Origin: Rheinheimera lutimaris | GTDB lineage: Bacteria > Pseudomonadota > Gammaproteobacteria > Enterobacterales > Alteromonadaceae | Reading direction: 5' to 3' | Length of the DNA: 64,000 nt | NCBI RefSeq assembly: GCF_013283795.1 | Contig: NZ_JABSOD010000008.1 | Coordinates: 111,063 to 175,062, forward strand | In this document: positions 1-64,000 of the stretch, piece by piece | Layout: each line of letters begins with the position of its first letter | Position numbering within the stretch: position 1 is the first letter of the stretch | Made by a program: the position numbers and the translations under genes | The notes under the pieces: model-generated | What the model saw: only the letters and a program-made list of their open reading frames with translations | Told to the model about the DNA's origin: nothing | Databases searched by the model: none

Positions 1-500
1 GCAGCAGAAGCCGCAAGCGCCGCCATAGCTGCGGTTTGTCCGGTCGCCACTGCACTGTTATTTTGCGCCACGCCATTCAGGTTGGTGGCGGTGTCCGTTT
101 GCATATTGCTGTAAAACACACTGCGCTCTGCCGCAAAGCTATAAGACAGATTCAATGCGGCGACAGTACTGGTTTGGCTGTCACTGCGGCTTTGCTGCGC
201 TGTGGCGCTGTCCGCTAACTGCATTGGCGACGTCACAGTAGCGAGGTCAGCGTCAACGATGCCGTTTAGTACGGTTTCGGTTAGTGCGATTTCAATTGCA
301 GCTGTCTCTGCCGGCAATGTGGTATCTACTGCGGCCGACTGTTCATTTTGTTGCTCACTTTGCTGCGTGACGCCGGCCAGCAAATCGGCATAGCTATCGG
401 CGGCCGCATCCTGATTGGGCGTGGCGGCGTAATTACTTTGTACAGCGGCTGTTTTTGTCTGTGGCTGCGCTTTGTTAAGAGCCGGCAATGCTTGCGTCAC
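1..500 (-). CDS. fliK: Flagellar hook-length control protein, FliK-like (partial)
   Basis: The reading frame stays open from a GTG at 498-500 to the left edge of the window, so only the first ~166 residues are present. The GTG overlaps the TGA stop of the upstream fliT-like gene (GTGA), which implies translational coupling. The visible part is rich in Ala, Gln, Thr and Ser, with an N-terminal YADLLAG-like segment, as expected for the disordered N-terminal half of FliK, the ruler that switches export specificity when the hook is long enough. The conserved C-terminal domain lies outside the window, so the call rests on composition and on its place after fliS-fliT, where lateral clusters carry lafE/fliK. 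Confidence 0.6.
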   Translation of the reverse strand, partial: MTQALPALNKAQPQTKTAAVQSNYAATPNQDAAADSYADLLAGVTQQSEQQNEQSAAVDTTLPAETAAIEIALTETVLNGIVDADLATVTSPMQLADSATAQQSRSDSQTSTVAALNLSYSFAAERSVFYSNMQTDTATNLNGVAQNNSAVATGQTAAMAALAASA

Positions 501-823
501 AGTGTTTTTCCTTCTGTGGTTTGCCGGTATGCCACTGCACCCTCACGTTTCTGATTAAACTGTTTCATCTGTATTTCAGTCCGGTTTAGCTCACTTTTAG
601 CCAGCTTTAACACGTGCTGATAATTCTGCCGCAACGCATTAAGCTGTGAGGCAAATTGCTCCTTCGCGCCGGCTTGCTCCAGTTGCTGCACCAGAGCCAA
701 CAGTTGCCGGTCCAGGCCACGCAGCTGCTGCCAATCCTGAGCCCGCGCCGTCAGCAATAAGTTGTGCTGCAACAGCGATAACTGTTTTGCGATATCTGTT
801 GCCTGTAGATGGTTTAATGCCAC
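497..823 (-). CDS. fliT: FliT-like flagellar export chaperone
   Basis: A 108-residue, Gln- and Leu-rich, all-helical protein with no signal peptide. Size, helical pattern and position directly after fliD-fliS fit FliT, the export chaperone that binds the filament cap FliD; FliT-like proteins diverge strongly, so the assignment is mainly by context. The start is a GTG at 821-823; I see no in-frame ATG close by. It has its own sigma-54-like promoter at 875-890 and is separated from fliS by a terminator, so fliT-fliK is likely its own transcription unit. Its stop overlaps the start of the fliK-like gene. Confidence 0.6.
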   Translation of the reverse strand: MALNHLQATDIAKQLSLLQHNLLLTARAQDWQQLRGLDRQLLALVQQLEQAGAKEQFASQLNALRQNYQHVLKLAKSELNRTEIQMKQFNQKREGAVAYRQTTEGKTL

Positions 824-874
824 ATTCAGCCCCGGTTCAATTTTGTTGATTAACGTTGTTCACTAATATGATTT

Positions 875-890
875 AGCAAATCGCGGGCCA
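875..890 (-). promoter_or_regulatory. Sigma-54 promoter of the fliT-fliK unit
   Basis: Read on the minus strand the site is TGGCCCGCGATTTGCT, which matches the -24/-12 consensus TGGCACG-N4-TTGCW at all fixed positions except one (A to C). The invariant GG and GC are correctly spaced. It ends about 50 bases before the GTG start of the fliT-like gene. A perfect inverted repeat lies about 60 bases upstream, where an enhancer-binding activator would sit. Confidence 0.6.
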
Positions 891-940
891 CATATTATAC
901 TTATGATTTATAAGGATTTTTAATGATGTGGAAGTAAAAT

Positions 941-959
941 GCGGAAGTGTTACTTCCGC
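941..959. promoter_or_regulatory. Inverted repeat, candidate activator site upstream of the fliT sigma-54 promoter
   Basis: The sequence is GCGGAAG-N5-CTTCCGC, extended by one further pair on each side (940-960). Extra half-sites GGAAG lie on both sides (from 930 and from 964). The same 7-5-7 architecture occurs upstream of the flgB sigma-54 promoter (15294-15312). Location about 60 bases upstream of the -24 element suggests a binding site for a sigma-54 activator of the FlrC/LafK kind. It is not followed by a T-run, so it does not look like a terminator. Confidence 0.5.
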
Positions 960-1035
960 AGATCGGAAGCGATAGCCGTGCCGCTTGCCGCTGCCCGCAA
1001 CGCCGGGCCGGCCAACAGGTACCGGGAGGTTAAAT

Positions 1036-1061
1036 AAAAAAGCCGCTGCAAAAGCAGCGGC
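1036..1061 (-). terminator. Rho-independent terminator after fliS
   Basis: An 8-bp GC stem (GCCGCTGC / GCAGCGGC) with a 4-base loop is followed on the minus strand by six T. It lies about 60 bases after the fliS stop and ends the flagellin-fliD-fliS unit. Confidence 0.85.
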
Positions 1062-1119
1062 AAAAGGTCACATCAGGGTACAAATGCAACATTGCAGGAA
1101 CATGTTTAACTCAACTGAC

Positions 1120-1512
1120 TCAGGCGGCGTGTTGCGCCAGGCCCTGCCAGCCTTCTTGTAAATTGGTCATAATTACGCGAACGGTGTCCAGTTCGCTTAA
1201 ATCATTTTTCAGGCTGGCATTAAGTAATGCCTGGCCGCAGTGCTGATACAGCTTTTGCATGTTAGCTGCCACTTCGCCGCCATTTTGCTGGTCCAGCGAG
1301 GCATCTAAGCCTCCAAGGATCTTTAGCATACGTTCAATACCGGCGGCTTTCTTATCAAAACGTTTCGCCTGAATATGGCCTTCCACCCGGGCCAATTCAT
1401 CAAGAAAACCGTCGAACAACATCAGCACCAGTTTATGAATATCGGCACCGGCGGCTTTGCCTTCCACTGACGTATTCTGGTATGCCTGGTAACCGTTGGC
1501 AAAATCTAACAT
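1120..1512 (-). CDS. fliS: Flagellin export chaperone FliS
   Basis: At 130 residues it has the usual FliS length. The N-terminal GYQAYQNTSVEG and DIHKLVLMLFDGFLDELARVEGHI segments match the conserved FliS helices that wrap the flagellin C-terminus and prevent polymerisation in the cytosol. It follows fliD after a 17-base gap and precedes a strong terminator, so it is the last gene of a flagellin-fliD-fliS unit. The start codon is ATG with a GAGAGA-type ribosome site. In lateral flagellar nomenclature this would be lafC. Confidence 0.93.
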   Translation of the reverse strand: MLDFANGYQAYQNTSVEGKAAGADIHKLVLMLFDGFLDELARVEGHIQAKRFDKKAAGIERMLKILGGLDASLDQQNGGEVAANMQKLYQHCGQALLNASLKNDLSELDTVRVIMTNLQEGWQGLAQHAA

Positions 1513-1529
1513 AAGCTGTCTCTCACTAA

Positions 1530-2822
1530 TTAAAACTGACCCATAGAACTTTCAAGCTGCGCTATCGTAACCTGCATCTGGGTAAATTGGCCCAGATAAC
1601 GTTTGTAGGTTAATTCCATGGAATAATCGTGCCGCTTTTGCTTTTCGGTGACTAAATCCAGGCTGGCCTGAATGGTTTTTTGCTTATCGCCCAATAAACC
1701 AAAGTTTTTGCTGTAAGGTTCTATAGTCGTTTCCAGCTTAGCCAGCATACCGGCATCGCCTGATAACATCGCTTCGAGTTTGGCAGGGTCTTCCGCTAAC
1801 GCCTGCTCAAAACGTTTGTCGTTAATGCTCAGTACGCCGTTACGGTCGAATTCTATACCCACGCTATACAGGGTGCTGCCTTCAAAGGTACCCTGAAACA
1901 CAGCACGGAACTGATTTTGCACACTGCGCGCCATGCTGTCGTTTTTCAGGTTGGCATCTTTACTGATGCTGCCCACCACACTGTTATAGCCATCAATAAA
2001 TTTCTTCAGGTTGTCTTTTATCGCCTGCTCATCCTGGCCAATTTTAACGCTTACCGGGCTGTCAGTGCCGGTTTGCACTTTCAGCAAGTCGATAGTCACG
2101 CCTTCGATAACATCGGTCAGGGTATTGCTGGCGCTGGTCACGCTAATAGCGGTATCGCTACCCAGGCGCACTATGGCGTCCTGAGCAACTTTAAGCTCTT
2201 GCTTTGCGGCCAGGGCGGCAGTGATATCAGCACCGGCTGCATCGCCCCCCGGGGTAAAGCCCAGTGTAAGCTGGTTAGCTGCACCACTTTCCTCGCTGGA
2301 AATTACCAGGAAGGTTTCGCTGCCACTGCGCATTAAGGTGGCTTTAACACCGTCATTATCAGCGTGGTTATTAATGGCGGCGGCCAAATCGCTTAATTTG
2401 GCATTGGCCGGCAGGCTTGCCATGTCAACAGAAAAACTGTTGCCGGCCAAATCAATAGTAAACTCGCCGTCGGTAGCCAACGCAGCATTGGGGTCAAACG
2501 ACATGGCCAACTGATGGCTTTGTGCCAACTGTTCAACAAAAATCTCATAACTACCGGCTACGGCATTGCCGCCGGCTTTAACGCTGAGCGTCGACTCACT
2601 GCTACTACTGGCCGTATTAGCCAAAATGCTGTTGTCGCCGCTACGGAAATCTTTAATCTGAGTAGAAAAGTCTTTCAGTGACGTTTGTAGCTTTTTAATG
2701 GCATTAAGCTGGCTGGTAAATTGATTGGCTTTAGTCGATAACAATTTATCTTTCCCCGCACGTTCAATTTGCGTGTATTGGCTGGCCAGATACTGCGGAT
2801 CAATACTTAAATACGACGACAT
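1530..2822 (-). CDS. fliD: Flagellar filament cap protein FliD (HAP2)
   Basis: A 430-residue protein with FliD_N at the start (DPQYLASQYTQIERAGKDKLL) and FliD_C at the end (IDGYNSVVGSISKDANLKNDSMARSVQNQFRAVF and the closing YTQMQVTIAQLESSM-type helix). FliD pentamers cap the growing filament and fold incoming flagellin. It has a good AGAAGG ribosome site and lies downstream of flagellin across a hairpin at 2861-2886. No flaG gene lies between flagellin and fliD, unlike many polar clusters of related bacteria. Confidence 0.93.
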   Translation of the reverse strand: MSSYLSIDPQYLASQYTQIERAGKDKLLSTKANQFTSQLNAIKKLQTSLKDFSTQIKDFRSGDNSILANTASSSSESTLSVKAGGNAVAGSYEIFVEQLAQSHQLAMSFDPNAALATDGEFTIDLAGNSFSVDMASLPANAKLSDLAAAINNHADNDGVKATLMRSGSETFLVISSEESGAANQLTLGFTPGGDAAGADITAALAAKQELKVAQDAIVRLGSDTAISVTSASNTLTDVIEGVTIDLLKVQTGTDSPVSVKIGQDEQAIKDNLKKFIDGYNSVVGSISKDANLKNDSMARSVQNQFRAVFQGTFEGSTLYSVGIEFDRNGVLSINDKRFEQALAEDPAKLEAMLSGDAGMLAKLETTIEPYSKNFGLLGDKQKTIQASLDLVTEKQKRHDYSMELTYKRYLGQFTQMQVTIAQLESSMGQF

Positions 2823-2860
2823 AATGCTTACCTTCTGCCAGTTAATGACGCTTTGAAAAT

Positions 2861-2886
2861 ACCCTGCCGGCCAAGGCCGGCAGGGT
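2861..2886 (-). terminator. Strong hairpin after flagellin
   Basis: A perfect 12-bp GC-rich stem (ACCCTGCCGGCC) closes on a 2-base spacer, and ATTTTC follows on the minus strand. The T-run is short, so it may be a partial terminator or an mRNA-stabilising hairpin that lets flagellin be made in excess over fliD. Confidence 0.6.
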
Positions 2887-2911
2887 TATGACACGATTGC
2901 CTTGCTGTTTA

Positions 2912-3754
2912 TTAACGCAGCAGTGAACCAATCATTTGTGTAGTGCTGTTAGATGCGCTCAGTACAGAAATACCTGAGTTCATCAGTAACTGTTGCTTAG
3001 TCATGTTTGAGGTTTCTTTAGCGAAATCAGCATCCATTAACTGAGAAGCAGAAGCCTGAGTGTTTTCAGCCATGTTGGTCACGTTGTTGATAGTGTGATC
3101 CAAACGGTTCATGCTGGCACCCAGGTTAGCACGGGCGGCACCGATAGAATCGATCAGGGTATCTACGTCACCCATCGCAGTAGACGAACCGGCCTGGTCA
3201 GCTAAACCACCGGCAAAAGCAGTAATAGCAGTAGTTACTGCAGTTAAATCAGCAGAGATATTCACGTCTAAGGTTTCAGCAGCTGAAGAACCGATTTGGA
3301 ACGTCACCGCACCGGCACCGAACTTACCGGCAGCATCTAACAGCGTTGTACCTGAACCGTAAGAAGTGTTATCCATAATGTTGGTTAATTCAGCAGACAG
3401 TGCTTCGAATTCGCCGCTTAACGCAGTGTATTCAGAAGTGTTGTTCGTGCCGTTGGCGCCTTGCGTTGCCAGCTCTTTCATGCGGTAAGCAATGTTAGTC
3501 ATCTCTTCAAACGCGCCTTCAGCGGTTTGCATCATAGACTGAGCATTGTTCGCGTTATAGATAGCCGCTTCCTGACCACGCACCTGGGCGTTCAGACGGT
3601 TTGCAATTTGCAGACCGGCAGCATCATCTTTAGCAGAGTTAATTTTGAAGCCAGAACCTAAACGCTCCAGCGCTACAGATAAATCGTTGTTAGTACGACC
3701 CAGTTGGTTTTGGATCGACTTTGAAGCTGCATTAGATTGAATTGATAAAGCCAT
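2912..3754 (-). CDS. fliC: Flagellin
   Basis: A 280-residue flagellin with conserved N-terminal D0/D1 (LSIQSNAASKSIQNQL, ERLGSGFKINSAKDDAAGL) and C-terminal D1/D0 (LMDADFAKETSNMTKQQLL, ending IGSLLR). The central variable part is short and rich in Ala, Thr, Ser and Gly, and could carry glycans added through the adjacent Maf protein. An AGGAGA ribosome site precedes the ATG. A sigma-54-like motif lies about 95 bases upstream (3849-3864); no good sigma-28 box (TAAA-N15-GCCGATAA) was seen, only a weak GCCGTCGT near 3796-3803. By context it corresponds to lafA. Confidence 0.95.
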   Translation of the reverse strand: MALSIQSNAASKSIQNQLGRTNNDLSVALERLGSGFKINSAKDDAAGLQIANRLNAQVRGQEAAIYNANNAQSMMQTAEGAFEEMTNIAYRMKELATQGANGTNNTSEYTALSGEFEALSAELTNIMDNTSYGSGTTLLDAAGKFGAGAVTFQIGSSAAETLDVNISADLTAVTTAITAFAGGLADQAGSSTAMGDVDTLIDSIGAARANLGASMNRLDHTINNVTNMAENTQASASQLMDADFAKETSNMTKQQLLMNSGISVLSASNSTTQMIGSLLR

Positions 3755-3844
3755 CGTGGAATCTCCTGTGATTGATTGCTCAGGGATATAAAGCGACGAC
3801 GGCGAAAAAGAACTGAAATTATTTTTTTGAAATTTTTAGCGGCT

Positions 3845-4099
3845 TTATTGCAACAGCTCTGCCAGCTCATATTCCAGATAATCGGCCAGACCTAACCAAT
3901 CCCGTTGTTGCTGGCACTGTAATACAGCAGTGAGAATTTGCTGCAACTGGCCATATTGCTGTGGCGTTGCGCGGGAAAATAAGGCAATTAACTGCTCGGC
4001 CAAAGACGCTAATTCAAGCGCCGGCGCAGTGGTCGAGCCAAGACGAAATTGCAGCGCCAGTTTCGCGGCGTGCTGCCGGCATTTAGCAATAGTGGGCAT
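3845..4099 (-). CDS. Small unknown protein between Maf and flagellin
   Basis: An 84-residue, mostly helical protein, with a basic first third and a Leu/Gln-rich rest ending in YLEYELAELLQ. I do not recognise a family. Its ATG overlaps the TGA stop of the upstream maf gene (ATGA), so it is very probably translated with it. It has no signal peptide and no membrane segment. Place and size suggest a helper for flagellin modification or secretion, but that is inference. A sigma-54-like motif for the downstream flagellin gene lies inside its last codons. Confidence 0.7.
   Translation of the reverse strand: MPTIAKCRQHAAKLALQFRLGSTTAPALELASLAEQLIALFSRATPQQYGQLQQILTAVLQCQQQRDWLGLADYLEYELAELLQ
3849..3864 (-). 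promoter_or_regulatory. Candidate sigma-54 promoter for flagellin
   Basis: Minus-strand sequence TGGCAGAGCTGTTGCA fits TGGCACG-N4-TTGCW at all but two positions, with GG and GC in place. It lies in the last codons of the preceding 84-residue gene and would give a leader of about 80 bases to the flagellin ATG. Because it overlaps coding sequence it could be chance; no GCGGAAG palindrome was seen upstream. Confidence 0.4.
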
Positions 4100-5406
4100 C
4101 AGGCTGTCAGCTCCGGGTAATATTCCGTACCGGCTATAACCGCGCCGGCTTTCGAGGTGTTAAAAAACTGCACTGCAGGCTGCTTGGCTATATAGCGCTC
4201 CAGCCCGGTTAAGTACGTTAGCAGATTACGCAGCGTCGGCACTTTTTCGCCAAAGCCGTTAATCACCTGTTCGGTGGCTTGTTGAAAAGCTGGGCCAATA
4301 CTGCCATTTTGCCAATTAGCGTGGGTTTTCTGGTGGCTGAAAGCAAAATCGGCACCAAATAAAAAAATACGTTTGGCGCCCATATTTACCGCTAAATCTA
4401 CTGCCGGATGAATAACGCTGCCATAACTGAATAATGGCGCTGCCGGCAACTGCTTGCGCAACGGTTCAAATACAGCACTGTCGCTCATCGCCACATAGCG
4501 CGGGCCGGGGAAATGTTGCAGTACATCGGGGTTAGTCAACGGGAAATACACCAGGCTGCTGGCCGCGGTTAAGGCCTTGCAGGGCAAATGTTCCGCAGTC
4601 ACTTTGTGATCGCGGCTGACAATAATATCCGGCCGGATTTGTTCTGCCAGTAAGCCGGCTACAGCAGTATCAACACAGATTAGCAGCGGCGCGCCGGCGT
4701 TTTGTTGTATCCGGCGCAAATAAGCGTAATGCGTCTCCAGTGAAGGGCCGGTAGCAATAACATAAACGTCTTTGTTGGCAGCAAGCGAATTAAATAAGTT
4801 TTGCACGGGACTATCATGCTGCCAAAAGCGTTTATTTTGCTGCAAACGTGGCAAAAACTCACTGATATCCTGCTTTAGGCGGGCAGCGGCATAACCGGCT
4901 TCCAACTCGGCGTACAGCCGGTCGCGTATTTTTAAACCGCCGTCACCGGCCAGAACCAGCTCCGACGGCAACACGGCATAGGGCAGCTGCAAATCGGCTT
5001 GCGTTGCCGCCAGTTGCAATTCTACCTTAGGGTTATTCAGCCAGTGGCGCTGATCTAACAATTGCAGCACCAGGGCGAAAATATATTCGTTTAAAATGCA
5101 TACTGTCAGTTGCTGCAGCAGCTCACGGTTCAGCAACTGTTGTTGCAAGTCACCCAGACCGGTGCCATACACGGTAACCTGTTTGCTGTGGCCGGGTATT
5201 TTGCTGATTTGCTGCAAGGCTTCACGCTGACGGTCGTGCCGGCTGGTCAGTTGCACACCGTTAATAATAAGGGTGCTGTCGCGACCTTCAGCTAAGCGCA
5301 CTGCCGGCCGGTGTTGCTCTGCCGCAGCCTGTTGTATTACATCGGCCAGTTGCGGCCAGCGGCGGCGGATAACCGCCATATTTTGCTTAAAACAGTCATT
5401 GGTCAT
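4099..5406 (-). CDS. maf: Maf-type motility accessory factor (flagellin modification)
   Basis: A protein of about 435 residues with the DUF115/MAF_flag10 core: VYVIATGPSLE (Rossmann-like nucleotide-binding loop), LICVDTAVAGLL, RPDIIVSRDHK, and FLFGADFAF. These proteins are linked to attaching nonulosonic acids (pseudaminic or legionaminic type) to flagellin before export. The start chosen (MTNDCF) lies 4 bases after the upstream stop; a slightly longer start at 5424 would overlap that gene. Position between the flgL side and flagellin matches maf-5 in Aeromonas lateral clusters. The sugar-synthesis genes are not in this window. It is unrelated to the nucleotide pyrophosphatase Maf at 55807. 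Confidence 0.85.
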   Translation of the reverse strand: MTNDCFKQNMAVIRRRWPQLADVIQQAAAEQHRPAVRLAEGRDSTLIINGVQLTSRHDRQREALQQISKIPGHSKQVTVYGTGLGDLQQQLLNRELLQQLTVCILNEYIFALVLQLLDQRHWLNNPKVELQLAATQADLQLPYAVLPSELVLAGDGGLKIRDRLYAELEAGYAAARLKQDISEFLPRLQQNKRFWQHDSPVQNLFNSLAANKDVYVIATGPSLETHYAYLRRIQQNAGAPLLICVDTAVAGLLAEQIRPDIIVSRDHKVTAEHLPCKALTAASSLVYFPLTNPDVLQHFPGPRYVAMSDSAVFEPLRKQLPAAPLFSYGSVIHPAVDLAVNMGAKRIFLFGADFAFSHQKTHANWQNGSIGPAFQQATEQVINGFGEKVPTLRNLLTYLTGLERYIAKQPAVQFFNTSKAGAVIAGTEYYPELTA

Positions 5407-5410
5407 CCGC

Positions 5411-6436
5411 TCAGCCCAAACCAAACTCGACCAAACTGCGGGTGATATTGGCTTGCGACATCACCACTGACACCGCACTTTTGCTACCACCCCGCATGTC
5501 CAGCTGCAGTTGTTCACTCAACGCGTTAAGTTCAGTATTGCTGCCCTGGCTTTGCTGAATGGCCGCCAACTGCGCCTGCAGTGCAGTGCGCTGCGCCTGA
5601 ACCTTTGCCAACGCATCTTTCAACTGTTGCTGGGCTTGCTGAATTTGCTGCTGATACACCTGCACATTAGCTGCCGTTGCTGCCGCTTTACCCAGCTGTG
5701 CCAGACTGCTGTCAGCCGGTTGTAATTTTACGCTAACCGGATTACCGGCCGCCACCCGCACGCCCTGGCCGGTGATAAGCCAGGGTTCCTGCAGTTTACG
5801 CGCGTCACGTGCTTCGGCAGAAAAATACAAATGCTGTTGCTGGTTAACCTCTACGCTGATTTGCTGGCGGCTGAACGCTTGCTTCATGGTGTGCAGGTTT
5901 TGCTCTGCAGTTTGGCCGGCTTCCAGCACCAGGCTCACTGCGCCGCCGCTTCGGCCCAGCAGAATTTGTACCTGCTCGGTTTGGCGCCGCTCGCTTAATA
6001 AATCAATGTTATGGTTTAAACCGGCTTTAACCGGTGCCGGGTCCGGCCCGGTAAGCAACAAATCGGCATTGATGCCGGCAGCAGGTTTTTGCAGCTTTTG
6101 CTCCAGCTGTTGCAACTGCTGCTGCGCCATTTGCTGCTGTTCGGCGGTTAACTTACTGTACGCCGGCGAGTTAAGCTGACGTTTTAAATTCTCCAGTGCC
6201 TGATAAGCCTGGCGGATATTACGTTCGGTCTGGTCGGTTTGGCTAAGTTGCTTGCTGACATCTGCTGCCTGCGCCCATTTGCTTAATACCTGAATTTGCC
6301 GTGCCTGGCGCGATACAGGCACGCGCCGGCCGCTGTCATCTGCGCTAACGGCTTTAATTACAGCGGCGCGGTCAGTGGCACTTAACGGACTAAGTGCACT
6401 GGTACTGACTTTATCGAGCGTAGCGGATACCTGCAT
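5411..6436 (-). CDS. Coiled-coil protein with flagellin-like C-terminus
   Basis: A 341-residue protein I cannot assign to a family. It contains two Gln/Leu/Ala-rich coiled coils (about residues 75-120 and 255-310) around a globular middle of beta-type sequence (about 140-250). Its last residues, VSVVMSQANITRSLVEFGLG, resemble the C-terminal D0 helix of flagellin and FlgL (SQANQ...LSLL). It has no signal peptide. It sits between flgL and maf in the same direction, 13 bases after flgL, so it is likely made with the hook-filament junction and may be an exported axial or cap-related protein. Function unknown. Confidence 0.75.
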   Translation of the reverse strand: MQVSATLDKVSTSALSPLSATDRAAVIKAVSADDSGRRVPVSRQARQIQVLSKWAQAADVSKQLSQTDQTERNIRQAYQALENLKRQLNSPAYSKLTAEQQQMAQQQLQQLEQKLQKPAAGINADLLLTGPDPAPVKAGLNHNIDLLSERRQTEQVQILLGRSGGAVSLVLEAGQTAEQNLHTMKQAFSRQQISVEVNQQQHLYFSAEARDARKLQEPWLITGQGVRVAAGNPVSVKLQPADSSLAQLGKAAATAANVQVYQQQIQQAQQQLKDALAKVQAQRTALQAQLAAIQQSQGSNTELNALSEQLQLDMRGGSKSAVSVVMSQANITRSLVEFGLG

Positions 6437-6449
6437 AGCCTTACCTTAT

Positions 6450-7352
6450 TCAGACGTAAGAAAACAGCGTCATCTTAGACACACTGGAATACACTTTCAG
6501 CGACGACTCGTACGCCGCCATCGCCTGGTTCATCTGTACATAGGCTTCCGGGTAATCCACCTCTTTAATGTCATCGCGCAGTGTTTCGGTAAACAGCGCG
6601 ATATCATCATTGCCCAGCTCCATTTCATCCAACGACGCCAGGGTACCGCCAATGCGGGTAATTTCGCCGCTTATGGTGCCAAGAAAAGTACTGATATGAT
6701 TCAGCATATCCCGTGATTCGTTGCCGACACCGGCTGCCGGTGCTGTACTGATCAGATCCAGGTAGGTTTGCATCTCGTTTAAGAAATTCACCCCGGGATC
6801 CAACTCACTGCCGACAATATTCGCCGGTACACTTGAGTTGTCCGACACGGCTACATCACGCACGCGGTCGTCACCGTTGTACTGAAACACCCCGGCACCA
6901 TCGCGCTCAAAGGGTTTAACATCGGTTAAACTACCGGAGAAGTAATAGTTGTCATTGCCGTCTTTGGCATTAAGCAAGTCGACAATAGCCGGAAACAATA
7001 CCGACAACTCCTGACTGAATGCCTCCAGTTCGGCCTGGCCCATAGAACCATCAGCCGCGGTCGTAACGATTTCCTGTATCGAACCCAGTGTATTTACAAT
7101 GCTGCTAAGCTGAGTTTCCTGCTGGCCCAGGTTAAAATGCACCGCATCCATATTTTTTTTGTATTGCTCAAGCTTGGTCAGCTCGCTGTTCAACGTCAGT
7201 AGCATTACCGAGCCCAGCGGATCGTCAGACGGCCGCTGAATACGCTGGTTGGTGGCCAGCTGGGTAGATAATTTGCTGTACTCAGCAGTGGACTGCTGAA
7301 TATTGCGAATAGTGGTTAAATGATACTGATTGCTGCTAACGCGCATGGCCAC
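6450..7352 (-). CDS. flgL: Hook-filament junction protein FlgL (HAP3)
   Basis: A 300-residue FlgL with the flagellin-like N-terminus (MRVSSNQYHLTTIRNIQQS, LSTQLATNQRIQRPSDDPLG) and a C-terminal axial helix ending in SSVSKMTLFSYV. FlgL joins the hook-side FlgK to the flagellin filament. It starts 4 bases after flgK. The conserved SDDP motif and the middle YYFSGSLTDVKPF segment are typical. It is the last of the standard flgB-L series here; the coiled-coil gene follows closely. Confidence 0.93.
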   Translation of the reverse strand: MAMRVSSNQYHLTTIRNIQQSTAEYSKLSTQLATNQRIQRPSDDPLGSVMLLTLNSELTKLEQYKKNMDAVHFNLGQQETQLSSIVNTLGSIQEIVTTAADGSMGQAELEAFSQELSVLFPAIVDLLNAKDGNDNYYFSGSLTDVKPFERDGAGVFQYNGDDRVRDVAVSDNSSVPANIVGSELDPGVNFLNEMQTYLDLISTAPAAGVGNESRDMLNHISTFLGTISGEITRIGGTLASLDEMELGNDDIALFTETLRDDIKEVDYPEAYVQMNQAMAAYESSLKVYSSVSKMTLFSYV

Positions 7353-7356
7353 TACC

Positions 7357-8679
7357 TCAGAAAATATTAATCAGGGTTTTAAACAATTGATCAGCAGTGC
7401 TGATCACCCGGGCATTAGCATCGTACAACTGCTGATAATACATCAGGTTAGCTGCTTCTTCGTCCAGGTTTACACCACTTACACTGTCACGCGCTGCGGT
7501 TGCATCGTTGTTCAGTACCTGCGCGGTTTTAATACTGCTTTGTACTTGTTTGCTCTGAATCGCCAGGTCGCCGATCAGGGTATCGTAGCCTGCCGTACCA
7601 CCGTTTAATGACGCTACCAGGTTGGCGATATTACCGTTGTCACCGCGGCCACCTGCCGGGTTACCGAAGCCGTCGTCACCGATAAAAGCAAGGTCGTCGG
7701 TTTCTAAATCCGGGTTAACACTAATGGTGCCCAGCACATCGGCAGGGTTATATTCAAACAGCGGTTCGCCCGGCAGGCCGTTTAAATCAAAGCCCTGAGA
7801 TAAAGCGGTGTTTACCGAGTCAGCAATGTTAGTCACAATTTGTTCCAGTTTAAGCTTGGAAGGTTGCAGCACATTGACGTCAACATTTAATAAACCACCG
7901 ATACGGCCACCGACAAACTCATTTAACGGAAAGCCCTGGCCGTTAAAATCTACATTTACCGCAGTGCCGGTCACCGATACTGCCGCGGCTTTCGAACCTA
8001 CCACCAACGGCGCACCGTTTTTACTGCTGATATTAATATTGCCGTCGCCCGGGTCAACAATGTCGACACCCATATAGGCCGACAATTCCGTTACCAGTAC
8101 TTCGCGTGCATCGGATAACTCAGACGTGGGTTGGCCCAGCGCCTGTGCCTTGCTTATTTTGCCGTTCAGTTCCGCAATTTGCTCAAACAACGAACTGCTG
8201 TTGCCGGCCAGGTTACTTAATTCGTTACTCAGCTTGTCTTGCTGGTCGGATAAGGCGCCGTTGATTTGCGATAAATCCTGCACCAGTGCCTGCGCCGATG
8301 ACAACACCTGCTGCCGATAGGCATTCGAGTCCGGTGCCGACATGGCCGCGTTAAAGGCGGCACTGATATCGGCTACGGCATCATTCAGGTTTAATGACTC
8401 AGTACCGAGGATTTGCTCCAGATAGCCGAGGTAGCTTTGAAAGCCTTCGTAGTAGCCAACATCCGAGCCGGTACGCCAGATATCATCGTTTAAGAAATCA
8501 TTAACGATACGATCGACCTTGGTGACTTTCACGCCGTTTAAGCTGCCGCCGGCGGTTTCCAGGTATACCGTCTGACGGCTGTAACCTTTTACCGCCGCAT
8601 TAGCGACGTTTTGGCCAACCACATTCAGCGCACTGTTGGCGGCATTAAGCCCCGACACACCGTTTAAAAGCATACTCAT
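7357..8679 (-). CDS. flgK: Hook-filament junction protein FlgK (HAP1)
   Basis: At 440 residues this FlgK is on the short side of the family, lacking a large variable insert. It has the N-terminal MLLNGVSGLNAANSALNVVGQNVANAAVKGYSRQ-type axial motif (residues ~3-36) and the C-terminal SGVNLDEEAANLMYYQQLYDANARVI motif. Its start overlaps the flgJ stop (ATGA, 8676-8679). FlgK forms the first junction ring on the hook and is secreted by the flagellar type III system, so it has no cleaved signal peptide. Confidence 0.93.
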   Translation of the reverse strand: MSMLLNGVSGLNAANSALNVVGQNVANAAVKGYSRQTVYLETAGGSLNGVKVTKVDRIVNDFLNDDIWRTGSDVGYYEGFQSYLGYLEQILGTESLNLNDAVADISAAFNAAMSAPDSNAYRQQVLSSAQALVQDLSQINGALSDQQDKLSNELSNLAGNSSSLFEQIAELNGKISKAQALGQPTSELSDAREVLVTELSAYMGVDIVDPGDGNINISSKNGAPLVVGSKAAAVSVTGTAVNVDFNGQGFPLNEFVGGRIGGLLNVDVNVLQPSKLKLEQIVTNIADSVNTALSQGFDLNGLPGEPLFEYNPADVLGTISVNPDLETDDLAFIGDDGFGNPAGGRGDNGNIANLVASLNGGTAGYDTLIGDLAIQSKQVQSSIKTAQVLNNDATAARDSVSGVNLDEEAANLMYYQQLYDANARVISTADQLFKTLINIF

Positions 8680-9152
8680 AAGCTGGATTTCCCACCGTTT
8701 TCAACCGGCCACAATGGCTGGTTAAACGCGCTGTTGTTGTATTCCGGCGCCGCTGGCGTCAGCGCCCCATTATCGGGTAAAGCGACGGCGTCAGCTAACT
8801 GCTTAAATTTATTTTCTGTCTGCACCAGACCATCACCCAATTGACGCACTATGGCTTCTGCCAGGCCCAATTGCTGGTTAGATGCTAACGATTGCGCCAG
8901 CTGGGCATCGTGCATATCACGAAAAGTGCCGGCCTCTTTGCTGCTGAACATGCCATTCTCACCGGCCATCGCTTCGGTACCGGCATGCATGTTTTTTAAC
9001 ACCAATTGCAAAAATATCGCCTCAAACTGTTCGGCAGCTTTAGTTAACCGCTCTGCCGGTGCCTGATTCGTGGCAATACTGCCGGCTGTGCGCGGATCGA
9101 TAGCCAGCGCCTGGTTGGTGGAAAAATGGCCGGATAAAGAGGTAATAGTCAT
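8676..9152 (-). CDS. flgJ: FlgJ rod-binding protein without muramidase domain
   Basis: Only 158 residues, against about 310 for two-domain FlgJ. The rod-binding domain is present (AAEQFEAIFLQLVLKNMHAGT, FRDMHDAQLAQSLA, IVRQLG) but the C-terminal beta-N-acetylglucosaminidase domain is absent; the tail is short, Pro/Asn-rich and ends normally before flgK. A separate wall hydrolase would be needed for rod penetration and none is in this window. Single-domain FlgJ is, to my knowledge, also found in lateral systems. It begins right after flgI, and its stop overlaps the flgK start. Confidence 0.9.
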   Translation of the reverse strand: MTITSLSGHFSTNQALAIDPRTAGSIATNQAPAERLTKAAEQFEAIFLQLVLKNMHAGTEAMAGENGMFSSKEAGTFRDMHDAQLAQSLASNQQLGLAEAIVRQLGDGLVQTENKFKQLADAVALPDNGALTPAAPEYNNSAFNQPLWPVENGGKSSL

Positions 9153-10241
9153 TTAGATCACCAGTAAATCAGCATCCAGTGCGCCGGCGTTATCCAGCGC
9201 AATCAGGATTGACATCAGTTCTGCCGGGGTTGCCCCCAGCGCATTAATCGCCTGCACTATGGCATCCAGCGAGCTGCCTTCCGGCCACAACATCATATTG
9301 GCGGTGCGTTCCTGTACATCTACACCGCTGTTTTGTATTGGCGTGGTAGTGCCGTTAGAAAACGGCAACGGCTGGCTTACGCCCTGCTGCTCGGTAATAG
9401 TAATGGTTAAACTGCCATGGCTTACCGCGGCGCGTTTTACCCGCACTATGTCGTTCATTACTACCGTGCCGGTGCGGCTGTTAAACACTACCCGTGGCCG
9501 CTGGCTGCCTTCTGTTACCTCTATGTCCTGCAACAACGACATAAAGGTAATGCGGCTGTTGGCATCTTGCGGTGCGCTCAGCACCAACTTACCCTTGTGT
9601 TCGGCGCGGGCCACATCGGGGCCAAATACGGCATTTACCGCGGTAACCACATTGCGCGCGGTTTGATAATTCGGTTGCTTTAAATTCAGTACCACTTCGT
9701 GCGGCTGATAAAACTGCGGTACGGCGCGCTCCACAATAGCGCCGGACGGAATAATACCGGCGGTTGGCACGTTAACGGTAACGGAAGAACCATTCTGGCC
9801 ACTGGCATTTAAGCCGCCCACCACCAGATTACCCTGTGCCAGTGCATACACTTTGCCGTCTACCCCACGCAGCGGCGTCAGCATTAAGCTGCCACCATGT
9901 AAGCTTTTGGCATCGCCCAGCGACATAATAGTCACGTCCAGCGCCTGGCCCGGGCTGGCATTGGCCGGCAAGGTAGCAGTAACCGCAACCGCCGCCACGT
10001 TTTTTGATTTTGGCAGGCTGTTTTCATCTAACTGCACACCAAACTGTTTCAGCATATTGTTCAGTGACTGGGCGGCAAATTTAATTTGCGCTTTATCACC
10101 TGATCCCGGCAAACCCACTACCAGGCCATAACCCACCAGTTGGTTATCGCGCACACCCTGAATATCGACTAAATCCAGCAGCGGTCTGGCCTGCAATGCC
10201 AGCGGCAATAGCAACACCAGCGCACTTATAAAAGCTTTCAT
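9153..10241 (-). CDS. flgI: Flagellar P-ring protein FlgI
   Basis: A 362-residue protein with a Sec signal peptide (KAFISALVLLLPLALQA) and the conserved start of the mature protein, RPLLDLVDIQGVRDNQLVGYGLVVGL. The C-terminal part (QERTANMMLWPEGSSLDAIVQAINALGATPAELMSIL) is typical. FlgI assembles the periplasmic P ring around the rod with the help of FlgA, which is encoded across the divergent promoter region. It ends one base before the flgJ start and begins 15 bases after flgH. Confidence 0.96.
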   Translation of the reverse strand: MKAFISALVLLLPLALQARPLLDLVDIQGVRDNQLVGYGLVVGLPGSGDKAQIKFAAQSLNNMLKQFGVQLDENSLPKSKNVAAVAVTATLPANASPGQALDVTIMSLGDAKSLHGGSLMLTPLRGVDGKVYALAQGNLVVGGLNASGQNGSSVTVNVPTAGIIPSGAIVERAVPQFYQPHEVVLNLKQPNYQTARNVVTAVNAVFGPDVARAEHKGKLVLSAPQDANSRITFMSLLQDIEVTEGSQRPRVVFNSRTGTVVMNDIVRVKRAAVSHGSLTITITEQQGVSQPLPFSNGTTTPIQNSGVDVQERTANMMLWPEGSSLDAIVQAINALGATPAELMSILIALDNAGALDADLLVI

Positions 10242-10256
10242 AACACCTCAGCTGCG

Positions 10257-10931
10257 TTAAAACGGGTTCAGAAAACGGTTAAACAGCCGCGTAAACCAAC
10301 CGGGCTGGCTGGCATTGGCTAAGTCGCCTTTGCCGGAGTAACTGATGCGCGCATCGGCAATACGCTGTGATGATACGCGGTTGGTTACATCGATGTCTTC
10401 CGGCCGCACTAAACCCTGCAGACGAATATATTCATCGCCCTGGTTTAACTTAATCCACTTTTCACCGCGAATGGCCAAAGCACCGTTTGGCAGCACATCG
10501 GTCACCCGCACGGTAATAGAGCCGCGTAAAAAGTTCTGTTGGCTGGCAGCACTTTCGCCGTCAAACTGGGAGCGGGAATTAAGCTCCATTGCCAGCTCTG
10601 CCACATTTAAGTTACCTACCAGCGGCACACCAACGTTAATGCCGGTACTTTTGTCGATACTGCTGTCAGCACTTTTACTCGACTGGGTACGCTCGTTCAG
10701 CTCAACGGTAAGAATGTCACCGACGCGGTAAGCGCGCTTATCTTCGTATAGCGTGAACATATAGCGGTCGTTGTACAGGCTGCCTTGCTGTTGCGATGGC
10801 AAGGGCTCATCTGCGGTGCGTTCGGCCACTACCTGCTCCCAGTCGGCCTGATGCACCGGCTCCGGTTGGCTGGCACAGCCGCTCAGCAAAACAACACTCA
10901 AAATACACAACAGTAAGTACAGGCTTTTCAT
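10257..10931 (-). CDS. flgH: Flagellar L-ring lipoprotein FlgH
   Basis: The start is placed at the ATG of MKSLYLLLCILSVVLLSGC, 4 bases after flgG, because this gives a clean lipoprotein signal with LSGC lipobox; a longer frame runs back into flgG. The mature protein shows SLYNDRYMFTLYEDKRAYRVGDILTV and IRLQGLVRPEDIDVTN-type motifs of FlgH. It forms the outer-membrane L ring and, at 224 residues, has normal length. Confidence 0.95.
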   Translation of the reverse strand: MKSLYLLLCILSVVLLSGCASQPEPVHQADWEQVVAERTADEPLPSQQQGSLYNDRYMFTLYEDKRAYRVGDILTVELNERTQSSKSADSSIDKSTGINVGVPLVGNLNVAELAMELNSRSQFDGESAASQQNFLRGSITVRVTDVLPNGALAIRGEKWIKLNQGDEYIRLQGLVRPEDIDVTNRVSSQRIADARISYSGKGDLANASQPGWFTRLFNRFLNPF

Positions 10932-10935
10932 TGGC

Positions 10936-11721
10936 TTACAGGCTCTGGTTAATAAAGCGCAGCATTTCATCGGCTGCCGATACCACTTTGGCATTCATTT
11001 CGTAGGCACGTTGCACCGCTATCATGCTGACCATCTCGTCCACCACACTGACATTGGAGCCTTCAATGGTGTTTTGCTGCAATGCGCCCAGCGCGTCTTC
11101 ACCAGGAATGCCTTCAATTGCTTCGCCGGACGCTGCTGTAGCACGGAACAGGTTACCGCCCAGCGCTTCCAAACCTGCCGGGTTAACAAAGTTAGCGGTA
11201 AGAATTTGGCCCAGCTCAACCGGCTCAGCCTGGCCGGCAACGGTTGCCGTAACAGTACCGTCGCGGCCGATGGTTACGCTCATGGCGTTTTCCGGCACCG
11301 CAATATTCTGCAGCAGTGGCAGGCCGTTAGCGTTAACCATTAACGACTCGGCATTTAGCTGAAACTGGCCGTTACGGCTGTACAGAATTTCACCGTCCGG
11401 ATTTTCTATCTGAAAAAAGCCCTGACCGGTAATTGCCACATCCAGTGCATTACCGCTGGTTTCATAGTTGCCTTCGGTAAAAATTTTCTGTGTACCGTTT
11501 ACCCGCACCCCGGTGCCCACCTGAATGCCCGACGGCACCTGGTTTAATTCATCGGCCTGGGCGCCCGGTTGGCGTTGCACCTGATAAAACAAATCTTCAA
11601 ATACCACCCGGTCTTTTTTAAAGCCGGCAGTGCTGACGTTCGCCAGGTTATTAGAGATGGTGGTCATGCGCATATCTTGCGCGGCTAAACCGGTTTTACT
11701 GACCCATAAGGCTGAATTCAT
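10936..11721 (-). CDS. flgG: Distal rod protein FlgG
   Basis: A 261-residue FlgG. The N-terminal axial motif (LWVSKTGLAAQDMRMTTISNNLANVSTAGFKKDR) and C-terminal motif (GSNVSVVDEMVSMIAVQRAYEMNAKVV) are both intact. The core contains GQGFFQIENPDGEILYSRNGQFQLN. FlgG builds the distal rod that passes through the P and L rings. It lies between flgF and flgH with short gaps in the flgB-L operon. Confidence 0.96.
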   Translation of the reverse strand: MNSALWVSKTGLAAQDMRMTTISNNLANVSTAGFKKDRVVFEDLFYQVQRQPGAQADELNQVPSGIQVGTGVRVNGTQKIFTEGNYETSGNALDVAITGQGFFQIENPDGEILYSRNGQFQLNAESLMVNANGLPLLQNIAVPENAMSVTIGRDGTVTATVAGQAEPVELGQILTANFVNPAGLEALGGNLFRATAASGEAIEGIPGEDALGALQQNTIEGSNVSVVDEMVSMIAVQRAYEMNAKVVSAADEMLRFINQSL

Positions 11722-11734
11722 TGTGCTGCTCCTG

Positions 11735-12469
11735 TTAGCTGTTGCCGCTAATCAATTTATTACCGGCTGTTGCCAGCTCATCGGCGGTTTTCATCATGCG
11801 GATATTCATTTCAAACTGGCGGCTAATGGTCATGGTGCTAACCATTTCTTCTACCGCATTAACGTTAGAGCCTTCCAGTACACCGGTACGCAGCGTGATA
11901 GTCAGATCCGCCGCCAATTGTTCTTGTTGCTGTGGCCGCAACAAACCGTCCAGGCCTTTGGTTAAGGTATCATCACCCACACTCACCAGTTTCAGCCGGC
12001 CTTCCTGCTCTATTACGCCACCGCCCACCGGCAGCAGGTTAATAGTGCCGTCGGCACCAATGTCGATATCACCAAACTCCGGCAATACGATGTCGCCCTG
12101 CTCGCCCTGTACCGCATAGCCATTCAGCATTAAACGGCCGTCGGCATCGACATGCAGGTTACCGGCACGGGTGTAAGCTTCATTACCGTTGGCGTCGGCC
12201 ACAGCTAAAAAGCCGCCTTCGCTCAGCGCTATGTCAAGGTCGCGGCCGGTTTGCTGCACCGGGCCTTCGCTTAAGCTGGTAAACACCGGCATTAACTGGG
12301 CCTGGTAACGGGTGCGGAAGCCGTCACCGGCAATCATCATGGCCTGGGCTTGTTCAATATCGGCTTTAAAACCCGGCGTATTAACGTTAGCCAGATTGTT
12401 AGCGCTAACCCGCAGCGCGGTTTGGTTTAACTCAGCGCCGGATACCGCGGTATAAATTAAGCGTTCCAT
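11735..12469 (-). CDS. flgF: Proximal rod protein FlgF
   Basis: A 244-residue rod protein, similar in plan to FlgG but beginning MERLIYTAVSGAELNQTALRVSANNLANV and ending with GSNVNAVEEMVSTMTISRQFEMNIRMMKTADEL. It forms part of the proximal rod. It sits 11 bases downstream of flgE and 13 bases upstream of flgG in the same operon. Confidence 0.95.
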   Translation of the reverse strand: MERLIYTAVSGAELNQTALRVSANNLANVNTPGFKADIEQAQAMMIAGDGFRTRYQAQLMPVFTSLSEGPVQQTGRDLDIALSEGGFLAVADANGNEAYTRAGNLHVDADGRLMLNGYAVQGEQGDIVLPEFGDIDIGADGTINLLPVGGGVIEQEGRLKLVSVGDDTLTKGLDGLLRPQQQEQLAADLTITLRTGVLEGSNVNAVEEMVSTMTISRQFEMNIRMMKTADELATAGNKLISGNS

Positions 12470-12480
12470 AATGCGTTACC

Positions 12481-13683
12481 TTAGGTGGCGCTAAACAAAA
12501 TTTGCATCATTTCATCAGCGCTGCTGATGGTTTTGGCATTGGCCTGGTAGTTTTGCTGAAACGCCATTAAATCTACCAGCTGTTCACTGATATCAACGTT
12601 AGAGCCAACATAGGCGCCGGATAACAGTGAGCCAAAGCTGCCGGCATCCGGCGTGCCGTAAAGAGCAGCACCGGATTCGTTGCTGGCATACCATACGGTT
12701 TTATTGCCGGTTTCCAGGCCGTTAACGTTGGCAAAGTTAGCCAACACCACCTGGCCCTGCAGCTTGGTTTCACCGTTAGTAAAGGTGGCAAACACTTCGC
12801 CGGTTTCGGCTACAGCCACCCCGGCAAATTCACCGGCAGTAAAGCCGTCAGCATCGTTTTTATAGATATTAAAACCGCTACCGAATTGGGTGCTGTTGGT
12901 TAGGTTAATATCGAAGTTCATTACAGCAGCACCGGTACCCGGGTTGTGCGTTAACGGCACTGCTGTAGCAGAAGTCAGCAGACCGTTAGCATCAAAGGTC
13001 ATGGTAGACGGTGTGAGTAAATCTGCACCATCAACAAAATAGTGTGCTTGCCAGGTATTAGGCGCGGTATGGACAAAATACTGGGTTAACGTATGGCTGT
13101 TACCCAAAGAGTCGAATATTTCACTCGACTGTGAGTAGTTATAACTGCTGCCAACAGCCGGATCGAATGGGTTAGCCGGCGGGCCTATCGGGTCTATTAC
13201 ATCGCTGGCCGAACTTAAATTCAGCGAAAACGCCACTTCAGTAGAGGCTTCAGCCGGTATATTGGCCGCTTCAATTTTCAGGTCAGTTAAAATACCCGGC
13301 ACCAGGTTGCCCTGGGCGTCAATACCGTAGCCCTGCAGGTTATTACCGCTGGCATTAATAATATTCTGGTTTTTATCCAAGCCAAACTGGCCGGCCTGGG
13401 TGTAAGCAGTACGGCCGTTTTCCGACACCACAAAGAAGCCTTTGCCGGTAATGGCTAAATCCAGTGCTGAACCGGTGTTTACCACACCGCCTTCACGGGT
13501 AAAGTTTTCTTTAATATCGCTAACGTCGACACCACCACGCTGGCCACCGTTATACACCGAGGCAAATTCAGCACTGCCGCTTTTAAAACCAGCAGTAGAG
13601 GAGTTAGCAATGTTATGGCTGGTAACTTCCAGGGCTTTCTGCGTGGTTTTTAATCCACTTAAACCGATATTAAACATAGACAT
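12481..13683 (-). CDS. flgE: Flagellar hook protein FlgE
   Basis: A 400-residue hook protein with the axial N-terminus (MFNIGLSGLKTTQKALEVTSHNIANSSTAGFKSGSAEFA) and C-terminus (GSNVDISEQLVDLMAFQQNYQANAKTISSADEM). The central D2 domain (SYNYSQSSEIFDSLGNSHTLTQYF) is typical. FlgE polymerises under the scaffold FlgD, encoded just upstream, to make the universal joint; its length is set by the FliK-like protein at the left end of the window. Confidence 0.96.
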   Translation of the reverse strand: MSMFNIGLSGLKTTQKALEVTSHNIANSSTAGFKSGSAEFASVYNGGQRGGVDVSDIKENFTREGGVVNTGSALDLAITGKGFFVVSENGRTAYTQAGQFGLDKNQNIINASGNNLQGYGIDAQGNLVPGILTDLKIEAANIPAEASTEVAFSLNLSSASDVIDPIGPPANPFDPAVGSSYNYSQSSEIFDSLGNSHTLTQYFVHTAPNTWQAHYFVDGADLLTPSTMTFDANGLLTSATAVPLTHNPGTGAAVMNFDINLTNSTQFGSGFNIYKNDADGFTAGEFAGVAVAETGEVFATFTNGETKLQGQVVLANFANVNGLETGNKTVWYASNESGAALYGTPDAGSFGSLLSGAYVGSNVDISEQLVDLMAFQQNYQANAKTISSADEMMQILFSAT

Positions 13684-13695
13684 AGTACAAATTCC

Positions 13696-14367
13696 TTAAC
13701 TGTTGCCGCCAAAGGCCAGCTGATTGGTATCTAACAGGGCATGGTTACCCAGGCCGTTGACTTGCAAAATAATGTCGTCTTTGTTGCTGCCTACCGACAC
13801 CCGTTCTACCTCACCGCTAAGCAAGGTGGTTAAAGGCTGTGGCTTGCCGTTTATATTGGCGTCGGCCTGCACGTAGTAACCGCCTGCCTCTTGTTGCTCA
13901 AAGGCAAAGCGCAGAGTGCCGACACCGGTAAACGGCAGCTCTTGCTGCTCCATTAATTGGCCCTGAGCGTTATACAACCGTACGGTTACGCTTTGCGCTT
14001 CCACACCCAGGTTAACAGCGCCTTTTACCGGTGCTGCTTGCTCCAGCAAAATGGTGTCGGCGGCCACATCTACCTGCTTGCCAATTAATGCCGTGGCTTG
14101 CAGTGCTTGCTGGCTGGCTTGCAGTTCAAGGTTTTTGCCGGAATCAATTTTCAGACTTTGCAGGCTTTCAACATTGGCAAACTCGGCCAGTTGGCTGACA
14201 TACTGGGTGCCGTCCATCGGATCCAGCGGATTCTGGTGGCTGATTTGTGCCACCAGCAAATCTAAAAACATGGTAGATAAGCCTTCAGCGGAGGTGGCTC
14301 CGTTTGGCGCTATGGTATTATTGTTGGCTGTTGTATTGCCGGCCCCCAGGCCGCTGATTGCACTCAC
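13696..14367 (-). CDS. flgD: Hook assembly scaffold FlgD
   Basis: A 223-residue FlgD. The N-terminal conserved segment is TMFLDLLVAQISHQNPLDPMDGTQYVSQLAEFANVESLQ, followed by an Ig/FLG-like C-terminal half with PVKGAVNLGVEAQSVTVRLYNAQGQL. FlgD caps the growing hook and is replaced by FlgK. It lies 12 bases after flgC and 12 bases before flgE. Confidence 0.95.
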   Translation of the reverse strand: MSAISGLGAGNTTANNNTIAPNGATSAEGLSTMFLDLLVAQISHQNPLDPMDGTQYVSQLAEFANVESLQSLKIDSGKNLELQASQQALQATALIGKQVDVAADTILLEQAAPVKGAVNLGVEAQSVTVRLYNAQGQLMEQQELPFTGVGTLRFAFEQQEAGGYYVQADANINGKPQPLTTLLSGEVERVSVGSNKDDIILQVNGLGNHALLDTNQLAFGGNS

Positions 14368-14379
14368 GCGATAACTCCT

Positions 14380-14796
14380 TTACTGGCCAAGCCGCAGCAC
14401 ACTTTGCTGCATGCTCGATACCCGGCCCATAACTTCTACCGACGTTTGGTAGCTGCGCGACGCTGACATCATGTCAGCCATCTCTTCCAGCACATTAACG
14501 TTGGAATAAAAAACATAACCGTCTTGATTCGCCAGCGGATTATTTGGCTCAAAACGCTGCTCAACCGGCTTGGCTGAGGTGGTAATTCCCAGCATCTGCA
14601 CTTCGGCAGATAAACTTTGCTGCTCCGCCGTTTGCTTATATAAGGCGGCAAACACCGGCTTTAGGGCGCGGTAGGCCGTAGCTTCTGTCGGTGCGGCAGT
14701 GTTGGCATTGGCCAGGTTCGACGCTATGGTGTCCAACCGCATTACCTGCGCCCGCATGGCACTGCCGCTGACGTCGTAAATACTGTTAAATGACAT
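14380..14796 (-). CDS. flgC: Proximal rod protein FlgC
   Basis: A 138-residue rod protein with MSFNSIYDVSGSAMRAQVMRLDTIASNLANANT at the start and the conserved VNVLEEMADMMSASRSYQTSVEVM end. Size and motifs match FlgC. It follows flgB by 2 bases, so the pair is translationally linked. Confidence 0.95.
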   Translation of the reverse strand: MSFNSIYDVSGSAMRAQVMRLDTIASNLANANTAAPTEATAYRALKPVFAALYKQTAEQQSLSAEVQMLGITTSAKPVEQRFEPNNPLANQDGYVFYSNVNVLEEMADMMSASRSYQTSVEVMGRVSSMQQSVLRLGQ

Positions 14797-14798
14797 CC

Positions 14799-15167
14799 TT
14801 ACTCTCCTTTAATGGCTTTATGTAAGCCACTGACTTTCATATTCATAAAGGTCAGGCTGGTTTGAAAATCCATGCTGTTGGCAGCAAAGTTAGCCTGCTC
14901 AATATTCAACTCGGCGGTGTTGCCATCAGCGGAAGGCTGGTAAGGCGTGCGAAACATTAGCTGGTGGCCGGTTTCAGCCGCCGCATAGGGCCGCGCCTTA
15001 CCCTGCTCTATGCCGTAAGCCACGTCTTGCATAACTTGCTTGTAGTCGATATCGCGGGCCTTAAAGCCCGGCGTATCGACATTGGCCAGATTGCCTGCAA
15101 TAATTTCTGCTCTGTCCAGCCGCAGTTGCAATGAAAAAGGGTGTACACCGAGCGCTTTATCAAACAT
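14799..15167 (-). CDS. flgB: Proximal rod protein FlgB
   Basis: A 122-residue FlgB, first gene of the minus-strand flgBCDEFGHIJKL operon. It has the AEIIAGNLANVDTPGFKARDIDYKQVM motif and ends with QTSLTFMNMKVSGLHKAI. The ATG lies 49 bases downstream of a sigma-54-like promoter (15216-15231). The gene is divergent from flgA; cheV/cheR, which often separate these genes in polar clusters, are missing. Confidence 0.95.
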   Translation of the reverse strand: MFDKALGVHPFSLQLRLDRAEIIAGNLANVDTPGFKARDIDYKQVMQDVAYGIEQGKARPYAAAETGHQLMFRTPYQPSADGNTAELNIEQANFAANSMDFQTSLTFMNMKVSGLHKAIKGE

Positions 15168-15215
15168 ATTCCGGATGACCTCATAACACAGGTTGTCATT
15201 AGCTGCGGTTGCTAT

Positions 15216-15231
15216 TACAAGCTCTGTGCCA
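15216..15231 (-). promoter_or_regulatory. Sigma-54 promoter of the flgB operon
   Basis: Minus-strand TGGCACAGAGCTTGTA has a perfect -24 half (TGGCAC) and a -12 half TTGTA in place of TTGCA, with correct spacing. It lies 49 bases before the flgB ATG. A cluster of GCGGAAG/CTTCCGC half-sites begins about 50 bases upstream (15282-15320), inside the start of flgA. Confidence 0.55.
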
Positions 15232-15254
15232 CAATTAAAAAGCGATAATTATTA

Positions 15255-16031
15255 ATGATTTACTTTACAAGCAGCCTGTTTTTCCGCCAGAAAGCGGAAG
15301 CAATACTTCCGCAGCGGAAGCGCGCCGCGTTCCCGGCTCTGTGCCGGCTTCCGCTTTGGTTGTGTTGGCTTACCGTTATGCCGGTTGCAGCGGCCGATAT
15401 TGAGGCGCAGCTACGCAGCCATATTGAGCAAGAGCTGGCGTTATACCTGCAGCAACTGGGCATGCCGGCGCAGCAACAGGATATTCAACTGACGCTGCCG
15501 GGCGGCCTGAGCGGTAATCAATGCGATAACTTGCAGGTTTCCAGACGCCAGCAACAGGAGCCGCCGCTGGGTCGGGTAAGCTATACGCTAAGCTGCGACA
15601 GCCCGCAGCGCTGGCAAAGCCGCGCTACGGCTAAAGTGGCGCTGTGGTTAAACCTGGTAGTAGCCAGCCGCACGCTGGAGCGTGACGAAATACTGGACGA
15701 CACTATGCTGACCACGCAGAGCCTGGATATCGCCACCTTGCGCCATGGCCTGGAGTTTGACAGCAGCGCCTTGCTCGGTATGACGGTAAAACGCCGCATT
15801 GATGCCGGCAGCCCGGTAAGCCGGCACTTGCTGCAACAAGCCTGGCCGGTGCAAAAAGGCGCGCAGGTTACACTGCAATTCAGCGGTGACGGCTTTGCCG
15901 TAAGCACCAAAGGCCTGGCATTAAGCAATGGCCAATTGGGCGAAAAAATCAGTGTGCAAAACCTCAGCTCCGGCAAGGTAATTGACGCTGTTGTGGTAGG
16001 TGAAGATTTAGTTGAAACCGGCAATAAATAA
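15255..16031 (+). CDS. flgA: P-ring assembly chaperone FlgA
   Basis: The frame codes 258 residues from the ATG at 15255. The signal peptide core is PLWLCWLTVMPVAAA, preceded by an unusually long, basic N-terminal stretch of about 35 residues, so the true start may be further in; no clear ribosome site marks the ATG. The SAF domain is visible (VVASRTLERDEILDDTML, GMTVKRRIDAGSPVSRHLLQQ, KGAQVTLQFSGDGFAVSTKGLALSNGQLGEKI). FlgA is the periplasmic chaperone for FlgI. It heads the plus-strand flgA-flgM-flgN group, divergent from flgB. Confidence 0.9.
   Translation: MIYFTSSLFFRQKAEAILPQRKRAAFPALCRLPLWLCWLTVMPVAAADIEAQLRSHIEQELALYLQQLGMPAQQQDIQLTLPGGLSGNQCDNLQVSRRQQQEPPLGRVSYTLSCDSPQRWQSRATAKVALWLNLVVASRTLERDEILDDTMLTTQSLDIATLRHGLEFDSSALLGMTVKRRIDAGSPVSRHLLQQAWPVQKGAQVTLQFSGDGFAVSTKGLALSNGQLGEKISVQNLSSGKVIDAVVVGEDLVETGNK
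15282..15320. promoter_or_regulatory. Cluster of GCGGAAG half-sites, candidate activator site for flgB
   Basis: Four alternating half-sites are present: TTCCGC (15282), GCGGAAG (15294), CTTCCGC (15306) and GCGGAAG (15314); a further CTTCCGC is at 15348. The pair at 15294-15312 has the same 7-5-7 layout as the palindrome upstream of the fliT sigma-54 promoter. It lies 60-80 bases upstream of the flgB -24 element, within the first codons of the flgA reading frame. Confidence 0.5.
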
Positions 16032-16034
16032 ATT

Positions 16035-16061
16035 TAAGTCAGCGGGCATTTCTGCCGCTTT
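16035..16061 (+). promoter_or_regulatory. Sigma-28 promoter of flgM
   Basis: TAAG-N15-GCCGCTTT lies about 35 bases before the flgM ATG. The flagellar sigma-28 consensus is TAAA-N15-GCCGATAA, so spacing is exact and the GCCG core is conserved. An autoregulated flgM promoter read by FliA is common in this group. Confidence 0.5.
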
Positions 16062-16094
16062 AGATAAACAGAGTAAGTTAGCGGAACTACAGCC

Positions 16095-16388
16095 ATGCAA
16101 ATAGACCCGAAAAACAACCTGCAGGTAAACCCGGTAAACCGGCTGCAGAATGAGCAGCAACCTGCTGCCAAAGCCACGCCAACCGCGGTTAGCGTTAACA
16201 ATGATGCCCCGGCAAGCCAGGTCAGCGCTTTTAGCCATGCCGTAGCCGAAAGCTATAAGGCGTTGTCAGAGCATGACAGCGTCGACATGGCCAAAGTGCA
16301 GCAGTTAAAGCTGGCCATTGCCAATGGCGAGCTGAAACTGGATGACGATGCCATCGTCAGCGCCATGCTGGACATGCATAAGCGATGA
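16095..16388 (+). CDS. flgM: Anti-sigma-28 factor FlgM
   Basis: A 97-residue protein with a disordered Asn/Gln/Ala-rich N-terminal half and the conserved sigma-28-binding C-terminus (VDMAKVQQLKLAIANGELKLDDDAIVSAML). FlgM holds the flagellar sigma factor inactive until it is exported through the completed hook. The stop overlaps the flgN start by 4 bases. A sigma-28-like promoter precedes it. Confidence 0.92.
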   Translation: MQIDPKNNLQVNPVNRLQNEQQPAAKATPTAVSVNNDAPASQVSAFSHAVAESYKALSEHDSVDMAKVQQLKLAIANGELKLDDDAIVSAMLDMHKR

Positions 16389-16816
16389 GTGCACAGCTGC
16401 TGAAACAATTTATCAGCAGCCTGCAACAGGACGTGCAGCGGCTGGATCAACTCAGTCAGTTGCTGGATCAGCAATACGAACTGATGAGCCGGCGTAACAC
16501 TGCGCCATTAGAGCAGCTGAATCAACAAACGCTGCAACTTATGGCGGCGGTGGAGTTAAGCCATGCTGAACGTGACCAACTGTTGCAGCAGTTTGGTCTG
16601 CAGCATAACCGCAGCGGCATGCACAGCCTTGTTAGCCGTTTGCCGGCAGCTGTGCAACAAGGCACGCGACAATTGTTGCAAGAGCTGACACTAAAAGCGC
16701 GTTTATGCCATGCGCAAAACGAAAAAAGCGGTAAATTGCTGGCCTCCCAGCGCCAGTTAATGCAAAAACTTACCGGGATGCACAGCCGTACCAGCTACCC
16801 CGCCATGCCGCTGTAA
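16385..16816 (+). CDS. flgN: FlgN-type export chaperone
   Basis: A 143-residue all-helical, Gln/Leu-rich protein directly coupled to flgM (ATGA overlap). Length and position match FlgN, the chaperone that takes FlgK and FlgL to the export gate. Motifs such as LEQLNQQTLQLMAAVELSHAERDQLLQQFGL fit the family, which is weakly conserved. The bactofilin gene follows after 35 bases. Confidence 0.88.
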   Translation: MSAQLLKQFISSLQQDVQRLDQLSQLLDQQYELMSRRNTAPLEQLNQQTLQLMAAVELSHAERDQLLQQFGLQHNRSGMHSLVSRLPAAVQQGTRQLLQELTLKARLCHAQNEKSGKLLASQRQLMQKLTGMHSRTSYPAMPL

Positions 16817-16851
16817 AACCGCGGCCGGTTTACTACAGGAAGCCCATAGCC

Positions 16852-17301
16852 ATGTTCTCTGCCAAAACTGACAGCGTAAAAGCCAGTCCGAAAAATGCGA
16901 CTTTAATTTCCCAGGGTTGTGAGCTCGAAGGCGAGCTGATACTGGATTGCCATATGCAAATTGACGGCCAGTTACTCGGCCAAATTCGTTGCAGCCATTC
17001 GGTTACGGTAAGCCAACCGGGCCGGATAAAAGGCAAAATTTATGCCGACCACATTATTATTAAAGGCCGTGCTGAAGGCGAGTTTTATGCAGACCGTGTC
17101 GAGATCCTGCAATCCGGTCTGGTCAGCGGTACCATTTACAGCGATAATCTCAGCATTGAGCAAGGCGGCCGCTTTATCGGCGAAATTCATGCTGCCGACA
17201 GCCAAAAAGAACTGCGGCTGAAGGACAAGCCTGCCGCCGTTGGCAACAGCCGTGATGTAAAGGCATTAAATGTCGCTACTACTACAGGCGCTGCCGGCTA
17301 A
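16852..17301 (+). CDS. Bactofilin
   Basis: A 149-residue bactofilin (DUF583/CcmA family). The right-handed beta-helix core runs from about residue 17 to 120, with repeats such as GELILDCHMQIDGQLLGQI, GRIKGKIYADHIIIKGRAEGEFYADRVEI and GLVSGTIYSDNLSIEQGGRFIGEI. The flanks are short and disordered. Bactofilins polymerise without nucleotide and act as local scaffolds for shape, polarity or envelope machines. Being co-directional with flgA-flgM-flgN and 35 bases after flgN, it may help place or anchor this flagellum; that is inference. An AGGAAG ribosome site precedes the ATG. Confidence 0.9.
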   Translation: MFSAKTDSVKASPKNATLISQGCELEGELILDCHMQIDGQLLGQIRCSHSVTVSQPGRIKGKIYADHIIIKGRAEGEFYADRVEILQSGLVSGTIYSDNLSIEQGGRFIGEIHAADSQKELRLKDKPAAVGNSRDVKALNVATTTGAAG

Positions 17302-17324
17302 ACCCTTTTGCTATTGAGGTTCAG

Positions 17325-18524
17325 GTGCATCTTTTTGTTTTATTGCCGCTATTGCTGCTGATTGTACTGCAATGGATGTTACCTGAACTGATGCTTACGT
17401 TCAGCGCTGCTTTCCCGCTGCTTATCTACGCCATGTTGGGCCTTACCGGGCTGTTGGCAGGCCTGATGCGGCAATGGAACTGGCTGTACACCCTCAGCTT
17501 ACTGGCCAGCCATTATTGGGTAGTGCAAAGCGCCTTACAACAACCCCTGACTAACGCCGACACCGCTGCTATCGCCATAGTGCTGCCGTTGGCTTTCACT
17601 GCAGTAATGCTGTTGCTGCAACTGCAAAATAAACCGCAACTGCCTACCCCACGCGGCATTTCACTGTTGCTGCTTACTGTACTGGTGCCGATTGCCATCT
17701 TGCTGTTGCCGTTAGCCGGCGTGTTAGCTAACGCCGGTTTGCCGGCAGCATTTTTACAGCCGGTAAGCACAACCTTGCTGTTTAGCTGGGGCCAACTGTG
17801 GTGGATGGCGGTTGTTGCCGCCTGCTGGCTGGGTTTGCTGAACTTTTACGCCGCCGGCAGCCAACGTTGGGGCCAGTTTGGCGCCTGGTTAGCTATCATG
17901 GTGTTTTATCTGGCCATTCAACAGCCACATATGTCCGGCTGGATGACACTGGCCGCCTGCTTTGCCCTGCTGTTCAGCTTAGCCAGCCAAATGCTGCAAC
18001 TGGCCTATATCGACGAGCTGACGCAACTGCCGCAGCGGCGCGCGTTGCTCAGCCACTTAAGCCGGCTGGGCCGGCGCAGTGCTTTAGTAATGCTGGATGT
18101 CGATCACTTTAAAAAGTTTAACGACACCTGGGGCCATGATGTCGGCGACCAGGTATTAAAACTGCTGGGTTCTGTGCTGGGCAGTGAGCGCGGCGTCAAA
18201 GCTTACCGCTACGGCGGCGAAGAATTTACCCTGGTGTTCAGCCACAACAATAAAGACAACCTGGCAGAAAAACTGGAGCAGGTGCGTGCGGCGGTAGCGG
18301 ACTACCCGCTGGTGATCCGCCAGCAAACCCGGCCGAAAGACAGCAGCGAAGGCAAACAACAGCGTGGTAAAGACGCCGGCAGCAAAACCGTGCACATAAC
18401 CATCAGCCTCGGCTGTGCCATCCGCCAAAGCGGCGAAAGCACTACCGCCTTGCTTAAACGCGCCGACGAAGCGCTGTACAGCGCAAAAAAAGCCGGCCGT
18501 AATCAGGTAGCATTTGCACGCTAA
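17325..18524 (+). CDS. Membrane-bound GGDEF diguanylate cyclase
   Basis: A 399-residue protein starting at a GTG 23 bases after the bactofilin. About seven hydrophobic segments fill residues 1-220; a GGDEF domain follows (LDVDHFKKFNDTWGHDVGDQVL, YRYGGEEF at residues 295-301, closing ADEALYSAKKAGRNQVAF). GGEEF is an active-site form, so it should make cyclic di-GMP. I see no RxxD inhibitory site upstream of the signature. A low-complexity Lys/Ser/Gly-rich insert (about residues 340-355) interrupts the C-terminal half. Its position in the flagellar locus suggests local c-di-GMP control of motility. Confidence 0.92.
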   Translation: MHLFVLLPLLLLIVLQWMLPELMLTFSAAFPLLIYAMLGLTGLLAGLMRQWNWLYTLSLLASHYWVVQSALQQPLTNADTAAIAIVLPLAFTAVMLLLQLQNKPQLPTPRGISLLLLTVLVPIAILLLPLAGVLANAGLPAAFLQPVSTTLLFSWGQLWWMAVVAACWLGLLNFYAAGSQRWGQFGAWLAIMVFYLAIQQPHMSGWMTLAACFALLFSLASQMLQLAYIDELTQLPQRRALLSHLSRLGRRSALVMLDVDHFKKFNDTWGHDVGDQVLKLLGSVLGSERGVKAYRYGGEEFTLVFSHNNKDNLAEKLEQVRAAVADYPLVIRQQTRPKDSSEGKQQRGKDAGSKTVHITISLGCAIRQSGESTTALLKRADEALYSAKKAGRNQVAFAR

Positions 18525-18625
18525 ACCGTCCATTGCCAACGGCCAGATTAGGTTAGGCCGAAACCGTTAAGTTATGTTAAAATTGCTGCCGTATTAAGCA
18601 GATAACATGGTTAAGAGACAGCAAA

Positions 18626-19243
18626 ATGGTTAGACGTACCAAGGCCGAAGCAGAGAGCACCCGCGCCGCCATTTTAGATGCGGCAGAAGTGTTGTTTTTT
18701 CAGCACGGCGTGTCACGCACTACACTGGAAAAAATTGCCGTTGCCGCCAACGTTACCCGCGGCGCCATTTACTGGCACTTTGAAAATAAAGCCGATTTAT
18801 TTAACGCCATGATGGAGCGGGTACGCTTGCCGTTTCAAACCATGTTAACCGAATTAGATAACGACACCAACGCTGAACCTTTTGCGCAGTTGCAGCAGTT
18901 ATTTACCAATGGCCTGCAACTGATTGCCGCCAGCGAGCAAAAGCAGCGCGTACTCACCATCGTATTTCATCGCTGTGAATATATCGACGAGCTTAACCCC
19001 GCCGTAACCAAACAAGATGAATTAGACGCGCAAACCGTGGCCGTAATGCAACGCGCCTTTGAACGTGCCGCAGCAGCCGGTACCTTGCGCGAGGGTGTAT
19101 CGCCGGCGTTGGCCGCCAATGCTATGCATATGTATGTTGGCGGTATCATCAGTAACTTCTTATTACGCCCGCAGCAGTGCGATCTGCAACAACATGCGCC
19201 GGCGCTGATTAATACCATGTTGCAAGGCCTGAAAAATCCTTAA
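18626..19243 (+). CDS. TetR-family repressor of the adjacent RND pump
   Basis: A 205-residue AcrR/TtgR-like regulator. The helix-turn-helix is near residues 27-60 (ISRTTLEKIA-like VSRTTLEKIAVAANVTRGAIYWHFENKADLF) and the ligand-binding helical domain follows. It faces the RND pump operon, converging with it across a terminator. The 20-bp palindrome in the pump promoter resembles the known AcrR operator (TACATACA half-sites), so it very likely represses the pump and is relieved by pump substrates. The operator is about 4.4 kb from the gene, an unusual arrangement. Confidence 0.88.
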   Translation: MVRRTKAEAESTRAAILDAAEVLFFQHGVSRTTLEKIAVAANVTRGAIYWHFENKADLFNAMMERVRLPFQTMLTELDNDTNAEPFAQLQQLFTNGLQLIAASEQKQRVLTIVFHRCEYIDELNPAVTKQDELDAQTVAVMQRAFERAAAAGTLREGVSPALAANAMHMYVGGIISNFLLRPQQCDLQQHAPALINTMLQGLKNP

Positions 19244-19259
19244 CCGGTTAGCTCAGCCA

Positions 19260-19299
19260 TAAAAAAACCGGCAAGTCAGCGTGGGACTGAAATGCCGGT
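19260..19299 (-). terminator. Terminator of the RND pump operon
   Basis: ACCGGCA/TGCCGGT stem with an inner AGTC/GACT stem is followed on the minus strand by seven T. It lies between the convergent pump and repressor genes and is oriented for the pump. Confidence 0.8.
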
Positions 19300-19340
19300 A
19301 AAGGTACAAACTGTCGGGCAGCTTAGCTGCCCGTAATGTT

Positions 19341-22300
19341 TCAGCCGCGCCTTATTGCTCTGCCGCTTGCGCTTTTAGCAAAAAAGCGCATTATCACCAG
19401 ATAAAACACCGGCACTAAAAACACTGCTAATACCGTGGCTGATATCATGCCGCCCAGTACACCGGTACCAATGGCATTGCGGCTGGCCGAACCGGCACCG
19501 CTACTTATTACCAACGGCAGTACGCCCAGCGAAAACGCCATTGAGGTCATAATAATCGGCCGCAGGCGTAAGCGTACTGCTTCGAGTACCGCAGCGGTCA
19601 GCTCTTTACCCTGCTGTTGCAGCTCGCGGGCAAACTCGACAATTAAAATGGCGTTTTTCGACGCTAAGCCCATGGTGGTTAATAAGCCTACCTGGAAGTA
19701 CACATCATTACCCAGGCCGCGCATATAGGCAGCAATTAAGGCGCCGATAATACCCAGCGGCACTACTAAAATTACCGCAAACGGTACGCTCCAGCTTTCA
19801 TACAGCGCCGCCAGACATAAAAATACTACCAGTATTGATAACGCATACAGCGCCGGCGCCTGCGAGCCGGACAGTTTTTCCTGATACGAGGTCGCCGTCC
19901 ACTCAAAGCCAATACCCGGCGGTAACTGGCTGATCAGCTGCTCCATGGTGGCCATGGCATCGCCCGAGCTGGTGCCCGGTGCCGGCTCACCCTGAATCTC
20001 CATCGCCGACACACCGTTGTAGCGCTCCAGCCGCTGCGGGCCATATACCCAGTCGCTGCTGGCAAACGAGGCAAAGCTGACCATCTCACCGCTGTTGTTA
20101 CGCACATACCAGCGGTTAATATCTTCCGGCGTCATGCGAAACTGTGGCTCGGCCTGCACATACACTTTTTTCACCCGGCCACGGTCGACAAAGTCATTAA
20201 CATAGGTAGAGCCCCAGCCAATAGACAAGGTTTGGTTAATGTTGCTGAGCGATACGCCCAGTGCCTGCGCTTTAAGCTGGTCTACTGAGATTTTCAGTTG
20301 CGGCGCATCTTCCATACCATTGGGGCGTACACCCACCAGGTTGGCTTGCTGCGCGGCCATCCCAAGTAACTGATTACGCGCATTAAGCAAGGCTTCGTGG
20401 CCGACACCGCCGCGGTCTTGCAAGAACAACGAGAAACCGGTAGCACGGCCAAGCTCAGCAATCGGCGGCAGGTTAAAGGCAAAAATCTGCGCTTCTTTTA
20501 CCGTGCCGAAAAAGCCCCAGGCACGGCCGATAACCGCTTGTACGCTATCGGCAGGGCCGCGCTCGCTCCAGTCTTTTAACCGCACAAAGGCCAGGCCCAT
20601 ATTCTGGCCACGGCCGGCAAAACTGAAGCCCGATACGGTAAATACCGATTGCACCGCAGGCTCAGACACATAATGTGCCGACACTTTATCCAATACCGCT
20701 TCAGTGCGCTCCTGGCTGGCGCCGGTAGGCAGCTGTACCATGGATAAAAATACGCCCTGATCTTCTTCCGGTAAAAACGAGGTAGGCAAGCGCATAAACA
20801 TCACTGCCATTACCGCAACGATAGCGCCGTACACCAGCATCGAGCGCTTTGGCCGTGCCAACATACCGGCAACACCGCGCTGATAATTGCGGTTGGTGCT
20901 GTCAAAACCACGGTTAAACCAGCCGAAAAAGCCGCCTTTGGCGTGATGATCGCCGTTAACCGGTTTTAACATAGTGGCACACAGTGCCGGGGTAAAAATT
21001 AACGCCACCAGCACCGACAACGCCATGGCGGTTACGATGGTAATAGAGAACTGCTGATAAATAGCACCGGTGGCACCACCGAAAAACGCCATTGGCACAA
21101 ACACTGCCGACAACACCAAACCAATGCCCACCAGAGCGCCGGTAATTTGTCCCATCGATTTGCGCGTAGCTTCTACCGGGCCCAGGCCCTCCTCAGACAT
21201 TACCCGCTCAACGTTTTCCACTACCACTATGGCGTCATCTACCAGCAAACCAATCGCCAGTACCATACCAAACATGGTCAGGGTATTAATGGTAAAGCCA
21301 AACACCGACATAATACCAAAGGTGCCCAGCAGTACTACCGGCACCGCCAGCGTAGGAATAAGCGTGGCGCGAAAGTTCTGTAAAAACAGATACATCACCA
21401 GGAACACCAAAATAATGGCTTCAATCAGGGTTTGTACTACCGAACTTATCGACACCTCAACAAAGGGCGTGGTGTCATAAGGAATAACCGTGCTTAAACC
21501 TTCAGGAAAATACGGCTCCAGTTCGGCCAGTTTGGCCCGCACCGCATCAGCGGTATCCAGTGCGTTAGCGCCGGTGGCCAGCTCAATGGCCAAACCGGTG
21601 GCCATTTTGCCGTTGTAGCGGGCAATAACTGAATAATCTTCACCGCCCAGTTCAATCCGTGCCACATCAGACAGCTTTACCATAGCGCCGTCGGCATTCA
21701 CTTTCAGTAAAATCTGGCCGAATTCTTCCGCCGTCGTCAGCCGGGTTTGCGCCAGTATCGCCGCATTAAACTGCTGGCCGGGTAGCGCCGGAGCACCGCC
21801 TAACTGACCGGCTGTTACCTGATTATTTTGCACCTGAATAGCCGAGGTAACATCAGCCGGCGTCAGCTGATACTGGTTCAGCTTATCGGCATCTAACCAC
21901 ACCCGCATAGCGTACTGGCTACCAAACACCTGCACATTACCCACCCCGGTGGTGCGGCTGAGCGGATCTTTAACATTAGCCACCACAAAGTCGGCAATAT
22001 CATCGCGTGCCAGGCTGCCATCTTCTGAGATAAAGCCCACCACCATCAAAAAGCCGCCGCTGCTTTTGGCAACGCGAACGCCGTTTTGCTGCACTTCTTG
22101 TGGTAACAACGGCAAGGCTTGCTGCAGCTTGTTTTGCACCTGCACCTGGGCAATATCGGCATCGGTGCCGGTTTCAAAGGTCAGGGTTAAGCTGACATTA
22201 CCGGAAGAATCTGAATTAGCAGACATATACATCAGGTTATCCAGGCCATTCATCGCCTGCTCAATCACCTGAGTTACCGCATCCTCCGCCGTTTGCGCCG

Positions 22301-22457
22301 AGGCACCACGGTAAGAGGCACTGATACTGATCGCCGGTGGCGCAATACGCGGGTATTGCTCTATCGGTAATTGTTTAATCGATAAAAGACCGGCCAGCAT
22401 AATCACAATGGCGATTACCCAGGCAAAAATAGGCCGGTTAATAAAAAAGTTAGCCAT
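19341..22457 (-). CDS. RND multidrug efflux transporter (AcrB/MexB type)
   Basis: A 1038-residue HAE1-family inner-membrane pump. The start [17 protein letters not shown] is typical. TM4 carries the proton-relay pair D407-D408 in [14 protein letters not shown], the same numbering as AcrB. Twelve membrane segments and two large periplasmic loops are present. It exports drugs, solvents or bile-like compounds using the proton gradient. It follows its membrane-fusion partner by 12 bases. No outer-membrane channel gene is in the operon, so it presumably uses a shared TolC. Confidence 0.96.
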
Positions 22458-22469
22458 CTGCTGCTCCCG

Positions 22470-23612
22470 TTATTCTGTCGCAGTCTGGCTATCTGCAGCC
22501 TTTGCGTTTACCGCATTTACCGCAGCGCCGGGGCGTATTTTTTGTAAGCCCGCTACTATGACTTTGTCACCGGCGTTAAGGCCCGACAGTACTTGCCAGC
22601 TTTGGTCCACCGTACGGCCAATTTCAATCAACCGGGCTTCTGCCTTGTTGTCGCTGTTTACTATCATTACCGACGCCTGGCCTTTTGGCGTGCGGCTTAC
22701 CGCAGCCTGCGGCACTAACAGGGCATTGTCATCGCTGCCATGGTGCAAACGGGCGCGCACAAACATGCCTGGTAGTAAATCACCGGTTTTATTCGGAAAT
22801 ACCGCCCGCAGCGTAACCATGCCGGTGCCCGGGTCTACGTTAACTTCAGAAAACTGCAGACTGCCCTGGTGCGCATATTCGCTGCCGTCATCCAGCAGCA
22901 AATCAACGCTTACCGCTTCGCTGCTGTCGCCGCGCAGTTGTTTTTTCAGCTTTAACAGCTCAGAGCTGGACTGGGTTAAATCAACATAGATCGGGTCTAA
23001 CTGGCGAATCGTCGCCATAACCTGGCTTTGGTTGGCAGTAAGCAAGGCGCCCTCTGTTACCAGCGAGCGGCCAATCTGGCCACTGATCGGCGCGCTAATT
23101 TCGGTGTAATCCAAATTTATCTGCGCACTTTGTAGGGCGGCTGCACTGCTGGCAACGGCGGCATCAGCCTGCATTAATGTGGCCAGTGCATCGTCATAAT
23201 CCTGCTGGCTTACCGCTTTGCTGCTTAACAAGCCTTTATAGCGGTCGGCTTTTAGCTTAGCGTTATGCTGCACCGCTTTGCTGCTGGCCAGATTGGCTTT
23301 GGCATTGGCTAATGCTGCCTGGTAAGGCGCCGCATCAATTTTGTATAACACCTGGCCGGCTTCTACTAACTGGCCTTCGGTAAATAAGCGTTGCTGTAAA
23401 ATGCCGTTTACCTGTGGCCGGATCTCAGCCTGGCGGTAATCAGTAGTGCGACCGGGTAGCTCTGAAGTTAGCGCCAGCGCCGTGGTAGCCAGAGTTACCA
23501 CTTCAACTTCCGGTGCCGGCGCGCTTTGCGCAGCGCCTTGCTGTGGCTCGCTACAGGCCACCAAAGTTAATGCTGCCAACGCAACAGTTAACAGCTTTAC
23601 ATTTAAACGCAT
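22470..23612 (-). CDS. RND membrane-fusion lipoprotein (AcrA/MexA type)
   Basis: The start is placed at the ATG of MRLNVKLLTVALAALTLVAC, which has an AGGAG ribosome site and a proper LVAC lipobox; a longer upstream frame has neither. The 380-residue protein has the biotinyl-lipoyl and hairpin domains (RPQVNGILQQRLFTEGQLVEAGQVLYKID, DYTEISAPISGQIGRSLVTEGALL) and the beta-barrel end. It bridges the pump and the outer-membrane channel. It is first in the two-gene operon. Confidence 0.95.
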   Translation of the reverse strand: MRLNVKLLTVALAALTLVACSEPQQGAAQSAPAPEVEVVTLATTALALTSELPGRTTDYRQAEIRPQVNGILQQRLFTEGQLVEAGQVLYKIDAAPYQAALANAKANLASSKAVQHNAKLKADRYKGLLSSKAVSQQDYDDALATLMQADAAVASSAAALQSAQINLDYTEISAPISGQIGRSLVTEGALLTANQSQVMATIRQLDPIYVDLTQSSSELLKLKKQLRGDSSEAVSVDLLLDDGSEYAHQGSLQFSEVNVDPGTGMVTLRAVFPNKTGDLLPGMFVRARLHHGSDDNALLVPQAAVSRTPKGQASVMIVNSDNKAEARLIEIGRTVDQSWQVLSGLNAGDKVIVAGLQKIRPGAAVNAVNAKAADSQTATE

Positions 23613-23674
23613 ACAAACTCCTGTGAGACACTGCCTTAACACGCTGTGCACAGCTTAGGCAGAATAAGATTGGC

Positions 23675-23703
23675 AATATACATACAAGAGTGTATGTAAT
23701 CAA
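23675..23703 (-). promoter_or_regulatory. Promoter and TetR operator of the RND pump operon
   Basis: On the minus strand a -35 box TTGATT (23698-23703) and a -10 box TATATT (23675-23680) are 17 bases apart. A perfect inverted repeat, TACATACA-N4-TGTATGTA (23679-23698), fills the spacer and touches both boxes. The half-sites match the E. coli AcrR operator type, so repression by the TetR protein at 18626 would block polymerase directly. Confidence 0.75.
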
Positions 23704-23817
23704 GCGCCGTGGCTAACCCCCGCGACCAACAGCCGGAAAAAGCTGACCAATGGTAAACTGTGTCCAGTATAGCCTGTGCCGTAGGCCGGGCCGGCAGCAA
23801 ACAGTGCAAAAAACTAT

Positions 23818-23841
23818 AGTTAATCGACAGTTTTATTAACT
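23818..23841. promoter_or_regulatory. Inverted repeat upstream of the pirin gene
   Basis: AGTTAAT-N10-ATTAACT lies about 90 bases before the pirin ATG, just upstream of a TATACT-type -10 near 23871. It could be an operator for pirin-osmC. The rest of the 316-base gap between the pump operon and pirin holds only the pump promoter and no further ORF. Confidence 0.3.
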
Positions 23842-23928
23842 CTTTATTCTGCCCAACTTATCCTATACTGTTGATTTCTTTCAACCTGCTGCGCCATCTG
23901 GCGGTTGCAATACAATCGGATACCCATC

Positions 23929-24840
23929 ATGAGCACTGAAACCAAAGTAAACGAGCAGGATTGCGATATCGATAACGGCTGCGGTGCCATCGATTTACTT
24001 ATCCAACCACGCGATAAAGACCTGGGCGGCTTTTCCGTGCGCCGCAGCCTGCCCACTAAAGAGCGTAAAATGGTCGGGCCGTGGATTTTCTTCGATCATA
24101 TGGGCCCGGCCGAATTTGCCGCCGGCAAAGGCATCAGCGTAAGGCCCCACCCGCACATTAACCTGGCTACCGTCACTTACCTGTTTGAAGGCGAAATACT
24201 GCACCGCGACTCGTTAGGCAGTTACCAAACCATTACCCCTGGCGATATCAACCTGATGGTCGCAGGCCGGGGCATTACCCACTCTGAGCGCGAGCGGCCT
24301 GAAGTTACCGCCACAGCGCATCGCCTGCACGGCCTGCAACTGTGGCTGGCCCTGCCTGAAGCCGACGAAGAAATTGCCCCGGCGTTTTACCACTACCCCG
24401 GCGCCGGCATCCCTGCCGCCAGCATCGACGGCGTGGCCGTGCGGGTATTAATGGGCAGCGCATACGGCTATACCTCACCGGTAAAAACCTACGCCCAAAC
24501 CCTGTATGTCGAAGCCGAATTAAAAGCCGGCCAAAGCCTTACCCTGCCCAACTGTGCCGAGCGCGCCATTTACGTTGCCAAAGGTGAATTACAGCTAAAA
24601 GATACCACAGTGCCCGAACACGCCATGGTCATACTGCACGCCGCTGAGGGCGTGGTAATAACAGCCAACGCCGACAGCCGCATTGCACTTATCGGCGGTG
24701 AAAGCATGAACAAGCGTTATATAGAGTGGAATTTTATCTCCAGCCGCAAAGAGCGTATCGAGCAAGCCAAGCAAGATTGGCAAGCCGGCCGCTTTGCTAA
24801 AGTTGTCGGTGATGAAGACGAGTTTATTCCGTACCCTTAA
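23929..24840 (+). CDS. Pirin family protein
   Basis: Start taken at the ATG of MSTETKVNEQDCD; a TTG-type extension upstream is less likely. The N-terminal cupin has the conserved metal-ligand region RPHPHINLATVTYLFEGEILHRDSLGS and the SERERPE/LHGLQLWLALP motif. The second cupin (residues ~170-260) is degenerate. Bacterial pirins are cupin iron proteins, some with quercetinase activity, whose physiological role is unclear. The next gene, OsmC-like, follows after 43 bases and may be co-transcribed, hinting at an oxidative-stress role. Confidence 0.9.
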   Translation: MSTETKVNEQDCDIDNGCGAIDLLIQPRDKDLGGFSVRRSLPTKERKMVGPWIFFDHMGPAEFAAGKGISVRPHPHINLATVTYLFEGEILHRDSLGSYQTITPGDINLMVAGRGITHSERERPEVTATAHRLHGLQLWLALPEADEEIAPAFYHYPGAGIPAASIDGVAVRVLMGSAYGYTSPVKTYAQTLYVEAELKAGQSLTLPNCAERAIYVAKGELQLKDTTVPEHAMVILHAAEGVVITANADSRIALIGGESMNKRYIEWNFISSRKERIEQAKQDWQAGRFAKVVGDEDEFIPYP

Positions 24841-24883
24841 TGCCCGACATTAACCCGGGCAAGCCAACCAAAACAGGTGCAGC

Positions 24884-25282
24884 ATGAGCATAGAACTACG
24901 TAAAAGCGACAGCGGCATATACCGCCAAACCATTCGTATTAATCAGTACACCGTCTTTGCCGACGTCGCCAAAGACCTCGGCGGTGATAACAGCGCCCCC
25001 GATCCGCACGACTACTACGACGCCGCCCTGGCGGCCTGCAAAGCCATCACGGTAATGATGTACGCCAAGCGCAAACAACTACCGCTGGACTATATCGACA
25101 TCGTAATAGAGCGCGACAACAGCCGCGAAGCCCAGGGTGTCTATGTGTTAAACGTTACCTTAAGCCTGCTGGGGCAATTAACCGACGAGCAAAAAAGCCA
25201 ACTGGCGGCCATCGCCGATAAATGCCCGATCCATAAGCTGATGACAGCAGCGACCACAGAGGTGAATACGAGTTATAGCTAA
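24884..25282 (+). CDS. OsmC family peroxiredoxin-like protein
   Basis: A 132-residue OsmC/YhfA-type protein. The two conserved cysteines are in ALAACKAITVMMYAKRK and DKCPIHKLM, the peroxidatic and resolving positions of the family. OsmC proteins reduce organic hydroperoxides with thiols. The ATG follows a CAGGTGCAGC stretch with a weak ribosome site. It lies 43 bases after the pirin gene. Confidence 0.9.
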   Translation: MSIELRKSDSGIYRQTIRINQYTVFADVAKDLGGDNSAPDPHDYYDAALAACKAITVMMYAKRKQLPLDYIDIVIERDNSREAQGVYVLNVTLSLLGQLTDEQKSQLAAIADKCPIHKLMTAATTEVNTSYS

Positions 25283-25308
25283 CCGGCCGGTGCCAGTTCG
25301 CTATAGTT

Positions 25309-25881
25309 CTATTGATAGCGCTGTTTGTATTGAGCGATTAATAATTCAATCTGTGCGGTGACTTCGTCAACAGAGGGGCGCTTACCAGCGACTTCTTGTT
25401 CGTCAAACCAATCCAGCACTTCACCGTTAACCAAATACGATAATTCATGGCAGTATTCCGGCTGGCGCACCCATACTTGCGAGGCAAAAGGCGAAGGATT
25501 CTCAAGCTTGCTGCAATGCGTAAAACCATTCGCAGCTACATAGCCAGGTAACCAAAAACCCAGCACAATGCGCAGCACAAAAGCCCCGGCCAACAACACC
25601 AATGACACTTTTACCCACAATGCAAAATGCTGCTCTGGCAAACGGCCGAAATGCCGCCGCAACATAATGTAAATTGACATCAAGAAAATGGGTGCAGCAA
25701 TTAAACCAGGTATTACCATCATGGATACTCTGAGGTAAAACGCTTGCGCATCCAAACTGCTAAGCTGGTGTAAAAACTCAGCGGAAAAAAAGGCGTATCC
25801 AGCAGTCATAGCTAACATTACTACTGACAAAGAAACTGCCAGCCCTTTTTTACGTTCAAAATTCTCAGTCTGCAGCGGCAT
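25309..25881 (-). CDS. Small membrane protein, possible immunity partner
   Basis: A 190-residue protein starting MPLQTENFERKK; its ATG shares one base with the upstream TAA stop (TAATG). Three membrane segments are clear (about residues 13-35, 48-72 and 84-110), followed by an ~80-residue soluble tail containing Cys and Trp residues (FTHCSKLENP, EYCHELSYL). I know no family. Tight coupling to the glycine-zipper membrane protein upstream resembles a pore-forming toxin followed by its immunity protein. The annotation as immunity is inference only. Confidence 0.7.
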   Translation of the reverse strand: MPLQTENFERKKGLAVSLSVVMLAMTAGYAFFSAEFLHQLSSLDAQAFYLRVSMMVIPGLIAAPIFLMSIYIMLRRHFGRLPEQHFALWVKVSLVLLAGAFVLRIVLGFWLPGYVAANGFTHCSKLENPSPFASQVWVRQPEYCHELSYLVNGEVLDWFDEQEVAGKRPSVDEVTAQIELLIAQYKQRYQ

Positions 25882-26822
25882 TACTCTAAGCTCCACTTCG
25901 GGACTGCAAATAACTTATGTAAAAACGCCAGCGTATCTTCGCTCCACTGAGTTTTTAACTTTTTAGATTTCATTTCTGCTCTGAGCATATCAGTTTCAAT
26001 TTGAGCTTGAGCTTCTGATAGCATCTGAGAAATATGACGGCCAAGTTGTATATGCTCATCAATCAACAGAAACAGAGTTGTTGCGAGTACGCCAACGGCC
26101 AATACGATTAAAAGTGGCCCAACAATTAAAGTTGCGGAGCCTCCTGCAATCAAGGACAGAAACCCCAGAGCTATCGCCGAGGCGGCTCCAGCATAAATAA
26201 CATCTGCCGCTACACCTCCCACAAAGTCATGCCAAGTTTTTTGATCATTTAGCAGCTGATCAACAGCATGAAAACCCACTGATAATACCAATGAAAGCAC
26301 AAAGCCTGTTCGAATCGATTTAACAGCATCTGTCTTACCTATACCCATTGACAGCACTTTGGGGTGGCTAGCCAGATAGCGGGTGCCGGTTAGATGCTGC
26401 CTCAGCGCTGGATAGCCTTTAATAATTACATAAGTACGGCCATGGAAATTTTTAATCTGGTATTTCGTCAGTATATTGCCGCCTTTACTTAAATCTTTTG
26501 CCAGCACGGCCAGTGCAGCAGCATCTACGGTTACAGGAATAGCAGACGTAAAAATTTTAACTTGGTCATCATAGCGGCGCCATAGCTGGCCTAACGCCGG
26601 ACTTTGAAGCACTAATTGCTCCATCCACGCCCGGATCTGTGCTGATTGCATACCTTGCTGGCGTTTAATATTTACCGCCAGTTCAAAAAACTCATTTTCG
26701 TTCATCACAAACATAGTGTGTGAATTGGCAGCTAATGCCTTGGCCAGCGCTTCTCTTTGCTGATTTTGCTGCGCTTGCTGGCGAATTTGGTTAGTACGTT
26801 GAATATCGTGCAGTGTTTTCAT
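25881..26822 (-). CDS. Membrane protein with glycine-rich hydrophobic hairpin, possible pore-forming toxin
   Basis: A 313-residue protein. The N-terminal ~190 residues are soluble, Gln-rich then mixed, with KNFHGRTYVIIKGYPALRQ and KVLSMGIGKTDAVKSIRTG. A hydrophobic block follows (about 195-275): LVLSVGFHAVDQLL, then GGVAADVIYAGAASAIALGFLSLIAGGSATLIVGPLLIVLAVGVL, with many Gly and Ala in a glycine-zipper pattern, and a charged C-terminal helix. There is no signal peptide. This layout is common in inner-membrane-acting effectors, but I cannot name a family. It is divergent from the methyltransferase-HNH operon. Confidence 0.7.
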   Translation of the reverse strand: MKTLHDIQRTNQIRQQAQQNQQREALAKALAANSHTMFVMNENEFFELAVNIKRQQGMQSAQIRAWMEQLVLQSPALGQLWRRYDDQVKIFTSAIPVTVDAAALAVLAKDLSKGGNILTKYQIKNFHGRTYVIIKGYPALRQHLTGTRYLASHPKVLSMGIGKTDAVKSIRTGFVLSLVLSVGFHAVDQLLNDQKTWHDFVGGVAADVIYAGAASAIALGFLSLIAGGSATLIVGPLLIVLAVGVLATTLFLLIDEHIQLGRHISQMLSEAQAQIETDMLRAEMKSKKLKTQWSEDTLAFLHKLFAVPKWSLE

Positions 26823-26915
26823 AAGAGGGCTTCATCCTTGAAAACCGGAAATATAACACAGTTTACATTTTAAGAACAATTCGCAACTCTGATGTTTACC
26901 CAACCAAGCGCGACT

Positions 26916-26931
26916 ATTCTGCGAACGCAGA
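26916..26931. promoter_or_regulatory. Inverted repeat in the divergent gap
   Basis: TTCTGCG-AA-CGCAGAA, a near-perfect palindrome between the membrane pair (minus) and the methyltransferase operon (plus). It could control either direction. It does not have CTG-N10-CAG spacing, so it is not a LexA box. Confidence 0.35.
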
Positions 26932-26947
26932 ACATATACAATGAGCC

Positions 26948-27003
26948 TGCATCTGCAATACTCAGATGCACTACTTTGAAATAGTAAAGAACACAGGTAG
27001 TAT
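26948..27003 (+). promoter_or_regulatory. Candidate promoter and operator of the methyltransferase-HNH operon
   Basis: A perfect 8-bp inverted repeat, TGCATCTG-N7-CAGATGCA (26948-26970), lies directly upstream of a plausible -35 TTGAAA (26976-26981) and -10 TAGTAT (26998-27003) with a 16-base spacer. The start of transcription would fall about 25 bases before the methyltransferase ATG at 27037. The repeat has no T-run and is placed like a regulator site. Confidence 0.45.
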
Positions 27004-27036
27004 CAAGGCGTTTGTAGCGACATCACGGCCAGATAA

Positions 27037-27633
27037 ATGTCATCTGAAACAATAGATTATTACAATCAGCATGCAGCGGAATATGTGCAGGCAACGGTTA
27101 ACGTCGATATGGCTGCACTGTATGCTGAGTTTCTGCCTATGGTTAAATCCGGTGGCCATATTCTGGATGCCGGTTGCGGCAGTGGCCGTGATGCTTATTA
27201 TTTTCAGCAGTTGGGCTTTACCGTCAGTGCTTTTGATGCCAGTACAGCAATGGCGAAAATTGCCAGTGAGCGTTTACAACAAACTGTTACAGTGCTTAGC
27301 TTTGAGCAACTGGATGAACCGGAAACCTTTGATGGCATTTGGTGTTGCGCCAGCTTACTGCATGTCGCCAGCAAAACCTTACCTGCTGTTTTCTCCCGGT
27401 TACAACGGGCGCTTAAACCAACGGCGGTGTTGTATGTGTCGTTTAAATATGGTGACTCAGAGCGTGAAGTAACCAGCCGACGTTTTACCGATATGAACGA
27501 GCAACAACTAACAGCACTGCTGGCAGATATACCAGGGCTAACACCTAAAAAAATCTGGTTAACCTGCGACCAGCGGCCAGAGCGTGACAACGAAAACTGG
27601 CTTAATGCATTACTGATAAAGGAAGCTGTTTAG
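27037..27633 (+). CDS. Class I SAM-dependent methyltransferase
   Basis: A 198-residue Rossmann methyltransferase. Motif I is ILDAGCGSGRDAYYF (about residues 41-55), the acidic end of strand 2 is VSAFDAS, and motif IV-like sequence is FDGIWCCASLLHV. It lacks a DPPY or PC motif, so it is not a standard DNA methylase; the sequence type is near TehB/ubiE-like small-molecule methylases. It is separated by 2 bases from the HNH-S24 gene, so the two are surely coupled. The substrate is unknown. Confidence 0.85.
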   Translation: MSSETIDYYNQHAAEYVQATVNVDMAALYAEFLPMVKSGGHILDAGCGSGRDAYYFQQLGFTVSAFDASTAMAKIASERLQQTVTVLSFEQLDEPETFDGIWCCASLLHVASKTLPAVFSRLQRALKPTAVLYVSFKYGDSEREVTSRRFTDMNEQQLTALLADIPGLTPKKIWLTCDQRPERDNENWLNALLIKEAV

Positions 27634-27635
27634 CT

Positions 27636-29165
27636 ATGGCTGGTATGCAACAGCAGCTCGACTTTATCGCTTATATCCAGCGCATGTTAAATGAAGGCGA
27701 CTTTAGCGCTACCTATAAGTTCGCCCTATTGCATGCTATTGCCGATATCTGCGTTGAACACCCATTGCAACAACCAGACAGCGAACTGGTTATTACATTG
27801 GATGAACTGGTAGATAAATTTATCCTGCTGTACTGGCATCATGCTGTGCCTTTTACCGCCGGCAGTAACGGCGATGCCGCGCTGCTAAAACAAAACACTG
27901 GTAAACAATCCAAAGTGATCAGTGTGTTGTACGAATGTCAGCAAAATAATATTCGAAATATCCGCCAGTTAAAACAAAGCCAATACTGGTCCGAGATTTA
28001 TCGCGCTACGCTGGCAACATTAAAAGATGGCCCCCTATGGCGCTTGCAGATCTTGTCTAAGCAAGCAGAGTGTTTTTTATATCTGCATACCAATAGCAGC
28101 AAGTTTATTACGCTGAATTCAGGTATCGCTTATTCGTTTCGTCGCTTTTATGATCTGGTAGTGTACCTGGCAAAAAATGCCTGGCTGCAGAAAATTCAAA
28201 GCATTAAAGACAACCAACAGCTGATAGGCCCGCAAAGCCAGTTGCAGCAGTTTTTATTTGGTGTCGATCGTAATGCATTGAATAAAGCGCGGCCGGTACT
28301 GATTGAAATTCAGCGTGGTCAATGTTTTTACTGCAATAAACCGCTAAACAATAACAGCGCCGATGTTGATCACTTTATTCCGTTTGCCCGCTACTCCACC
28401 GACCTGGGCCACAACTTTGTTGCTGCCCACAGCGCTTGTAACAACAGCAAACGAGATCATTTAGCAGCGCAGCGACATCGTGACAACTGGCAACAGCAAA
28501 ATCTGGTAGAGCACACTGCGGTACTAAGTTCTGAGCTGGCAGCGTACTTTTACTGTGATGCCGAAAAATCACGCGCAGTAAGTGACTGGGCTTACAGTGT
28601 TGCACAGGCCAACGGCGCTAAATTGTGGCTAAGCAAAGATGAGTTTGTGTATGCTGGTACCACTACCACAGTAGTAGCTAAACCGTTGATACTGCACATT
28701 AATGCACTTGCCGCCAATGATCAGGTCGCAACGGAACAGGCCGCCGACAGCCTGTTGCTACCCTATTTTCCTGACATTAAAATTGCCTGCGGCCATTTTA
28801 AAACCGGCGATGCCGGTAATGCCGAACACGTTGCAGCCCCAATTGGGTTTGGCACGCTTAACCCGGAAAAACACTTCTTAGCCCACGCCAGCGGCAACTC
28901 AATGAACGGAGGCAAGAACCCTATATTAGACGGCCAACTGCTTTTGCTGGAGCTGATTAGCCCGACCAGCGCAGGCTCTTTGCAAAACTGCACTGTTGCC
29001 ATAGAACGTCAGGATGCAAGTGGCGACAACCAATATCTACTGCGTGATGTTAAAAAGGTCGCTGACGGGCAATACCTGTTAATAGCTAAAAACACGGATT
29101 ATCCGCCACTTGCAGCCGATGAAACCATGCGAACTTTCGCCAGGCTAAAAGGCATCGTTGAATAA
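27636..29165 (+). CDS. HNH endonuclease with C-terminal LexA/S24-like domain
   Basis: A 509-residue protein. Residues 1-225 are helical and unassigned. An HNH nuclease follows: C230-x2-C233, D245-H246 (VDHFIPF) and H265-x2-C268-N-N-x-K. The last ~150 residues look like an S24/LexA signal-peptidase fold: ASGNSMNGGKNP with candidate nucleophile S422, then DGQLLLLE, and a lysine pair K473/K474 at the place of the catalytic Lys. No helix-turn-helix is evident. It lies 2 bases after a methyltransferase gene. The pairing suggests a nuclease kept in check by self-processing or a DNA-damage-type signal; anti-phage defence is inferred, not shown. Confidence 0.8.
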   Translation: MAGMQQQLDFIAYIQRMLNEGDFSATYKFALLHAIADICVEHPLQQPDSELVITLDELVDKFILLYWHHAVPFTAGSNGDAALLKQNTGKQSKVISVLYECQQNNIRNIRQLKQSQYWSEIYRATLATLKDGPLWRLQILSKQAECFLYLHTNSSKFITLNSGIAYSFRRFYDLVVYLAKNAWLQKIQSIKDNQQLIGPQSQLQQFLFGVDRNALNKARPVLIEIQRGQCFYCNKPLNNNSADVDHFIPFARYSTDLGHNFVAAHSACNNSKRDHLAAQRHRDNWQQQNLVEHTAVLSSELAAYFYCDAEKSRAVSDWAYSVAQANGAKLWLSKDEFVYAGTTTTVVAKPLILHINALAANDQVATEQAADSLLLPYFPDIKIACGHFKTGDAGNAEHVAAPIGFGTLNPEKHFLAHASGNSMNGGKNPILDGQLLLLELISPTSAGSLQNCTVAIERQDASGDNQYLLRDVKKVADGQYLLIAKNTDYPPLAADETMRTFARLKGIVE

Positions 29166-29217
29166 CCCCAACACCCTCCCCCCAATTTAGTTATAATCCT
29201 CAGCTTTGGACGCTACT

Positions 29218-30012
29218 ATGCCAACTGATACCGATTACAACCTGCTGGTACCCACCCGTAGCAACCACTTTAACACCTGCTATTACTGCGGTTGCATTGC
29301 CGCTACGCATGACTATGCGCCGCCGCAACAGTACCTGGAGTTTTACCTGGCCACCCGCGAGGCCAGTGAGTTTTTAAAAATACCCAGCTGCAATGAGTGC
29401 CATGAACTGCTGAAAACCTGCAAGGCCGGCACCTTGGATGAGCGGCACAAATTTGCCAAAACCAAACTGGCTAAAAAGTATGCCAAAGCGCTGAGCATTT
29501 ATGACATGTGGACGGTGGAAGAGTTGGAAGGGCTGGATTTTAGCCTGCGCCACAGTATTGAAGCGGGCTTAAAGCTGGGCGCGGAAACTACCGAGCGGCT
29601 TAACTTTTTTGGTTTTGACTATGAAGCCGGTGGTGTTAGCCAACAGGTGCACGATAGCGCCCCGCTGCACTTTGACGTGTTTGGCGAAAGCTTTGATAGC
29701 TTTCGTGAGGCGCTGGATTTTGCCAGTAAAGCCTACCGCATACCGAAAAACGCCTTAAAAGAAGCCTTTGCTGATAACGGCAACAGCTTTGAGCAGGCGA
29801 TTAACACCATACACCAGCAAGCGGCAGAGAAAGAATTTAACCAGCAGCTAAAACAGCAGTGCGCGGCCTTTGCCAAACAGCATAAACAAGCGGTAATTTT
29901 TGTGCACAAACAGGTAGAGCGCTACCTGAGTGAAAACATTGATATGACCATAACCGAAGCACTGCAGCATTTATATGACACCCGGGTAAAACCGGCCGCC
30001 GCCAGGCGTTAA
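29218..30012 (+). CDS. Zinc-finger (degenerate HNH-like) protein of unknown function
   Basis: A 264-residue protein; the ATG at 29218 is preferred over a TTG 12 bases earlier. Near the N-terminus C21-x2-C24, H31-D32 and C58-x2-C61 form an HNH-like zinc ribbon (CYYCGC, ATHDYAPP, CNECHELL), but the final Asn of the HNH motif is His and the histidines are atypical, so nuclease activity is doubtful. The rest is helical and charged, with Lys/Gln-rich C-terminal helices. It follows the HNH-S24 gene by 52 bases in the same direction and may belong to the same accessory group. Confidence 0.7.
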   Translation: MPTDTDYNLLVPTRSNHFNTCYYCGCIAATHDYAPPQQYLEFYLATREASEFLKIPSCNECHELLKTCKAGTLDERHKFAKTKLAKKYAKALSIYDMWTVEELEGLDFSLRHSIEAGLKLGAETTERLNFFGFDYEAGGVSQQVHDSAPLHFDVFGESFDSFREALDFASKAYRIPKNALKEAFADNGNSFEQAINTIHQQAAEKEFNQQLKQQCAAFAKQHKQAVIFVHKQVERYLSENIDMTITEALQHLYDTRVKPAAARR

Positions 30013-30047
30013 ACTTAAGCCTTAACCGCGCAGGGTTTAGCAAGCCA

Positions 30048-30153
30048 ATTATTTGTCTAATATGTCAGACAAATAATTGTCTTTCTAGCAAAATTGCGCC
30101 TTATGTTAGACAAAAAATTGTCCTTTCTGGCTTTTTGTACGCTATATTAGACA
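30048..30153. promoter_or_regulatory. Operator array of the hip locus, 41-bp period
   Basis: A strong palindrome, ATTATTTGTCT-N8-AGACAAATAAT (30048-30077), is followed by two more copies of its right half: TATGTTAGACAA (from 30102) and TATATTAGACA (from 30143). The TAT..AGACA starts are at 30061, 30102 and 30143, exactly 41 bases apart, about four helical turns. ATTGTCT/ATTGTCC half-sites lie 15 bases after the first two. This is the expected place for HipB-type repressor binding; the last copy overlaps a TATATT -10-like sequence. Confidence 0.65.
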
Positions 30154-30178
30154 GAACCGCAGCAACTGAAAAACATTT

Positions 30179-31498
30179 ATGCAGCTTACTTTGCAAGCTT
30201 TTAATGATGGCCACTGGCAGGATGCTTTTGTTATTACCATCGCCTCCCCGGAGGCAGGTAAACATAGCAGGGTATCTTTGCAGGCCCGGACAACATATGC
30301 CGCAGCTTATTTTGATGAAACGGGCTCACGTAGTTTTTCGGCAATGTACCCGGTTAACCCTATGGACGTGTACAGCTTTACCAGTTGGCCCGGCGTGTTT
30401 GAAGATATTATGCCGATGGGCTACGCCCGCGCGCTGTGGCTGGATATGCTGGGCCTGCAGCAACAGCCGGTTGCCATGCAGGATATCACCTTATTGCAAG
30501 CCGGTACCATTGCACCTGTGGGTAACTTGCGCCTGAAAGAGTCTGTTGAAATGGCCGCAGTGCAACAGGTAACTGCACTGCAGCAAATGCGCTTTGAACA
30601 ACAGCAGGTAGTAGAGCGCAACCATGACTTTCTAAACTATGCCAGGCAGCGCGGCGCAGTGTCGGGCGGCGCAACAGGTGCCGGTGGTGCTGCACCTAAA
30701 TTGTTGGTCAGGCTAACCCCGCAGCGCGAGGTGTGGATAGACACCCTGCAAAACGATAACAGTGCAGATGAGCACTATCTGGTGAAGTTTCCACGCGGTA
30801 ACACTGCGATAGACCAGGATATTTTGCGCACGGAATACCACTACTACTGTGAATTGGCAGAGCTGGGGTTCGCCAGCATGGACGTTACCAAACTGCAGCT
30901 ACACGAAGGTAGCAAGCAGCCCTCGCTTTGGTTACCGCGCTTTGACAGGGCGTTTATTGCCGGTGCTGTACAACGTTATGGTGTTGAGTCTGTGTTCTCG
31001 CTGTTAAATAAACCCGCTGGCAGCCACTTGAAACATGAAGAGGTATTAAAAGCGCTTACACAAGTGGTTAATAGCCAAACTACGGCAGAATTAACCGCAG
31101 AATACCTGAAGCGTGATTTGTTAAACATCGTATTTGGTAACTCTGATAACCATGGCCGCAATATGGCGGTGCTAAAACATGCGGCGGTGGTATCACTGGC
31201 CCCTATTTATGACTTTGCCCCAATGAAGGCAGACCCGGAAGTGGTTATGCGTACAACCCATTGGAGCAACACATTTGAGCGCGGTGGAGATATTGACTGG
31301 CTGGAGTTATGTGACAGCCTGGCCTGTTATGGTGAACCTGAATTGTTTAAAACTGAATTACGCCAATTGGCCGCCAAACTACAACACTTAGCCGGGCGCT
31401 TAACCAAGCGCGGCGTACCGGCCAGTATCATGCAGATGCCGGTGATGGGCTTTGCTTATCTGGAAACCAGGCTGCAAAAGTGGGGATTATTAGCATGA
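30179..31498 (+). CDS. hipA: HipA-like serine/threonine kinase toxin
   Basis: A 439-residue HipA family kinase. The N-terminal subdomain (residues 1-115) precedes the kinase fold with a Gly-rich loop (GAVSGGATGAGGAAPKLLV, about 160-178). The catalytic Asp is D323 in FGNSDNHGRN and the metal-binding Asp is D345 in IYDFAPM. HipA of E. coli phosphorylates glutamyl-tRNA synthetase and causes growth arrest; related HipA proteins hit other targets, so the target here is not known. Unlike the classical hipBA order, the toxin gene comes first and the antitoxin follows with an ATGA overlap. Confidence 0.92.
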   Translation: MQLTLQAFNDGHWQDAFVITIASPEAGKHSRVSLQARTTYAAAYFDETGSRSFSAMYPVNPMDVYSFTSWPGVFEDIMPMGYARALWLDMLGLQQQPVAMQDITLLQAGTIAPVGNLRLKESVEMAAVQQVTALQQMRFEQQQVVERNHDFLNYARQRGAVSGGATGAGGAAPKLLVRLTPQREVWIDTLQNDNSADEHYLVKFPRGNTAIDQDILRTEYHYYCELAELGFASMDVTKLQLHEGSKQPSLWLPRFDRAFIAGAVQRYGVESVFSLLNKPAGSHLKHEEVLKALTQVVNSQTTAELTAEYLKRDLLNIVFGNSDNHGRNMAVLKHAAVVSLAPIYDFAPMKADPEVVMRTTHWSNTFERGGDIDWLELCDSLACYGEPELFKTELRQLAAKLQHLAGRLTKRGVPASIMQMPVMGFAYLETRLQKWGLLA

Positions 31499-31821
31499 CA
31501 CAACAAAAACGCCGGACGGACGCGGTGCCGGATCGCTTTGAACTAAAGCAACGTCTGGTGCAGCAAATGTTGTCGGGCAACACAACTCTGGGCCAGATTG
31601 GTAAAGCCTTACGCACCGGAGGCTTGCAGATGTCACAAACCGAAGTTTGCAAACTTACCGGTTTGAGCCGCCAGGTTGTCAGCGATATAGAAAACGATAA
31701 TGGCAACCCGCGGTTAGATAATTTACGCAGCTATTTTAAATTGCTCGGATTAGAACTGGCGGTGCTGCCACGCCAACGCACTGAACTGGATAGCTTGCTT
31801 AAGCCCTATACTGAGGTTTAA
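31495..31821 (+). CDS. hipB: HipB-like XRE-family antitoxin
   Basis: A 108-residue protein starting at the ATG that overlaps the hipA stop (31495-31498). An XRE helix-turn-helix is at about residues 47-85 (MSQTEVCKLTGLSRQVVSDIENDNGNPRLDNL). The ~40-residue N-terminal extension is unusual; classical HipB starts close to its HTH. It should neutralise HipA and bind the operator array at 30048-30153. The gene overlaps the end of the convergent gene by 23 bases. Confidence 0.88.
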   Translation: MTQQKRRTDAVPDRFELKQRLVQQMLSGNTTLGQIGKALRTGGLQMSQTEVCKLTGLSRQVVSDIENDNGNPRLDNLRSYFKLLGLELAVLPRQRTELDSLLKPYTEV

Positions 31822-32422
31822 CCACAAAGCCGCGGGCGCCTAAATCCAGCGCCAGCGCGCGCAGTTCGCTTTGCTGTGCTACCGGCGCATAGGCAAAGCA
31901 GGTGACCTGTAAGCCCGCATCGCTGGCGCTGTGGATAAACTGGCACACCTCGCTAAAACCCAATTGTGTTGGCTTAACCGCCTGCTGATACGCCGGCGGA
32001 TTGCTGGCCGGCAGGTAAATTTCCAGTTTTTCTACTTCCAGCGCTATAAGCTGTTGGCATAATGCCGTGGCCTCGCCGGGTGCCACCAGACCATAACTGA
32101 CTAAGGTTACCGGCACGCCATGGCGTTTGGCTTTGAACGCCGGTAAAAACTCCGCCAGCAAGTCCATGTGTAGCAGCGGATCGCCGATACCGGCGATGGC
32201 CAGGCCCTGCAGCTCAAACTCGGTAGAGGCGCCTTGCTCGTAACCGGCCTTATAGGCCTGCTCTGCTGCATCCAGTAATTGCTGTGCTGTCGGTGCCGGC
32301 ATAAGTTGCGCCGCCAAAGCACTGTTGCCGGCCAGCTGCAGCAAGGATTGCGCCGCCGGTAAATGGCTACCGCAGTGCAGAGTTAAACGCTGCTGATCAA
32401 AATAATGGTAAGACGATGACAT
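31799..32422 (-). CDS. Radical-SAM-like protein lacking the cluster-binding cysteines
   Basis: A 207-residue protein with start ATG at 32422 chosen for its GGAG ribosome site. The middle resembles the TIM-barrel core of TatD-associated radical SAM proteins: LAIAGIGDPLLHMDLLAEFLP (compare G-x-GEPLLR), VTLVSYGL (compare TNGL), KLEIYLPASNPPAYQQAVKP. The N-terminal CxxxCxxC motif is absent and the first ~70 residues are different, so it cannot bind the usual 4Fe-4S cluster. It may be a non-catalytic relative or a reduced gene. It converges with hipB with a 23-base overlap. Confidence 0.7.
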   Translation of the reverse strand: MSSSYHYFDQQRLTLHCGSHLPAAQSLLQLAGNSALAAQLMPAPTAQQLLDAAEQAYKAGYEQGASTEFELQGLAIAGIGDPLLHMDLLAEFLPAFKAKRHGVPVTLVSYGLVAPGEATALCQQLIALEVEKLEIYLPASNPPAYQQAVKPTQLGFSEVCQFIHSASDAGLQVTCFAYAPVAQQSELRALALDLGARGFVVKPQYRA

Positions 32423-32605
32423 TGAGCTGCTCCACAAAAAGCCTGAGCAGAAAGTATCACATGCCGGTTTTACTGTCTTGTTGCAACGGCATTGACCTGT
32501 TGCACGATATATTGACGCAGCGCAAGTTTTAGCGCGATAACCTTAGCAGCGGCCATCAAAGCCGGACTATCATAAATAAGGTTACGCTAATTTATGGAGT
32601 GAGTG

Positions 32606-32791
32606 ATGCAAGCAAACGTAGGTGGTATTGATAAAGGGTTGCGTATTATTGCCGGTATGACATTAATGACGCTGGCCGCAACCGGCACCATAGGTGTATG
32701 GGGCTGGCTGGGCATAGTGCCGCTGTTGACCGGATTATTTAACTTTTGCCCGCTGTACAGCTTGCTGGGGATTAAAACCTGTAAGGTGTAA
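32606..32791 (+). CDS. DUF2892 inner-membrane protein (YgaP-like)
   Basis: A 61-residue membrane protein. The start ATG at 32606 has GGAG 7 bases upstream. The sequence NVGGIDKGLRIIAGMTLM, WGWLGIVPLLTGLFNFCPLYSLLGI is characteristic of DUF2892, two membrane helices with a FCPLY turn. This domain occurs alone or fused to rhodanese as in YgaP. It stands alone here before a bidirectional terminator. Confidence 0.88.
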   Translation: MQANVGGIDKGLRIIAGMTLMTLAATGTIGVWGWLGIVPLLTGLFNFCPLYSLLGIKTCKV

Positions 32792-32819
32792 CACAACAGC
32801 CGCCATAGCGGCATAACCC

Positions 32820-32863
32820 TAAAAGCTAAACCAACCGACAGCTACGGTTGTGTTTAGCTTTTT
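32820..32863. terminator. Bidirectional terminator
   Basis: AAAAGCTAAAC/GTTTAGCTTTT stem with an inner CAACC/GGTTG stem, flanked by A- and T-runs on both sides. It serves the DUF2892 gene (plus) and the DUF885 gene (minus). Confidence 0.8.
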
Positions 32864-32871
32864 AGTTAATG

Positions 32872-34668
32872 TTAGTGACGGCTACTGCTGCTTTTGGCAG
32901 CGGTGGCAATAAAGCGCTCCATTTCGGCCTCAAGAATTTCCAGCGGCAGCGCACCATTGGCTAATAACGCATCATGAAACGCCCTGATGTCGAAGTTGTT
33001 GCCCAGCGCCAGCTCCGCTTTGGCGCGCAGCTGGCGAATTTTAATTTCACCCATTTTGTACGACAGCGCCTGGCCGGGCCAGGAGATATAGCGGTCTACC
33101 TCGGCGCGCACATTGGCTTGTGATAACGAGGTGTTGCTTGATAAAAAGTCCAGCGCTTGCTGGCGGCTCCAGCCCTGCGAGTGAATGCCGGTGTCGATCA
33201 CCAGCCGGCAGGCGCGCCACATTTCATAGCTGAGACGGCCAAATTGTTGATAAGCGTTTTCATACACGCCCATTTCCACGCCAAGCCGTTCGGCATACAA
33301 GCCCCAGCCTTCGCCATAGGCGCTTAAATATAAATTACGCCGAAACTGTGGCACATTTTCCAGCTCTTGTGACAAAGCGCTTTGTAAGTGGTGGCCAGGT
33401 ACCGACTCGTGCAGCGTTAAGGCCACCAGTTCATACAAGGGCCGCTGATCCAATGAGTCGGTATTAAGCCAATAGGCACCGCCACGGGTGCCGCCAATCG
33501 CGGCTGAATTATAAGAGGCGGTGGTGTAGTTCGGCGCGATTTCGGCCGGTACCGGTACCACACCATAAGGCAGGCGTGGCAGCTTGCCGAAAAACTCCGG
33601 CAGGCGGTAGTCAATGCGCTTGGCAATGTAAGAGGCTTCTTTTAGTAACTCACGCGGCGTGCTGGCATAAAACTGCGGATCGGTGCGTAAAAAGTGGGTA
33701 AAGTCGGCAAAACTGCCGCTAAAGCCGCTTTGTTTTATCAATTCGTCCATTTCAGCGCGGATACGTTTTACTTCAGCCAGGCCGGTGTTGTGGATCTCAG
33801 CCGGGTCCATATCCAGGGTAACGTAAGTGTTTATAGTATGGCGGTAATAGGCTTTGCCGTTGGGTAATTGCTCTGCCGCTAAGCTGACAGTGGCAGCCTG
33901 CATGTAATCGCCTTCGAGAAAATCGGCTAACCGTGCAAATGCCGGTAATGCAACCTGCGCAATAGCCTGTTTTGCGGCATATTGCAGCTGCTGTTGTTCG
34001 GCTTTGGAAAACGCCGCCGGCAGCTCTTTAAACGGCTGGTACAGGCTGCTTTGCTCCGGGTCGTTGTACACCTGTGCCCGCACCGTGGGGGCTATGCCCT
34101 GAATAACAATTTTCGGCAATACAAAGCCGTCTTTTATACCCTGACGCATATTATTGATGTTCTCATCAAAGTAGCGGCCAAAATCCTTGATGCGACTGAT
34201 ATAGTCTTGATAATCAGTTACTTTCGGCATGGCCAAGCCACTGCTGGCATCTAACGCCAGACTCCAGAAACTGTAAAAGGTATTGGCCGGAATGCGATCC
34301 AGAAACAGTTGGTTGGCTTGAATCGAATTGCGCAGCACCCAGCTAAGCAACTGATGATTAACCCGGTCGGCATCGCTTAATTGTTCCGGCGCAATCGCCT
34401 CCAGCCGCTTCAGCAGCTTTTGCTCGCTGGCCAGACGCCGCGCACGGTCTGCCGCTGTAACACCCGGCAAGCGGTCATTGTAGCCGGCCAACCCCATGCG
34501 GCCGGCGGTAACCGGATCTTCCTGCAGGCTGTATTGCCAGTGATCGTCAATCACCTGCTGCAGTTGCTCCGTTGCAGTAGCGGCCAAAATGGCCGGGGCT
34601 GCGGCCAATAAAGCCAGACTAAATAAAACATGCGTTAATAACGTTATAAGTTTACGGGACCTGAGCAC
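32872..34668 (-). CDS. DUF885 family metallohydrolase, exported
   Basis: A 598-residue protein with a Sec signal peptide (LITLLTHVLFSLALLAAAPAILA). The DUF885 core contains H420-E421-x4-H426-H427 (TLHESVPGHHL), a zinc-peptidase-like site, and the downstream SAYGEGWGLYAERLG and YKMGEIKIRQLRAKAE motifs. These proteins are thought to be periplasmic peptidases or carboxypeptidases. It is monocistronic, ended by the terminator at 32820-32863. The sequence is intact and of normal length. Confidence 0.9.
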   Translation of the reverse strand: MLRSRKLITLLTHVLFSLALLAAAPAILAATATEQLQQVIDDHWQYSLQEDPVTAGRMGLAGYNDRLPGVTAADRARRLASEQKLLKRLEAIAPEQLSDADRVNHQLLSWVLRNSIQANQLFLDRIPANTFYSFWSLALDASSGLAMPKVTDYQDYISRIKDFGRYFDENINNMRQGIKDGFVLPKIVIQGIAPTVRAQVYNDPEQSSLYQPFKELPAAFSKAEQQQLQYAAKQAIAQVALPAFARLADFLEGDYMQAATVSLAAEQLPNGKAYYRHTINTYVTLDMDPAEIHNTGLAEVKRIRAEMDELIKQSGFSGSFADFTHFLRTDPQFYASTPRELLKEASYIAKRIDYRLPEFFGKLPRLPYGVVPVPAEIAPNYTTASYNSAAIGGTRGGAYWLNTDSLDQRPLYELVALTLHESVPGHHLQSALSQELENVPQFRRNLYLSAYGEGWGLYAERLGVEMGVYENAYQQFGRLSYEMWRACRLVIDTGIHSQGWSRQQALDFLSSNTSLSQANVRAEVDRYISWPGQALSYKMGEIKIRQLRAKAELALGNNFDIRAFHDALLANGALPLEILEAEMERFIATAAKSSSSRH

Positions 34669-34776
34669 GGGTGTTCTCCAGACTAATCAAAGGGCTGCGT
34701 TTTATCGCTTTACCTTAGCATGACAGCGCTGAAAGCAGGCAATTTTCTAACCCATGCGGTAAACGGTTGAGCGCAT

Positions 34777-34832
34777 TCCTGCCCTCACCCTACGGGCCAG
34801 CGGAGCTGTTCCAAATCGTTCCTAACCATTTG
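34777..34832. repeat. Left boundary repeat of the AT-rich island
   Basis: The first 35 bases (34777-34811, TCCTGCCCTCACCC then TACGGGCCAGCGGAGCTGTTC) are identical to 39852-39886. A partial hairpin follows (CAAAT...ATTTG). It belongs to the dispersed hairpin family also seen at 44671, 46905 and 48094. Base composition changes to AT-rich just to its right. Confidence 0.8.
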
Positions 34833-34879
34833 ACAAAAATGGCAAGTAGCAGTCCGCCGCAAACACCACGGGAGAAGTA

Positions 34880-35626
34880 TCAATCAAGATCGTCGATAAA
34901 AGCAGGAAGCTGATTAAACCTTTTCAATAGCGAACGTATACGAGCGTTTAACTTAAGGTATTTGGAATAGACTTTTGGATTGCCATAGTGCTCTTCCAAC
35001 TTGGATAGCGTGATCCGGCTCATCTTGTGCAGCTTTTCTAAATTCTCTCTTCCTTCACCTCGTTGAAATAGATAAATACTTTCAGTATTTAGTACATCTT
35101 CAATGCGATTTGAGCAATCCACACCGAAGAAACCATCACCATAGTTGGTAAAACCGATACTTAATAAACCATTTTCACCCGTAAAATGCTCTACAATACT
35201 CCGGTCAAAAATAACTCTTGGCCAATCTGCATATTGGCTTTCAAGTTCATAGGCTTTAATCATAGCCGGGCCAAAGACGCCATCCGCTCGATGGTATAGC
35301 TTTCCATAAGCCATGCCGCCTCGTAGAGCGATAGCTTGGTTCAGATACGTATCCTGCAGCATTTTTACAGTAGCAGTAACCAGGATGTTCGATGCTTCTG
35401 CAACATCCTCGTTTTTAACTTCGATAGAGAGCACGATGCAATCGCTAAATGTAGTGGCAATAGGGCTGCTACCAATTTTTTCCATGTAATCCTTGCTGGA
35501 TTTAAGCTCACGCTTAATTTTTCGGATAACTTGATGAACGGCATCACAATTTTCTCCCTTTACCAAGGCCGAAAAGCCCAAAATATCAAGGAAAAGGCAG
35601 AGTCTGTTTTGGTAGGTGTGGCTCAT
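34880..35626 (-). CDS. Class III-type nucleotide cyclase, Pycsar-like
   Basis: A 248-residue protein. FLDILGFS carries D14 and TTFSDCIVLS carries D62, the spacing of the two metal-binding aspartates of class III cyclases; LRGGMAYGKLYH (R102) and VFGPAMIKAYELES...PRVIFD follow. This pattern is, to my recollection, that of the uridylate/cytidylate cyclases of Pycsar anti-phage systems. No TIR or membrane effector is adjacent, which a classical Pycsar locus would have. The ATG overlaps the stop of a 45-codon ORF. The C-terminal ~60 residues are basic and helical. Confidence 0.7.
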   Translation of the reverse strand: MSHTYQNRLCLFLDILGFSALVKGENCDAVHQVIRKIKRELKSSKDYMEKIGSSPIATTFSDCIVLSIEVKNEDVAEASNILVTATVKMLQDTYLNQAIALRGGMAYGKLYHRADGVFGPAMIKAYELESQYADWPRVIFDRSIVEHFTGENGLLSIGFTNYGDGFFGVDCSNRIEDVLNTESIYLFQRGEGRENLEKLHKMSRITLSKLEEHYGNPKVYSKYLKLNARIRSLLKRFNQLPAFIDDLD

Positions 35627-35760
35627 TTCTTACTGCCTAAAGTAGCTACGTTTTCGTAACCAGTATCAGTTAAATGGAAATCAAAACCGCCCATGTCATA
35701 CAGCATCGCTTTAGGTATGTTGTACAGCACGAGCACAGATTTACAAAGAGTGTCAGGCAT
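35623..35760 (-). CDS. Small ORF coupled to the cyclase
   Basis: A 45-codon frame starting at ATG 35760 and ending in TGA that overlaps the cyclase ATG (ATGA). Sequence starts MPDTLCKSVLVLYNIPKAML and contains GGFDFHLTDTGYEN, which reads like real protein rather than a shadow. No strong ribosome site is visible. It could be an upstream component, or the remnant or re-initiation leader of a longer gene. No known family. Confidence 0.4.
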   Translation of the reverse strand: MPDTLCKSVLVLYNIPKAMLYDMGGFDFHLTDTGYENVATLGSKK

Positions 35761-35773
35761 GTAGTTCAGATGC

Positions 35774-36007
35774 TCATTCGCCTTTCTTGTGCTTGTGGGG
35801 CTTTAAATCAGGGTGACCCTTCTTTTTCTCTGGCGTAACACGCTGGCGTTTATCTGGCGTGCCATCTTCATTTTTTCTTTTTGGGCCTGGCTTAATACTC
35901 ACATTTAACTCCCTGCACTTGTCGCTCTGTTTGAAAAATGAACAGATAAGATAGTGATGCCGTTGATATAACTCAAGAACAAGTGGCAATAATTCCATTA
36001 GACTCAA
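35774..36007 (-). CDS. Small basic protein of unknown function
   Basis: Up to 77 residues; a shorter start (MELLPL) is possible. The first half is hydrophobic/helical, the second half is a Lys/Arg/Pro/His-rich tail (GPKRKNEDGTPDKRQ, HKHKKGE) suited to nucleic acid binding. It is 13 bases upstream of the 45-codon ORF and in the same direction, so it may be first in the cyclase operon. I do not recognise it. Confidence 0.4.
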   Translation of the reverse strand: MSLMELLPLVLELYQRHHYLICSFFKQSDKCRELNVSIKPGPKRKNEDGTPDKRQRVTPEKKKGHPDLKPHKHKKGE

Positions 36008-36089
36008 TTAGTGAAATTAGGGCAAAGAAACCTGAAACTGAGTAAACAGGTGGAATCGCCGCCCTAATAATCAAAGGAAATCCACGCAA

Positions 36090-36491
36090 TTAAATCTTGG
36101 CAAACGCATGTGAAAAGTGCTTTTGATGTTTGTGAAATCGCTGCCCGCCGGCTGCATTTAAACGTTTTTGATTACAGTTGAAAGGCTTGATTACGTAACC
36201 CCAATTACCCTTTTGTGAGAAGTAGATCACGTAGTCGATTTTGGTATCAGTGTTTTTCCACTGGTTCTTCACCAGAACGGTATCATCAGTGGCTTCCAGT
36301 GACTTTATCTGAACCCGATAAAACACATGGCCGTCAGAAATGACCAAATCAGTTTTGCGACCATGGTCTAAAGCTGGGTGAAATACTTCCCAGCCATCAT
36401 TCATAAAGAGGCTGGCGGCATATTGCTCAAAAGAGTGGCTTTGGTAATGACGATGTTGTTCTGAAGCTAAAACAGAGGTTTTAAGTGGCAT
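36090..36491 (-). CDS. PD-(D/E)XK-like nuclease
   Basis: A 133-residue protein with a nuclease-like core: E22 in the first helix, GWEVFHPALDHGRKTD48, then FYRVQIK with Q61 and K63, i.e. the E...D...(E/Q)xK pattern of the PD-(D/E)XK superfamily (Holliday-junction-resolvase or intron-endonuclease-like branch). The C-terminal part is rich in Asn, Lys and His. It lies 83 bases upstream of the small basic gene, same strand. Cellular role unknown; a place in the island's defence module is inferred. Confidence 0.65.
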   Translation of the reverse strand: MPLKTSVLASEQHRHYQSHSFEQYAASLFMNDGWEVFHPALDHGRKTDLVISDGHVFYRVQIKSLEATDDTVLVKNQWKNTDTKIDYVIYFSQKGNWGYVIKPFNCNQKRLNAAGGQRFHKHQKHFSHAFAKI

Positions 36492-36998
36492 AGTTAATCC
36501 AAAAATTAATGCCGCTGCGTGTTTTGTGGCTACATCGCTAACGACAGAGACAACCTTTTGGTTTGTCCCTAAATAATTTAAGAAGCACTATACAACGTAT
36601 CGTTTGTATCGAGCAGTAACGGAGGCCAGTCCCGAATTTCTGAGATATCCTCATACTCTTCGTTAATACTGCTATCAGCCCCTCAGGGGCGTGTTTCCAG
36701 TTCGGTTGTAAACTTAAACCAGACACTGACGTTCGTCAATACAGCCAAGCTAAAATGCATTTGCTACCTTGGCCAGGCAATAATCACACGCCTGCACCAA
36801 TGGAGGCTTGAAATCTGTCAAAGCGCTTTTCGCTCTCACTTGGAGTTCTGTAAATAAGTGTACTACTGAAAGCTTTGTAATCGTACATGGAAGAATTTTA
36901 ATGGCTTTAAGCCTACGATGTGATTAATCTAATCAATTAACTACTCTCAATTCTAAGCAGCCTAACCAAATTTTTAACTTGGCTCGGAGCAAATATTT
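36492..36998. other. Intergenic region of the island without a convincing gene
   Basis: About 500 bases between the divergent nuclease and helicase genes. One 62-codon minus frame exists but has no recognisable features. The helicase has GGAGC 9 bases before its ATG. Several AT-rich stretches (from 36870 on) can hold the helicase promoter, but no single -35/-10 pair is clearly best. No tRNA, hairpin array or repeat was seen here. Confidence 0.5.
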
Positions 36999-38978
36999 AT
37001 GTCTTCGTATTGTTATTACTCTCCCGAAGCTCACGACCTGCTCAAGGATACACCACTCTTTGGCGTCATAAATTCATTTGCAGACCAGCGACAAAAGCAA
37101 ATTTATATACTCAGACAGCCATTATCTAAAAATGACGCTACATATGACTATGAGAATTCCGTAGTGTTATTTACGTCTGGCATGAAACCTTGCTTCATAA
37201 ACCTTGGCGGAGACGAAGAGGAGTTTGAAGAGTTCACAGATGAGTTCACTGACGATTTATCTTATCTTTCAGAGAAGTTTAAATATAAAGACAAAATTGG
37301 TCGTAGAAAAAAATGGCAGGCTTTATTTGTAAGCAGCGACATTTCTAGCTTTAATTTCAGCTTAATCGAAACCGAAAATAGTTCAGAAAAAATCCTAAGC
37401 GACCTTATAACATCACTTGTTATTGGCAGCATAAACGATATATCTACAATAAATATTGATGCTGACAATTTACTAGACAAAGTAAAATCAAAAATAATCC
37501 TTTTTGATACCGACCAAACAGAATTTGTATTTAGAACCGGCGGTGATAAAAAATATATCATACAAGGACTTGCGGGTTCTGGGAAAACAGAACTCCTCCT
37601 TCATAAAATGAAGGAAATATATTCAAAGCGTGATTCAAAGATCGCATTCACTTGTTACAACAGAATACTTGCTTCATCAATGAAATCTCGAATTCCAGAC
37701 TTTTTTGATTTTATGAGAGTTGAAAAACAGATAGATTGGAATAACAAGCTTTTCTGTTTTCATGCATGGGGAAGTGGGAGAGATCCTTATTCAGGCATGT
37801 ACAGATATATATGTCACGCCTACGGAATAACATTCGGTACATTTCAAGCAGGAAGTTTTGACTATTTATGTCAAAAAGCAATTAAAGAAATAAATCAATT
37901 AACAACTGAATTTAATCAACTTTTTGACTATGTTTTCATTGATGAAAGCCAAGATTTTCCTGAAAGCTTTATTGAGCTTTGCTGCCTTGTCACATCAAAA
38001 AAAGTATATGTCGCGGGTGATGTATTCCAGAATATATTTAGCCCGATAGATGGGATGGTGTTTAAGTCTGACTTAGTACTAAGAAAGTGTTATCGCACAG
38101 ATCCTAGAAACTTAATGTTTTCTCATGCCCTCGGTATGGGGCTATTCGAAAGGCCGGTTCTAAGATGGTTGACTCAACAAGAGTGGGATGCTTGCGGCTA
38201 CAGATACTCCGAATCAAACGATAGAGTGCAGTTATCTAGGGCACCATTAAGAAGGTTTGAAGATATCCCTACTGAACATGCCAGTACCGTATTGCACACG
38301 ATTCCTAGCTATGCAGACACAACAGAGCAAATCTTACAAACAATAGAAGACATAATCAAAAGAAACAAGACTGCAACAATAGATGACTTTGCAGTCATAC
38401 TTCTAGATAGAGATCAGTATATCTACAACGTTATCAATGAAATAAGCAAAGGTATCTATGACAGGTTTAATTGGAAAGTAAATATCTCACATGAATCAAA
38501 GATGCGAGTTCCTGGTAGATTTTTTATATCCAACGTTAACAATGCGAAAGGCCTCGAGTTCCCTTTTGTAATCTGTGTAACATTCAACCTTAATAAAACA
38601 AGAACATTTCGAAATGCACTATACACGATGATGGCAAGGTCTTTTTTAGAAAGCCATCTGTTACTTGGCATTAATAGAGACAGCGAAGCATTTAAAAGCA
38701 TTGAAAACGGTTTGGCATTCATAAATAAAAACAATTTTATGGATGTTAGGCTGCCTGAACCAGTCGAAATTGAAAACCAGAGACAAATGATATTAGTCGA
38801 TGAGAAACCAACTCTGAAACAGCAAATCACGGATTTTTGTGTGGAGCGAGGGGCAACACCTCGTCATATTGCTAAAATGGTGGCAAAAGTAACAAAGAGT
38901 ATAGGTGACGATGATTATGATGAAGAATATCTCGAAAGATTGTTGGATCTCGAATTCTCGAGGACAAAACAATTTTGA
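36999..38978 (+). CDS. SF1 (UvrD/DUF2075-type) helicase-like ATPase
   Basis: A 659-residue protein. The N-terminal ~180 residues are unassigned. Walker A is GLAGSGKT (190-197), Walker B is VFIDESQDF with D315-E316, motif III-like VAGDVFQNIF, motif IV-like LRKCYRTDPRNL, and motif V/VI-like NNAKGLEFPFVICVT followed by YTMMARS. This is the set of a superfamily 1 helicase. Codons are AT-rich (AAA, ATA, AAT), unlike the flanking core genes, indicating transfer. The stop overlaps the TTG start of the next gene, so both act together. Role in anti-phage defence is inferred. Confidence 0.8.
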   Translation: MSSYCYYSPEAHDLLKDTPLFGVINSFADQRQKQIYILRQPLSKNDATYDYENSVVLFTSGMKPCFINLGGDEEEFEEFTDEFTDDLSYLSEKFKYKDKIGRRKKWQALFVSSDISSFNFSLIETENSSEKILSDLITSLVIGSINDISTINIDADNLLDKVKSKIILFDTDQTEFVFRTGGDKKYIIQGLAGSGKTELLLHKMKEIYSKRDSKIAFTCYNRILASSMKSRIPDFFDFMRVEKQIDWNNKLFCFHAWGSGRDPYSGMYRYICHAYGITFGTFQAGSFDYLCQKAIKEINQLTTEFNQLFDYVFIDESQDFPESFIELCCLVTSKKVYVAGDVFQNIFSPIDGMVFKSDLVLRKCYRTDPRNLMFSHALGMGLFERPVLRWLTQQEWDACGYRYSESNDRVQLSRAPLRRFEDIPTEHASTVLHTIPSYADTTEQILQTIEDIIKRNKTATIDDFAVILLDRDQYIYNVINEISKGIYDRFNWKVNISHESKMRVPGRFFISNVNNAKGLEFPFVICVTFNLNKTRTFRNALYTMMARSFLESHLLLGINRDSEAFKSIENGLAFINKNNFMDVRLPEPVEIENQRQMILVDEKPTLKQQITDFCVERGATPRHIAKMVAKVTKSIGDDDYDEEYLERLLDLEFSRTKQF

Positions 38979-39619
38979 CGGCATATATCTACAATAGGGT
39001 TCCTCAACACATAATTGACGGATTTCGTGCATCCAGAACTGTTTTTGACCATCTACACAATGTGTTTCAGGTATGTGAGTGCATTAATTATTACAGCGAG
39101 CTCAAAGCATCAAATTTACGTGATGGCTTCGATATAATCGTATTTGGCGCACATAATCCGAGAGTATTGGTTAGAAGAGCTAATGGGTTTAGCTGTATTC
39201 AACTTCCCTTTCAAATCATTGATGATGGGGAGACTATTTCACTTGTTCTCGAAGATTTCGGCGAAATAGTTGATGGAAGATTTACATCTCTAATGAGATC
39301 TGCTTTAAACACAGCATTGGACAGCAATATTTCTACGGACGAAATAGCACTCACCTTAGCAGAATCCTTTGGTTTAGATGTTCAGACAGCATGCCTTTAC
39401 TGCGATATTTTCTTTCACTTAGTGTCACAAGATCATGGCTACTTTAGGTTTGATGACGACGAGGAAAATCAGAATGGTGATATTCACCCGAGATTTCACT
39501 TAGATTTTTTTCTCAACAATACGTCGTCTTTTAAAATTGGGCTTGACCGCCCCATAGAAATCGAAGCCATCGTTTCGATGTTAGACCCATCTAAACCCAA
39601 ATGGTATTTACGAAAATGA
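38975..39619 (+). CDS. Unknown partner of the helicase
   Basis: A 214-residue protein starting at a TTG that overlaps the helicase TGA (TTGA, 38975-38978), so it is translated by coupling. Features: DGFDIIVFGAHNPRVLVRR (about residues 49-67), an acidic linker DDDEENQNGD (about 165-174), and HPRFHLDFFL just after. I do not recognise a family; the HPRFHLDF segment resembles a His-containing motif in some defence-associated proteins but this is only an impression. AT-rich like the helicase gene. Confidence 0.65.
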   Translation: MTAYIYNRVPQHIIDGFRASRTVFDHLHNVFQVCECINYYSELKASNLRDGFDIIVFGAHNPRVLVRRANGFSCIQLPFQIIDDGETISLVLEDFGEIVDGRFTSLMRSALNTALDSNISTDEIALTLAESFGLDVQTACLYCDIFFHLVSQDHGYFRFDDDEENQNGDIHPRFHLDFFLNNTSSFKIGLDRPIEIEAIVSMLDPSKPKWYLRK

Positions 39620-39948
39620 TTACTTGATAAGAGCATAAGTTACTTCAGAACATCTGCAAAAGCGGATTGAGACCCGCATTATCAACACTAAAAATAGAAG
39701 TTATTTCAAATTTCTGGCAATCACATAAAGATCAACTTGCTATAAATGTGCTACATACGCGCTACACCAACAAATTTAAGACATAAAAAAGGGCTCGATT
39801 TCAGCTAAGACCTTGATTTATATGGCATAACCGATAGGATTATTCGGACTGTCCTGCCCTCACCCTACGGGCCAGCGGAGCTGTTCAAAAACGTTCCTGA
39901 CGTTTTTGTCGAACCTAACGGTTCGCCTCCTACGGGGCTATAAACGCA

Positions 39949-39971
39949 AAAACCGCCGAAGTGGCGGTTTT
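39949..39971. terminator. Terminator-like hairpin in the tRNA-end repeat
   Basis: AAAACCGCC-N5-GGCGGTTTT, symmetric, so usable in both directions; short T-runs on both sides. It is the counterpart of the tRNA terminator at 40105-40130, in the copied unit. Confidence 0.6.
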
Positions 39972-40104
39972 GACGTTTATGGTGCACCCGATAGGATTGA
40001 CTCGCTACATCCTGTAGCTCGCCCTACGGGCGTTGCTCACGCAACGTCCAAAACGGCGGTCCTGCCGTTTTGTCGAACGCAGGTTCTCATCCACAGGTAC
40101 ACAA

Positions 40105-40130
40105 AACAAAAAACCGCCTGATTGGCGGTT
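40105..40130 (-). terminator. Terminator of tRNA-Arg
   Basis: AACCGCC/GGCGGTT stem with a 5-base loop followed on the minus strand by TTTTTTGTTTT. It ends transcription about 10 bases after the tRNA. Confidence 0.8.
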
Positions 40131-40138
40131 GTTTGTTT

Positions 40139-40215
<77 letters not shown>

Positions 40216-40381
40216 ACAATCTGCGAATAAGCAGAAGCTGCGCATTATAGACAGCCTTGCCCTGTGTGTCTATTGCCCGGCAGTGCGTTTTTTCAGCATT
40301 CAGTTCCAAATCACGTATTTACAAGCCTTAGCTGTAACAGCTAGAGTGATAACTCATTCAGCGTTGGTGTTACGACTTAAT

Positions 40382-42310
40382 ATGGATACTAAGTTAATTC
40401 CGCTTTGGCAATGGATATTACTGCTGGCTTTACTGTTGCTGGCGTTGTACGGCACTGAAATCCTGGTGCGACATGAAGCACAGCATGTTCGCAGTCAACA
40501 ACTGCGCCATGAAATCGCCAGTGCCGGCCAGCTAAGAGCGCTGCTGGAATCGGAGCTGAATATTCCGCTGTACCTCACCATTGGCCTTACCGCTTATGTA
40601 CAGGCTAACAACGGGGATATTTCACCGGCCGAGCTGCATTTATTACTGCCGGAGTTAGTGCATCAGGCGCGGCATATCCGCAATATTGGTGTCGCGCCCG
40701 GCAATACCCTGCGCTATGTCTATCCGCTCAGTGGCAACGAGAAGGCCATTGGCCTGTATTACCCTGATTTAACAGAACAATGGCCGGATATCGCTGCCAT
40801 TATCGCTCAGCGCGAAGCGCGACTGGTCGGCCCCATTGCTCTGGTGCAGGGCGGTAATGCCTTTATTTACCGCCTGCCGGTGTACCTTAATGCCGACAAT
40901 TACTGGGGCATCATCAGCACTGTAGTAAATATAGATTCAGTGTGGAGTTTGCTGGAAAAGCAAACCACCGAGCAGGAAGTGCAGGTAGCTATTCGCAGCT
41001 TGTCACCCCGGGGCCATGCCGGCGCGGCGTTTTATGGTGATGACCGCTTGTTTTACGATGACAGCCTGTTGCTGGGGATCAGCCTGCGCGGAGCGCTGTG
41101 GCAAATGGCGGTGCGCTCGCTGGCACGCCTGCCGGACCGCTCGGGCCAAATACGCACCGCGGCCTATGGCATAACAGCACTGCTACTGGGGCTGCTTGGC
41201 TGGTTGTTGATGTCACGCCAGCGTTTACGCGACAGCGTGGCAGAACAACAGCGCAGCAAAGTGTATTTGCGCAGCATGATGGATAATGTCGCCGATGCCA
41301 TTATTACCACTGACGAAGATGGCATTATCGAGCAGGTTAACCTGTCTTGCTACCCGATGTTTAGTTATGCCACCTCGACTTTACCGGGCTTACATTGGTC
41401 GGTGTTATTAGCCGAGCCACAGCGGCTGGACGAGGTATACAGTGCCACGTCTAACGGCAATGCGGAATACGAAACCACCGGCCGGCGGCGTGACAGCAGT
41501 ACTTTTCCGATGTCGGTGCACCGCAGTCATATTCGTTTGCAGCAACAATCGCGGCAATTACTGGTGCTGAGTGATTTATCTGAGCGCCGGCAAACCGAGC
41601 AACTGAAACAACAATTTATCTCTACCGTGAGCCATGAGCTGCGTACCCCGCTAACCTCGGTATCGGCTGCGCTGGGGTTGGCAGTGTCAGGTGCTTTGGG
41701 CGATCTGAACGCATCACAACAACGTATGCTGCAACTGGCTCATACCAACTGCCAGCGCCTCAGTGCCCTGGTAACTGACTTACTGGATATAGAGCAAATT
41801 ACCAGTGGCACCATGACGCTGCAACTCAGCGCTATAGCGCTGCGGCCGCTGCTGCAGCAATGTGTTGACGAAGCACAACTGCTGAACACCGACCGCAGTA
41901 TCAGCCTGCACTGCGATGCTACACTAACCGGGGTTAATGTCAGTGCCGATGCCCCGCGACTGACGCAGGTGATCATGCACTTATTGTCTAACGCAGTGAA
42001 GTTCTCTCCCGCCGGTACGCCGGTGCGGCTAAGTATTAATATGGCCGGAGATAAAGTACGGGTTACCGCGCAGGACTGCGGCCCGGGTGTGGCTGAACAA
42101 TTTGCCCCCGGCTTATTCAGCCGCTTTAGCCGCGCCGACAACAGCGATACCCGCGAGCATGGCGGCACCGGGCTGGGATTAGCCATCAGCCGCAGCCTGA
42201 TAACACAAATGCACGGCAGCATCGGCTACAAACCGGCACCGCAACATGGCGCCTGTTTTTACATCGACTTGCCCTTTATTGCCGCCATACAGCAACAAAC
42301 ATTGCCCTGA
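40382..42310 (+). CDS. Membrane sensor histidine kinase (CHASE-PAS-HisKA)
   Basis: Start taken at MDTKLIPLWQW (a longer frame begins 99 bases earlier but adds no recognisable sequence). The 642-residue protein has TM1 (about 9-26), a CHASE-type periplasmic sensor region with RHIRNIGVAPGNTLRYVYPL and GPIALVQGGNAFIYRLPVYL, TM2 near 265-280, a PAS domain (MDNVADAIITTDEDGIIEQVN), then HisKA with H418 in VSHELRTPLTS and an HATPase domain with N537 (LLSNAVKFS) and GGTGLGLAIS. No receiver or response-regulator gene is adjacent, so it is an orphan kinase here. Confidence 0.9.
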   Translation: MDTKLIPLWQWILLLALLLLALYGTEILVRHEAQHVRSQQLRHEIASAGQLRALLESELNIPLYLTIGLTAYVQANNGDISPAELHLLLPELVHQARHIRNIGVAPGNTLRYVYPLSGNEKAIGLYYPDLTEQWPDIAAIIAQREARLVGPIALVQGGNAFIYRLPVYLNADNYWGIISTVVNIDSVWSLLEKQTTEQEVQVAIRSLSPRGHAGAAFYGDDRLFYDDSLLLGISLRGALWQMAVRSLARLPDRSGQIRTAAYGITALLLGLLGWLLMSRQRLRDSVAEQQRSKVYLRSMMDNVADAIITTDEDGIIEQVNLSCYPMFSYATSTLPGLHWSVLLAEPQRLDEVYSATSNGNAEYETTGRRRDSSTFPMSVHRSHIRLQQQSRQLLVLSDLSERRQTEQLKQQFISTVSHELRTPLTSVSAALGLAVSGALGDLNASQQRMLQLAHTNCQRLSALVTDLLDIEQITSGTMTLQLSAIALRPLLQQCVDEAQLLNTDRSISLHCDATLTGVNVSADAPRLTQVIMHLLSNAVKFSPAGTPVRLSINMAGDKVRVTAQDCGPGVAEQFAPGLFSRFSRADNSDTREHGGTGLGLAISRSLITQMHGSIGYKPAPQHGACFYIDLPFIAAIQQQTLP

Positions 42311-42446
42311 GCCGGTTTTTGTCTTAATTTGTTGGCGTCTGGCTGCAAACACAATGCTTTAGTATTGCTTTTTGGCATACTCGGGTTAGCCATGCGCCTG
42401 TGCGCAACTATTACAATAAGCTTTAACATCTTCCAGGGAGATATTC

Positions 42447-44615
42447 ATGCGTAAAACACTGATAGCCACCACCGTTAGTGCCGTGCTGGCGCTTAGCGCC
42501 TGTTCAGATAATACGGCGCCAAATCAAACCACTACTCAACAAGGCTCTGCCGCGGTAACTGAAGTGACTTCTACTAATCCGTTATTTGTTAAAAGCATGC
42601 TGCAATACGAAGCGCCAAACTTCAATGAAATAAAAGACGAGCATTTCCTGCCGGCTTTTGAAGAAGGCATGAAGCAGCATATGGTTGAAGTACTGGCCAT
42701 TGCCAATAACCCGGAGCCGGCCAGCTTTGACAACACCTTAGTTGCACTGGAAAAAAGCGGCGAGCTGCTTACCCGTGCTTCGCGCATTTTCTATAACCTG
42801 GCGGGGTCGAATTCTAACCCTGAGCGACGTAAAATTCAGTCTGAACTGGCGCCGAAAATGGCCGCACACTCAGACAATATCAACTTAAACCCACAGCTGT
42901 TTGCACGGATTAAAAGCCTGTATAACCAACGCAACGAGCTGCAACTGGACAGCGAGTCAGTACGCTTAATTGAAGTGTATTACGAGCGCTTTGTCCGCGC
43001 CGGTGCTCAACTTACTGAAGAGCAAAAAACCGCGATTCGCGCGCTGAACGAAGAGCACTCAAAACTAACCAACCAGTTCTCACAGAACCTGCTGGCTGAA
43101 ACCAAAAATATCGCCGTAGTGGTTGATACCAAAGAAGAACTGGACGGTTTATCTGACTCACAAATTACCGCGGCCGCCAACGCAGCCAAAGAAGCCGGCC
43201 ACGAAGGCAAATACCTGTTAAGCATTACCAATACCACGCGCCAGCCGGTGTTGGCACAGCTGAGCAACCGCGAGCTGCGTAAGCGGGTATGGGAAGCCTC
43301 TGCCAACCGCGCGCAAAGCGGCGAAACTGACAACCGCCCGCTGGTAGCCCGTTTGGCTCAGCTGCGTGCTGAACGCGCCAAACTGTTAGGCTACGACAAC
43401 TGGGCCAGCTATGGCCTGGAAGCCCAAATGGCGAAAACGCCACAAGCCGTGTTTGATATGTTAGGCAGCATGGTGCCGGCAGTAGTGGCCAACACTAACA
43501 AGGAAGCTGCGGCCATTCAGCAGATGATTAAAGAGAAAGGCGGTGATTTTGAGCTGCAACCGTGGGACTGGGAATACTATGCCGAGTTTGTGCGCCAGGC
43601 GAAGTTTGACCTGGACGAAAACGAAGTTAAACAGTACTTTGAGTTTAACCGCGTATTAAAAGACGGTGTGTTTTTTACCTTTAACCGTCTGTACGGCATT
43701 ACCTTTAAACCACGGCCGGATTTACCGACTTACCATCCGGATGTAGATGCCTATGAGCTGTTTGATGCCGACGGCACCAGCCTGGCGATTTTCTACGCCG
43801 ACTACTTCGCCCGCGAAGGTAAGCGCGGCGGAGCCTGGATGAGCTCGTTCGTTGGCCAGTCGCACTTAACCGGACAAAAGCCGGTAGTGGTTAACGTGAT
43901 GAACATTCCTAAAGCACCGGACGGCGAACCTACGCTGGTTAGCTATGACAACGTGACCACTATGTTCCACGAACTGGGCCATGGCTTACACGGCATGTTC
44001 TCTGATGTGAAATACCCAACCCTGGCCGGTACCTCAGTATCGCGCGACTTTGTTGAGTTTCCGTCTACCTTTGAGGAAGACTGGGCCGCGCATCCGGAAG
44101 TGATCGCTAACTACGCCAAGCACTATCAAACCGGTGAAGCCATCCCGGCTGAACTGCTGCAAAAAGTAATGAACTCACGCAGCTTTAACCAGGGCTTTGA
44201 TACGCTGGAGTATATGTCGGCAGCCTTGCTGGATATGGAATGGCACTCACTGTCTGCCGATGAACCACTGCAGGACGTTAATGCGTTTGAAGCAGCAGCA
44301 CTGAAAAAACACGGCGTAGATTTAGCGGCGGTACCACCGCGCTATAAATCAACCTTCTTTTCACACTCTATGGGTGGCGGTTATTCTGCCGGTTACTATG
44401 CCTATATGTGGAGTGAAATTTTAGCTGCTGATGCCTTTGCTTATGTGCAACAGCAGGGTGGTTTAAAGCTGGAAAACGGCCAGAACTACCGGAAAAACAT
44501 TCTGTCTGTGGGTAACTCACGGCCGCCAATGGAGTCTTACAAAGCCTTCCGTGGTCAGGAGCCTACTACAGATGCACTGTTAATCCGCCGCGGCCTGAAA
44601 ACCAAAGTAGATTAA
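42447..44615 (+). CDS. dcp: M3 family peptidyl-dipeptidase (Dcp-like), lipoprotein
   Basis: A 722-residue protein with a lipoprotein signal (TTVSAVLALSAC). The M3 zinc site is HELGH at residues 508-512 (TMFHELGHGLHGMF), with a downstream FVEFPSTFEEDWA region. Sequence such as KRGGAWMSSFVGQSHL and FFSHSMGGGYSAGYYAYMWSEILAADAF matches Dcp, which removes C-terminal dipeptides. The lipobox suggests envelope location, unlike cytoplasmic E. coli Dcp. A GGGAGA ribosome site precedes the ATG. It is monocistronic. Confidence 0.93.
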   Translation: MRKTLIATTVSAVLALSACSDNTAPNQTTTQQGSAAVTEVTSTNPLFVKSMLQYEAPNFNEIKDEHFLPAFEEGMKQHMVEVLAIANNPEPASFDNTLVALEKSGELLTRASRIFYNLAGSNSNPERRKIQSELAPKMAAHSDNINLNPQLFARIKSLYNQRNELQLDSESVRLIEVYYERFVRAGAQLTEEQKTAIRALNEEHSKLTNQFSQNLLAETKNIAVVVDTKEELDGLSDSQITAAANAAKEAGHEGKYLLSITNTTRQPVLAQLSNRELRKRVWEASANRAQSGETDNRPLVARLAQLRAERAKLLGYDNWASYGLEAQMAKTPQAVFDMLGSMVPAVVANTNKEAAAIQQMIKEKGGDFELQPWDWEYYAEFVRQAKFDLDENEVKQYFEFNRVLKDGVFFTFNRLYGITFKPRPDLPTYHPDVDAYELFDADGTSLAIFYADYFAREGKRGGAWMSSFVGQSHLTGQKPVVVNVMNIPKAPDGEPTLVSYDNVTTMFHELGHGLHGMFSDVKYPTLAGTSVSRDFVEFPSTFEEDWAAHPEVIANYAKHYQTGEAIPAELLQKVMNSRSFNQGFDTLEYMSAALLDMEWHSLSADEPLQDVNAFEAAALKKHGVDLAAVPPRYKSTFFSHSMGGGYSAGYYAYMWSEILAADAFAYVQQQGGLKLENGQNYRKNILSVGNSRPPMESYKAFRGQEPTTDALLIRRGLKTKVD

Positions 44616-44670
44616 TATTCCGGCGGGTATTGGTTTACCCTAAATCAACCGTTGAAGGCATGGATGCCTG

Positions 44671-44771
44671 ACAAATTCGCCGGGAGCGAATTTGAACAGC
44701 TGCGCTGGTCCGAAAGGATAAACTTCATGGATGAAGTTTATAATCGAGCCTACAGGGATGTATTTACGGCG
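44671..44771. repeat. Hairpin-family repeat downstream of the M3 peptidase
   Basis: Contains CAAATTCGC-N5-GCGAATTTG (44671-44693), an inverted relative of the island boundary repeat (GAACAGCTGCGCTGG, 44693-44707), and a 30-base segment (44742-44771) that is the reverse complement, with one mismatch, of 48094-48123. The gap from 44616 to 44863 holds no ORF. Confidence 0.65.
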
Positions 44772-44814
44772 CGTTGATGTGAGCAACCCAGTTAGCCGCC
44801 TGCCGCTGATGCAT

Positions 44815-44848
44815 CAAAAAAGCCCCGCTAAGTTAGCGGGGCTTTTTA
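44815..44848. terminator. Bidirectional terminator between dcp and pmbA
   Basis: AGCCCCGCTAA/TTAGCGGGGCT stem flanked by AAAAAA on the left and TTTTT on the right, so it ends both the M3 peptidase (plus) and pmbA (minus). Confidence 0.9.
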
Positions 44849-44863
44849 TTGCCGCTTGCTTAA

Positions 44864-46210
44864 TTAACTGCCGGCGACCTGCATTTGGCTGATTAATATT
44901 GAGCCGGTTAATACACCGCCACGACGGTCAACGTCGTTGCCTACGGCGCTGATATTCATAAACATATCTTTTAAATTACCGGCGATGGTAACTTCTGACA
45001 CCGGAAACTGAATTTCACCGTGCTCAACCCAGAAACCGGCTGCACCGCGCGAGTAATCGCCGGTAACGGTATTGACGCCCTGACCCATCAGTTCGGTAAC
45101 CAGCAAGCCTTTACCCATACTGCGGCACAGCTGCAGCAAGTCTTCATCGCCGTGCTGTATCAGCCAGTTATGAATACCACCGGCATGGCCGGTACTGGCC
45201 ATACCCAGCTTACGCGCCGAGTAGCTGGTGGTCAGGTAGGTGTTTAATACGCCCTGCTCTATTATGGCTAAATCGCGGGTTTTTACACCCTCACCGTCAA
45301 ACGGGCTGGAGGCCAGCGCCTGCTTAATATGCGGCTGCTCGAGGATGGTAATACCCGGTGCCATAATTTGTTGGCCTACCTTATCCATTAAAAAGCTGGA
45401 TTTACGGTAAATGCTGCCGCCGCTGATGGCCGACACCAAATGGCCAAACAGGCTGCTGGCAATGTCGGCACGAAACAGTACCGGCACTTTTTGCGTAGCA
45501 ATTTTACGCGCATTTAACCTGGCCACGGTTTCCAGTGCGGCTTCGCGGCCAATTTGTTTCGGATCCAGCAGTTGGCTGTAACGCCGTGCGACGGTAAAGC
45601 TGTAGTCGCGTTGCATATCATCGCCATCTTCACCTATTACCACACAGCTGAAACTGTGGCGTGAACTCGGGTGGCCGACTAACTGACCATGGCTGTTGCC
45701 GTATACCTTTAACCCGGTGTGCGACGAAAACGAGGCGCCTTCGGAGTTGGTAATGCGCTTATCGGTGGCAAAGGCCGCTTCTTCGGCGCCGGCACACAAG
45801 CGGATAGCTTCGTCGGTGCCGATACTCTCGGGGTAGTATAAATCCAGATCCGGCGGCGACATTTCTAACCAGCCGGCTTCTGCCAAACCGGTATGCGGGT
45901 CTTCTGAGGTGTAGCGGGCAATATCAGCCGCCGCTTCTACCGTGCGGCGCAGGGCGTCGGGGCTTAAATCGGCTGTAGAGGCTGAGCCTTTGCGCTGGCC
46001 AAAGTACAAACTGATCCCCAGGCCACCGTCCTGATTAAACTCGACGGTTTCTACCTCACCATGGCGCGTTTCCACGCTTAAACCTTTAGTGCGGCTCATA
46101 GAGGCCTCAGCACTGCTGGCGCCCAATTGCTTCGCATGCGCCAGCACTTCAGCTACGGCGTGTTTTACTTCGTCAATTTCCTGCCAAATAGTCGGTTGAG
46201 TTACTTGCAT
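44864..46210 (-). CDS. pmbA: TldD/PmbA metalloprotease subunit PmbA (TldE)
   Basis: A 448-residue PmbA. Motifs include ASSAEASMSRTKGLSVETRHGEVE at the N-terminus, SRGAAGFWVEHGEIQFPVSEVTIAGNLKDMF near the end and a closing GSILISQMQVAG. With TldD (encoded at 48195) it forms a heterodimeric protease that trims modified peptides such as microcin precursors and degrades CcdA-type antitoxins. It is divergent from darP, the same pair as in E. coli. Confidence 0.95.
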   Translation of the reverse strand: MQVTQPTIWQEIDEVKHAVAEVLAHAKQLGASSAEASMSRTKGLSVETRHGEVETVEFNQDGGLGISLYFGQRKGSASTADLSPDALRRTVEAAADIARYTSEDPHTGLAEAGWLEMSPPDLDLYYPESIGTDEAIRLCAGAEEAAFATDKRITNSEGASFSSHTGLKVYGNSHGQLVGHPSSRHSFSCVVIGEDGDDMQRDYSFTVARRYSQLLDPKQIGREAALETVARLNARKIATQKVPVLFRADIASSLFGHLVSAISGGSIYRKSSFLMDKVGQQIMAPGITILEQPHIKQALASSPFDGEGVKTRDLAIIEQGVLNTYLTTSYSARKLGMASTGHAGGIHNWLIQHGDEDLLQLCRSMGKGLLVTELMGQGVNTVTGDYSRGAAGFWVEHGEIQFPVSEVTIAGNLKDMFMNISAVGNDVDRRGGVLTGSILISQMQVAGS

Positions 46211-46326
46211 AATGTCTGTTCAGCTAAATTATTTGCCACAAGCTTATCATAGTCTGCTTATGCTGGCTGCTGCTGCGCGCTACTATCATGTATACTTAGC
46301 GCATTATTGTTAAGAGTGAAGCAAGC

Positions 46327-46845
46327 ATGACCGATTTTATAAACGGCGATACCTGGGATGAAGAAGAAGGTAAGAGTAAATCACAGGTAAAGCGTGAAAT
46401 GCACGAGTTACAAAAGCTGGGCGAAGAGCTGGTTGCACTGAGTGGCGCTTCACGCGCCAGAGTGCCGCTGGACGATGAATTACGCGATGCATTGCAATTA
46501 GCTGACAAGCTGAGCAACAAGCGTGAAGCGCTGCGCCGGCATATCCAGTTTATCGGCCGCTTAATGCGTACCCGCGATTTAGAGCCGATTGAGCAAGCCT
46601 TAGCCATACTGCGTAACACCAACCAAGCAGCAACACGGCAATTCCATAAGGTAGAGCAATGGCGCGATAAATTACTGGCCAATGACGACACCTTAACCGA
46701 CTTTATAGCCGCCTATCCGGAAGCCGATGTACAGCAGCTGCGCCAGCTTATTCGCAATGCGAAGAAAGAGCAGGAAAGGCAGCAGCCGCCCAAAGCCTAC
46801 CGCGAGCTGTTTCAGCTGATTAAACCGTTGATTATTGAAGAATAA
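46327..46845 (+). CDS. darP: Ribosome assembly factor DarP (YjgA)
   Basis: A 172-residue DUF615 protein: SKSQVKREMHELQKLGEELVAL, VPLDDELRDAL, RREALRRHIQFIGRLMR-like and FRQLIRNAKKEQ segments are conserved. DarP binds pre-50S particles and promotes peptidyl-transferase-centre maturation. It is a divergent neighbour of pmbA with a TATACT -10-like box near 46291. Normal length. Confidence 0.94.
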   Translation: MTDFINGDTWDEEEGKSKSQVKREMHELQKLGEELVALSGASRARVPLDDELRDALQLADKLSNKREALRRHIQFIGRLMRTRDLEPIEQALAILRNTNQAATRQFHKVEQWRDKLLANDDTLTDFIAAYPEADVQQLRQLIRNAKKEQERQQPPKAYRELFQLIKPLIIEE

Positions 46846-46904
46846 TTCACTTTAAAGCCAGCAACAACTTCCGTTATGCTCGCCACAGCGAAATTCGGGG
46901 GCAA

Positions 46905-46963
46905 TCCTGCCCCTCATCCGGCGGGCCAGCTACGCTGACGAAATTCGTTCCCGACGAATTTCT
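46905..46963. repeat. Hairpin-family repeat between darP and ilvE
   Basis: ATCCTGCCCCTCATCC... GGGCCAGC followed by a perfect hairpin GAAATTCGT-N5-ACGAATTTC (loop TCCCG). It is a diverged copy of the 34777/39852 repeat with a different but still pairing stem. The gap contains no ORF. Confidence 0.6.
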
Positions 46964-47023
46964 TACCCGCCTTCGCTATACGCGAAAATATCTGTGGCTG
47001 CGCTAACGGAGTTGTAGCCTGCC

Positions 47024-48019
47024 TTAGCAGACCTTAGTCAGCCAGCCGTGTTTATCTTCTGCTTTGCCCCACTGAATATCATTTAAGGCCTGACGCAGCG
47101 CATTGGTAGTAGCGCCGGCCACACCGGAACCCACCTGATATTCTTTGCCGCCGTGAATTAAGGTACCCACCGGGGTTAATACCGCTGCAGTGCCGGATAA
47201 CGCGGCTTCAGTGCCAGGCTTAGCGGCGCGCTCCAATAACTCATCTACCGTAAGCTCGCGCTCAGATACTGTCATACCGCGGTCGCGGGCCAGGGTTAAG
47301 ATAGAATCACGCGTGATGCCGTGCAGGAACGAGCTGTCCAGCGCTTTGGTGATAATTTCATTACCGTCGATCAACAGGAAGTTTGCCGCACCGGTTTCCT
47401 GTACATCGCCGTTCGGGCAAAACAGCACCTGGTCGGCTTGTACGCTGGCGCGGGCTTTCATGATCGGCTGCAGCGCACTGGCGTAGTTACCACCGCTTTT
47501 TACCATGCCCATATGCGGTGCACAGCGGGCATTGTCTTCCAGCAGTAAGCGCAGCGGTTTGGCACCACCGGCAAAATAGTCGCCTACCGGTGACAGTAAC
47601 ACATACAGCATAGACTCCAGGCTTGGCGCCGCGGCTTTGCCAATTGATGCTTCAGTACCGATATGGGTTGGCCGGATATACATTGAGCCGGGAGGCTGCG
47701 GCACATCGGCAGCATAGCGGCTGACAATATCCAGAATCATCTTGCTTAACATGGCTTTATCAAAGCCAGGCAGCGCCAGCAATTGGCTGCTTTGCGCTAA
47801 GCGGGCAACGTTTTTCTCCATGCGGAAGGTATAAATACCGCCGTCGGCATGACGAAAGGCTTTTAAGCCTTCAAAGCAGGTGCTGGAATAATGCAGCACA
47901 TGCGCGCCTGGGTGCAGGCTGATGCTGTCGGTTGCGACAATTTCCGGCGTGCTCCAGCTGTTGTTGTTAAAACGGGAGATGATCATCTCCGGGGTAAATA
48001 CGGTGCCAAATGCTGCCAT
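47024..48019 (-). CDS. ilvE: Branched-chain amino acid aminotransferase, class IV
   Basis: A 331-residue PLP class IV aminotransferase of the larger BCAT type. The PLP lysine is in GMVKSGGNYASAL; other motifs are HYSSTCFEGLKAFRHADG, YIRPTHIGTE, VQETGAANFLLIDG and TALSGTAAVLTPVG. It transfers amino groups between glutamate and the branched-chain keto acids in Ile, Leu and Val synthesis. It stands alone, with hairpin repeats on both sides. Confidence 0.92.
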   Translation of the reverse strand: MAAFGTVFTPEMIISRFNNNSWSTPEIVATDSISLHPGAHVLHYSSTCFEGLKAFRHADGGIYTFRMEKNVARLAQSSQLLALPGFDKAMLSKMILDIVSRYAADVPQPPGSMYIRPTHIGTEASIGKAAAPSLESMLYVLLSPVGDYFAGGAKPLRLLLEDNARCAPHMGMVKSGGNYASALQPIMKARASVQADQVLFCPNGDVQETGAANFLLIDGNEIITKALDSSFLHGITRDSILTLARDRGMTVSERELTVDELLERAAKPGTEAALSGTAAVLTPVGTLIHGGKEYQVGSGVAGATTNALRQALNDIQWGKAEDKHGWLTKVC

Positions 48020-48093
48020 TTGCGTTATGTCCCTGTGATTTGTTCTATTTACTGTATTTGTGTGTCAAGCCGGGCACCTTACTTACGCAAACA

Positions 48094-48150
48094 CGCCGTG
48101 AATACATCCCTGTAGGCTCGATTCGGCCATCCTGGCCTGCAACGGTTCGC
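48094..48150. repeat. Hairpin-family repeat between ilvE and tldD
   Basis: TACATCCCTGTA and GGCCATCCTGGCC mini-hairpins in series, each with a TCC loop. The first 30 bases are repeated in inverted orientation at 44742-44771 with one mismatch. Confidence 0.6.
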
Positions 48151-48194
48151 TTAAAGTAAGCTGCCCTCACTAAAATTTATATCTGCAGCTCACC

Positions 48195-49634
48195 TTACTG
48201 CGTGCCGCCTACGGTCATGGCATCCAGCTTCAGTGTCGGCTGGCCTACGCCCACCGGTACGCTCTGGCCCTGCTTACCGCAGACACCGACACCGGCATCC
48301 AGCGCTAAATCGTTGCCTACCATCGACACCTGCTGCATGGCTTCAGGGCCGCTGCCAATAAGGGTGGCGCCTTTAATCGGCGTGGTAATTTTACCGTTCT
48401 CAATTAAATAGGCTTCAGAGGCAGAAAACACAAATTTACCCGAGGTTATGTCTACCTGACCACCGCCAAAGTTAGGCGCATAAATGCCTTTTTTCACGCT
48501 GGCGATAATTTCTTCCGGCTCATGCTGGCCGGCCAACATATAGGTGTTGGTCATGCGCGGCATCGGCAAATGAGCAAAAGACTCGCGCCGGCCGTTGCCG
48601 GTAGGGTCGACATTCATCAGCATGGCGTTATGTTTGTCCTGAATGTAACCTTTTAAAATGCCGTTTTCGATTAACACATTGTATTGGCCACGTACGCCTT
48701 CGTCATCAATATTCAGCGAACCACGCCGGTGTGCTAAGGTGCCGTCATCAACAATGGTACACAGCTTAGAAGCGACCTGCTCGCCAATACGGTCGGCAAA
48801 GGTAGATGAGCCCTTACGGTTAAAATCACCTTCCAGGCCATGGCCTACCGCTTCATGCAGCAACACACCGGGCCAGCCACTGCCCAGCACTACCGGCATG
48901 GTACCGGCCGGCGCATCAATAGCGGTTAAATTTACCTGCGCCTGACGCACCGCTTCGCGGGCATAGTGCTGCCAGCGTGGCTCGCCGTTCACGGTTTCAG
49001 TGAAATATAAATAATCTGTACGCCCGCCGCCGCCGGCACTGCCGCGCTCGCGCCGGTCGCCCTGTTGCAGCAATACCGAACAGTTTAACCGCACTAACGG
49101 CCGGATATCGCTGGCAAAGGTACCGTCGGTAGCGGCGACTAAAATCTCTTCGTATACCCCGGATAAACTCACCATAACCTGCTCGGCACGGTTGTCCAGG
49201 GTACGGATATAGGCTTCAATCTGATGCAATAACGCCACTTTGTCGGTATTGCTTAAACTTTGCAGCGGCTCACACGGCAGGTAAATATCACTGTTGCCGC
49301 TTTTGCTGAAAGCTTTAACTTTGCCACTGCTGCCCTGCGCCGCAATGCCGCGCGCTGCCGTTGCCGCTTGCTTTAACGCTGCTGCACTAATGGTATCGGC
49401 ATAGGCAAAGCCGGTTTTTTCACCGCTTATCGCCCGCACGCCTACGCCGCGCTCGATATTAAACGAACCGTCTTTTACCAGGCCATCTTCCAATACCCAG
49501 GATTCGTGCACACTGGACTGAAAATACAGATCGGCAAAATTCAGCTGATGATCAAATAAATACCCCAGCGTTTGCTGTAAATCATCAGCGGTCAGCCCGG
49601 AGGCGGTGATCAGGTTCTGCTCTGGTGCAGTCAT
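48195..49634 (-). CDS. tldD: Metalloprotease TldD
   Basis: A 479-residue TldD with the zinc site in [21 protein letters not shown] (HExxxH type) and the conserved end [21 protein letters not shown]-terminal motifs ([29 protein letters not shown]) are intact. Partner of PmbA. The ATG overlaps the nit stop, and the gene is the last of the mreB-to-tldD block. Confidence 0.96.
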
Positions 49635-50476
49635 GGTTTGAGCTCACTGTTAAATCGGTTATGGTGCGCCAGCGGCATCTTTTGCTGAAGCTGTACGCAG
49701 TCGGTTAAATCTATTACTGCTGATATCCAGCCCGGCGCCGTGCCGGCATCGGCTAATACGCAGCCCCAGGGATCGATGATCAGGCTGTGGCCATATGTTT
49801 CGCGGCCGTTAGCATGTACCCCGGTTTGGTTTGGCGCCAGCACAAAGCATTGGTTTTCTATCGCCCGCGCCCTTAACAAGGTATGCCAGTGCGCCGCGCC
49901 GGTCACTTTGGTAAAAGCCGACGGTACGCTAAGCACATTCATGCCTTGTGCCGCTAATGCCTGCATCAGGCCCGGAAAGCGCACATCATAGCATATCGAC
50001 AAGCCAAGCTTTAACCGGTCGATATGGGCTAAGCTGATTTTTTCTCCGGCGTAAGTGCTGGCCGACTCACGGTAGCTGCCGGTGCTGTCGCTGATCTCTA
50101 CATCAAACAGGTGCATTTTTTGGTAATCGGCCACTATGCTGCCGTCAGGCGCGAACACTATGCTGCTGGCGCTAAAGCGCTGTGGATCCTTGCTGGCGGT
50201 GGGCAAAGAGCCGGCCAGCAAATACACACCAAACTGTTTTGCCAACGCGGCGCAGCCCTGCTGAATAACGCCCTGCCCCAATGCAGCCTTATACTGCAGT
50301 TGCAAACCGTCACGCCCGCCAAACACAGCAAAGCATTCCGGCAATGCCACCAAATGCGGTAAGGTATTATCGACGCCGGCACAAAGTTGCTGTAAATACT
50401 CAGCCACTTGCGCCAGATTTTGCTCCGGCTGCGGTACGCTGCTAAGCTGGATGGCAGACAGCCGCCAGTTAGCCAT
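49631..50476 (-). CDS. Carbon-nitrogen hydrolase (Nit family)
   Basis: A 281-residue nitrilase-superfamily amidase. The Glu-Lys-Cys triad is visible in [16 protein letters not shown] and [10 protein letters not shown]. It resembles the Nit1/Nit2 and YbeM-like amidases that repair deaminated glutathione or hydrolyse omega-amides. The ATG lies inside the last codons of yhdP, and the stop overlaps the tldD start, as is standard for this position in the yhdP-nit-tldD operon. Confidence 0.92.
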
Positions 50477-53400
50477 GCGGTTGTTTCCCTTGCGGTTGAT
50501 CTGCTGCGGGCAGGTTAATAATGGCTTCCGGCTGCGCTACCCGCACCGGCACCGGCACTTCGGTGCTGTGACGGTTTACTTCGGTTACCACCGGCTTGTC
50601 GAAACTGCCGGTAACGGTGAAATTGATTTTCGAGATAACCTCAGCGCTTTGAAACACTTCATCCAGCGCCAGTGCGGCCAACCCGGTTGCCGGGTTAACC
50701 ATCCAGGCAATGATCACCGGCAAACTGGAGGTCACCTTAGGTGAGAACGCCATTTGGTAATCCAGCTCTTTACCGACTAAATCGGCATAGCCCTGAATTT
50801 GTAAGTTGCCGGGCACACCGTCAATGGCGGCATCGCTGGTTTGCGCCACACCTTGTGTAATCGCCAGATTGCCGCTCATGCTGTTGTAGAAAAACCCTTT
50901 GGCAAACACATCACGAAAATCCAGCCGCAATTTTCGCAGTAATGAGTCGAGGCTGAAAATAGAGAACAAGCGCGAGCCCTGGTCGCTGACCTCAGTAAGT
51001 GAGCCTTCACCTAAAGCAAATTTCACCTTGCCGGCCAATTCGTCCGGCGCGAACTGCTGTGGTGCACCGGGCCAGTTCAGGTCAAAATCAATATCGGCAC
51101 TGCTGCCGGATATCGCTGATGTAAGCTGAAACTCATCGAGCATGGCGCCCAGATTAGCGGTTTGCAGCCGGCCGCTAAATTGGCTGCGGCCGGCACTGTT
51201 GCTGTCGTTTTGCCAACTGCCGCTGGCCGTTAAGCGGCTGCGTTTGTAGTCGGCGCTGAATTCATTTAGCTGCCATTGCTCTGCAGTGCTTTGCGCTTTG
51301 GCATTTACTTTACCAAAACGGTAATTACCCACCGAACAATCGCCACAGGTTAACTGCAGTGGTGGCAACTGCAACAACCAGCGCTGTGGATGCTGTATTA
51401 CTTCTGCCACGGTTTGCGGCAATTCATCGGTATTAAGCACCGCGTTGGTCAGCGGCAAGTGCAGATAATCCAGTGCAGCACTGATCCCCTTGCCCTGCCA
51501 GTCTTTGCTGAACGACCAACGGCTGGCAATTTCAGTGCCGTTAAGTTGCAGTTGCCAGCTATCGGGCAGAGTGGTTAATTCAAACACAGTATTGTTCAGT
51601 ACTATACCCGGCGCCATATCCAGCCTGGCCACTTTGCCCCGCACCAGGCTCAGCTGCGGAAAAAACGGCTGTTCAGTCTCAGCACTGTCGCTCAGTTGCT
51701 GTTGTAGCAGCTCAAACCACGGCAAAAACTCTGCCTGCGGCAAATCAATGCTGACGTTAAAGCCGTTGCTGTTCAGCCCGATGTCTGTCTCAGCCAATAC
51801 CAGATGAGCACGGCTTAAACGCTGCTGTTCATGCGACAGCTCGGCATGAAAATGCAACTGGTCGTTATAATGTAGCGCCAATAGCGAGCGTTGCTCATTA
51901 CCGTTGGCGGTGACATTGAGCTTGCGCCGGTCAGCACCGGTTTTGCCGTAGGGTGCCGGTAATAACAACGCCGTCTGCTGCAGATCGCTGACTAGCTCAG
52001 CCTGGTAAGTAAAACCGCTTTGCGGCAGGTTAAGCGCCAGGTTTAACTGCCAGTCTGTTGCCCCCTCTACCAATGGCTGCAGCGGTTGATGCAGCGCCTG
52101 CGCTAACTGCTGCGCCTGATGCCGGCCGGTTAACTGCAGGGCTAACTGATAACCCTGCGCACTGTTTTCGCCCTGCAGCGCCGCATTAAGCGGCAAACCG
52201 CGCCAATGCAGCTTCAGGCTGTCGGCTTTGATCTGCTCATTGTCGAATGTCAATTTACCTTGTAGCCGGCTCAGCTGCATCGCCGGCGCCGCCAGGGCCA
52301 GTTCAGTGTCGTCAAAGGTCACAGTGCCAATGGCTTGTACAGTCGGCTGCTTCAGGCCCACGGCCAGCAATACATCACCATGCACTTGCCCGGTAGCGCC
52401 GAGGTGCTGCAGGGTTTTACCCAGGTTATCCGCCAGCGGTGATTGCAGCATCAGTTGGGTCAAAGCTGACGCTTCCACCGTTTGATTGATGCGGATATCC
52501 AGCGTATCGGCAGCAAATAAGTCAGGAATTTCAGCGCTGACCGTCTGATGCAAAGCGATACCGGCCAGCTCGCCTGCGCGGGTATGGATTTGCATATTGG
52601 CATTATCAAACAGCAATTCAGCGCTTAAGCCGCTAAGCTGGGGCCACTCCGGTGCAAACTCAAACTGACTGTCCTCCAATTGTGCCTGCACCTGAAACAC
52701 GCCCTGGTGTTCACGATAAGGAAAGTCGGCCGGCTTGCCGTGCCACAGTACAGTAGCCTCAGCCACGGTGCCGGCGACAATGGCCTGATCTAAATAAGCG
52801 CGTACTTTGTCCAGCATATAAGGTGCAGGGAAGAAACGTCCGGCCTGGCTGGCATCAGCCTGCTGCAGTTTGGCTAATATCTGCAAGCTGTCGTCCAGTT
52901 GCAGGCTGGCATCCAGTTGCATGGCACCGGCTTTTAACTGTAACTGTGGCGCAGTTAAACGCCAGTGCCGGTCTGCCGTGCCAGCCTGCCAATACAGGGT
53001 TGCGGCCAGCTCGTCATACCCGGTCGCCACATTAAACAGTTTATCCCAGCTGAGCTGCGACTTCTCGCTGTGCAATCGCAGCCGCGCCAATTCGGCCCCG
53101 ATAACAAAGTCACCGTTGACCTGCTGCAAACCCGGCACATCAGCTACCGGCTCACTGCTGAGCGCATTAATATCGCCGCTAAATTGCCATTGCCCGTCAT
53201 CGCTGTGCCATTGCAACTGCGTTAGCGTCGCATTGGGTTGATATTGCATTAACTGTTGCAACGGCGCGATATCCTCAGCCAGCAGCTGTGCCAACGGCGA
53301 CAAAGCCGCCAGCGCAAACTGATTCAGCCCTGCCTGCCACTGGTTGTGCTGGCGGTGCAGCTGAAACTGCAAGCCCGGCCAGCTTTGTGTGGCGGTGCTG

Positions 53401-54344
53401 AGCGTTAAGTCACCTGACTGCATTGACCAGCCCTGCTCAGCCGGCTGCCATAGCAGTTGGCCCTGCCCCAATTGCAGGCTGTGCTGCTGCCCCTGGTGTT
53501 GCCAGCTCAGACTGTTGTCCGCTAATTCGACCTGGATGCGTTGCAATAAGCCTTTATCTATCCGGCCCCAGGCGGCGAAGTTAATGCTGGCCTGGTCCAG
53601 CTTACGGCTGGGCGGTAATAACTTGCCGAACAATGGCAACACATCCAGCTGTTCGCTTTGTAAATACAACTGGCCGAATGCCTGCGCCAGGCTGTCGCCG
53701 TATAAATCCAGCACAAAAGACACGGTATTGGCAGTAACACCGGCCAGCGACAAGTCGCCATAGCCCTGGTGACGGTTACCGCTGTTGGCCCAATCCAGCT
53801 GCTTAATCATGATGCTGAAATCAGGGTTGTTGTCGTTTTGCAGGATCAGCTGACTATCGACCACCGAAAAGTACGCCAACTGGCGAAAAAACAACGTTTC
53901 CAGCGCATCCAGCACCGGCGCGGCATCCAGCGGGGCATTTTGCCCTGCCTGCAGCAACCTGTCGGCGTCGATATAGTATTTCAGGCCGCTGAGTTCAAAA
54001 TGCTGTGCAGTAAGTTGACGGTTGAGTAAGCTGCGCCAAAAATCCAGCCGGACGCTGGTTTGGGCAATGCTCAATTGCAGTTGTTGCTGCTCGTCATGCA
54101 GCTGTACATCTTTGAGCAGTAAGGCCGGGCCGTATTTCTGCCAGCCGGCACTGAGCTGACCAATGCTGACATCGGCGCCATAGCGGTTATAAATCAGTTG
54201 TTCAATGTGCTGTTTGTAGCCATCGGCATACGGCAGGCTGTAACGTAGTACGGAAATAAGCACAGCAAGCAACACCAGCGTCAGCGCTAACGCCAGCCAG
54301 AGTTTATGTAAGCAATAAAAACAAACCCGCTTTGTGCCTTGCAC
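50469..54344 (-). CDS. yhdP: AsmA-like inner-membrane protein YhdP
   Basis: A 1291-residue protein starting at a GTG that shares a base with the rng stop (TAGTG). One N-terminal membrane helix (about residues 14-32) is followed by a very long beta-rich periplasmic part, the DUF3971/AsmA-like bridge thought to carry phospholipids from inner to outer membrane. The C-terminal region includes LRKLRLDFRDVFAKGFFYNSMSGNLAI and GNLQIQGYADLVGKELDYQMAFSPKVTSSLPVI. Full length, no frameshift. Confidence 0.93.
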   Translation of the reverse strand: MQGTKRVCFYCLHKLWLALALTLVLLAVLISVLRYSLPYADGYKQHIEQLIYNRYGADVSIGQLSAGWQKYGPALLLKDVQLHDEQQQLQLSIAQTSVRLDFWRSLLNRQLTAQHFELSGLKYYIDADRLLQAGQNAPLDAAPVLDALETLFFRQLAYFSVVDSQLILQNDNNPDFSIMIKQLDWANSGNRHQGYGDLSLAGVTANTVSFVLDLYGDSLAQAFGQLYLQSEQLDVLPLFGKLLPPSRKLDQASINFAAWGRIDKGLLQRIQVELADNSLSWQHQGQQHSLQLGQGQLLWQPAEQGWSMQSGDLTLSTATQSWPGLQFQLHRQHNQWQAGLNQFALAALSPLAQLLAEDIAPLQQLMQYQPNATLTQLQWHSDDGQWQFSGDINALSSEPVADVPGLQQVNGDFVIGAELARLRLHSEKSQLSWDKLFNVATGYDELAATLYWQAGTADRHWRLTAPQLQLKAGAMQLDASLQLDDSLQILAKLQQADASQAGRFFPAPYMLDKVRAYLDQAIVAGTVAEATVLWHGKPADFPYREHQGVFQVQAQLEDSQFEFAPEWPQLSGLSAELLFDNANMQIHTRAGELAGIALHQTVSAEIPDLFAADTLDIRINQTVEASALTQLMLQSPLADNLGKTLQHLGATGQVHGDVLLAVGLKQPTVQAIGTVTFDDTELALAAPAMQLSRLQGKLTFDNEQIKADSLKLHWRGLPLNAALQGENSAQGYQLALQLTGRHQAQQLAQALHQPLQPLVEGATDWQLNLALNLPQSGFTYQAELVSDLQQTALLLPAPYGKTGADRRKLNVTANGNEQRSLLALHYNDQLHFHAELSHEQQRLSRAHLVLAETDIGLNSNGFNVSIDLPQAEFLPWFELLQQQLSDSAETEQPFFPQLSLVRGKVARLDMAPGIVLNNTVFELTTLPDSWQLQLNGTEIASRWSFSKDWQGKGISAALDYLHLPLTNAVLNTDELPQTVAEVIQHPQRWLLQLPPLQLTCGDCSVGNYRFGKVNAKAQSTAEQWQLNEFSADYKRSRLTASGSWQNDSNSAGRSQFSGRLQTANLGAMLDEFQLTSAISGSSADIDFDLNWPGAPQQFAPDELAGKVKFALGEGSLTEVSDQGSRLFSIFSLDSLLRKLRLDFRDVFAKGFFYNSMSGNLAITQGVAQTSDAAIDGVPGNLQIQGYADLVGKELDYQMAFSPKVTSSLPVIIAWMVNPATGLAALALDEVFQSAEVISKINFTVTGSFDKPVVTEVNRHSTEVPVPVRVAQPEAIINLPAADQPQGKQPHG

Positions 54345-55810
54345 TACATCATCACCACGTCAAATTGCTCCTGGGTATACAGAGGTTCGGTATGAATACT
54401 GATTTGCTTACCGATAAACACCTGCAATTCAGCCAGATTATGAAACTCATCGTTGGTCAGCGCATCTTTTACCGCCGGCGATACATAAACCACAAACTTA
54501 TCAGCAGCATAAGCGCGGTTTACCCGTACAATTTCACGCAGCACTTCAAAACACACCGTTTCTACCGTTTTTAAACTACCGCGCCCCTCACATACAGGAC
54601 ACTCAGAACAGAGAATATGTTCCAAACTTTCGCGGGTTCTTTTGCGCGTCATCTCAACCAGCCCCAGTGCCGAGAAGCCATGAATATTGGTTTTTGCCCG
54701 GTCGCGGGCCAACGCCAACTCTAAACTGTGAAACACACGCTTTTTATGCTCGCTGCTTTGCATATCGATAAAGTCGATAATAATAATGCCGCCCAGATTA
54801 CGCAGCCTGAGCTGTCGGGCTATGGCCTGCGTGGCCTCAGCATTGGTATTAAAGATGGTTTCTTCCAAATTGCGGTGGCCGACAAAGGCGCCGGTATTGA
54901 CGTCTATGGTGGTCATGGCTTCGGTTTGGTCGATGATCAGATAGCCACCGCTTTTCAGCGGCACTTTACGCTCTAACGCGCGCTGAATTTCGTTTTCCAC
55001 ATCAAACATGTCGAAAATCGGCCGTTCGCCCGGGTAATATTCTAACAGCGGCGATAAATGCGGAATAAACTCTTCACAAAATGCCGTCAGTTGCTGATAG
55101 GTAAGTTTGGAGTCAACCCGCACCCGCTCTAACTCTGTACCGACAAAATCACGCAGAATACGGTAAGTCAGAGTTAAATCTTCGTATACCACACCCTCTT
55201 TGCGGGTTTTTTGTTTGCGCTTTACTATTTTGGCCCAGAGTTTTTTCAGGAATTTCGCGTCTTGCGCCAACTCTTCTTCCTTTGCTCCCTCGGCCGCGGT
55301 GCGCACGATAAAGCCACCGCTGTCGTCCAGGTAATGGCTGACAATATCTTTCAGCCGCTGCCGCTCGCTGTCGCTTTCCAGCCGCTGTGACACCCCGACA
55401 TGCGGTGAACCCGGCATAAACACCAGATAACGCGACGGCAGGGTAATGTCGGTAGTTAAACGCGCGCCCTTGGTGCCCAGGGGATCTTTAACCACCTGCA
55501 CCAGTAAAAACTGGCCTTCACGCACCAACACGCGGATATCTTTGCTTACTGCCGGCTTACCCTCAAGCTCGGCAGCGCTGTCGGGCTGCACTATGTCTGA
55601 GGCATGTAAAAACGCGGCTTTATCCAGGCCAATATCTACAAAAGCAGCTTGCATGCCGGGCAATACACGGCTGACTTTACCGACATACATATTGCCCACC
55701 AACCCCAGTTTGGCCTGACGCTCGATATGCAATTCCTGCAATACACCGTTTTCTATCAGTGCCACCCGGGTTTCACTTGGTGTTACATTCAGTAGTAGTT
55801 CTGCGCTCAT
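54344..55810 (-). CDS. rng: Ribonuclease G
   Basis: Start at MSAELLLNVTPSETRVA, which overlaps the maf stop. The 488-residue protein shows the S1 RNA-binding domain (GNMYVGKVSRVLPGMQAAFVDIGLDKAAFLHASD), the catalytic aspartates in TTIDVNTGAFVG and IIIIDFIDM, and the zinc-link CSECPVCEGRGS. It processes 16S rRNA 5' ends and decays mRNA. No RNase E-like C-terminal scaffold is present, as expected. Confidence 0.95.
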   Translation of the reverse strand: MSAELLLNVTPSETRVALIENGVLQELHIERQAKLGLVGNMYVGKVSRVLPGMQAAFVDIGLDKAAFLHASDIVQPDSAAELEGKPAVSKDIRVLVREGQFLLVQVVKDPLGTKGARLTTDITLPSRYLVFMPGSPHVGVSQRLESDSERQRLKDIVSHYLDDSGGFIVRTAAEGAKEEELAQDAKFLKKLWAKIVKRKQKTRKEGVVYEDLTLTYRILRDFVGTELERVRVDSKLTYQQLTAFCEEFIPHLSPLLEYYPGERPIFDMFDVENEIQRALERKVPLKSGGYLIIDQTEAMTTIDVNTGAFVGHRNLEETIFNTNAEATQAIARQLRLRNLGGIIIIDFIDMQSSEHKKRVFHSLELALARDRAKTNIHGFSALGLVEMTRKRTRESLEHILCSECPVCEGRGSLKTVETVCFEVLREIVRVNRAYAADKFVVYVSPAVKDALTNDEFHNLAELQVFIGKQISIHTEPLYTQEQFDVVMM

Positions 55811-56382
55811 AGCTGCTCCTGCCACTGTAATAATAGTTGTTCGGTTTCACACAGTGGCAAACCCACCACTGCAGTGTAGCTACCGTTAATTCGCCGGACA
55901 AACTTTGCCGCCAGCCCCTGAATACCGTAACCGCCGGCTTTGTCCTGTGGCTCACCGCTGTGCCAGTAAGCCGCAATCTCTGCGGCGTTAAGCGGGCGAA
56001 AACAGACTTCAGTACTGACCAGTTGTTGCAGTTGGCGTTCAGCATTCACCAGTGCGATAGCCGTCATGACTTGATGGCAACGGCCTGACAACAACTGCAT
56101 AGTGCGGGCAAACTCAGCAAAATCAGCCGGCTTACCCAGAATTTCACCGTCGGCTACCACCACGGTATCGGCACCCAGCACCGGTAAGGACGTTTGTGAC
56201 ATGGCCTGGCCGGCACGGGCTTTTTGCAGGGCCAACCGCTGCACATAGTCGGCAGCGGCTTCATTGTGCTGCGGGGTTTCATCAATATCGGCGCTGATAA
56301 GGCTGAACGACACACCCAGTTGGGCCAGCAGTTCACGCCGGCGTGGCGAAGCAGACGCTAAAACGATATCGGGGTAGCTCAT
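55807..56382 (-). CDS. maf: Nucleoside triphosphate pyrophosphatase Maf (YhdE type)
   Basis: A 191-residue Maf/Ham1-like protein beginning MSYPDIVLASASPRRRELLAQLGV. The substrate site motifs VLGADTVVVADGEILGKP and GGYGIQGLAAKFVRRINGSYTAVVGLPL are intact. Maf proteins hydrolyse dTTP/UTP and modified pyrimidine triphosphates; older work called them septum-formation inhibitors. It lies between mreD and rng. It is unrelated to the flagellar Maf at 4099. Confidence 0.94.
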   Translation of the reverse strand: MSYPDIVLASASPRRRELLAQLGVSFSLISADIDETPQHNEAAADYVQRLALQKARAGQAMSQTSLPVLGADTVVVADGEILGKPADFAEFARTMQLLSGRCHQVMTAIALVNAERQLQQLVSTEVCFRPLNAAEIAAYWHSGEPQDKAGGYGIQGLAAKFVRRINGSYTAVVGLPLCETEQLLLQWQEQL

Positions 56383-56392
56383 TACAAAGAAC

Positions 56393-56875
56393 TCATTGGA
56401 TTTTTAACTGTCGCCGGTAACGCCGTAGTAGCCAGAATACCCAGGGCCACACCAGCATACCGGTCAGCACCGGCCACAAATACTGCGGCAAAAAATACAC
56501 CCCGGTTAAGAAGTGGCTGAGCCAGAATAAAAGCAATTGATACAGCGCCAGCAATAAGCCCAGTAACAACGATTGCTGTACGATAGAAAAGTTACGGATT
56601 TTAAGATGATGCAGCGCCACCACAAAAATAACTACAGCAAAGGCCAGCGCATTTACCCCCAAAACGGTGCCAACCAGCACATCGACCACAAAGCCGGTGA
56701 AAAAGGCAATGCCGATACTAACGCGCTGCGGCAGCGCCATGGTCCAGTACATCAGCACCAGCAACGCCCAATCCGGTCGGGCTAATTTTACCAGTTGCGG
56801 CAACGGCATTACCGTAAGCAGCAAGCCGACAAATATCGACAGGTAAATAAACGCTGTACCTTGAGGTTTGCGCAT
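56393..56875 (-). CDS. mreD: Rod shape-determining protein MreD
   Basis: A 160-residue membrane protein with about five helices, including YWTMALPQRVSIGIAFFTGFVVDVLVGTVLGVNALAF, which is the conserved MreD region. It shares one base with the mreC stop (TAATG). It joins MreC in the elongasome that guides lateral wall synthesis. Confidence 0.93.
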   Translation of the reverse strand: MRKPQGTAFIYLSIFVGLLLTVMPLPQLVKLARPDWALLVLMYWTMALPQRVSIGIAFFTGFVVDVLVGTVLGVNALAFAVVIFVVALHHLKIRNFSIVQQSLLLGLLLALYQLLLFWLSHFLTGVYFLPQYLWPVLTGMLVWPWVFWLLRRYRRQLKIQ

Positions 56876-57732
56876 CAGGGCTGCTCCTCAGTGGTTTGCA
56901 CCGCCGGAAGCTGCCGGCTATCGGACAGCAGCAGCACATGGCGAATGCGATCGAGTTGGGCATAAGGCTCAGCATAGACCAACATAAACGGTTGGCTGGC
57001 ATCCTGACTGATTCTGACCACCCGCGCTACCGGATAACCCTCCGGGAAACGGCCATCCAGCCCGGATGTCAGCAAGCGGTCGCCCTCGCGAATGTCGGCG
57101 CTGTGCGGTAAGTGCATTACCCGTAACACGTCCCATTGCCCCAAGCCTTCAACAATAGCACGCACCCCGGTGCGCTCGGCCCTTACGGCCAGCGCATGAG
57201 TATTATCTGAAATTAACAGTGCCCGGCTGCTGGTAGGGCCGACACTAACAATCTGACCGACCACGCCCTGGTCATCTATAACCGGTTGATGTTCAGTAAC
57301 ACCGTCACTGCTGCCTTTGTTCAACACCACCTGGTGGCTGAACGGATGGCTATACACGGCCAGGACTTCTGCCACCAGCCGCTCACCGGCAATAACAGAA
57401 GACGAACCCAGTAGGGCGCGCAGCTTTTCATTTTCCTGCTGTAAAAACCGCAATAGCTGTAACTGGCCGCTTTGCTGCAGCAAGGTTTCTTTTAACCTGG
57501 CGTTTTCTTCCAACACAGCTTGTTGCGACATAAATTGTGCTGACGCTCCGGAGAACAGCGTTTCCGGCAAACTGGCAACATAAAACAACGGGCTGACGGC
57601 GGCAGTAAGATAACTGCGCAATTGTGTAGAGCTGTCGGTGTAGCGGTCAAGAAACATCAGGCCAGCACTGCACACCACGGCTAAAAACAACCGCAGTGGC
57701 AATGACGGGCCCCGACTATAAATCTGATTCAT
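56875..57732 (-). CDS. mreC: Rod shape-determining protein MreC
   Basis: A 285-residue protein with an N-terminal membrane helix (LRLFLAVVCSAGLMFLDRY), a coiled coil (about residues 70-110, QQAVLEENARLKETLLQQSGQLQLL) and the periplasmic beta domain (DGVTEHQPVIDDQGVVGQIVSVGPTSSRALLISDNTHALAV). The short Gln/Thr/Glu tail is normal. It follows mreB by 29 bases. Confidence 0.95.
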   Translation of the reverse strand: MNQIYSRGPSLPLRLFLAVVCSAGLMFLDRYTDSSTQLRSYLTAAVSPLFYVASLPETLFSGASAQFMSQQAVLEENARLKETLLQQSGQLQLLRFLQQENEKLRALLGSSSVIAGERLVAEVLAVYSHPFSHQVVLNKGSSDGVTEHQPVIDDQGVVGQIVSVGPTSSRALLISDNTHALAVRAERTGVRAIVEGLGQWDVLRVMHLPHSADIREGDRLLTSGLDGRFPEGYPVARVVRISQDASQPFMLVYAEPYAQLDRIRHVLLLSDSRQLPAVQTTEEQP

Positions 57733-57761
57733 ACAGGTGCAGACACAGCAGACAGGTTCAG

Positions 57762-58820
<1,059 letters not shown>

Positions 58821-58828
58821 TTATAAAC

Positions 58829-58851
58829 CCGGGTGTCGCACGAGCACCCGG
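58829..58851 (-). promoter_or_regulatory. Hairpin in the mreB leader
   Basis: CCGGGTG-N9-CACCCGG, followed on the minus strand by TTTAT and then about 15 bases to the start region. It may be the end of an upstream transcript or an attenuator-like element ahead of mreB. Confidence 0.35.
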
Positions 58852-59023
58852 CACTACTTCGCCTTAGCATAGCAGCGTTGATAAACATAGCGAGAGTTAT
58901 TCTAAGTAACTCCCCGATAAGTGAATAGCTTTATCTTACATTTTTGTGCAATTAAACCAAGCCCCCGCCGCATTTATCTCGCTGTTATGCCAAAGTAACA
59001 GGGCACTGCAGTAAGATTAGCGT

Positions 59024-62000
59024 TTACTGAAACAGTTCACGCCAGGAAATTTGCCGTGGATTACCTCTAAAGCGACCAAACATGACCTCTGCTGAAGGGT
59101 TTTGCTGATAGTTTGGTGTGGCCCCGCGCCAGTAATATTGCAACCAGGGCGCCGCGGTATACTCTACCTGCCAAAACCCCGCTGCGCCCGTTGGGCTAAG
59201 CCATAATGCCTGCCCCGGCAAACTGCCCGACTGCATCAGGCCGCTGTTACCAATCAGACTAAGCTCAGGCGAGCCGCTGATTGTAGTGAGTAAAGCTGAA
59301 CTGTTGCTGATTAACGTGCAACTATCCAATGTATTTAGCAAAAAGTCATTGCCGTCCCAATATTCGGCGGCAAATACCAGCGGTAGCGGTTCATCTTCCG
59401 GCCCGGCCAGGTTTTGCATGCCCAGGCGGCCATAGCGTAATGTCGTGGGGTCGCTGTTTAAGGCGCTGATATCTGTTGATACACCGTCAGCATCTGTCGG
59501 CCTGGCATATACGGTTAAATCCAGTGGCGCTGCCGGCAGCGGTGGCCGGCTGACATAGTGCGATACTGTCATTTGCGCCACACCGTTTTGCCAACTGCCC
59601 AGCGGGCTTATTGCGCCCTCGCCCAGCACCGAGCCGGCGGGTAAGTCCGGCGCACTGTAGCGCATGCCCTCTTCTGCGGTATCATCGCGCCATACTGACA
59701 CGTCCAGCCTGGCAAAAGCATCGCGGTAATTTTGTGTTACCGCGCCGGCCGCATTCAGCGCCTGCAAGGTAAAAGCCGTGCTAAAGCCTTGCTGGCCGAA
59801 ATAGGTAAAGCTGGCGCATGCTGCAATAGCACTGCCGGCGTTAAGGGCAAAGCGCTGCGGAATAAAACGCCCGGTCGGTGCACTGCCAGCCGCAGGAATA
59901 GTATCCGCCATCCCCAGATAGTTCAGCGCCGGCGTGCTAAACCGGAACACACCCACCTCAGATACACTTTGCGTAATGATGTTGGCCGAATTAGCTGCAC
60001 GTTGGTGCTGGTATTGGCTTACCGCTATACTACCGGCCGTACCATTGACCGGCGCCAGCAACTGGTGCGTAACCGCAATATTATTCAGGCTAAAGTTAGG
60101 TGTAACGGGGTTTTGGCAAATATCTGTACTGCCCTGCGCAAAAGCGCGGGCGCTGATAGTTAAATCAAAATTCTCAGCGGCGCGACGAAACACCCCGCAG
60201 CTGGCGTCCGCAGCAGCGCATTCACCGCCGGTTTGGATACACAGCCCGGCCGGTCGGCGCTTAAACTGGTCGGCACCGTTCATTACCAGGCCATTGTCTT
60301 GCGTTTTTGCCGACCCGGTGTAACGGGCATTTAGTTGCACCTGACCGGCATCAGCATAATTGAGGTCAAAACTGGCCTGGCCCTGTGCATTAAAATTCAG
60401 GCTAAGACTTTGTTGCGTCGCCTCGGTAAGGCCCACGTCGGTATTGTTTATCTGCACCGGCCAGGACACCGGCCTGCCGGCCCCCGGGTCAATATAGTCG
60501 CTCCAGAACGCCACATCTCTGCTGACATTGGCAAACTGCGGCACACACTGCTGGCTGTTGTCATCTTTACGCACCGCACTCAGTACAATATTCTGCGTTT
60601 GTTGGTTGGCGATACCGTCCGGCACGTCAAACACCAGGCCGCTGTCGGCAAAGCTAATGCTACAGGCCGCTGTAGTTAGCGCACCACTGCCGGCGCGACA
60701 CAGTGTTTGGCTAAGCGGCCGCGTGGTGGGTACAGAGCCGCTAACGCCAATAGTGATGCTGCCGACTACACTGCGACGTAAAGCAACAGTGGTACTGCCG
60801 CCGCTGAAATTAATCACATTACCGCCAAGCCAGCCGCCGTTAGCTATTGTGGCCGGGCTTAAATTAGCTGTTACCGCTTCGGTAACCAATTCCGTGCAGG
60901 CGGCATTTTTACAGGCGCGTACGGTAAAGGTTTCCGGATTACAGGTCAGCGCGCGGCCGCTGTAGTCAAACTCAAAGTGATCAATTTGCTGGCCGACCGG
61001 CGCGGAACGCAAGGCACAGATACTCAGGTTATCCAGCTCGTGATTATTATTGGAGCCTCCGGTTGAGCCGGTAAATGATAAGAAGAAATTCTCAGGTACC
61101 GGTGCCTGACCGGCAAATGCCAGCGCATTGAATTCTGGAATAACGTCGGTAAAGTCGCTGCCTGTTTTGCGTTGCACTGACACCAATGCCTGACCAGCAA
61201 CACGCGAGTCAACCGTAATACGGTAACGATGACGTGGCGCAGCAGTGGTGGTACCTCGCACATCAATACGCGGATCAAGGTTAGCGCCAGTGCCGGTTAA
61301 ATACTGGTAATTACCAGCAGCCGAACCACGTATCGAAACCGACTGAGGCCGAAACCCGGGACCGCCGACTCGCCCTTCAGTGGCCCTTGAAAAATTACCG
61401 TACTCATCAAGGGCAATACCCAGCCAACCACCGGCAAAGCCGGGACAATTAGGACAATCTGTACCAGCGCCTTTCTGGGCATAACCAAGTGAACCGCCAA
61501 AAGCACCTGGCTGCGGTGTAATACTGGCATCGGATAAAATCACTGCGACACCGTCAGCGCCGGTACCCCCCTGACTTGACCAGGCGTAGTAATCGAATTC
61601 GACCACTACAAGATTATTAGCTGCCGGATAAAGCCGCTGATAAGTCGCCGACGTTGCTTGGTTACCCACCGCTTCCGTCATCCGTAGCCGGCCGCCAACA
61701 ACCTGCGGCGTAAAGCTGCCGCTGCTACGACTGGTTACCCAGTTATCCGGTGATAAACCAGTATTGAAATCATCGGTCAGACATTGCGCCTCCCCCAAGC
61801 ATAGTCTGGTGGCATTTTTTTCGGCAAGGATCTGCGCATTACTCAATAAGCCGGAATACACTTTCAGCTCATCAATCAGACCATTAAAGAAGTTTGTTGG
61901 CGTACCACCATAACTTACGGCACCAATAATAAGATCACCATCAGTAATTTTGTCAGTTTGATCTATAAAAGGCAGGCTGCTGTTCGACGCTAGCAAAGAA

Positions 62001-62608
62001 TCATTGCCGCTGCGATATAAGCGAAGTGTCAGACGAGCTAAGTTGAAGAGGTTAAACCTCTCTGCAACCGCATTAAAATAATACCATTGTCCGGTGCTCA
62101 GACCATAATTCAGCGTTAAGGTTTCAGAGCCTCCATAACGATTCCACACAGTAAGTTTCAGGTTGTTTCGCTCAATAAACACTCGATACTCCTGGCTGCT
62201 ACCTCCTTGTCCTTTGTGCAACAAAGTACCACCCGACTGATCCATCCTAAACCAACCGCTGATAGTCATTGCGGCTTCAGCACCATCCGTTAATGGTGAC
62301 AAACTATTATTGTCCGGCACAGCAACATAATACCGTGCTTGATAGTAGGCGTTATTCGGAGCGGCGTTGTAGCCCTCACCGCGAAACCAGCCGGCACGGC
62401 ATACAAAACCTTCGCTGGTAGATAAACCGTTAATTGCTGTGCCGTTGTTATTAAAACCTGAGCTATCAATAACTTCGCCGCTTCGGCCATTCCACTGCGC
62501 CTCATCCATTTGCCAGTGCGCCTGCAACGTTTCAGCAAAGCTGATACTGCTGTAAAACAGTGAGCACTGCATACTCAGCATCAACAAAAACCGAGCCATA
62601 TACCTCAT
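59024..62608 (-). CDS. mshQ: MSHA pilus locus protein MshQ (LamG, lectin-like and DUF6701 domains)
   Basis: Start at MRYMARFLLMLSMQ, overlapping the mshP stop (ATGA); a longer frame runs into mshP. The 1194-residue exported protein has a signal peptide, a LamG/concanavalin-like domain (about residues 30-265), a second lectin-like domain (about 280-535, FDYYAWSSQGGTGADGVAVIL), and a DUF6701 region to the C-terminus with many Cys residues (CKNAACTE, CAAADASCG). It is thought to be a pilus-associated adhesin or tip protein. It is very large, in keeping with MshQ in related bacteria. Confidence 0.88.
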   Translation of the reverse strand: MRYMARFLLMLSMQCSLFYSSISFAETLQAHWQMDEAQWNGRSGEVIDSSGFNNNGTAINGLSTSEGFVCRAGWFRGEGYNAAPNNAYYQARYYVAVPDNNSLSPLTDGAEAAMTISGWFRMDQSGGTLLHKGQGGSSQEYRVFIERNNLKLTVWNRYGGSETLTLNYGLSTGQWYYFNAVAERFNLFNLARLTLRLYRSGNDSLLASNSSLPFIDQTDKITDGDLIIGAVSYGGTPTNFFNGLIDELKVYSGLLSNAQILAEKNATRLCLGEAQCLTDDFNTGLSPDNWVTSRSSGSFTPQVVGGRLRMTEAVGNQATSATYQRLYPAANNLVVVEFDYYAWSSQGGTGADGVAVILSDASITPQPGAFGGSLGYAQKGAGTDCPNCPGFAGGWLGIALDEYGNFSRATEGRVGGPGFRPQSVSIRGSAAGNYQYLTGTGANLDPRIDVRGTTTAAPRHRYRITVDSRVAGQALVSVQRKTGSDFTDVIPEFNALAFAGQAPVPENFFLSFTGSTGGSNNNHELDNLSICALRSAPVGQQIDHFEFDYSGRALTCNPETFTVRACKNAACTELVTEAVTANLSPATIANGGWLGGNVINFSGGSTTVALRRSVVGSITIGVSGSVPTTRPLSQTLCRAGSGALTTAACSISFADSGLVFDVPDGIANQQTQNIVLSAVRKDDNSQQCVPQFANVSRDVAFWSDYIDPGAGRPVSWPVQINNTDVGLTEATQQSLSLNFNAQGQASFDLNYADAGQVQLNARYTGSAKTQDNGLVMNGADQFKRRPAGLCIQTGGECAAADASCGVFRRAAENFDLTISARAFAQGSTDICQNPVTPNFSLNNIAVTHQLLAPVNGTAGSIAVSQYQHQRAANSANIITQSVSEVGVFRFSTPALNYLGMADTIPAAGSAPTGRFIPQRFALNAGSAIAACASFTYFGQQGFSTAFTLQALNAAGAVTQNYRDAFARLDVSVWRDDTAEEGMRYSAPDLPAGSVLGEGAISPLGSWQNGVAQMTVSHYVSRPPLPAAPLDLTVYARPTDADGVSTDISALNSDPTTLRYGRLGMQNLAGPEDEPLPLVFAAEYWDGNDFLLNTLDSCTLISNSSALLTTISGSPELSLIGNSGLMQSGSLPGQALWLSPTGAAGFWQVEYTAAPWLQYYWRGATPNYQQNPSAEVMFGRFRGNPRQISWRELFQ

Positions 62609-63018
62609 TGTTTTACCTCTATTTGCACAGTGCGACGGGTAAGAAAACCGCCGGCGACGCAATTTGCTGTGCTGCTAAGCTGATACAGCGGCACCGCAGC
62701 GGGTGCAGTTGCGGTATAAGCGCGGCAGCTCACGGTGGCGCTGCAACCCTGCAGACCGGCATCAGTAAACGTATGGCCCGCGCTTACGGCTCCACAACCG
62801 GTGGTGCTGCTATTAAGCGGGAACAACTCTGTCAGCGCCAACTCCAGCGCGCTTTGCGCAGCAAATAAACTGCGGTTGCCCTGCACTTCATATACTACGG
62901 TTTCGCTGCTGCTACTGAGCAAACGCGCCATACTCAGCGCCAGCGCCAACATCACTACAATGACAAAAACGGCAATCACCAGCGCACTGCCGCGCTGCGC
63001 TTGATAATTAAGGTACAT
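62605..63018 (-). CDS. mshP: MSHA pilus minor component MshP
   Basis: Start at MYLNYQAQRGSALVIAVFVI; a longer frame lies upstream but this start gives the class III-like N-terminus. The 137-residue protein has one hydrophobic helix (about residues 10-30) and a Cys-containing, Ser/Thr-rich remainder. MshP is a PilX-like minor pseudopilin. It overlaps mshO by 11 bases and mshQ by 4. Confidence 0.85.
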   Translation of the reverse strand: MYLNYQAQRGSALVIAVFVIVVMLALALSMARLLSSSSETVVYEVQGNRSLFAAQSALELALTELFPLNSSTTGCGAVSAGHTFTDAGLQGCSATVSCRAYTATAPAAVPLYQLSSTANCVAGGFLTRRTVQIEVKQ

Positions 63019-63802
63019 TGGGCAGGTGCACCTCGTAGTTAAAAAACATATCTGAACTGCTATCACTGCCAAACTGCAAAAACATATTAACCACCGCATT
63101 GCGGGTTAATACCGCTGGCTGCACCTGAAACAACGCACTTTTTACCTGCTGCGCCATTAACACCCCGGCACCGGCCGGCGGATTGCCGGCAGAAAAGTCA
63201 TAGCCGACCAAACGACGGATCTCACCGTCACGGGCACAATAACTGACACTGGTTTGCAAAATATAAAAGCGCCGTTCCGGCGAGTCGGTAGCAAAGCTAT
63301 AGGCTGTTGCCAACGCTAACTGCACGCTGGCACCTTGTTCCGGGTTGGTTATCGCCGCCGCATTCGTTACCGAAGCGCCTTGCAGTGACAGTCGCCTGTC
63401 GCTGGCGGCATAATAATGTGCCGGCGTAGTGGGATACACAATAAGCTGTTGCGCCAGCAAGCTGTTATTCCAGTTAAATAACTCCAGTTGCAACTCATTG
63501 CTGCTTTGCGGCGCTACCGGCAAGCGGCGGTAGACACCGCTGGCGGCTACCGGGATAAATTCAATACAGCTGCTTAGCCCGGCAACGTCATTCACCCGCA
63601 CACTGTTTGGCGCGGCGTTACGCAGCTCCCGCACCAACCGCTCGGCGACAAAGCGGCTTTGGCCGAGAATTTGCTCGCGCTCTGCCACATCGGCATACAT
63701 TCTGGCGCCCAGGCCAAGGTAATTGCTTACCGCCACCGCCAGAATAGCCAGTATCACCAGGCTGATAACCAACTCTACCAAAGTAAAACCGCGCGCGCGC
63801 AT
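63008..63802 (-). CDS. mshO: MSHA minor pilin MshO
   Basis: A 264-residue prepilin with the type IV N-terminal signature RGFTLVELVISLVILAILAVAV, processed before Phe by the prepilin peptidase. The rest is beta-rich and contains SSCIEFIPVAASGVYRR and VSYCARDGEIRRLVGYDF, typical of MshO. It shares one base with the mshD stop. Confidence 0.9.
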   Translation of the reverse strand: MRARGFTLVELVISLVILAILAVAVSNYLGLGARMYADVAEREQILGQSRFVAERLVRELRNAAPNSVRVNDVAGLSSCIEFIPVAASGVYRRLPVAPQSSNELQLELFNWNNSLLAQQLIVYPTTPAHYYAASDRRLSLQGASVTNAAAITNPEQGASVQLALATAYSFATDSPERRFYILQTSVSYCARDGEIRRLVGYDFSAGNPPAGAGVLMAQQVKSALFQVQPAVLTRNAVVNMFLQFGSDSSSDMFFNYEVHLPNVP

Positions 63803-64000
63803 TACCAGTTACCCCGCAGTGCAGCAAACTCGATAACATCGCCGGTTGGCGTAGTAATGCGCAATTGAATACGCTTAGTTTGCGCCGACACGTAACTTAC
63901 CTGTACCTGCACCCGATAGGCGCGGTATATGTTCTGCAGGCGTGTATCAGCGCTGCCGAAAATACTGTTAATTTCGTCGCCGCTGACATCTAAATTATGA
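63802..64000 (-). CDS. mshD: MSHA minor pilin MshD (partial)
   Basis: The frame runs from the right edge of the window to a TAA that shares its last base with the mshO ATG. About 65 C-terminal residues are visible, including SGDEINSIFGSADTRLQ, YRVQVQVSYVSAQTKRIQL and a closing EFAALRGNW, which fit MshD. The prepilin N-terminus lies beyond the window. Confidence 0.8.
   Translation of the reverse strand, partial: HNLDVSGDEINSIFGSADTRLQNIYRAYRVQVQVSYVSAQTKRIQLRITTPTGDVIEFAALRGNW

Follow-up and report, generated by a model that had tools for sequence, protein, structure and literature searches.

A helicase and its obligate partner of the STM2767/STM2766 type, a probable two-component anti-phage system in a tRNA-Arg defence hotspot of Rheinheimera lutimaris

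Helicase genes accompanied by a dedicated partner gene recur among known systems. In Hachiman, HamA belongs to DUF1837 and HamB is a Ski2-type (SF2) helicase. The system has been described as a helicase sensor acting with a small effector (PMC12278908), a layout comparable to that of the locus described here. Gabija (GajA/GajB) likewise joins a UvrD-like SF1 helicase to a partner gene. Helicase+DUF2290 (Rst), reported as an anti-phage system that inhibits T7 (Rousset 2022, PMC9122126), has the same order as the present locus, with the helicase first and then a partner of about 220 aa. The two protein families of this locus, STM2767 and STM2766, are named in NCBIfam, and the pair studied here differs from the NF053713/NF053714 families in nothing that was found. 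No functional study or phage test of STM2767/STM2766 was found in the literature, where STM2767 is named in four papers and STM2766 in none, and no mention of either was found in the DefensePredictor main text (PMC13092281). The helicase and its partner, as members of STM2767/STM2766, probably constitute an anti-phage system with two components.

The analysed stretch, hereafter the window, comprises 64,000 nt of Rheinheimera lutimaris (GCF_013283795.1, NZ_JABSOD010000008.1, positions 111,063-175,062, forward strand). Its features are collected in Table 1, and the three open reading frames named by a first-pass annotation lie where it had placed them, on the strands it gave. The same annotation spoke of an AT-rich island, and base composition agrees: G+C is 36.3% in the helicase gene and 38.8% in the partner gene, against 53.5% and 54.2% in two flanking genes and 51.1% over the window, while third-position G+C is 0.33 and 0.35, against 0.60. 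Synteny with two sister genomes, G291 and G287, breaks at 34778, where the alignments end. The Phage_GPA remnant is 90.7% identical to its match in G285 and 87.0% identical to that in G277, and the open reading frames behind it in these two genomes score 291 and 294 bits against PF05840. The 248-aa open reading frame recurs in G286, at 85% identity and upstream of the corresponding tRNA-Arg gene; its assignment as AbiEii was rejected (16 bits over 36 residues), as was a CRISPR Cse1 match of a distant open reading frame at 29206 (17.2 bits, below the cut-off of 24.7).

Table 1. Features in and around the island, in window coordinates.
Feature	Coordinates	Strand	Remarks
Direct repeat, left copy, 55 nt	34777..34831	+	91% to right copy, spacing 5075 nt
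Unclassified 248-aa ORF, outside module	34880..35626	-	phrog_23933, function unknown
PD-(D/E)XK_5 protein, 133 aa, island neighbour	36090..36491	-	Pfam PDDEXK_5 PF11645
Phage_GPA replication gene 3'-end remnant, 118-123 nt	36741..36864	+	match in sister elements
SF1 helicase, 659 aa, NCBIfam NF053713 STM2767 family	36999..38978	+	NCBIfam, Pfam, motifs
Helicase N-terminal domain, residues 1-166	36999..37496	+	Schlafen-linker-like model (weak)
Partner, 214 aa, NCBIfam NF053714 STM2766 family helicase-associated protein	38975..39619	+	TTG start
Direct repeat, right copy, 55 nt	39852..39906	+	near tRNA
tRNA-Arg (CCG)	40139..40215	-	right-hand anchor of genus-variable site

The helicase, STM2767, scores 864.4 bits against NF053713 (cut-off 550), with residues 3-651 aligned to model positions 2-660 of 665. 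UvrD_C_2 and UvrD-helicase are both matched above their Pfam cut-offs, as they are matched by all 14 STM2767 family members tested, and the protein carries a Walker A motif (GLAGSGKT at 190) together with IDESQ (314), GDVFQ (340), KCYRT (363) and KGLEF (517), so that its first-pass designation as an SF1 helicase holds. Its profile found no PDB sequence at 1e-5 and, up to E 10, weak matches to UvrD, Rep, an archaeal ATPase and others. As for known systems, GajB models reach at most 32 bits on this helicase, and since neither Pfam nor PADLOC has a model that fits the partner, a GajA-like (OLD-family) match is likewise lacking. Hachiman differs in both components: the partner has no DUF1837 match, and the helicase fits UvrD-type SF1 models best.

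The partner gene, STM2766, shares its first 4 nt with the end of the helicase gene, an overlap already seen in the first-pass annotation. It had been called unrecognised there and the set unnamed, which no longer stands given the two NCBIfam names. It scores 190.8 bits against NF053714 (cut-off 70, E 2.4e-56), residues 3-213 aligning to positions 2-207 of 207, and because a curated family is matched at this E value, the gene is not a chance open reading frame. In NCBIfam this family is its only match, and at E up to 1 it has no hit in Pfam or PADLOC, nor its profile any in PDB sequences. Ten residues are invariant in 72 partner sequences (R63, Y156, R158, D162, H171, P172, H175, D177, K187 and G189) and D160 is nearly so. 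The AF2 model (pLDDT 93.9) gave no confident match in Foldseek (best E 0.44 in PDB, 0.079 in viral structures) or VIA; the conserved polar residues are therefore the sole pointer to a nuclease role.

The model has an HTH-like helical unit in its middle, and DNA-binding proteins fill the top four places in VIA (IHF twice, Mu transposase Ibeta and the Fur homologue Nur). These features suit a partner that serves as a regulator or DNA-recognition subunit, with the helicase acting alone or with a host nuclease. Such an assignment is less likely than not: the Z values of those rows (4.8-5.2 over 63-99 residues) fall in the range that the tool calls common, and nearly all invariant residues belong to the C-terminal sheet rather than to the helical unit.

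Relationship to Helicase+DUF2290 was assessed by profile comparison, which indicates that STM2767 and the DUF2290-linked helicases share a remote common ancestor (hhalign probability 99.9, E 8.6e-37, 554 columns). Between the partners, resemblance is confined to 61 C-terminal columns (probability 84, E 7.6e-6; 64 and 46 by other set-ups), where a score of 41.9 exceeds the best of 200 shuffles, 30.2. The C-termini have in common the pattern RxDx(D)...HPxxHL...(K/R), of which DUF2290 keeps R, D, H and H; it has T at the position of STM2766 D177 and R at that of K187, which argues against one common catalytic site. Unlike DUF2290, the window partner matches neither PF10053 nor PADLOC PDLC02998/02999 at E up to 1, and a PF10053 search of its own genome found no match. 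On PDLC03002 the window helicase reaches 113.1 bits, its best stretch covering 159-346 only, whereas three DUF2290-linked helicases score 1054-1120; by sequence alone, the N-terminal domains of STM2767 and of the DUF2290-linked helicases appear unrelated (probability 0.4). The first-pass annotation could not match the set to a named system, and this survives in part: NCBIfam names both proteins, but PADLOC gives no match for the partner and only the distant Helicase+DUF2290 match for the helicase. PADLOC on two other family members returned nothing or only a 12-bit, chance-like match. On the profile comparison, STM2767/STM2766 is a probable distant sister of Helicase+DUF2290, which acts against T7. 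A search for DUF2290 loci in viral contigs found none. Two plasmids have toxin-antitoxin genes in the vicinity of a DUF2290 pair.

STM2767 and STM2766 genes occur as an obligate pair. Among the best 80 of 154 confirmed loci, which span several phyla, the partner gene lies directly downstream of the helicase gene in 78, and the other two loci stop at contig ends. Spacing is at most 20 nt in 75 of the 78 pairs, and 53 overlap (genes called by longest open reading frame). The converse also applies: the first-pass annotation had considered that the partner might mostly occur without the helicase, and the opposite is seen, with a helicase in all 15 distinct viral contigs bearing the partner and in all six partner loci opened from eight plasmid records. 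Gene order and overlap are the same in the E. coli genes named STM2767/STM2766; in the four of 37 E. coli carrier genomes that were opened, two of them nearly the same, the pair lies in prophage regions directly after a tail-fibre assembly gene, once adjoined by an AbiTii gene. At a further locus (L022), a phage portal-like gene, read by eye, adjoins the pair. Carriers include prophages, conjugative and non-mobilizable plasmids, and Bacteroidota and Firmicutes contigs. On two plasmids the pair has a UmuC or Y-family polymerase gene as neighbour, and a PemK/MazF-type toxin gene and a HicB antitoxin gene occur near it on two plasmids. Closer to the host, STM2766 was found in its own genome only, both in the own-class sample (1/274) and in the own-phylum sample (1/398), and neither gene occurs in 24 same-genus relatives plus G311 (0/25; the same searches do detect both genes in the own genome). 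A search for STM2766 in phage records gave no match. Immediate neighbours of the genome loci were also scanned with PADLOC (127 proteins out of 143 candidates that a crude ORF caller had given, after those above 700 aa were dropped). No defence family recurred, but as the tool tallies by family and none had more than two members, the scan is uninformative.

The tRNA-Arg site is a defence hotspot with exchangeable cargo. It was read in 19 of the 24 same-genus relatives (all except G275, G276, G278, G284 and G293), and 11 of these 19 were examined for defence genes. Cargo was scanned with PADLOC at nine loci (20 proteins) and in four proteins of G291, with G295 assigned by identity to G291. Seven of the 19 relatives carry known defence genes within 10 kb upstream of the tRNA-Arg. 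In G291, SIR2-HerA (599 and 501 bits) replaces the pair at the same tRNA-Arg, while the PD-(D/E)XK gene and the flanks on both sides are retained. Among the other relatives, SIR2-HerA recurs, and the cargo also includes E1-E2, IetAS, an Ankyrin-system protein, SspA/SspC and type I restriction; at locus L159, a TnsB-like transposase stands alongside E1-E2. In the remaining four of the 11 (G289, G281, G274 and G282), the proteins scanned held no defence gene and at most a transposase: three of these loci (L165, L166 and L171) gave no match and one (L161) only a TnsB-like protein. Known defence genes at this tRNA-Arg in seven of 19 sister genomes make a defence role of the pair likely. The first-pass picture of a coupled helicase and partner in a transferred island is upheld by the 78 of 80 loci and by the island swap in G291. 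Its proposal of a defence role is well supported by this genomic context, namely the SIR2-HerA swap and the defence cargo at the tRNA-Arg, with protection against phage an inference.

A different function has to be weighed for a pair found on plasmids and prophages. It might be a module with which mobile elements (plasmids, P2-like satellites) replicate or maintain themselves, in which the helicase would act in the element's own replication or repair and STM2766 would be its loader; the Phage_GPA replication-gene scar next to the window copy and the polymerase neighbours on two plasmids fit such a module. It is nevertheless quite improbable, given how widely the carriers differ (E. coli prophages, different kinds of plasmid, Bacteroidota and Firmicutes contigs), and unrelated defence systems occupy the same site in sister genomes, which would be unexpected for an element's own replication module.

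The obligate, often overlapping two-gene layout also resembles that of a toxin-antitoxin module, in which one protein would be toxic and held in check by the other and phage protection would be a mere side effect, and the toxin and antitoxin genes seen near the pair and near DUF2290 pairs, on two plasmids each, could be read in the same sense. This is very doubtful, for the partner's only family is STM2766, and a 659-aa motor encoded ahead of its partner is not known from any named toxin-antitoxin type.

The PD-(D/E)XK gene was presented in the first-pass annotation as PD-(D/E)XK-like and, by its heading, as part of the set. Its 30.7 bits on PF11645 (cut-off 26.1) bear out the former. The gene also occurs in G291, G277 and G311, twice in the last, and flanks SIR2-HerA in G291 and a replication gene in G277; neither gene of the pair was found anywhere in these three genomes, with the own genome positive in both searches. 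Because they carry it without the pair, the gene lies outside the module, and its proposed membership falls. That the whole stretch should be a single three-gene defence system is scarcely credible: all three genes do share the AT-rich island and the PD-(D/E)XK gene is retained in the sister island of G291, but three genomes that lack the pair have it, its block in common with G291 (746 nt) stops at 36834, short of the helicase, and the gene is annotated in none of ten annotated pair loci opened (by annotated names only).

The N-terminal domain of STM2767 shows a weak resemblance, in its predicted model, to the linker domain of human Schlafens. For this model (pLDDT 87.3 in AF2), Foldseek rows 1-12 are all Schlafens, at a weak best E of 0.011, and so are VIA rows 1-11 (Z 4.9-6.0, with 3.5 in the next row). 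In structure the domain is matched best by SLFN5/11/12/14, over residues about 380-560, which we take to be the linker domain. In group III Schlafens, the linker domain is described as preceding an SF1 helicase (PMC8875196), and the modelled STM2767 domain would likewise stand directly before its SF1 motor. A Schlafen core nuclease was not found; the approximately 166 aa before the motor resemble the linker instead, and no Schlafen appears among the structural-match rows shown for the partner model. The PF09848 helicase model gives 12.8 bits on the window helicase, below the cut-off of 24; of 14 STM2767 family members, nine match it with E no higher than 0.1, the lowest being 5.7e-4. Profile comparison of STM2767 with three bacterial PF09848 helicases gave a probability of 5. 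A more far-reaching and speculative idea, which we consider improbable, is that the pair is a bacterial immune system built on the linker-plus-helicase half of vertebrate group III Schlafens, in which the N-terminal domain would be a Schlafen-linker-like, inactivated PD-(D/E)XK-type domain and STM2766, in place of a fused Schlafen nuclease, a separate effector with a previously unseen nuclease fold. Together with Helicase+DUF2290 it would then form a split helicase-effector superfamily, an early form of the vertebrate antiviral architecture.

For the pair as an anti-phage system, a mechanism with a sensor helicase and a catalytic effector can be proposed tentatively, with somewhat less than even confidence, starting from the computed pairing, families, motifs, hotspot and helicase kinship. 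Carried as exchangeable cargo beside the tRNA-Arg gene, the two proteins are presumed to form a complex. STM2767, with a nuclease-like and probably inactive N-terminal domain joined to its SF1 motor, would engage abnormal DNA arising from phage replication, and its ATP-driven movement on this DNA would activate STM2766. The C-terminal sheet of STM2766, with R-x-D-x-D...H-P-x-x-H-x-D...K, would be the effector, most likely a site that cuts nucleic acid, and would halt phage growth or kill the cell.

STM2767/STM2766 is a named but functionally blank pair, found in several phyla and in E. coli prophages, which is here placed in a defence hotspot. If its assignment as an anti-phage system is true, the PADLOC copy searched overlooks a whole clade, and the R-x-D...HPxxH core common to STM2766 and DUF2290 would supply concrete mutation targets in both. 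Furthermore, should the Schlafen-like linker hold, the family may provide a link to the vertebrate antiviral helicases.

The SF1 helicase of the window belongs to NF053713, the NCBIfam "STM2767 family DEAD/DEAH box helicase" (864.4 bits against a cut-off of 550), and its 214-residue partner to NF053714, the "STM2766 family helicase-associated protein" (190.8 bits against a cut-off of 70), names that some E. coli genomes also bear in RefSeq. The pair is real, widespread and obligate, already named by NCBI and functionally blank. The first-pass annotation had matched the set to no named one, which holds for the partner in PADLOC and Pfam (zero matches at E up to 1) but not for NCBIfam. Both proteins match PHROGs families of unknown function, and a full-text search of an open-licence library for STM2766 or STM2767 listed Salmonella typing or genomics papers and turned up no function for either protein.

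A scan with a 14-sequence helicase alignment, one genome per species, confirmed 154 relatives; record titles of the best 80, many of them metagenome bins, span Pseudomonadota, Bacteroidota, Firmicutes, Cyanobacteria, Nitrospira, Spirochaetes, Fibrobacter and Campylobacterota. A partner profile placed STM2766 directly downstream of the helicase in 78 of these best 80 loci, and the two exceptions (L040 and L113) stop at a contig end. The two genes lie at most 20 nt apart in 75/78, overlap in 53/78 and are spaced at exactly -4 in 31/78, with starts taken from the longest ORF, so that overlaps are possibly overstated in part. In the reverse direction, the helicase stands just upstream of the partner in all 15 distinct partner-bearing viral contigs, some of which are near-copies of one another (the helicase lies in two open pieces in L019 and L029, and the partner is split in L023), and in all six opened plasmid loci, one with its partner interrupted by IS256 (L007). 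The partner thus does not occur mostly without the helicase, the outcome that would have told against a coupled system; the helicase query was built from partner-bearing loci, and a partnerless helicase clade could have gone unnoticed. The distribution of the pair is patchy: DNA matches occur in 37 of 5426 E. coli genomes, all chromosomal, with at least 80% of both genes covered in 32/37, while the class (1/274) and phylum (1/398) samples contain the pair in its own genome only, and neither gene is present in any of 24 same-genus relatives.

The closest PADLOC helicase model is PDLC03002, that of the Helicase+DUF2290 (Rst) system, in which, according to Rousset and colleagues (PMC9122126), a helicase and a DUF2290 protein specifically inhibit T7. 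The window helicase scores 113 bits against it, and the three DUF2290-bearing genomes of the class sample (n=274) all carry a PDLC03002 helicase alongside, at 1054-1120 bits; by the defining models of that system, the window pair falls outside it. Profile comparison nevertheless indicates clear common ancestry of the STM2767 and Helicase+DUF2290 helicases (prob 99.9, E 8.6e-37, 554 columns). For STM2766 and DUF2290, common ancestry is probable: 61 C-terminal columns align with prob 84 and E 7.6e-6 (prob 64 with roles exchanged, 46 with a smaller partner alignment), and the real score of 41.9 compares with a best of 30.2 and a next of 21.3 when the columns of the DUF2290 alignment are shuffled 200 times, and with at most 14.8 for six other alignments or segments. 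The two families share a core of R-x-D-x-(D), H-P-x-x-H and K/R, with D177 and K187 of STM2766 replaced by T and R in DUF2290. In kind, the pair is very probably a new Helicase+DUF2290 variant. Separately, one locus (L014, 1438-3708, minus) encodes a 756-aa protein related to the PADLOC Helicase model (265 bits), whose N-terminal EPDILLIDRELGILVIEVKSL reads like an intact PD-(D/E)XK/NERD motif, in a genome with zero DUF2290 matches.

The STM2766 model is confident (pLDDT 93.9, pTM 0.89), and structure searches found nothing matching it well in the PDB or a viral library. In a 72-sequence alignment, every invariant residue but R63 lies on one of the last three model strands (156-161, 174-179 and 185-190) or next to it, mostly at alternate positions, as would be expected of an active site. 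For the helicase N-terminal domain (pLDDT 87.3), Foldseek rows 1-12 are Schlafens (best E 0.011, zero below 0.001), and VIA rows 1-11 match Schlafen residues ~380-560, preceding the Schlafen helicase (Z 4.9-6.0, 109-133 residues, rmsd 4.2-5.5; next row Z 3.5), scores within the range the tool calls common. Lower rows (Z 2.1-2.9) include several nucleases of the PD-(D/E)XK fold type (VRR_NUC, MUS81-EME1 and EcoT38I); a D...(D/E)xK set is not recognisable by eye in this domain. Sequence comparison lends the Schlafen likeness zero support, and the possible resemblance to the Schlafen linker region is a lead only.

The nuclease gene, the divergent helicase and the overlapping TTG-start gene were all found where the first-pass annotation had placed them, in a stretch that, with both repeat copies included, has 39.3% G+C (51.1% in the window) and ends a short way before a tRNA gene.

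Features of the repeat-bounded island and its tRNA gene
Feature	Position	Strand	Remark
Direct repeat, 55 nt, two copies	34777-34831 and 39852-39906		91% identical to each other
PD-(D/E)XK_5 protein, 133 aa	36090-36491	minus	family match
SF1 helicase, 659 aa	36999-38978	plus	with its motif set; divergent to PD-(D/E)XK_5 gene
Partner gene, 214 aa	38975-39619	plus	TTG start; 4 nt overlap with helicase stop
tRNA-Arg(CCG)	40139-40215	minus	shortly beyond right repeat copy

Its proposed membership of the module did not hold for the PD-(D/E)XK gene, which is a bystander. It adjoins unrelated cargo in two relatives (G291 and G277), is present in two copies in a third (G311), and all three lack both genes of the pair in searches that do detect each gene in the genome of the window; the nuclease is a neighbour rather than a component. 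Also within the island, a 248-aa ORF (34880-35626, minus) contains FLDILGFS, FSDCIV and VFGPAMIKAYELE, which by eye read like a nucleotide-cyclase fold; its best Pfam hit (E 0.11) stays below cut-off, and it belongs to phrog_23933 (function unknown) and has an 85% identical copy upstream of the same tRNA-Arg in G286.

Compared with the window, G291 retains the left flank up to 34778 (88% identity), the PD-(D/E)XK gene in a block of 746 nt (86%) and, together with the tRNA, the right flank (82%), and carries a 299-aa ORF with SIR2 and HerA genes (PADLOC 599 and 501 bits) in place of the helicase pair. A survey of the DNA upstream of the tRNA-Arg, reaching as far as 10 kb, in 19 of 24 same-genus relatives found gene content varying in nearly all, and this DNA is a genus-wide variable site (the window plus L155 and L158-L176, 20 stretches from 19 relatives). 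PADLOC (threshold 1e-20), applied to part of the cargo (20 proteins from nine loci plus G291; with G295 assigned by identity, 11/19 relatives covered), places known defence genes in 7/19. SIR2-HerA is present in G291 and G295 (82-83% identity to G291); G287 has E1-E2 at a distance of ~5 kb, on the far side of a TnsB-like transposase, G277 has IetS and IetA, G279 an Ankyrin-system protein at ~4 kb, G296 SspC and SspA, and G290 both type I restriction and RtcR. Among scanned cargo proteins, G282 yields a TnsB-like transposase only, and G289, G281 and G274 zero matches; the cargo of these three may leave room for further defence systems. Because an integrase and a Phage_GPA replication gene occupy the site in G285, and 118 nt at 36747-36864 of the window remain 90.7% identical to the 3' end of that gene, the island appears to be what a worn integrative element of the P2-like type carried at its cargo end.

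The 299-aa ORF ahead of SIR2-HerA (L155 3954-4853, plus, in G291; L162 in G295; 90% identity), with zero Pfam or PADLOC matches at E up to 0.01, may be a third gene of the SIR2-HerA system. A recurring two-gene cargo is shared by G285 and G286 at 73% and 87% identity: an ORF of 472 aa with zero Pfam matches (E up to 0.01) and an NA37 nucleoid-associated protein of 372 aa (L158 9415-11952, minus; L164 7213-9714, minus). At 30179-31821 (plus), the window carries a HipA-like kinase gene (PF07804, 98 bits) followed by an overlapping HTH gene, the kinase thus preceding the regulator, with counterparts close to the tRNA-Arg site in G288 (92% and 86%) and G292 (63% and 62%).

The pairing is obligate, the helicase is an SF1 motor, the partner keeps a conserved set of polar residues, and the site is a hotspot; from these we infer that the STM2767 helicase would sense abnormal phage DNA and then switch on STM2766. 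A sensing helicase activating its partner would work much as Gabija or Hachiman does (PMC12278908); by its partner, the pair belongs to neither system. The STM2767/STM2766 pair is very probably an anti-phage system.
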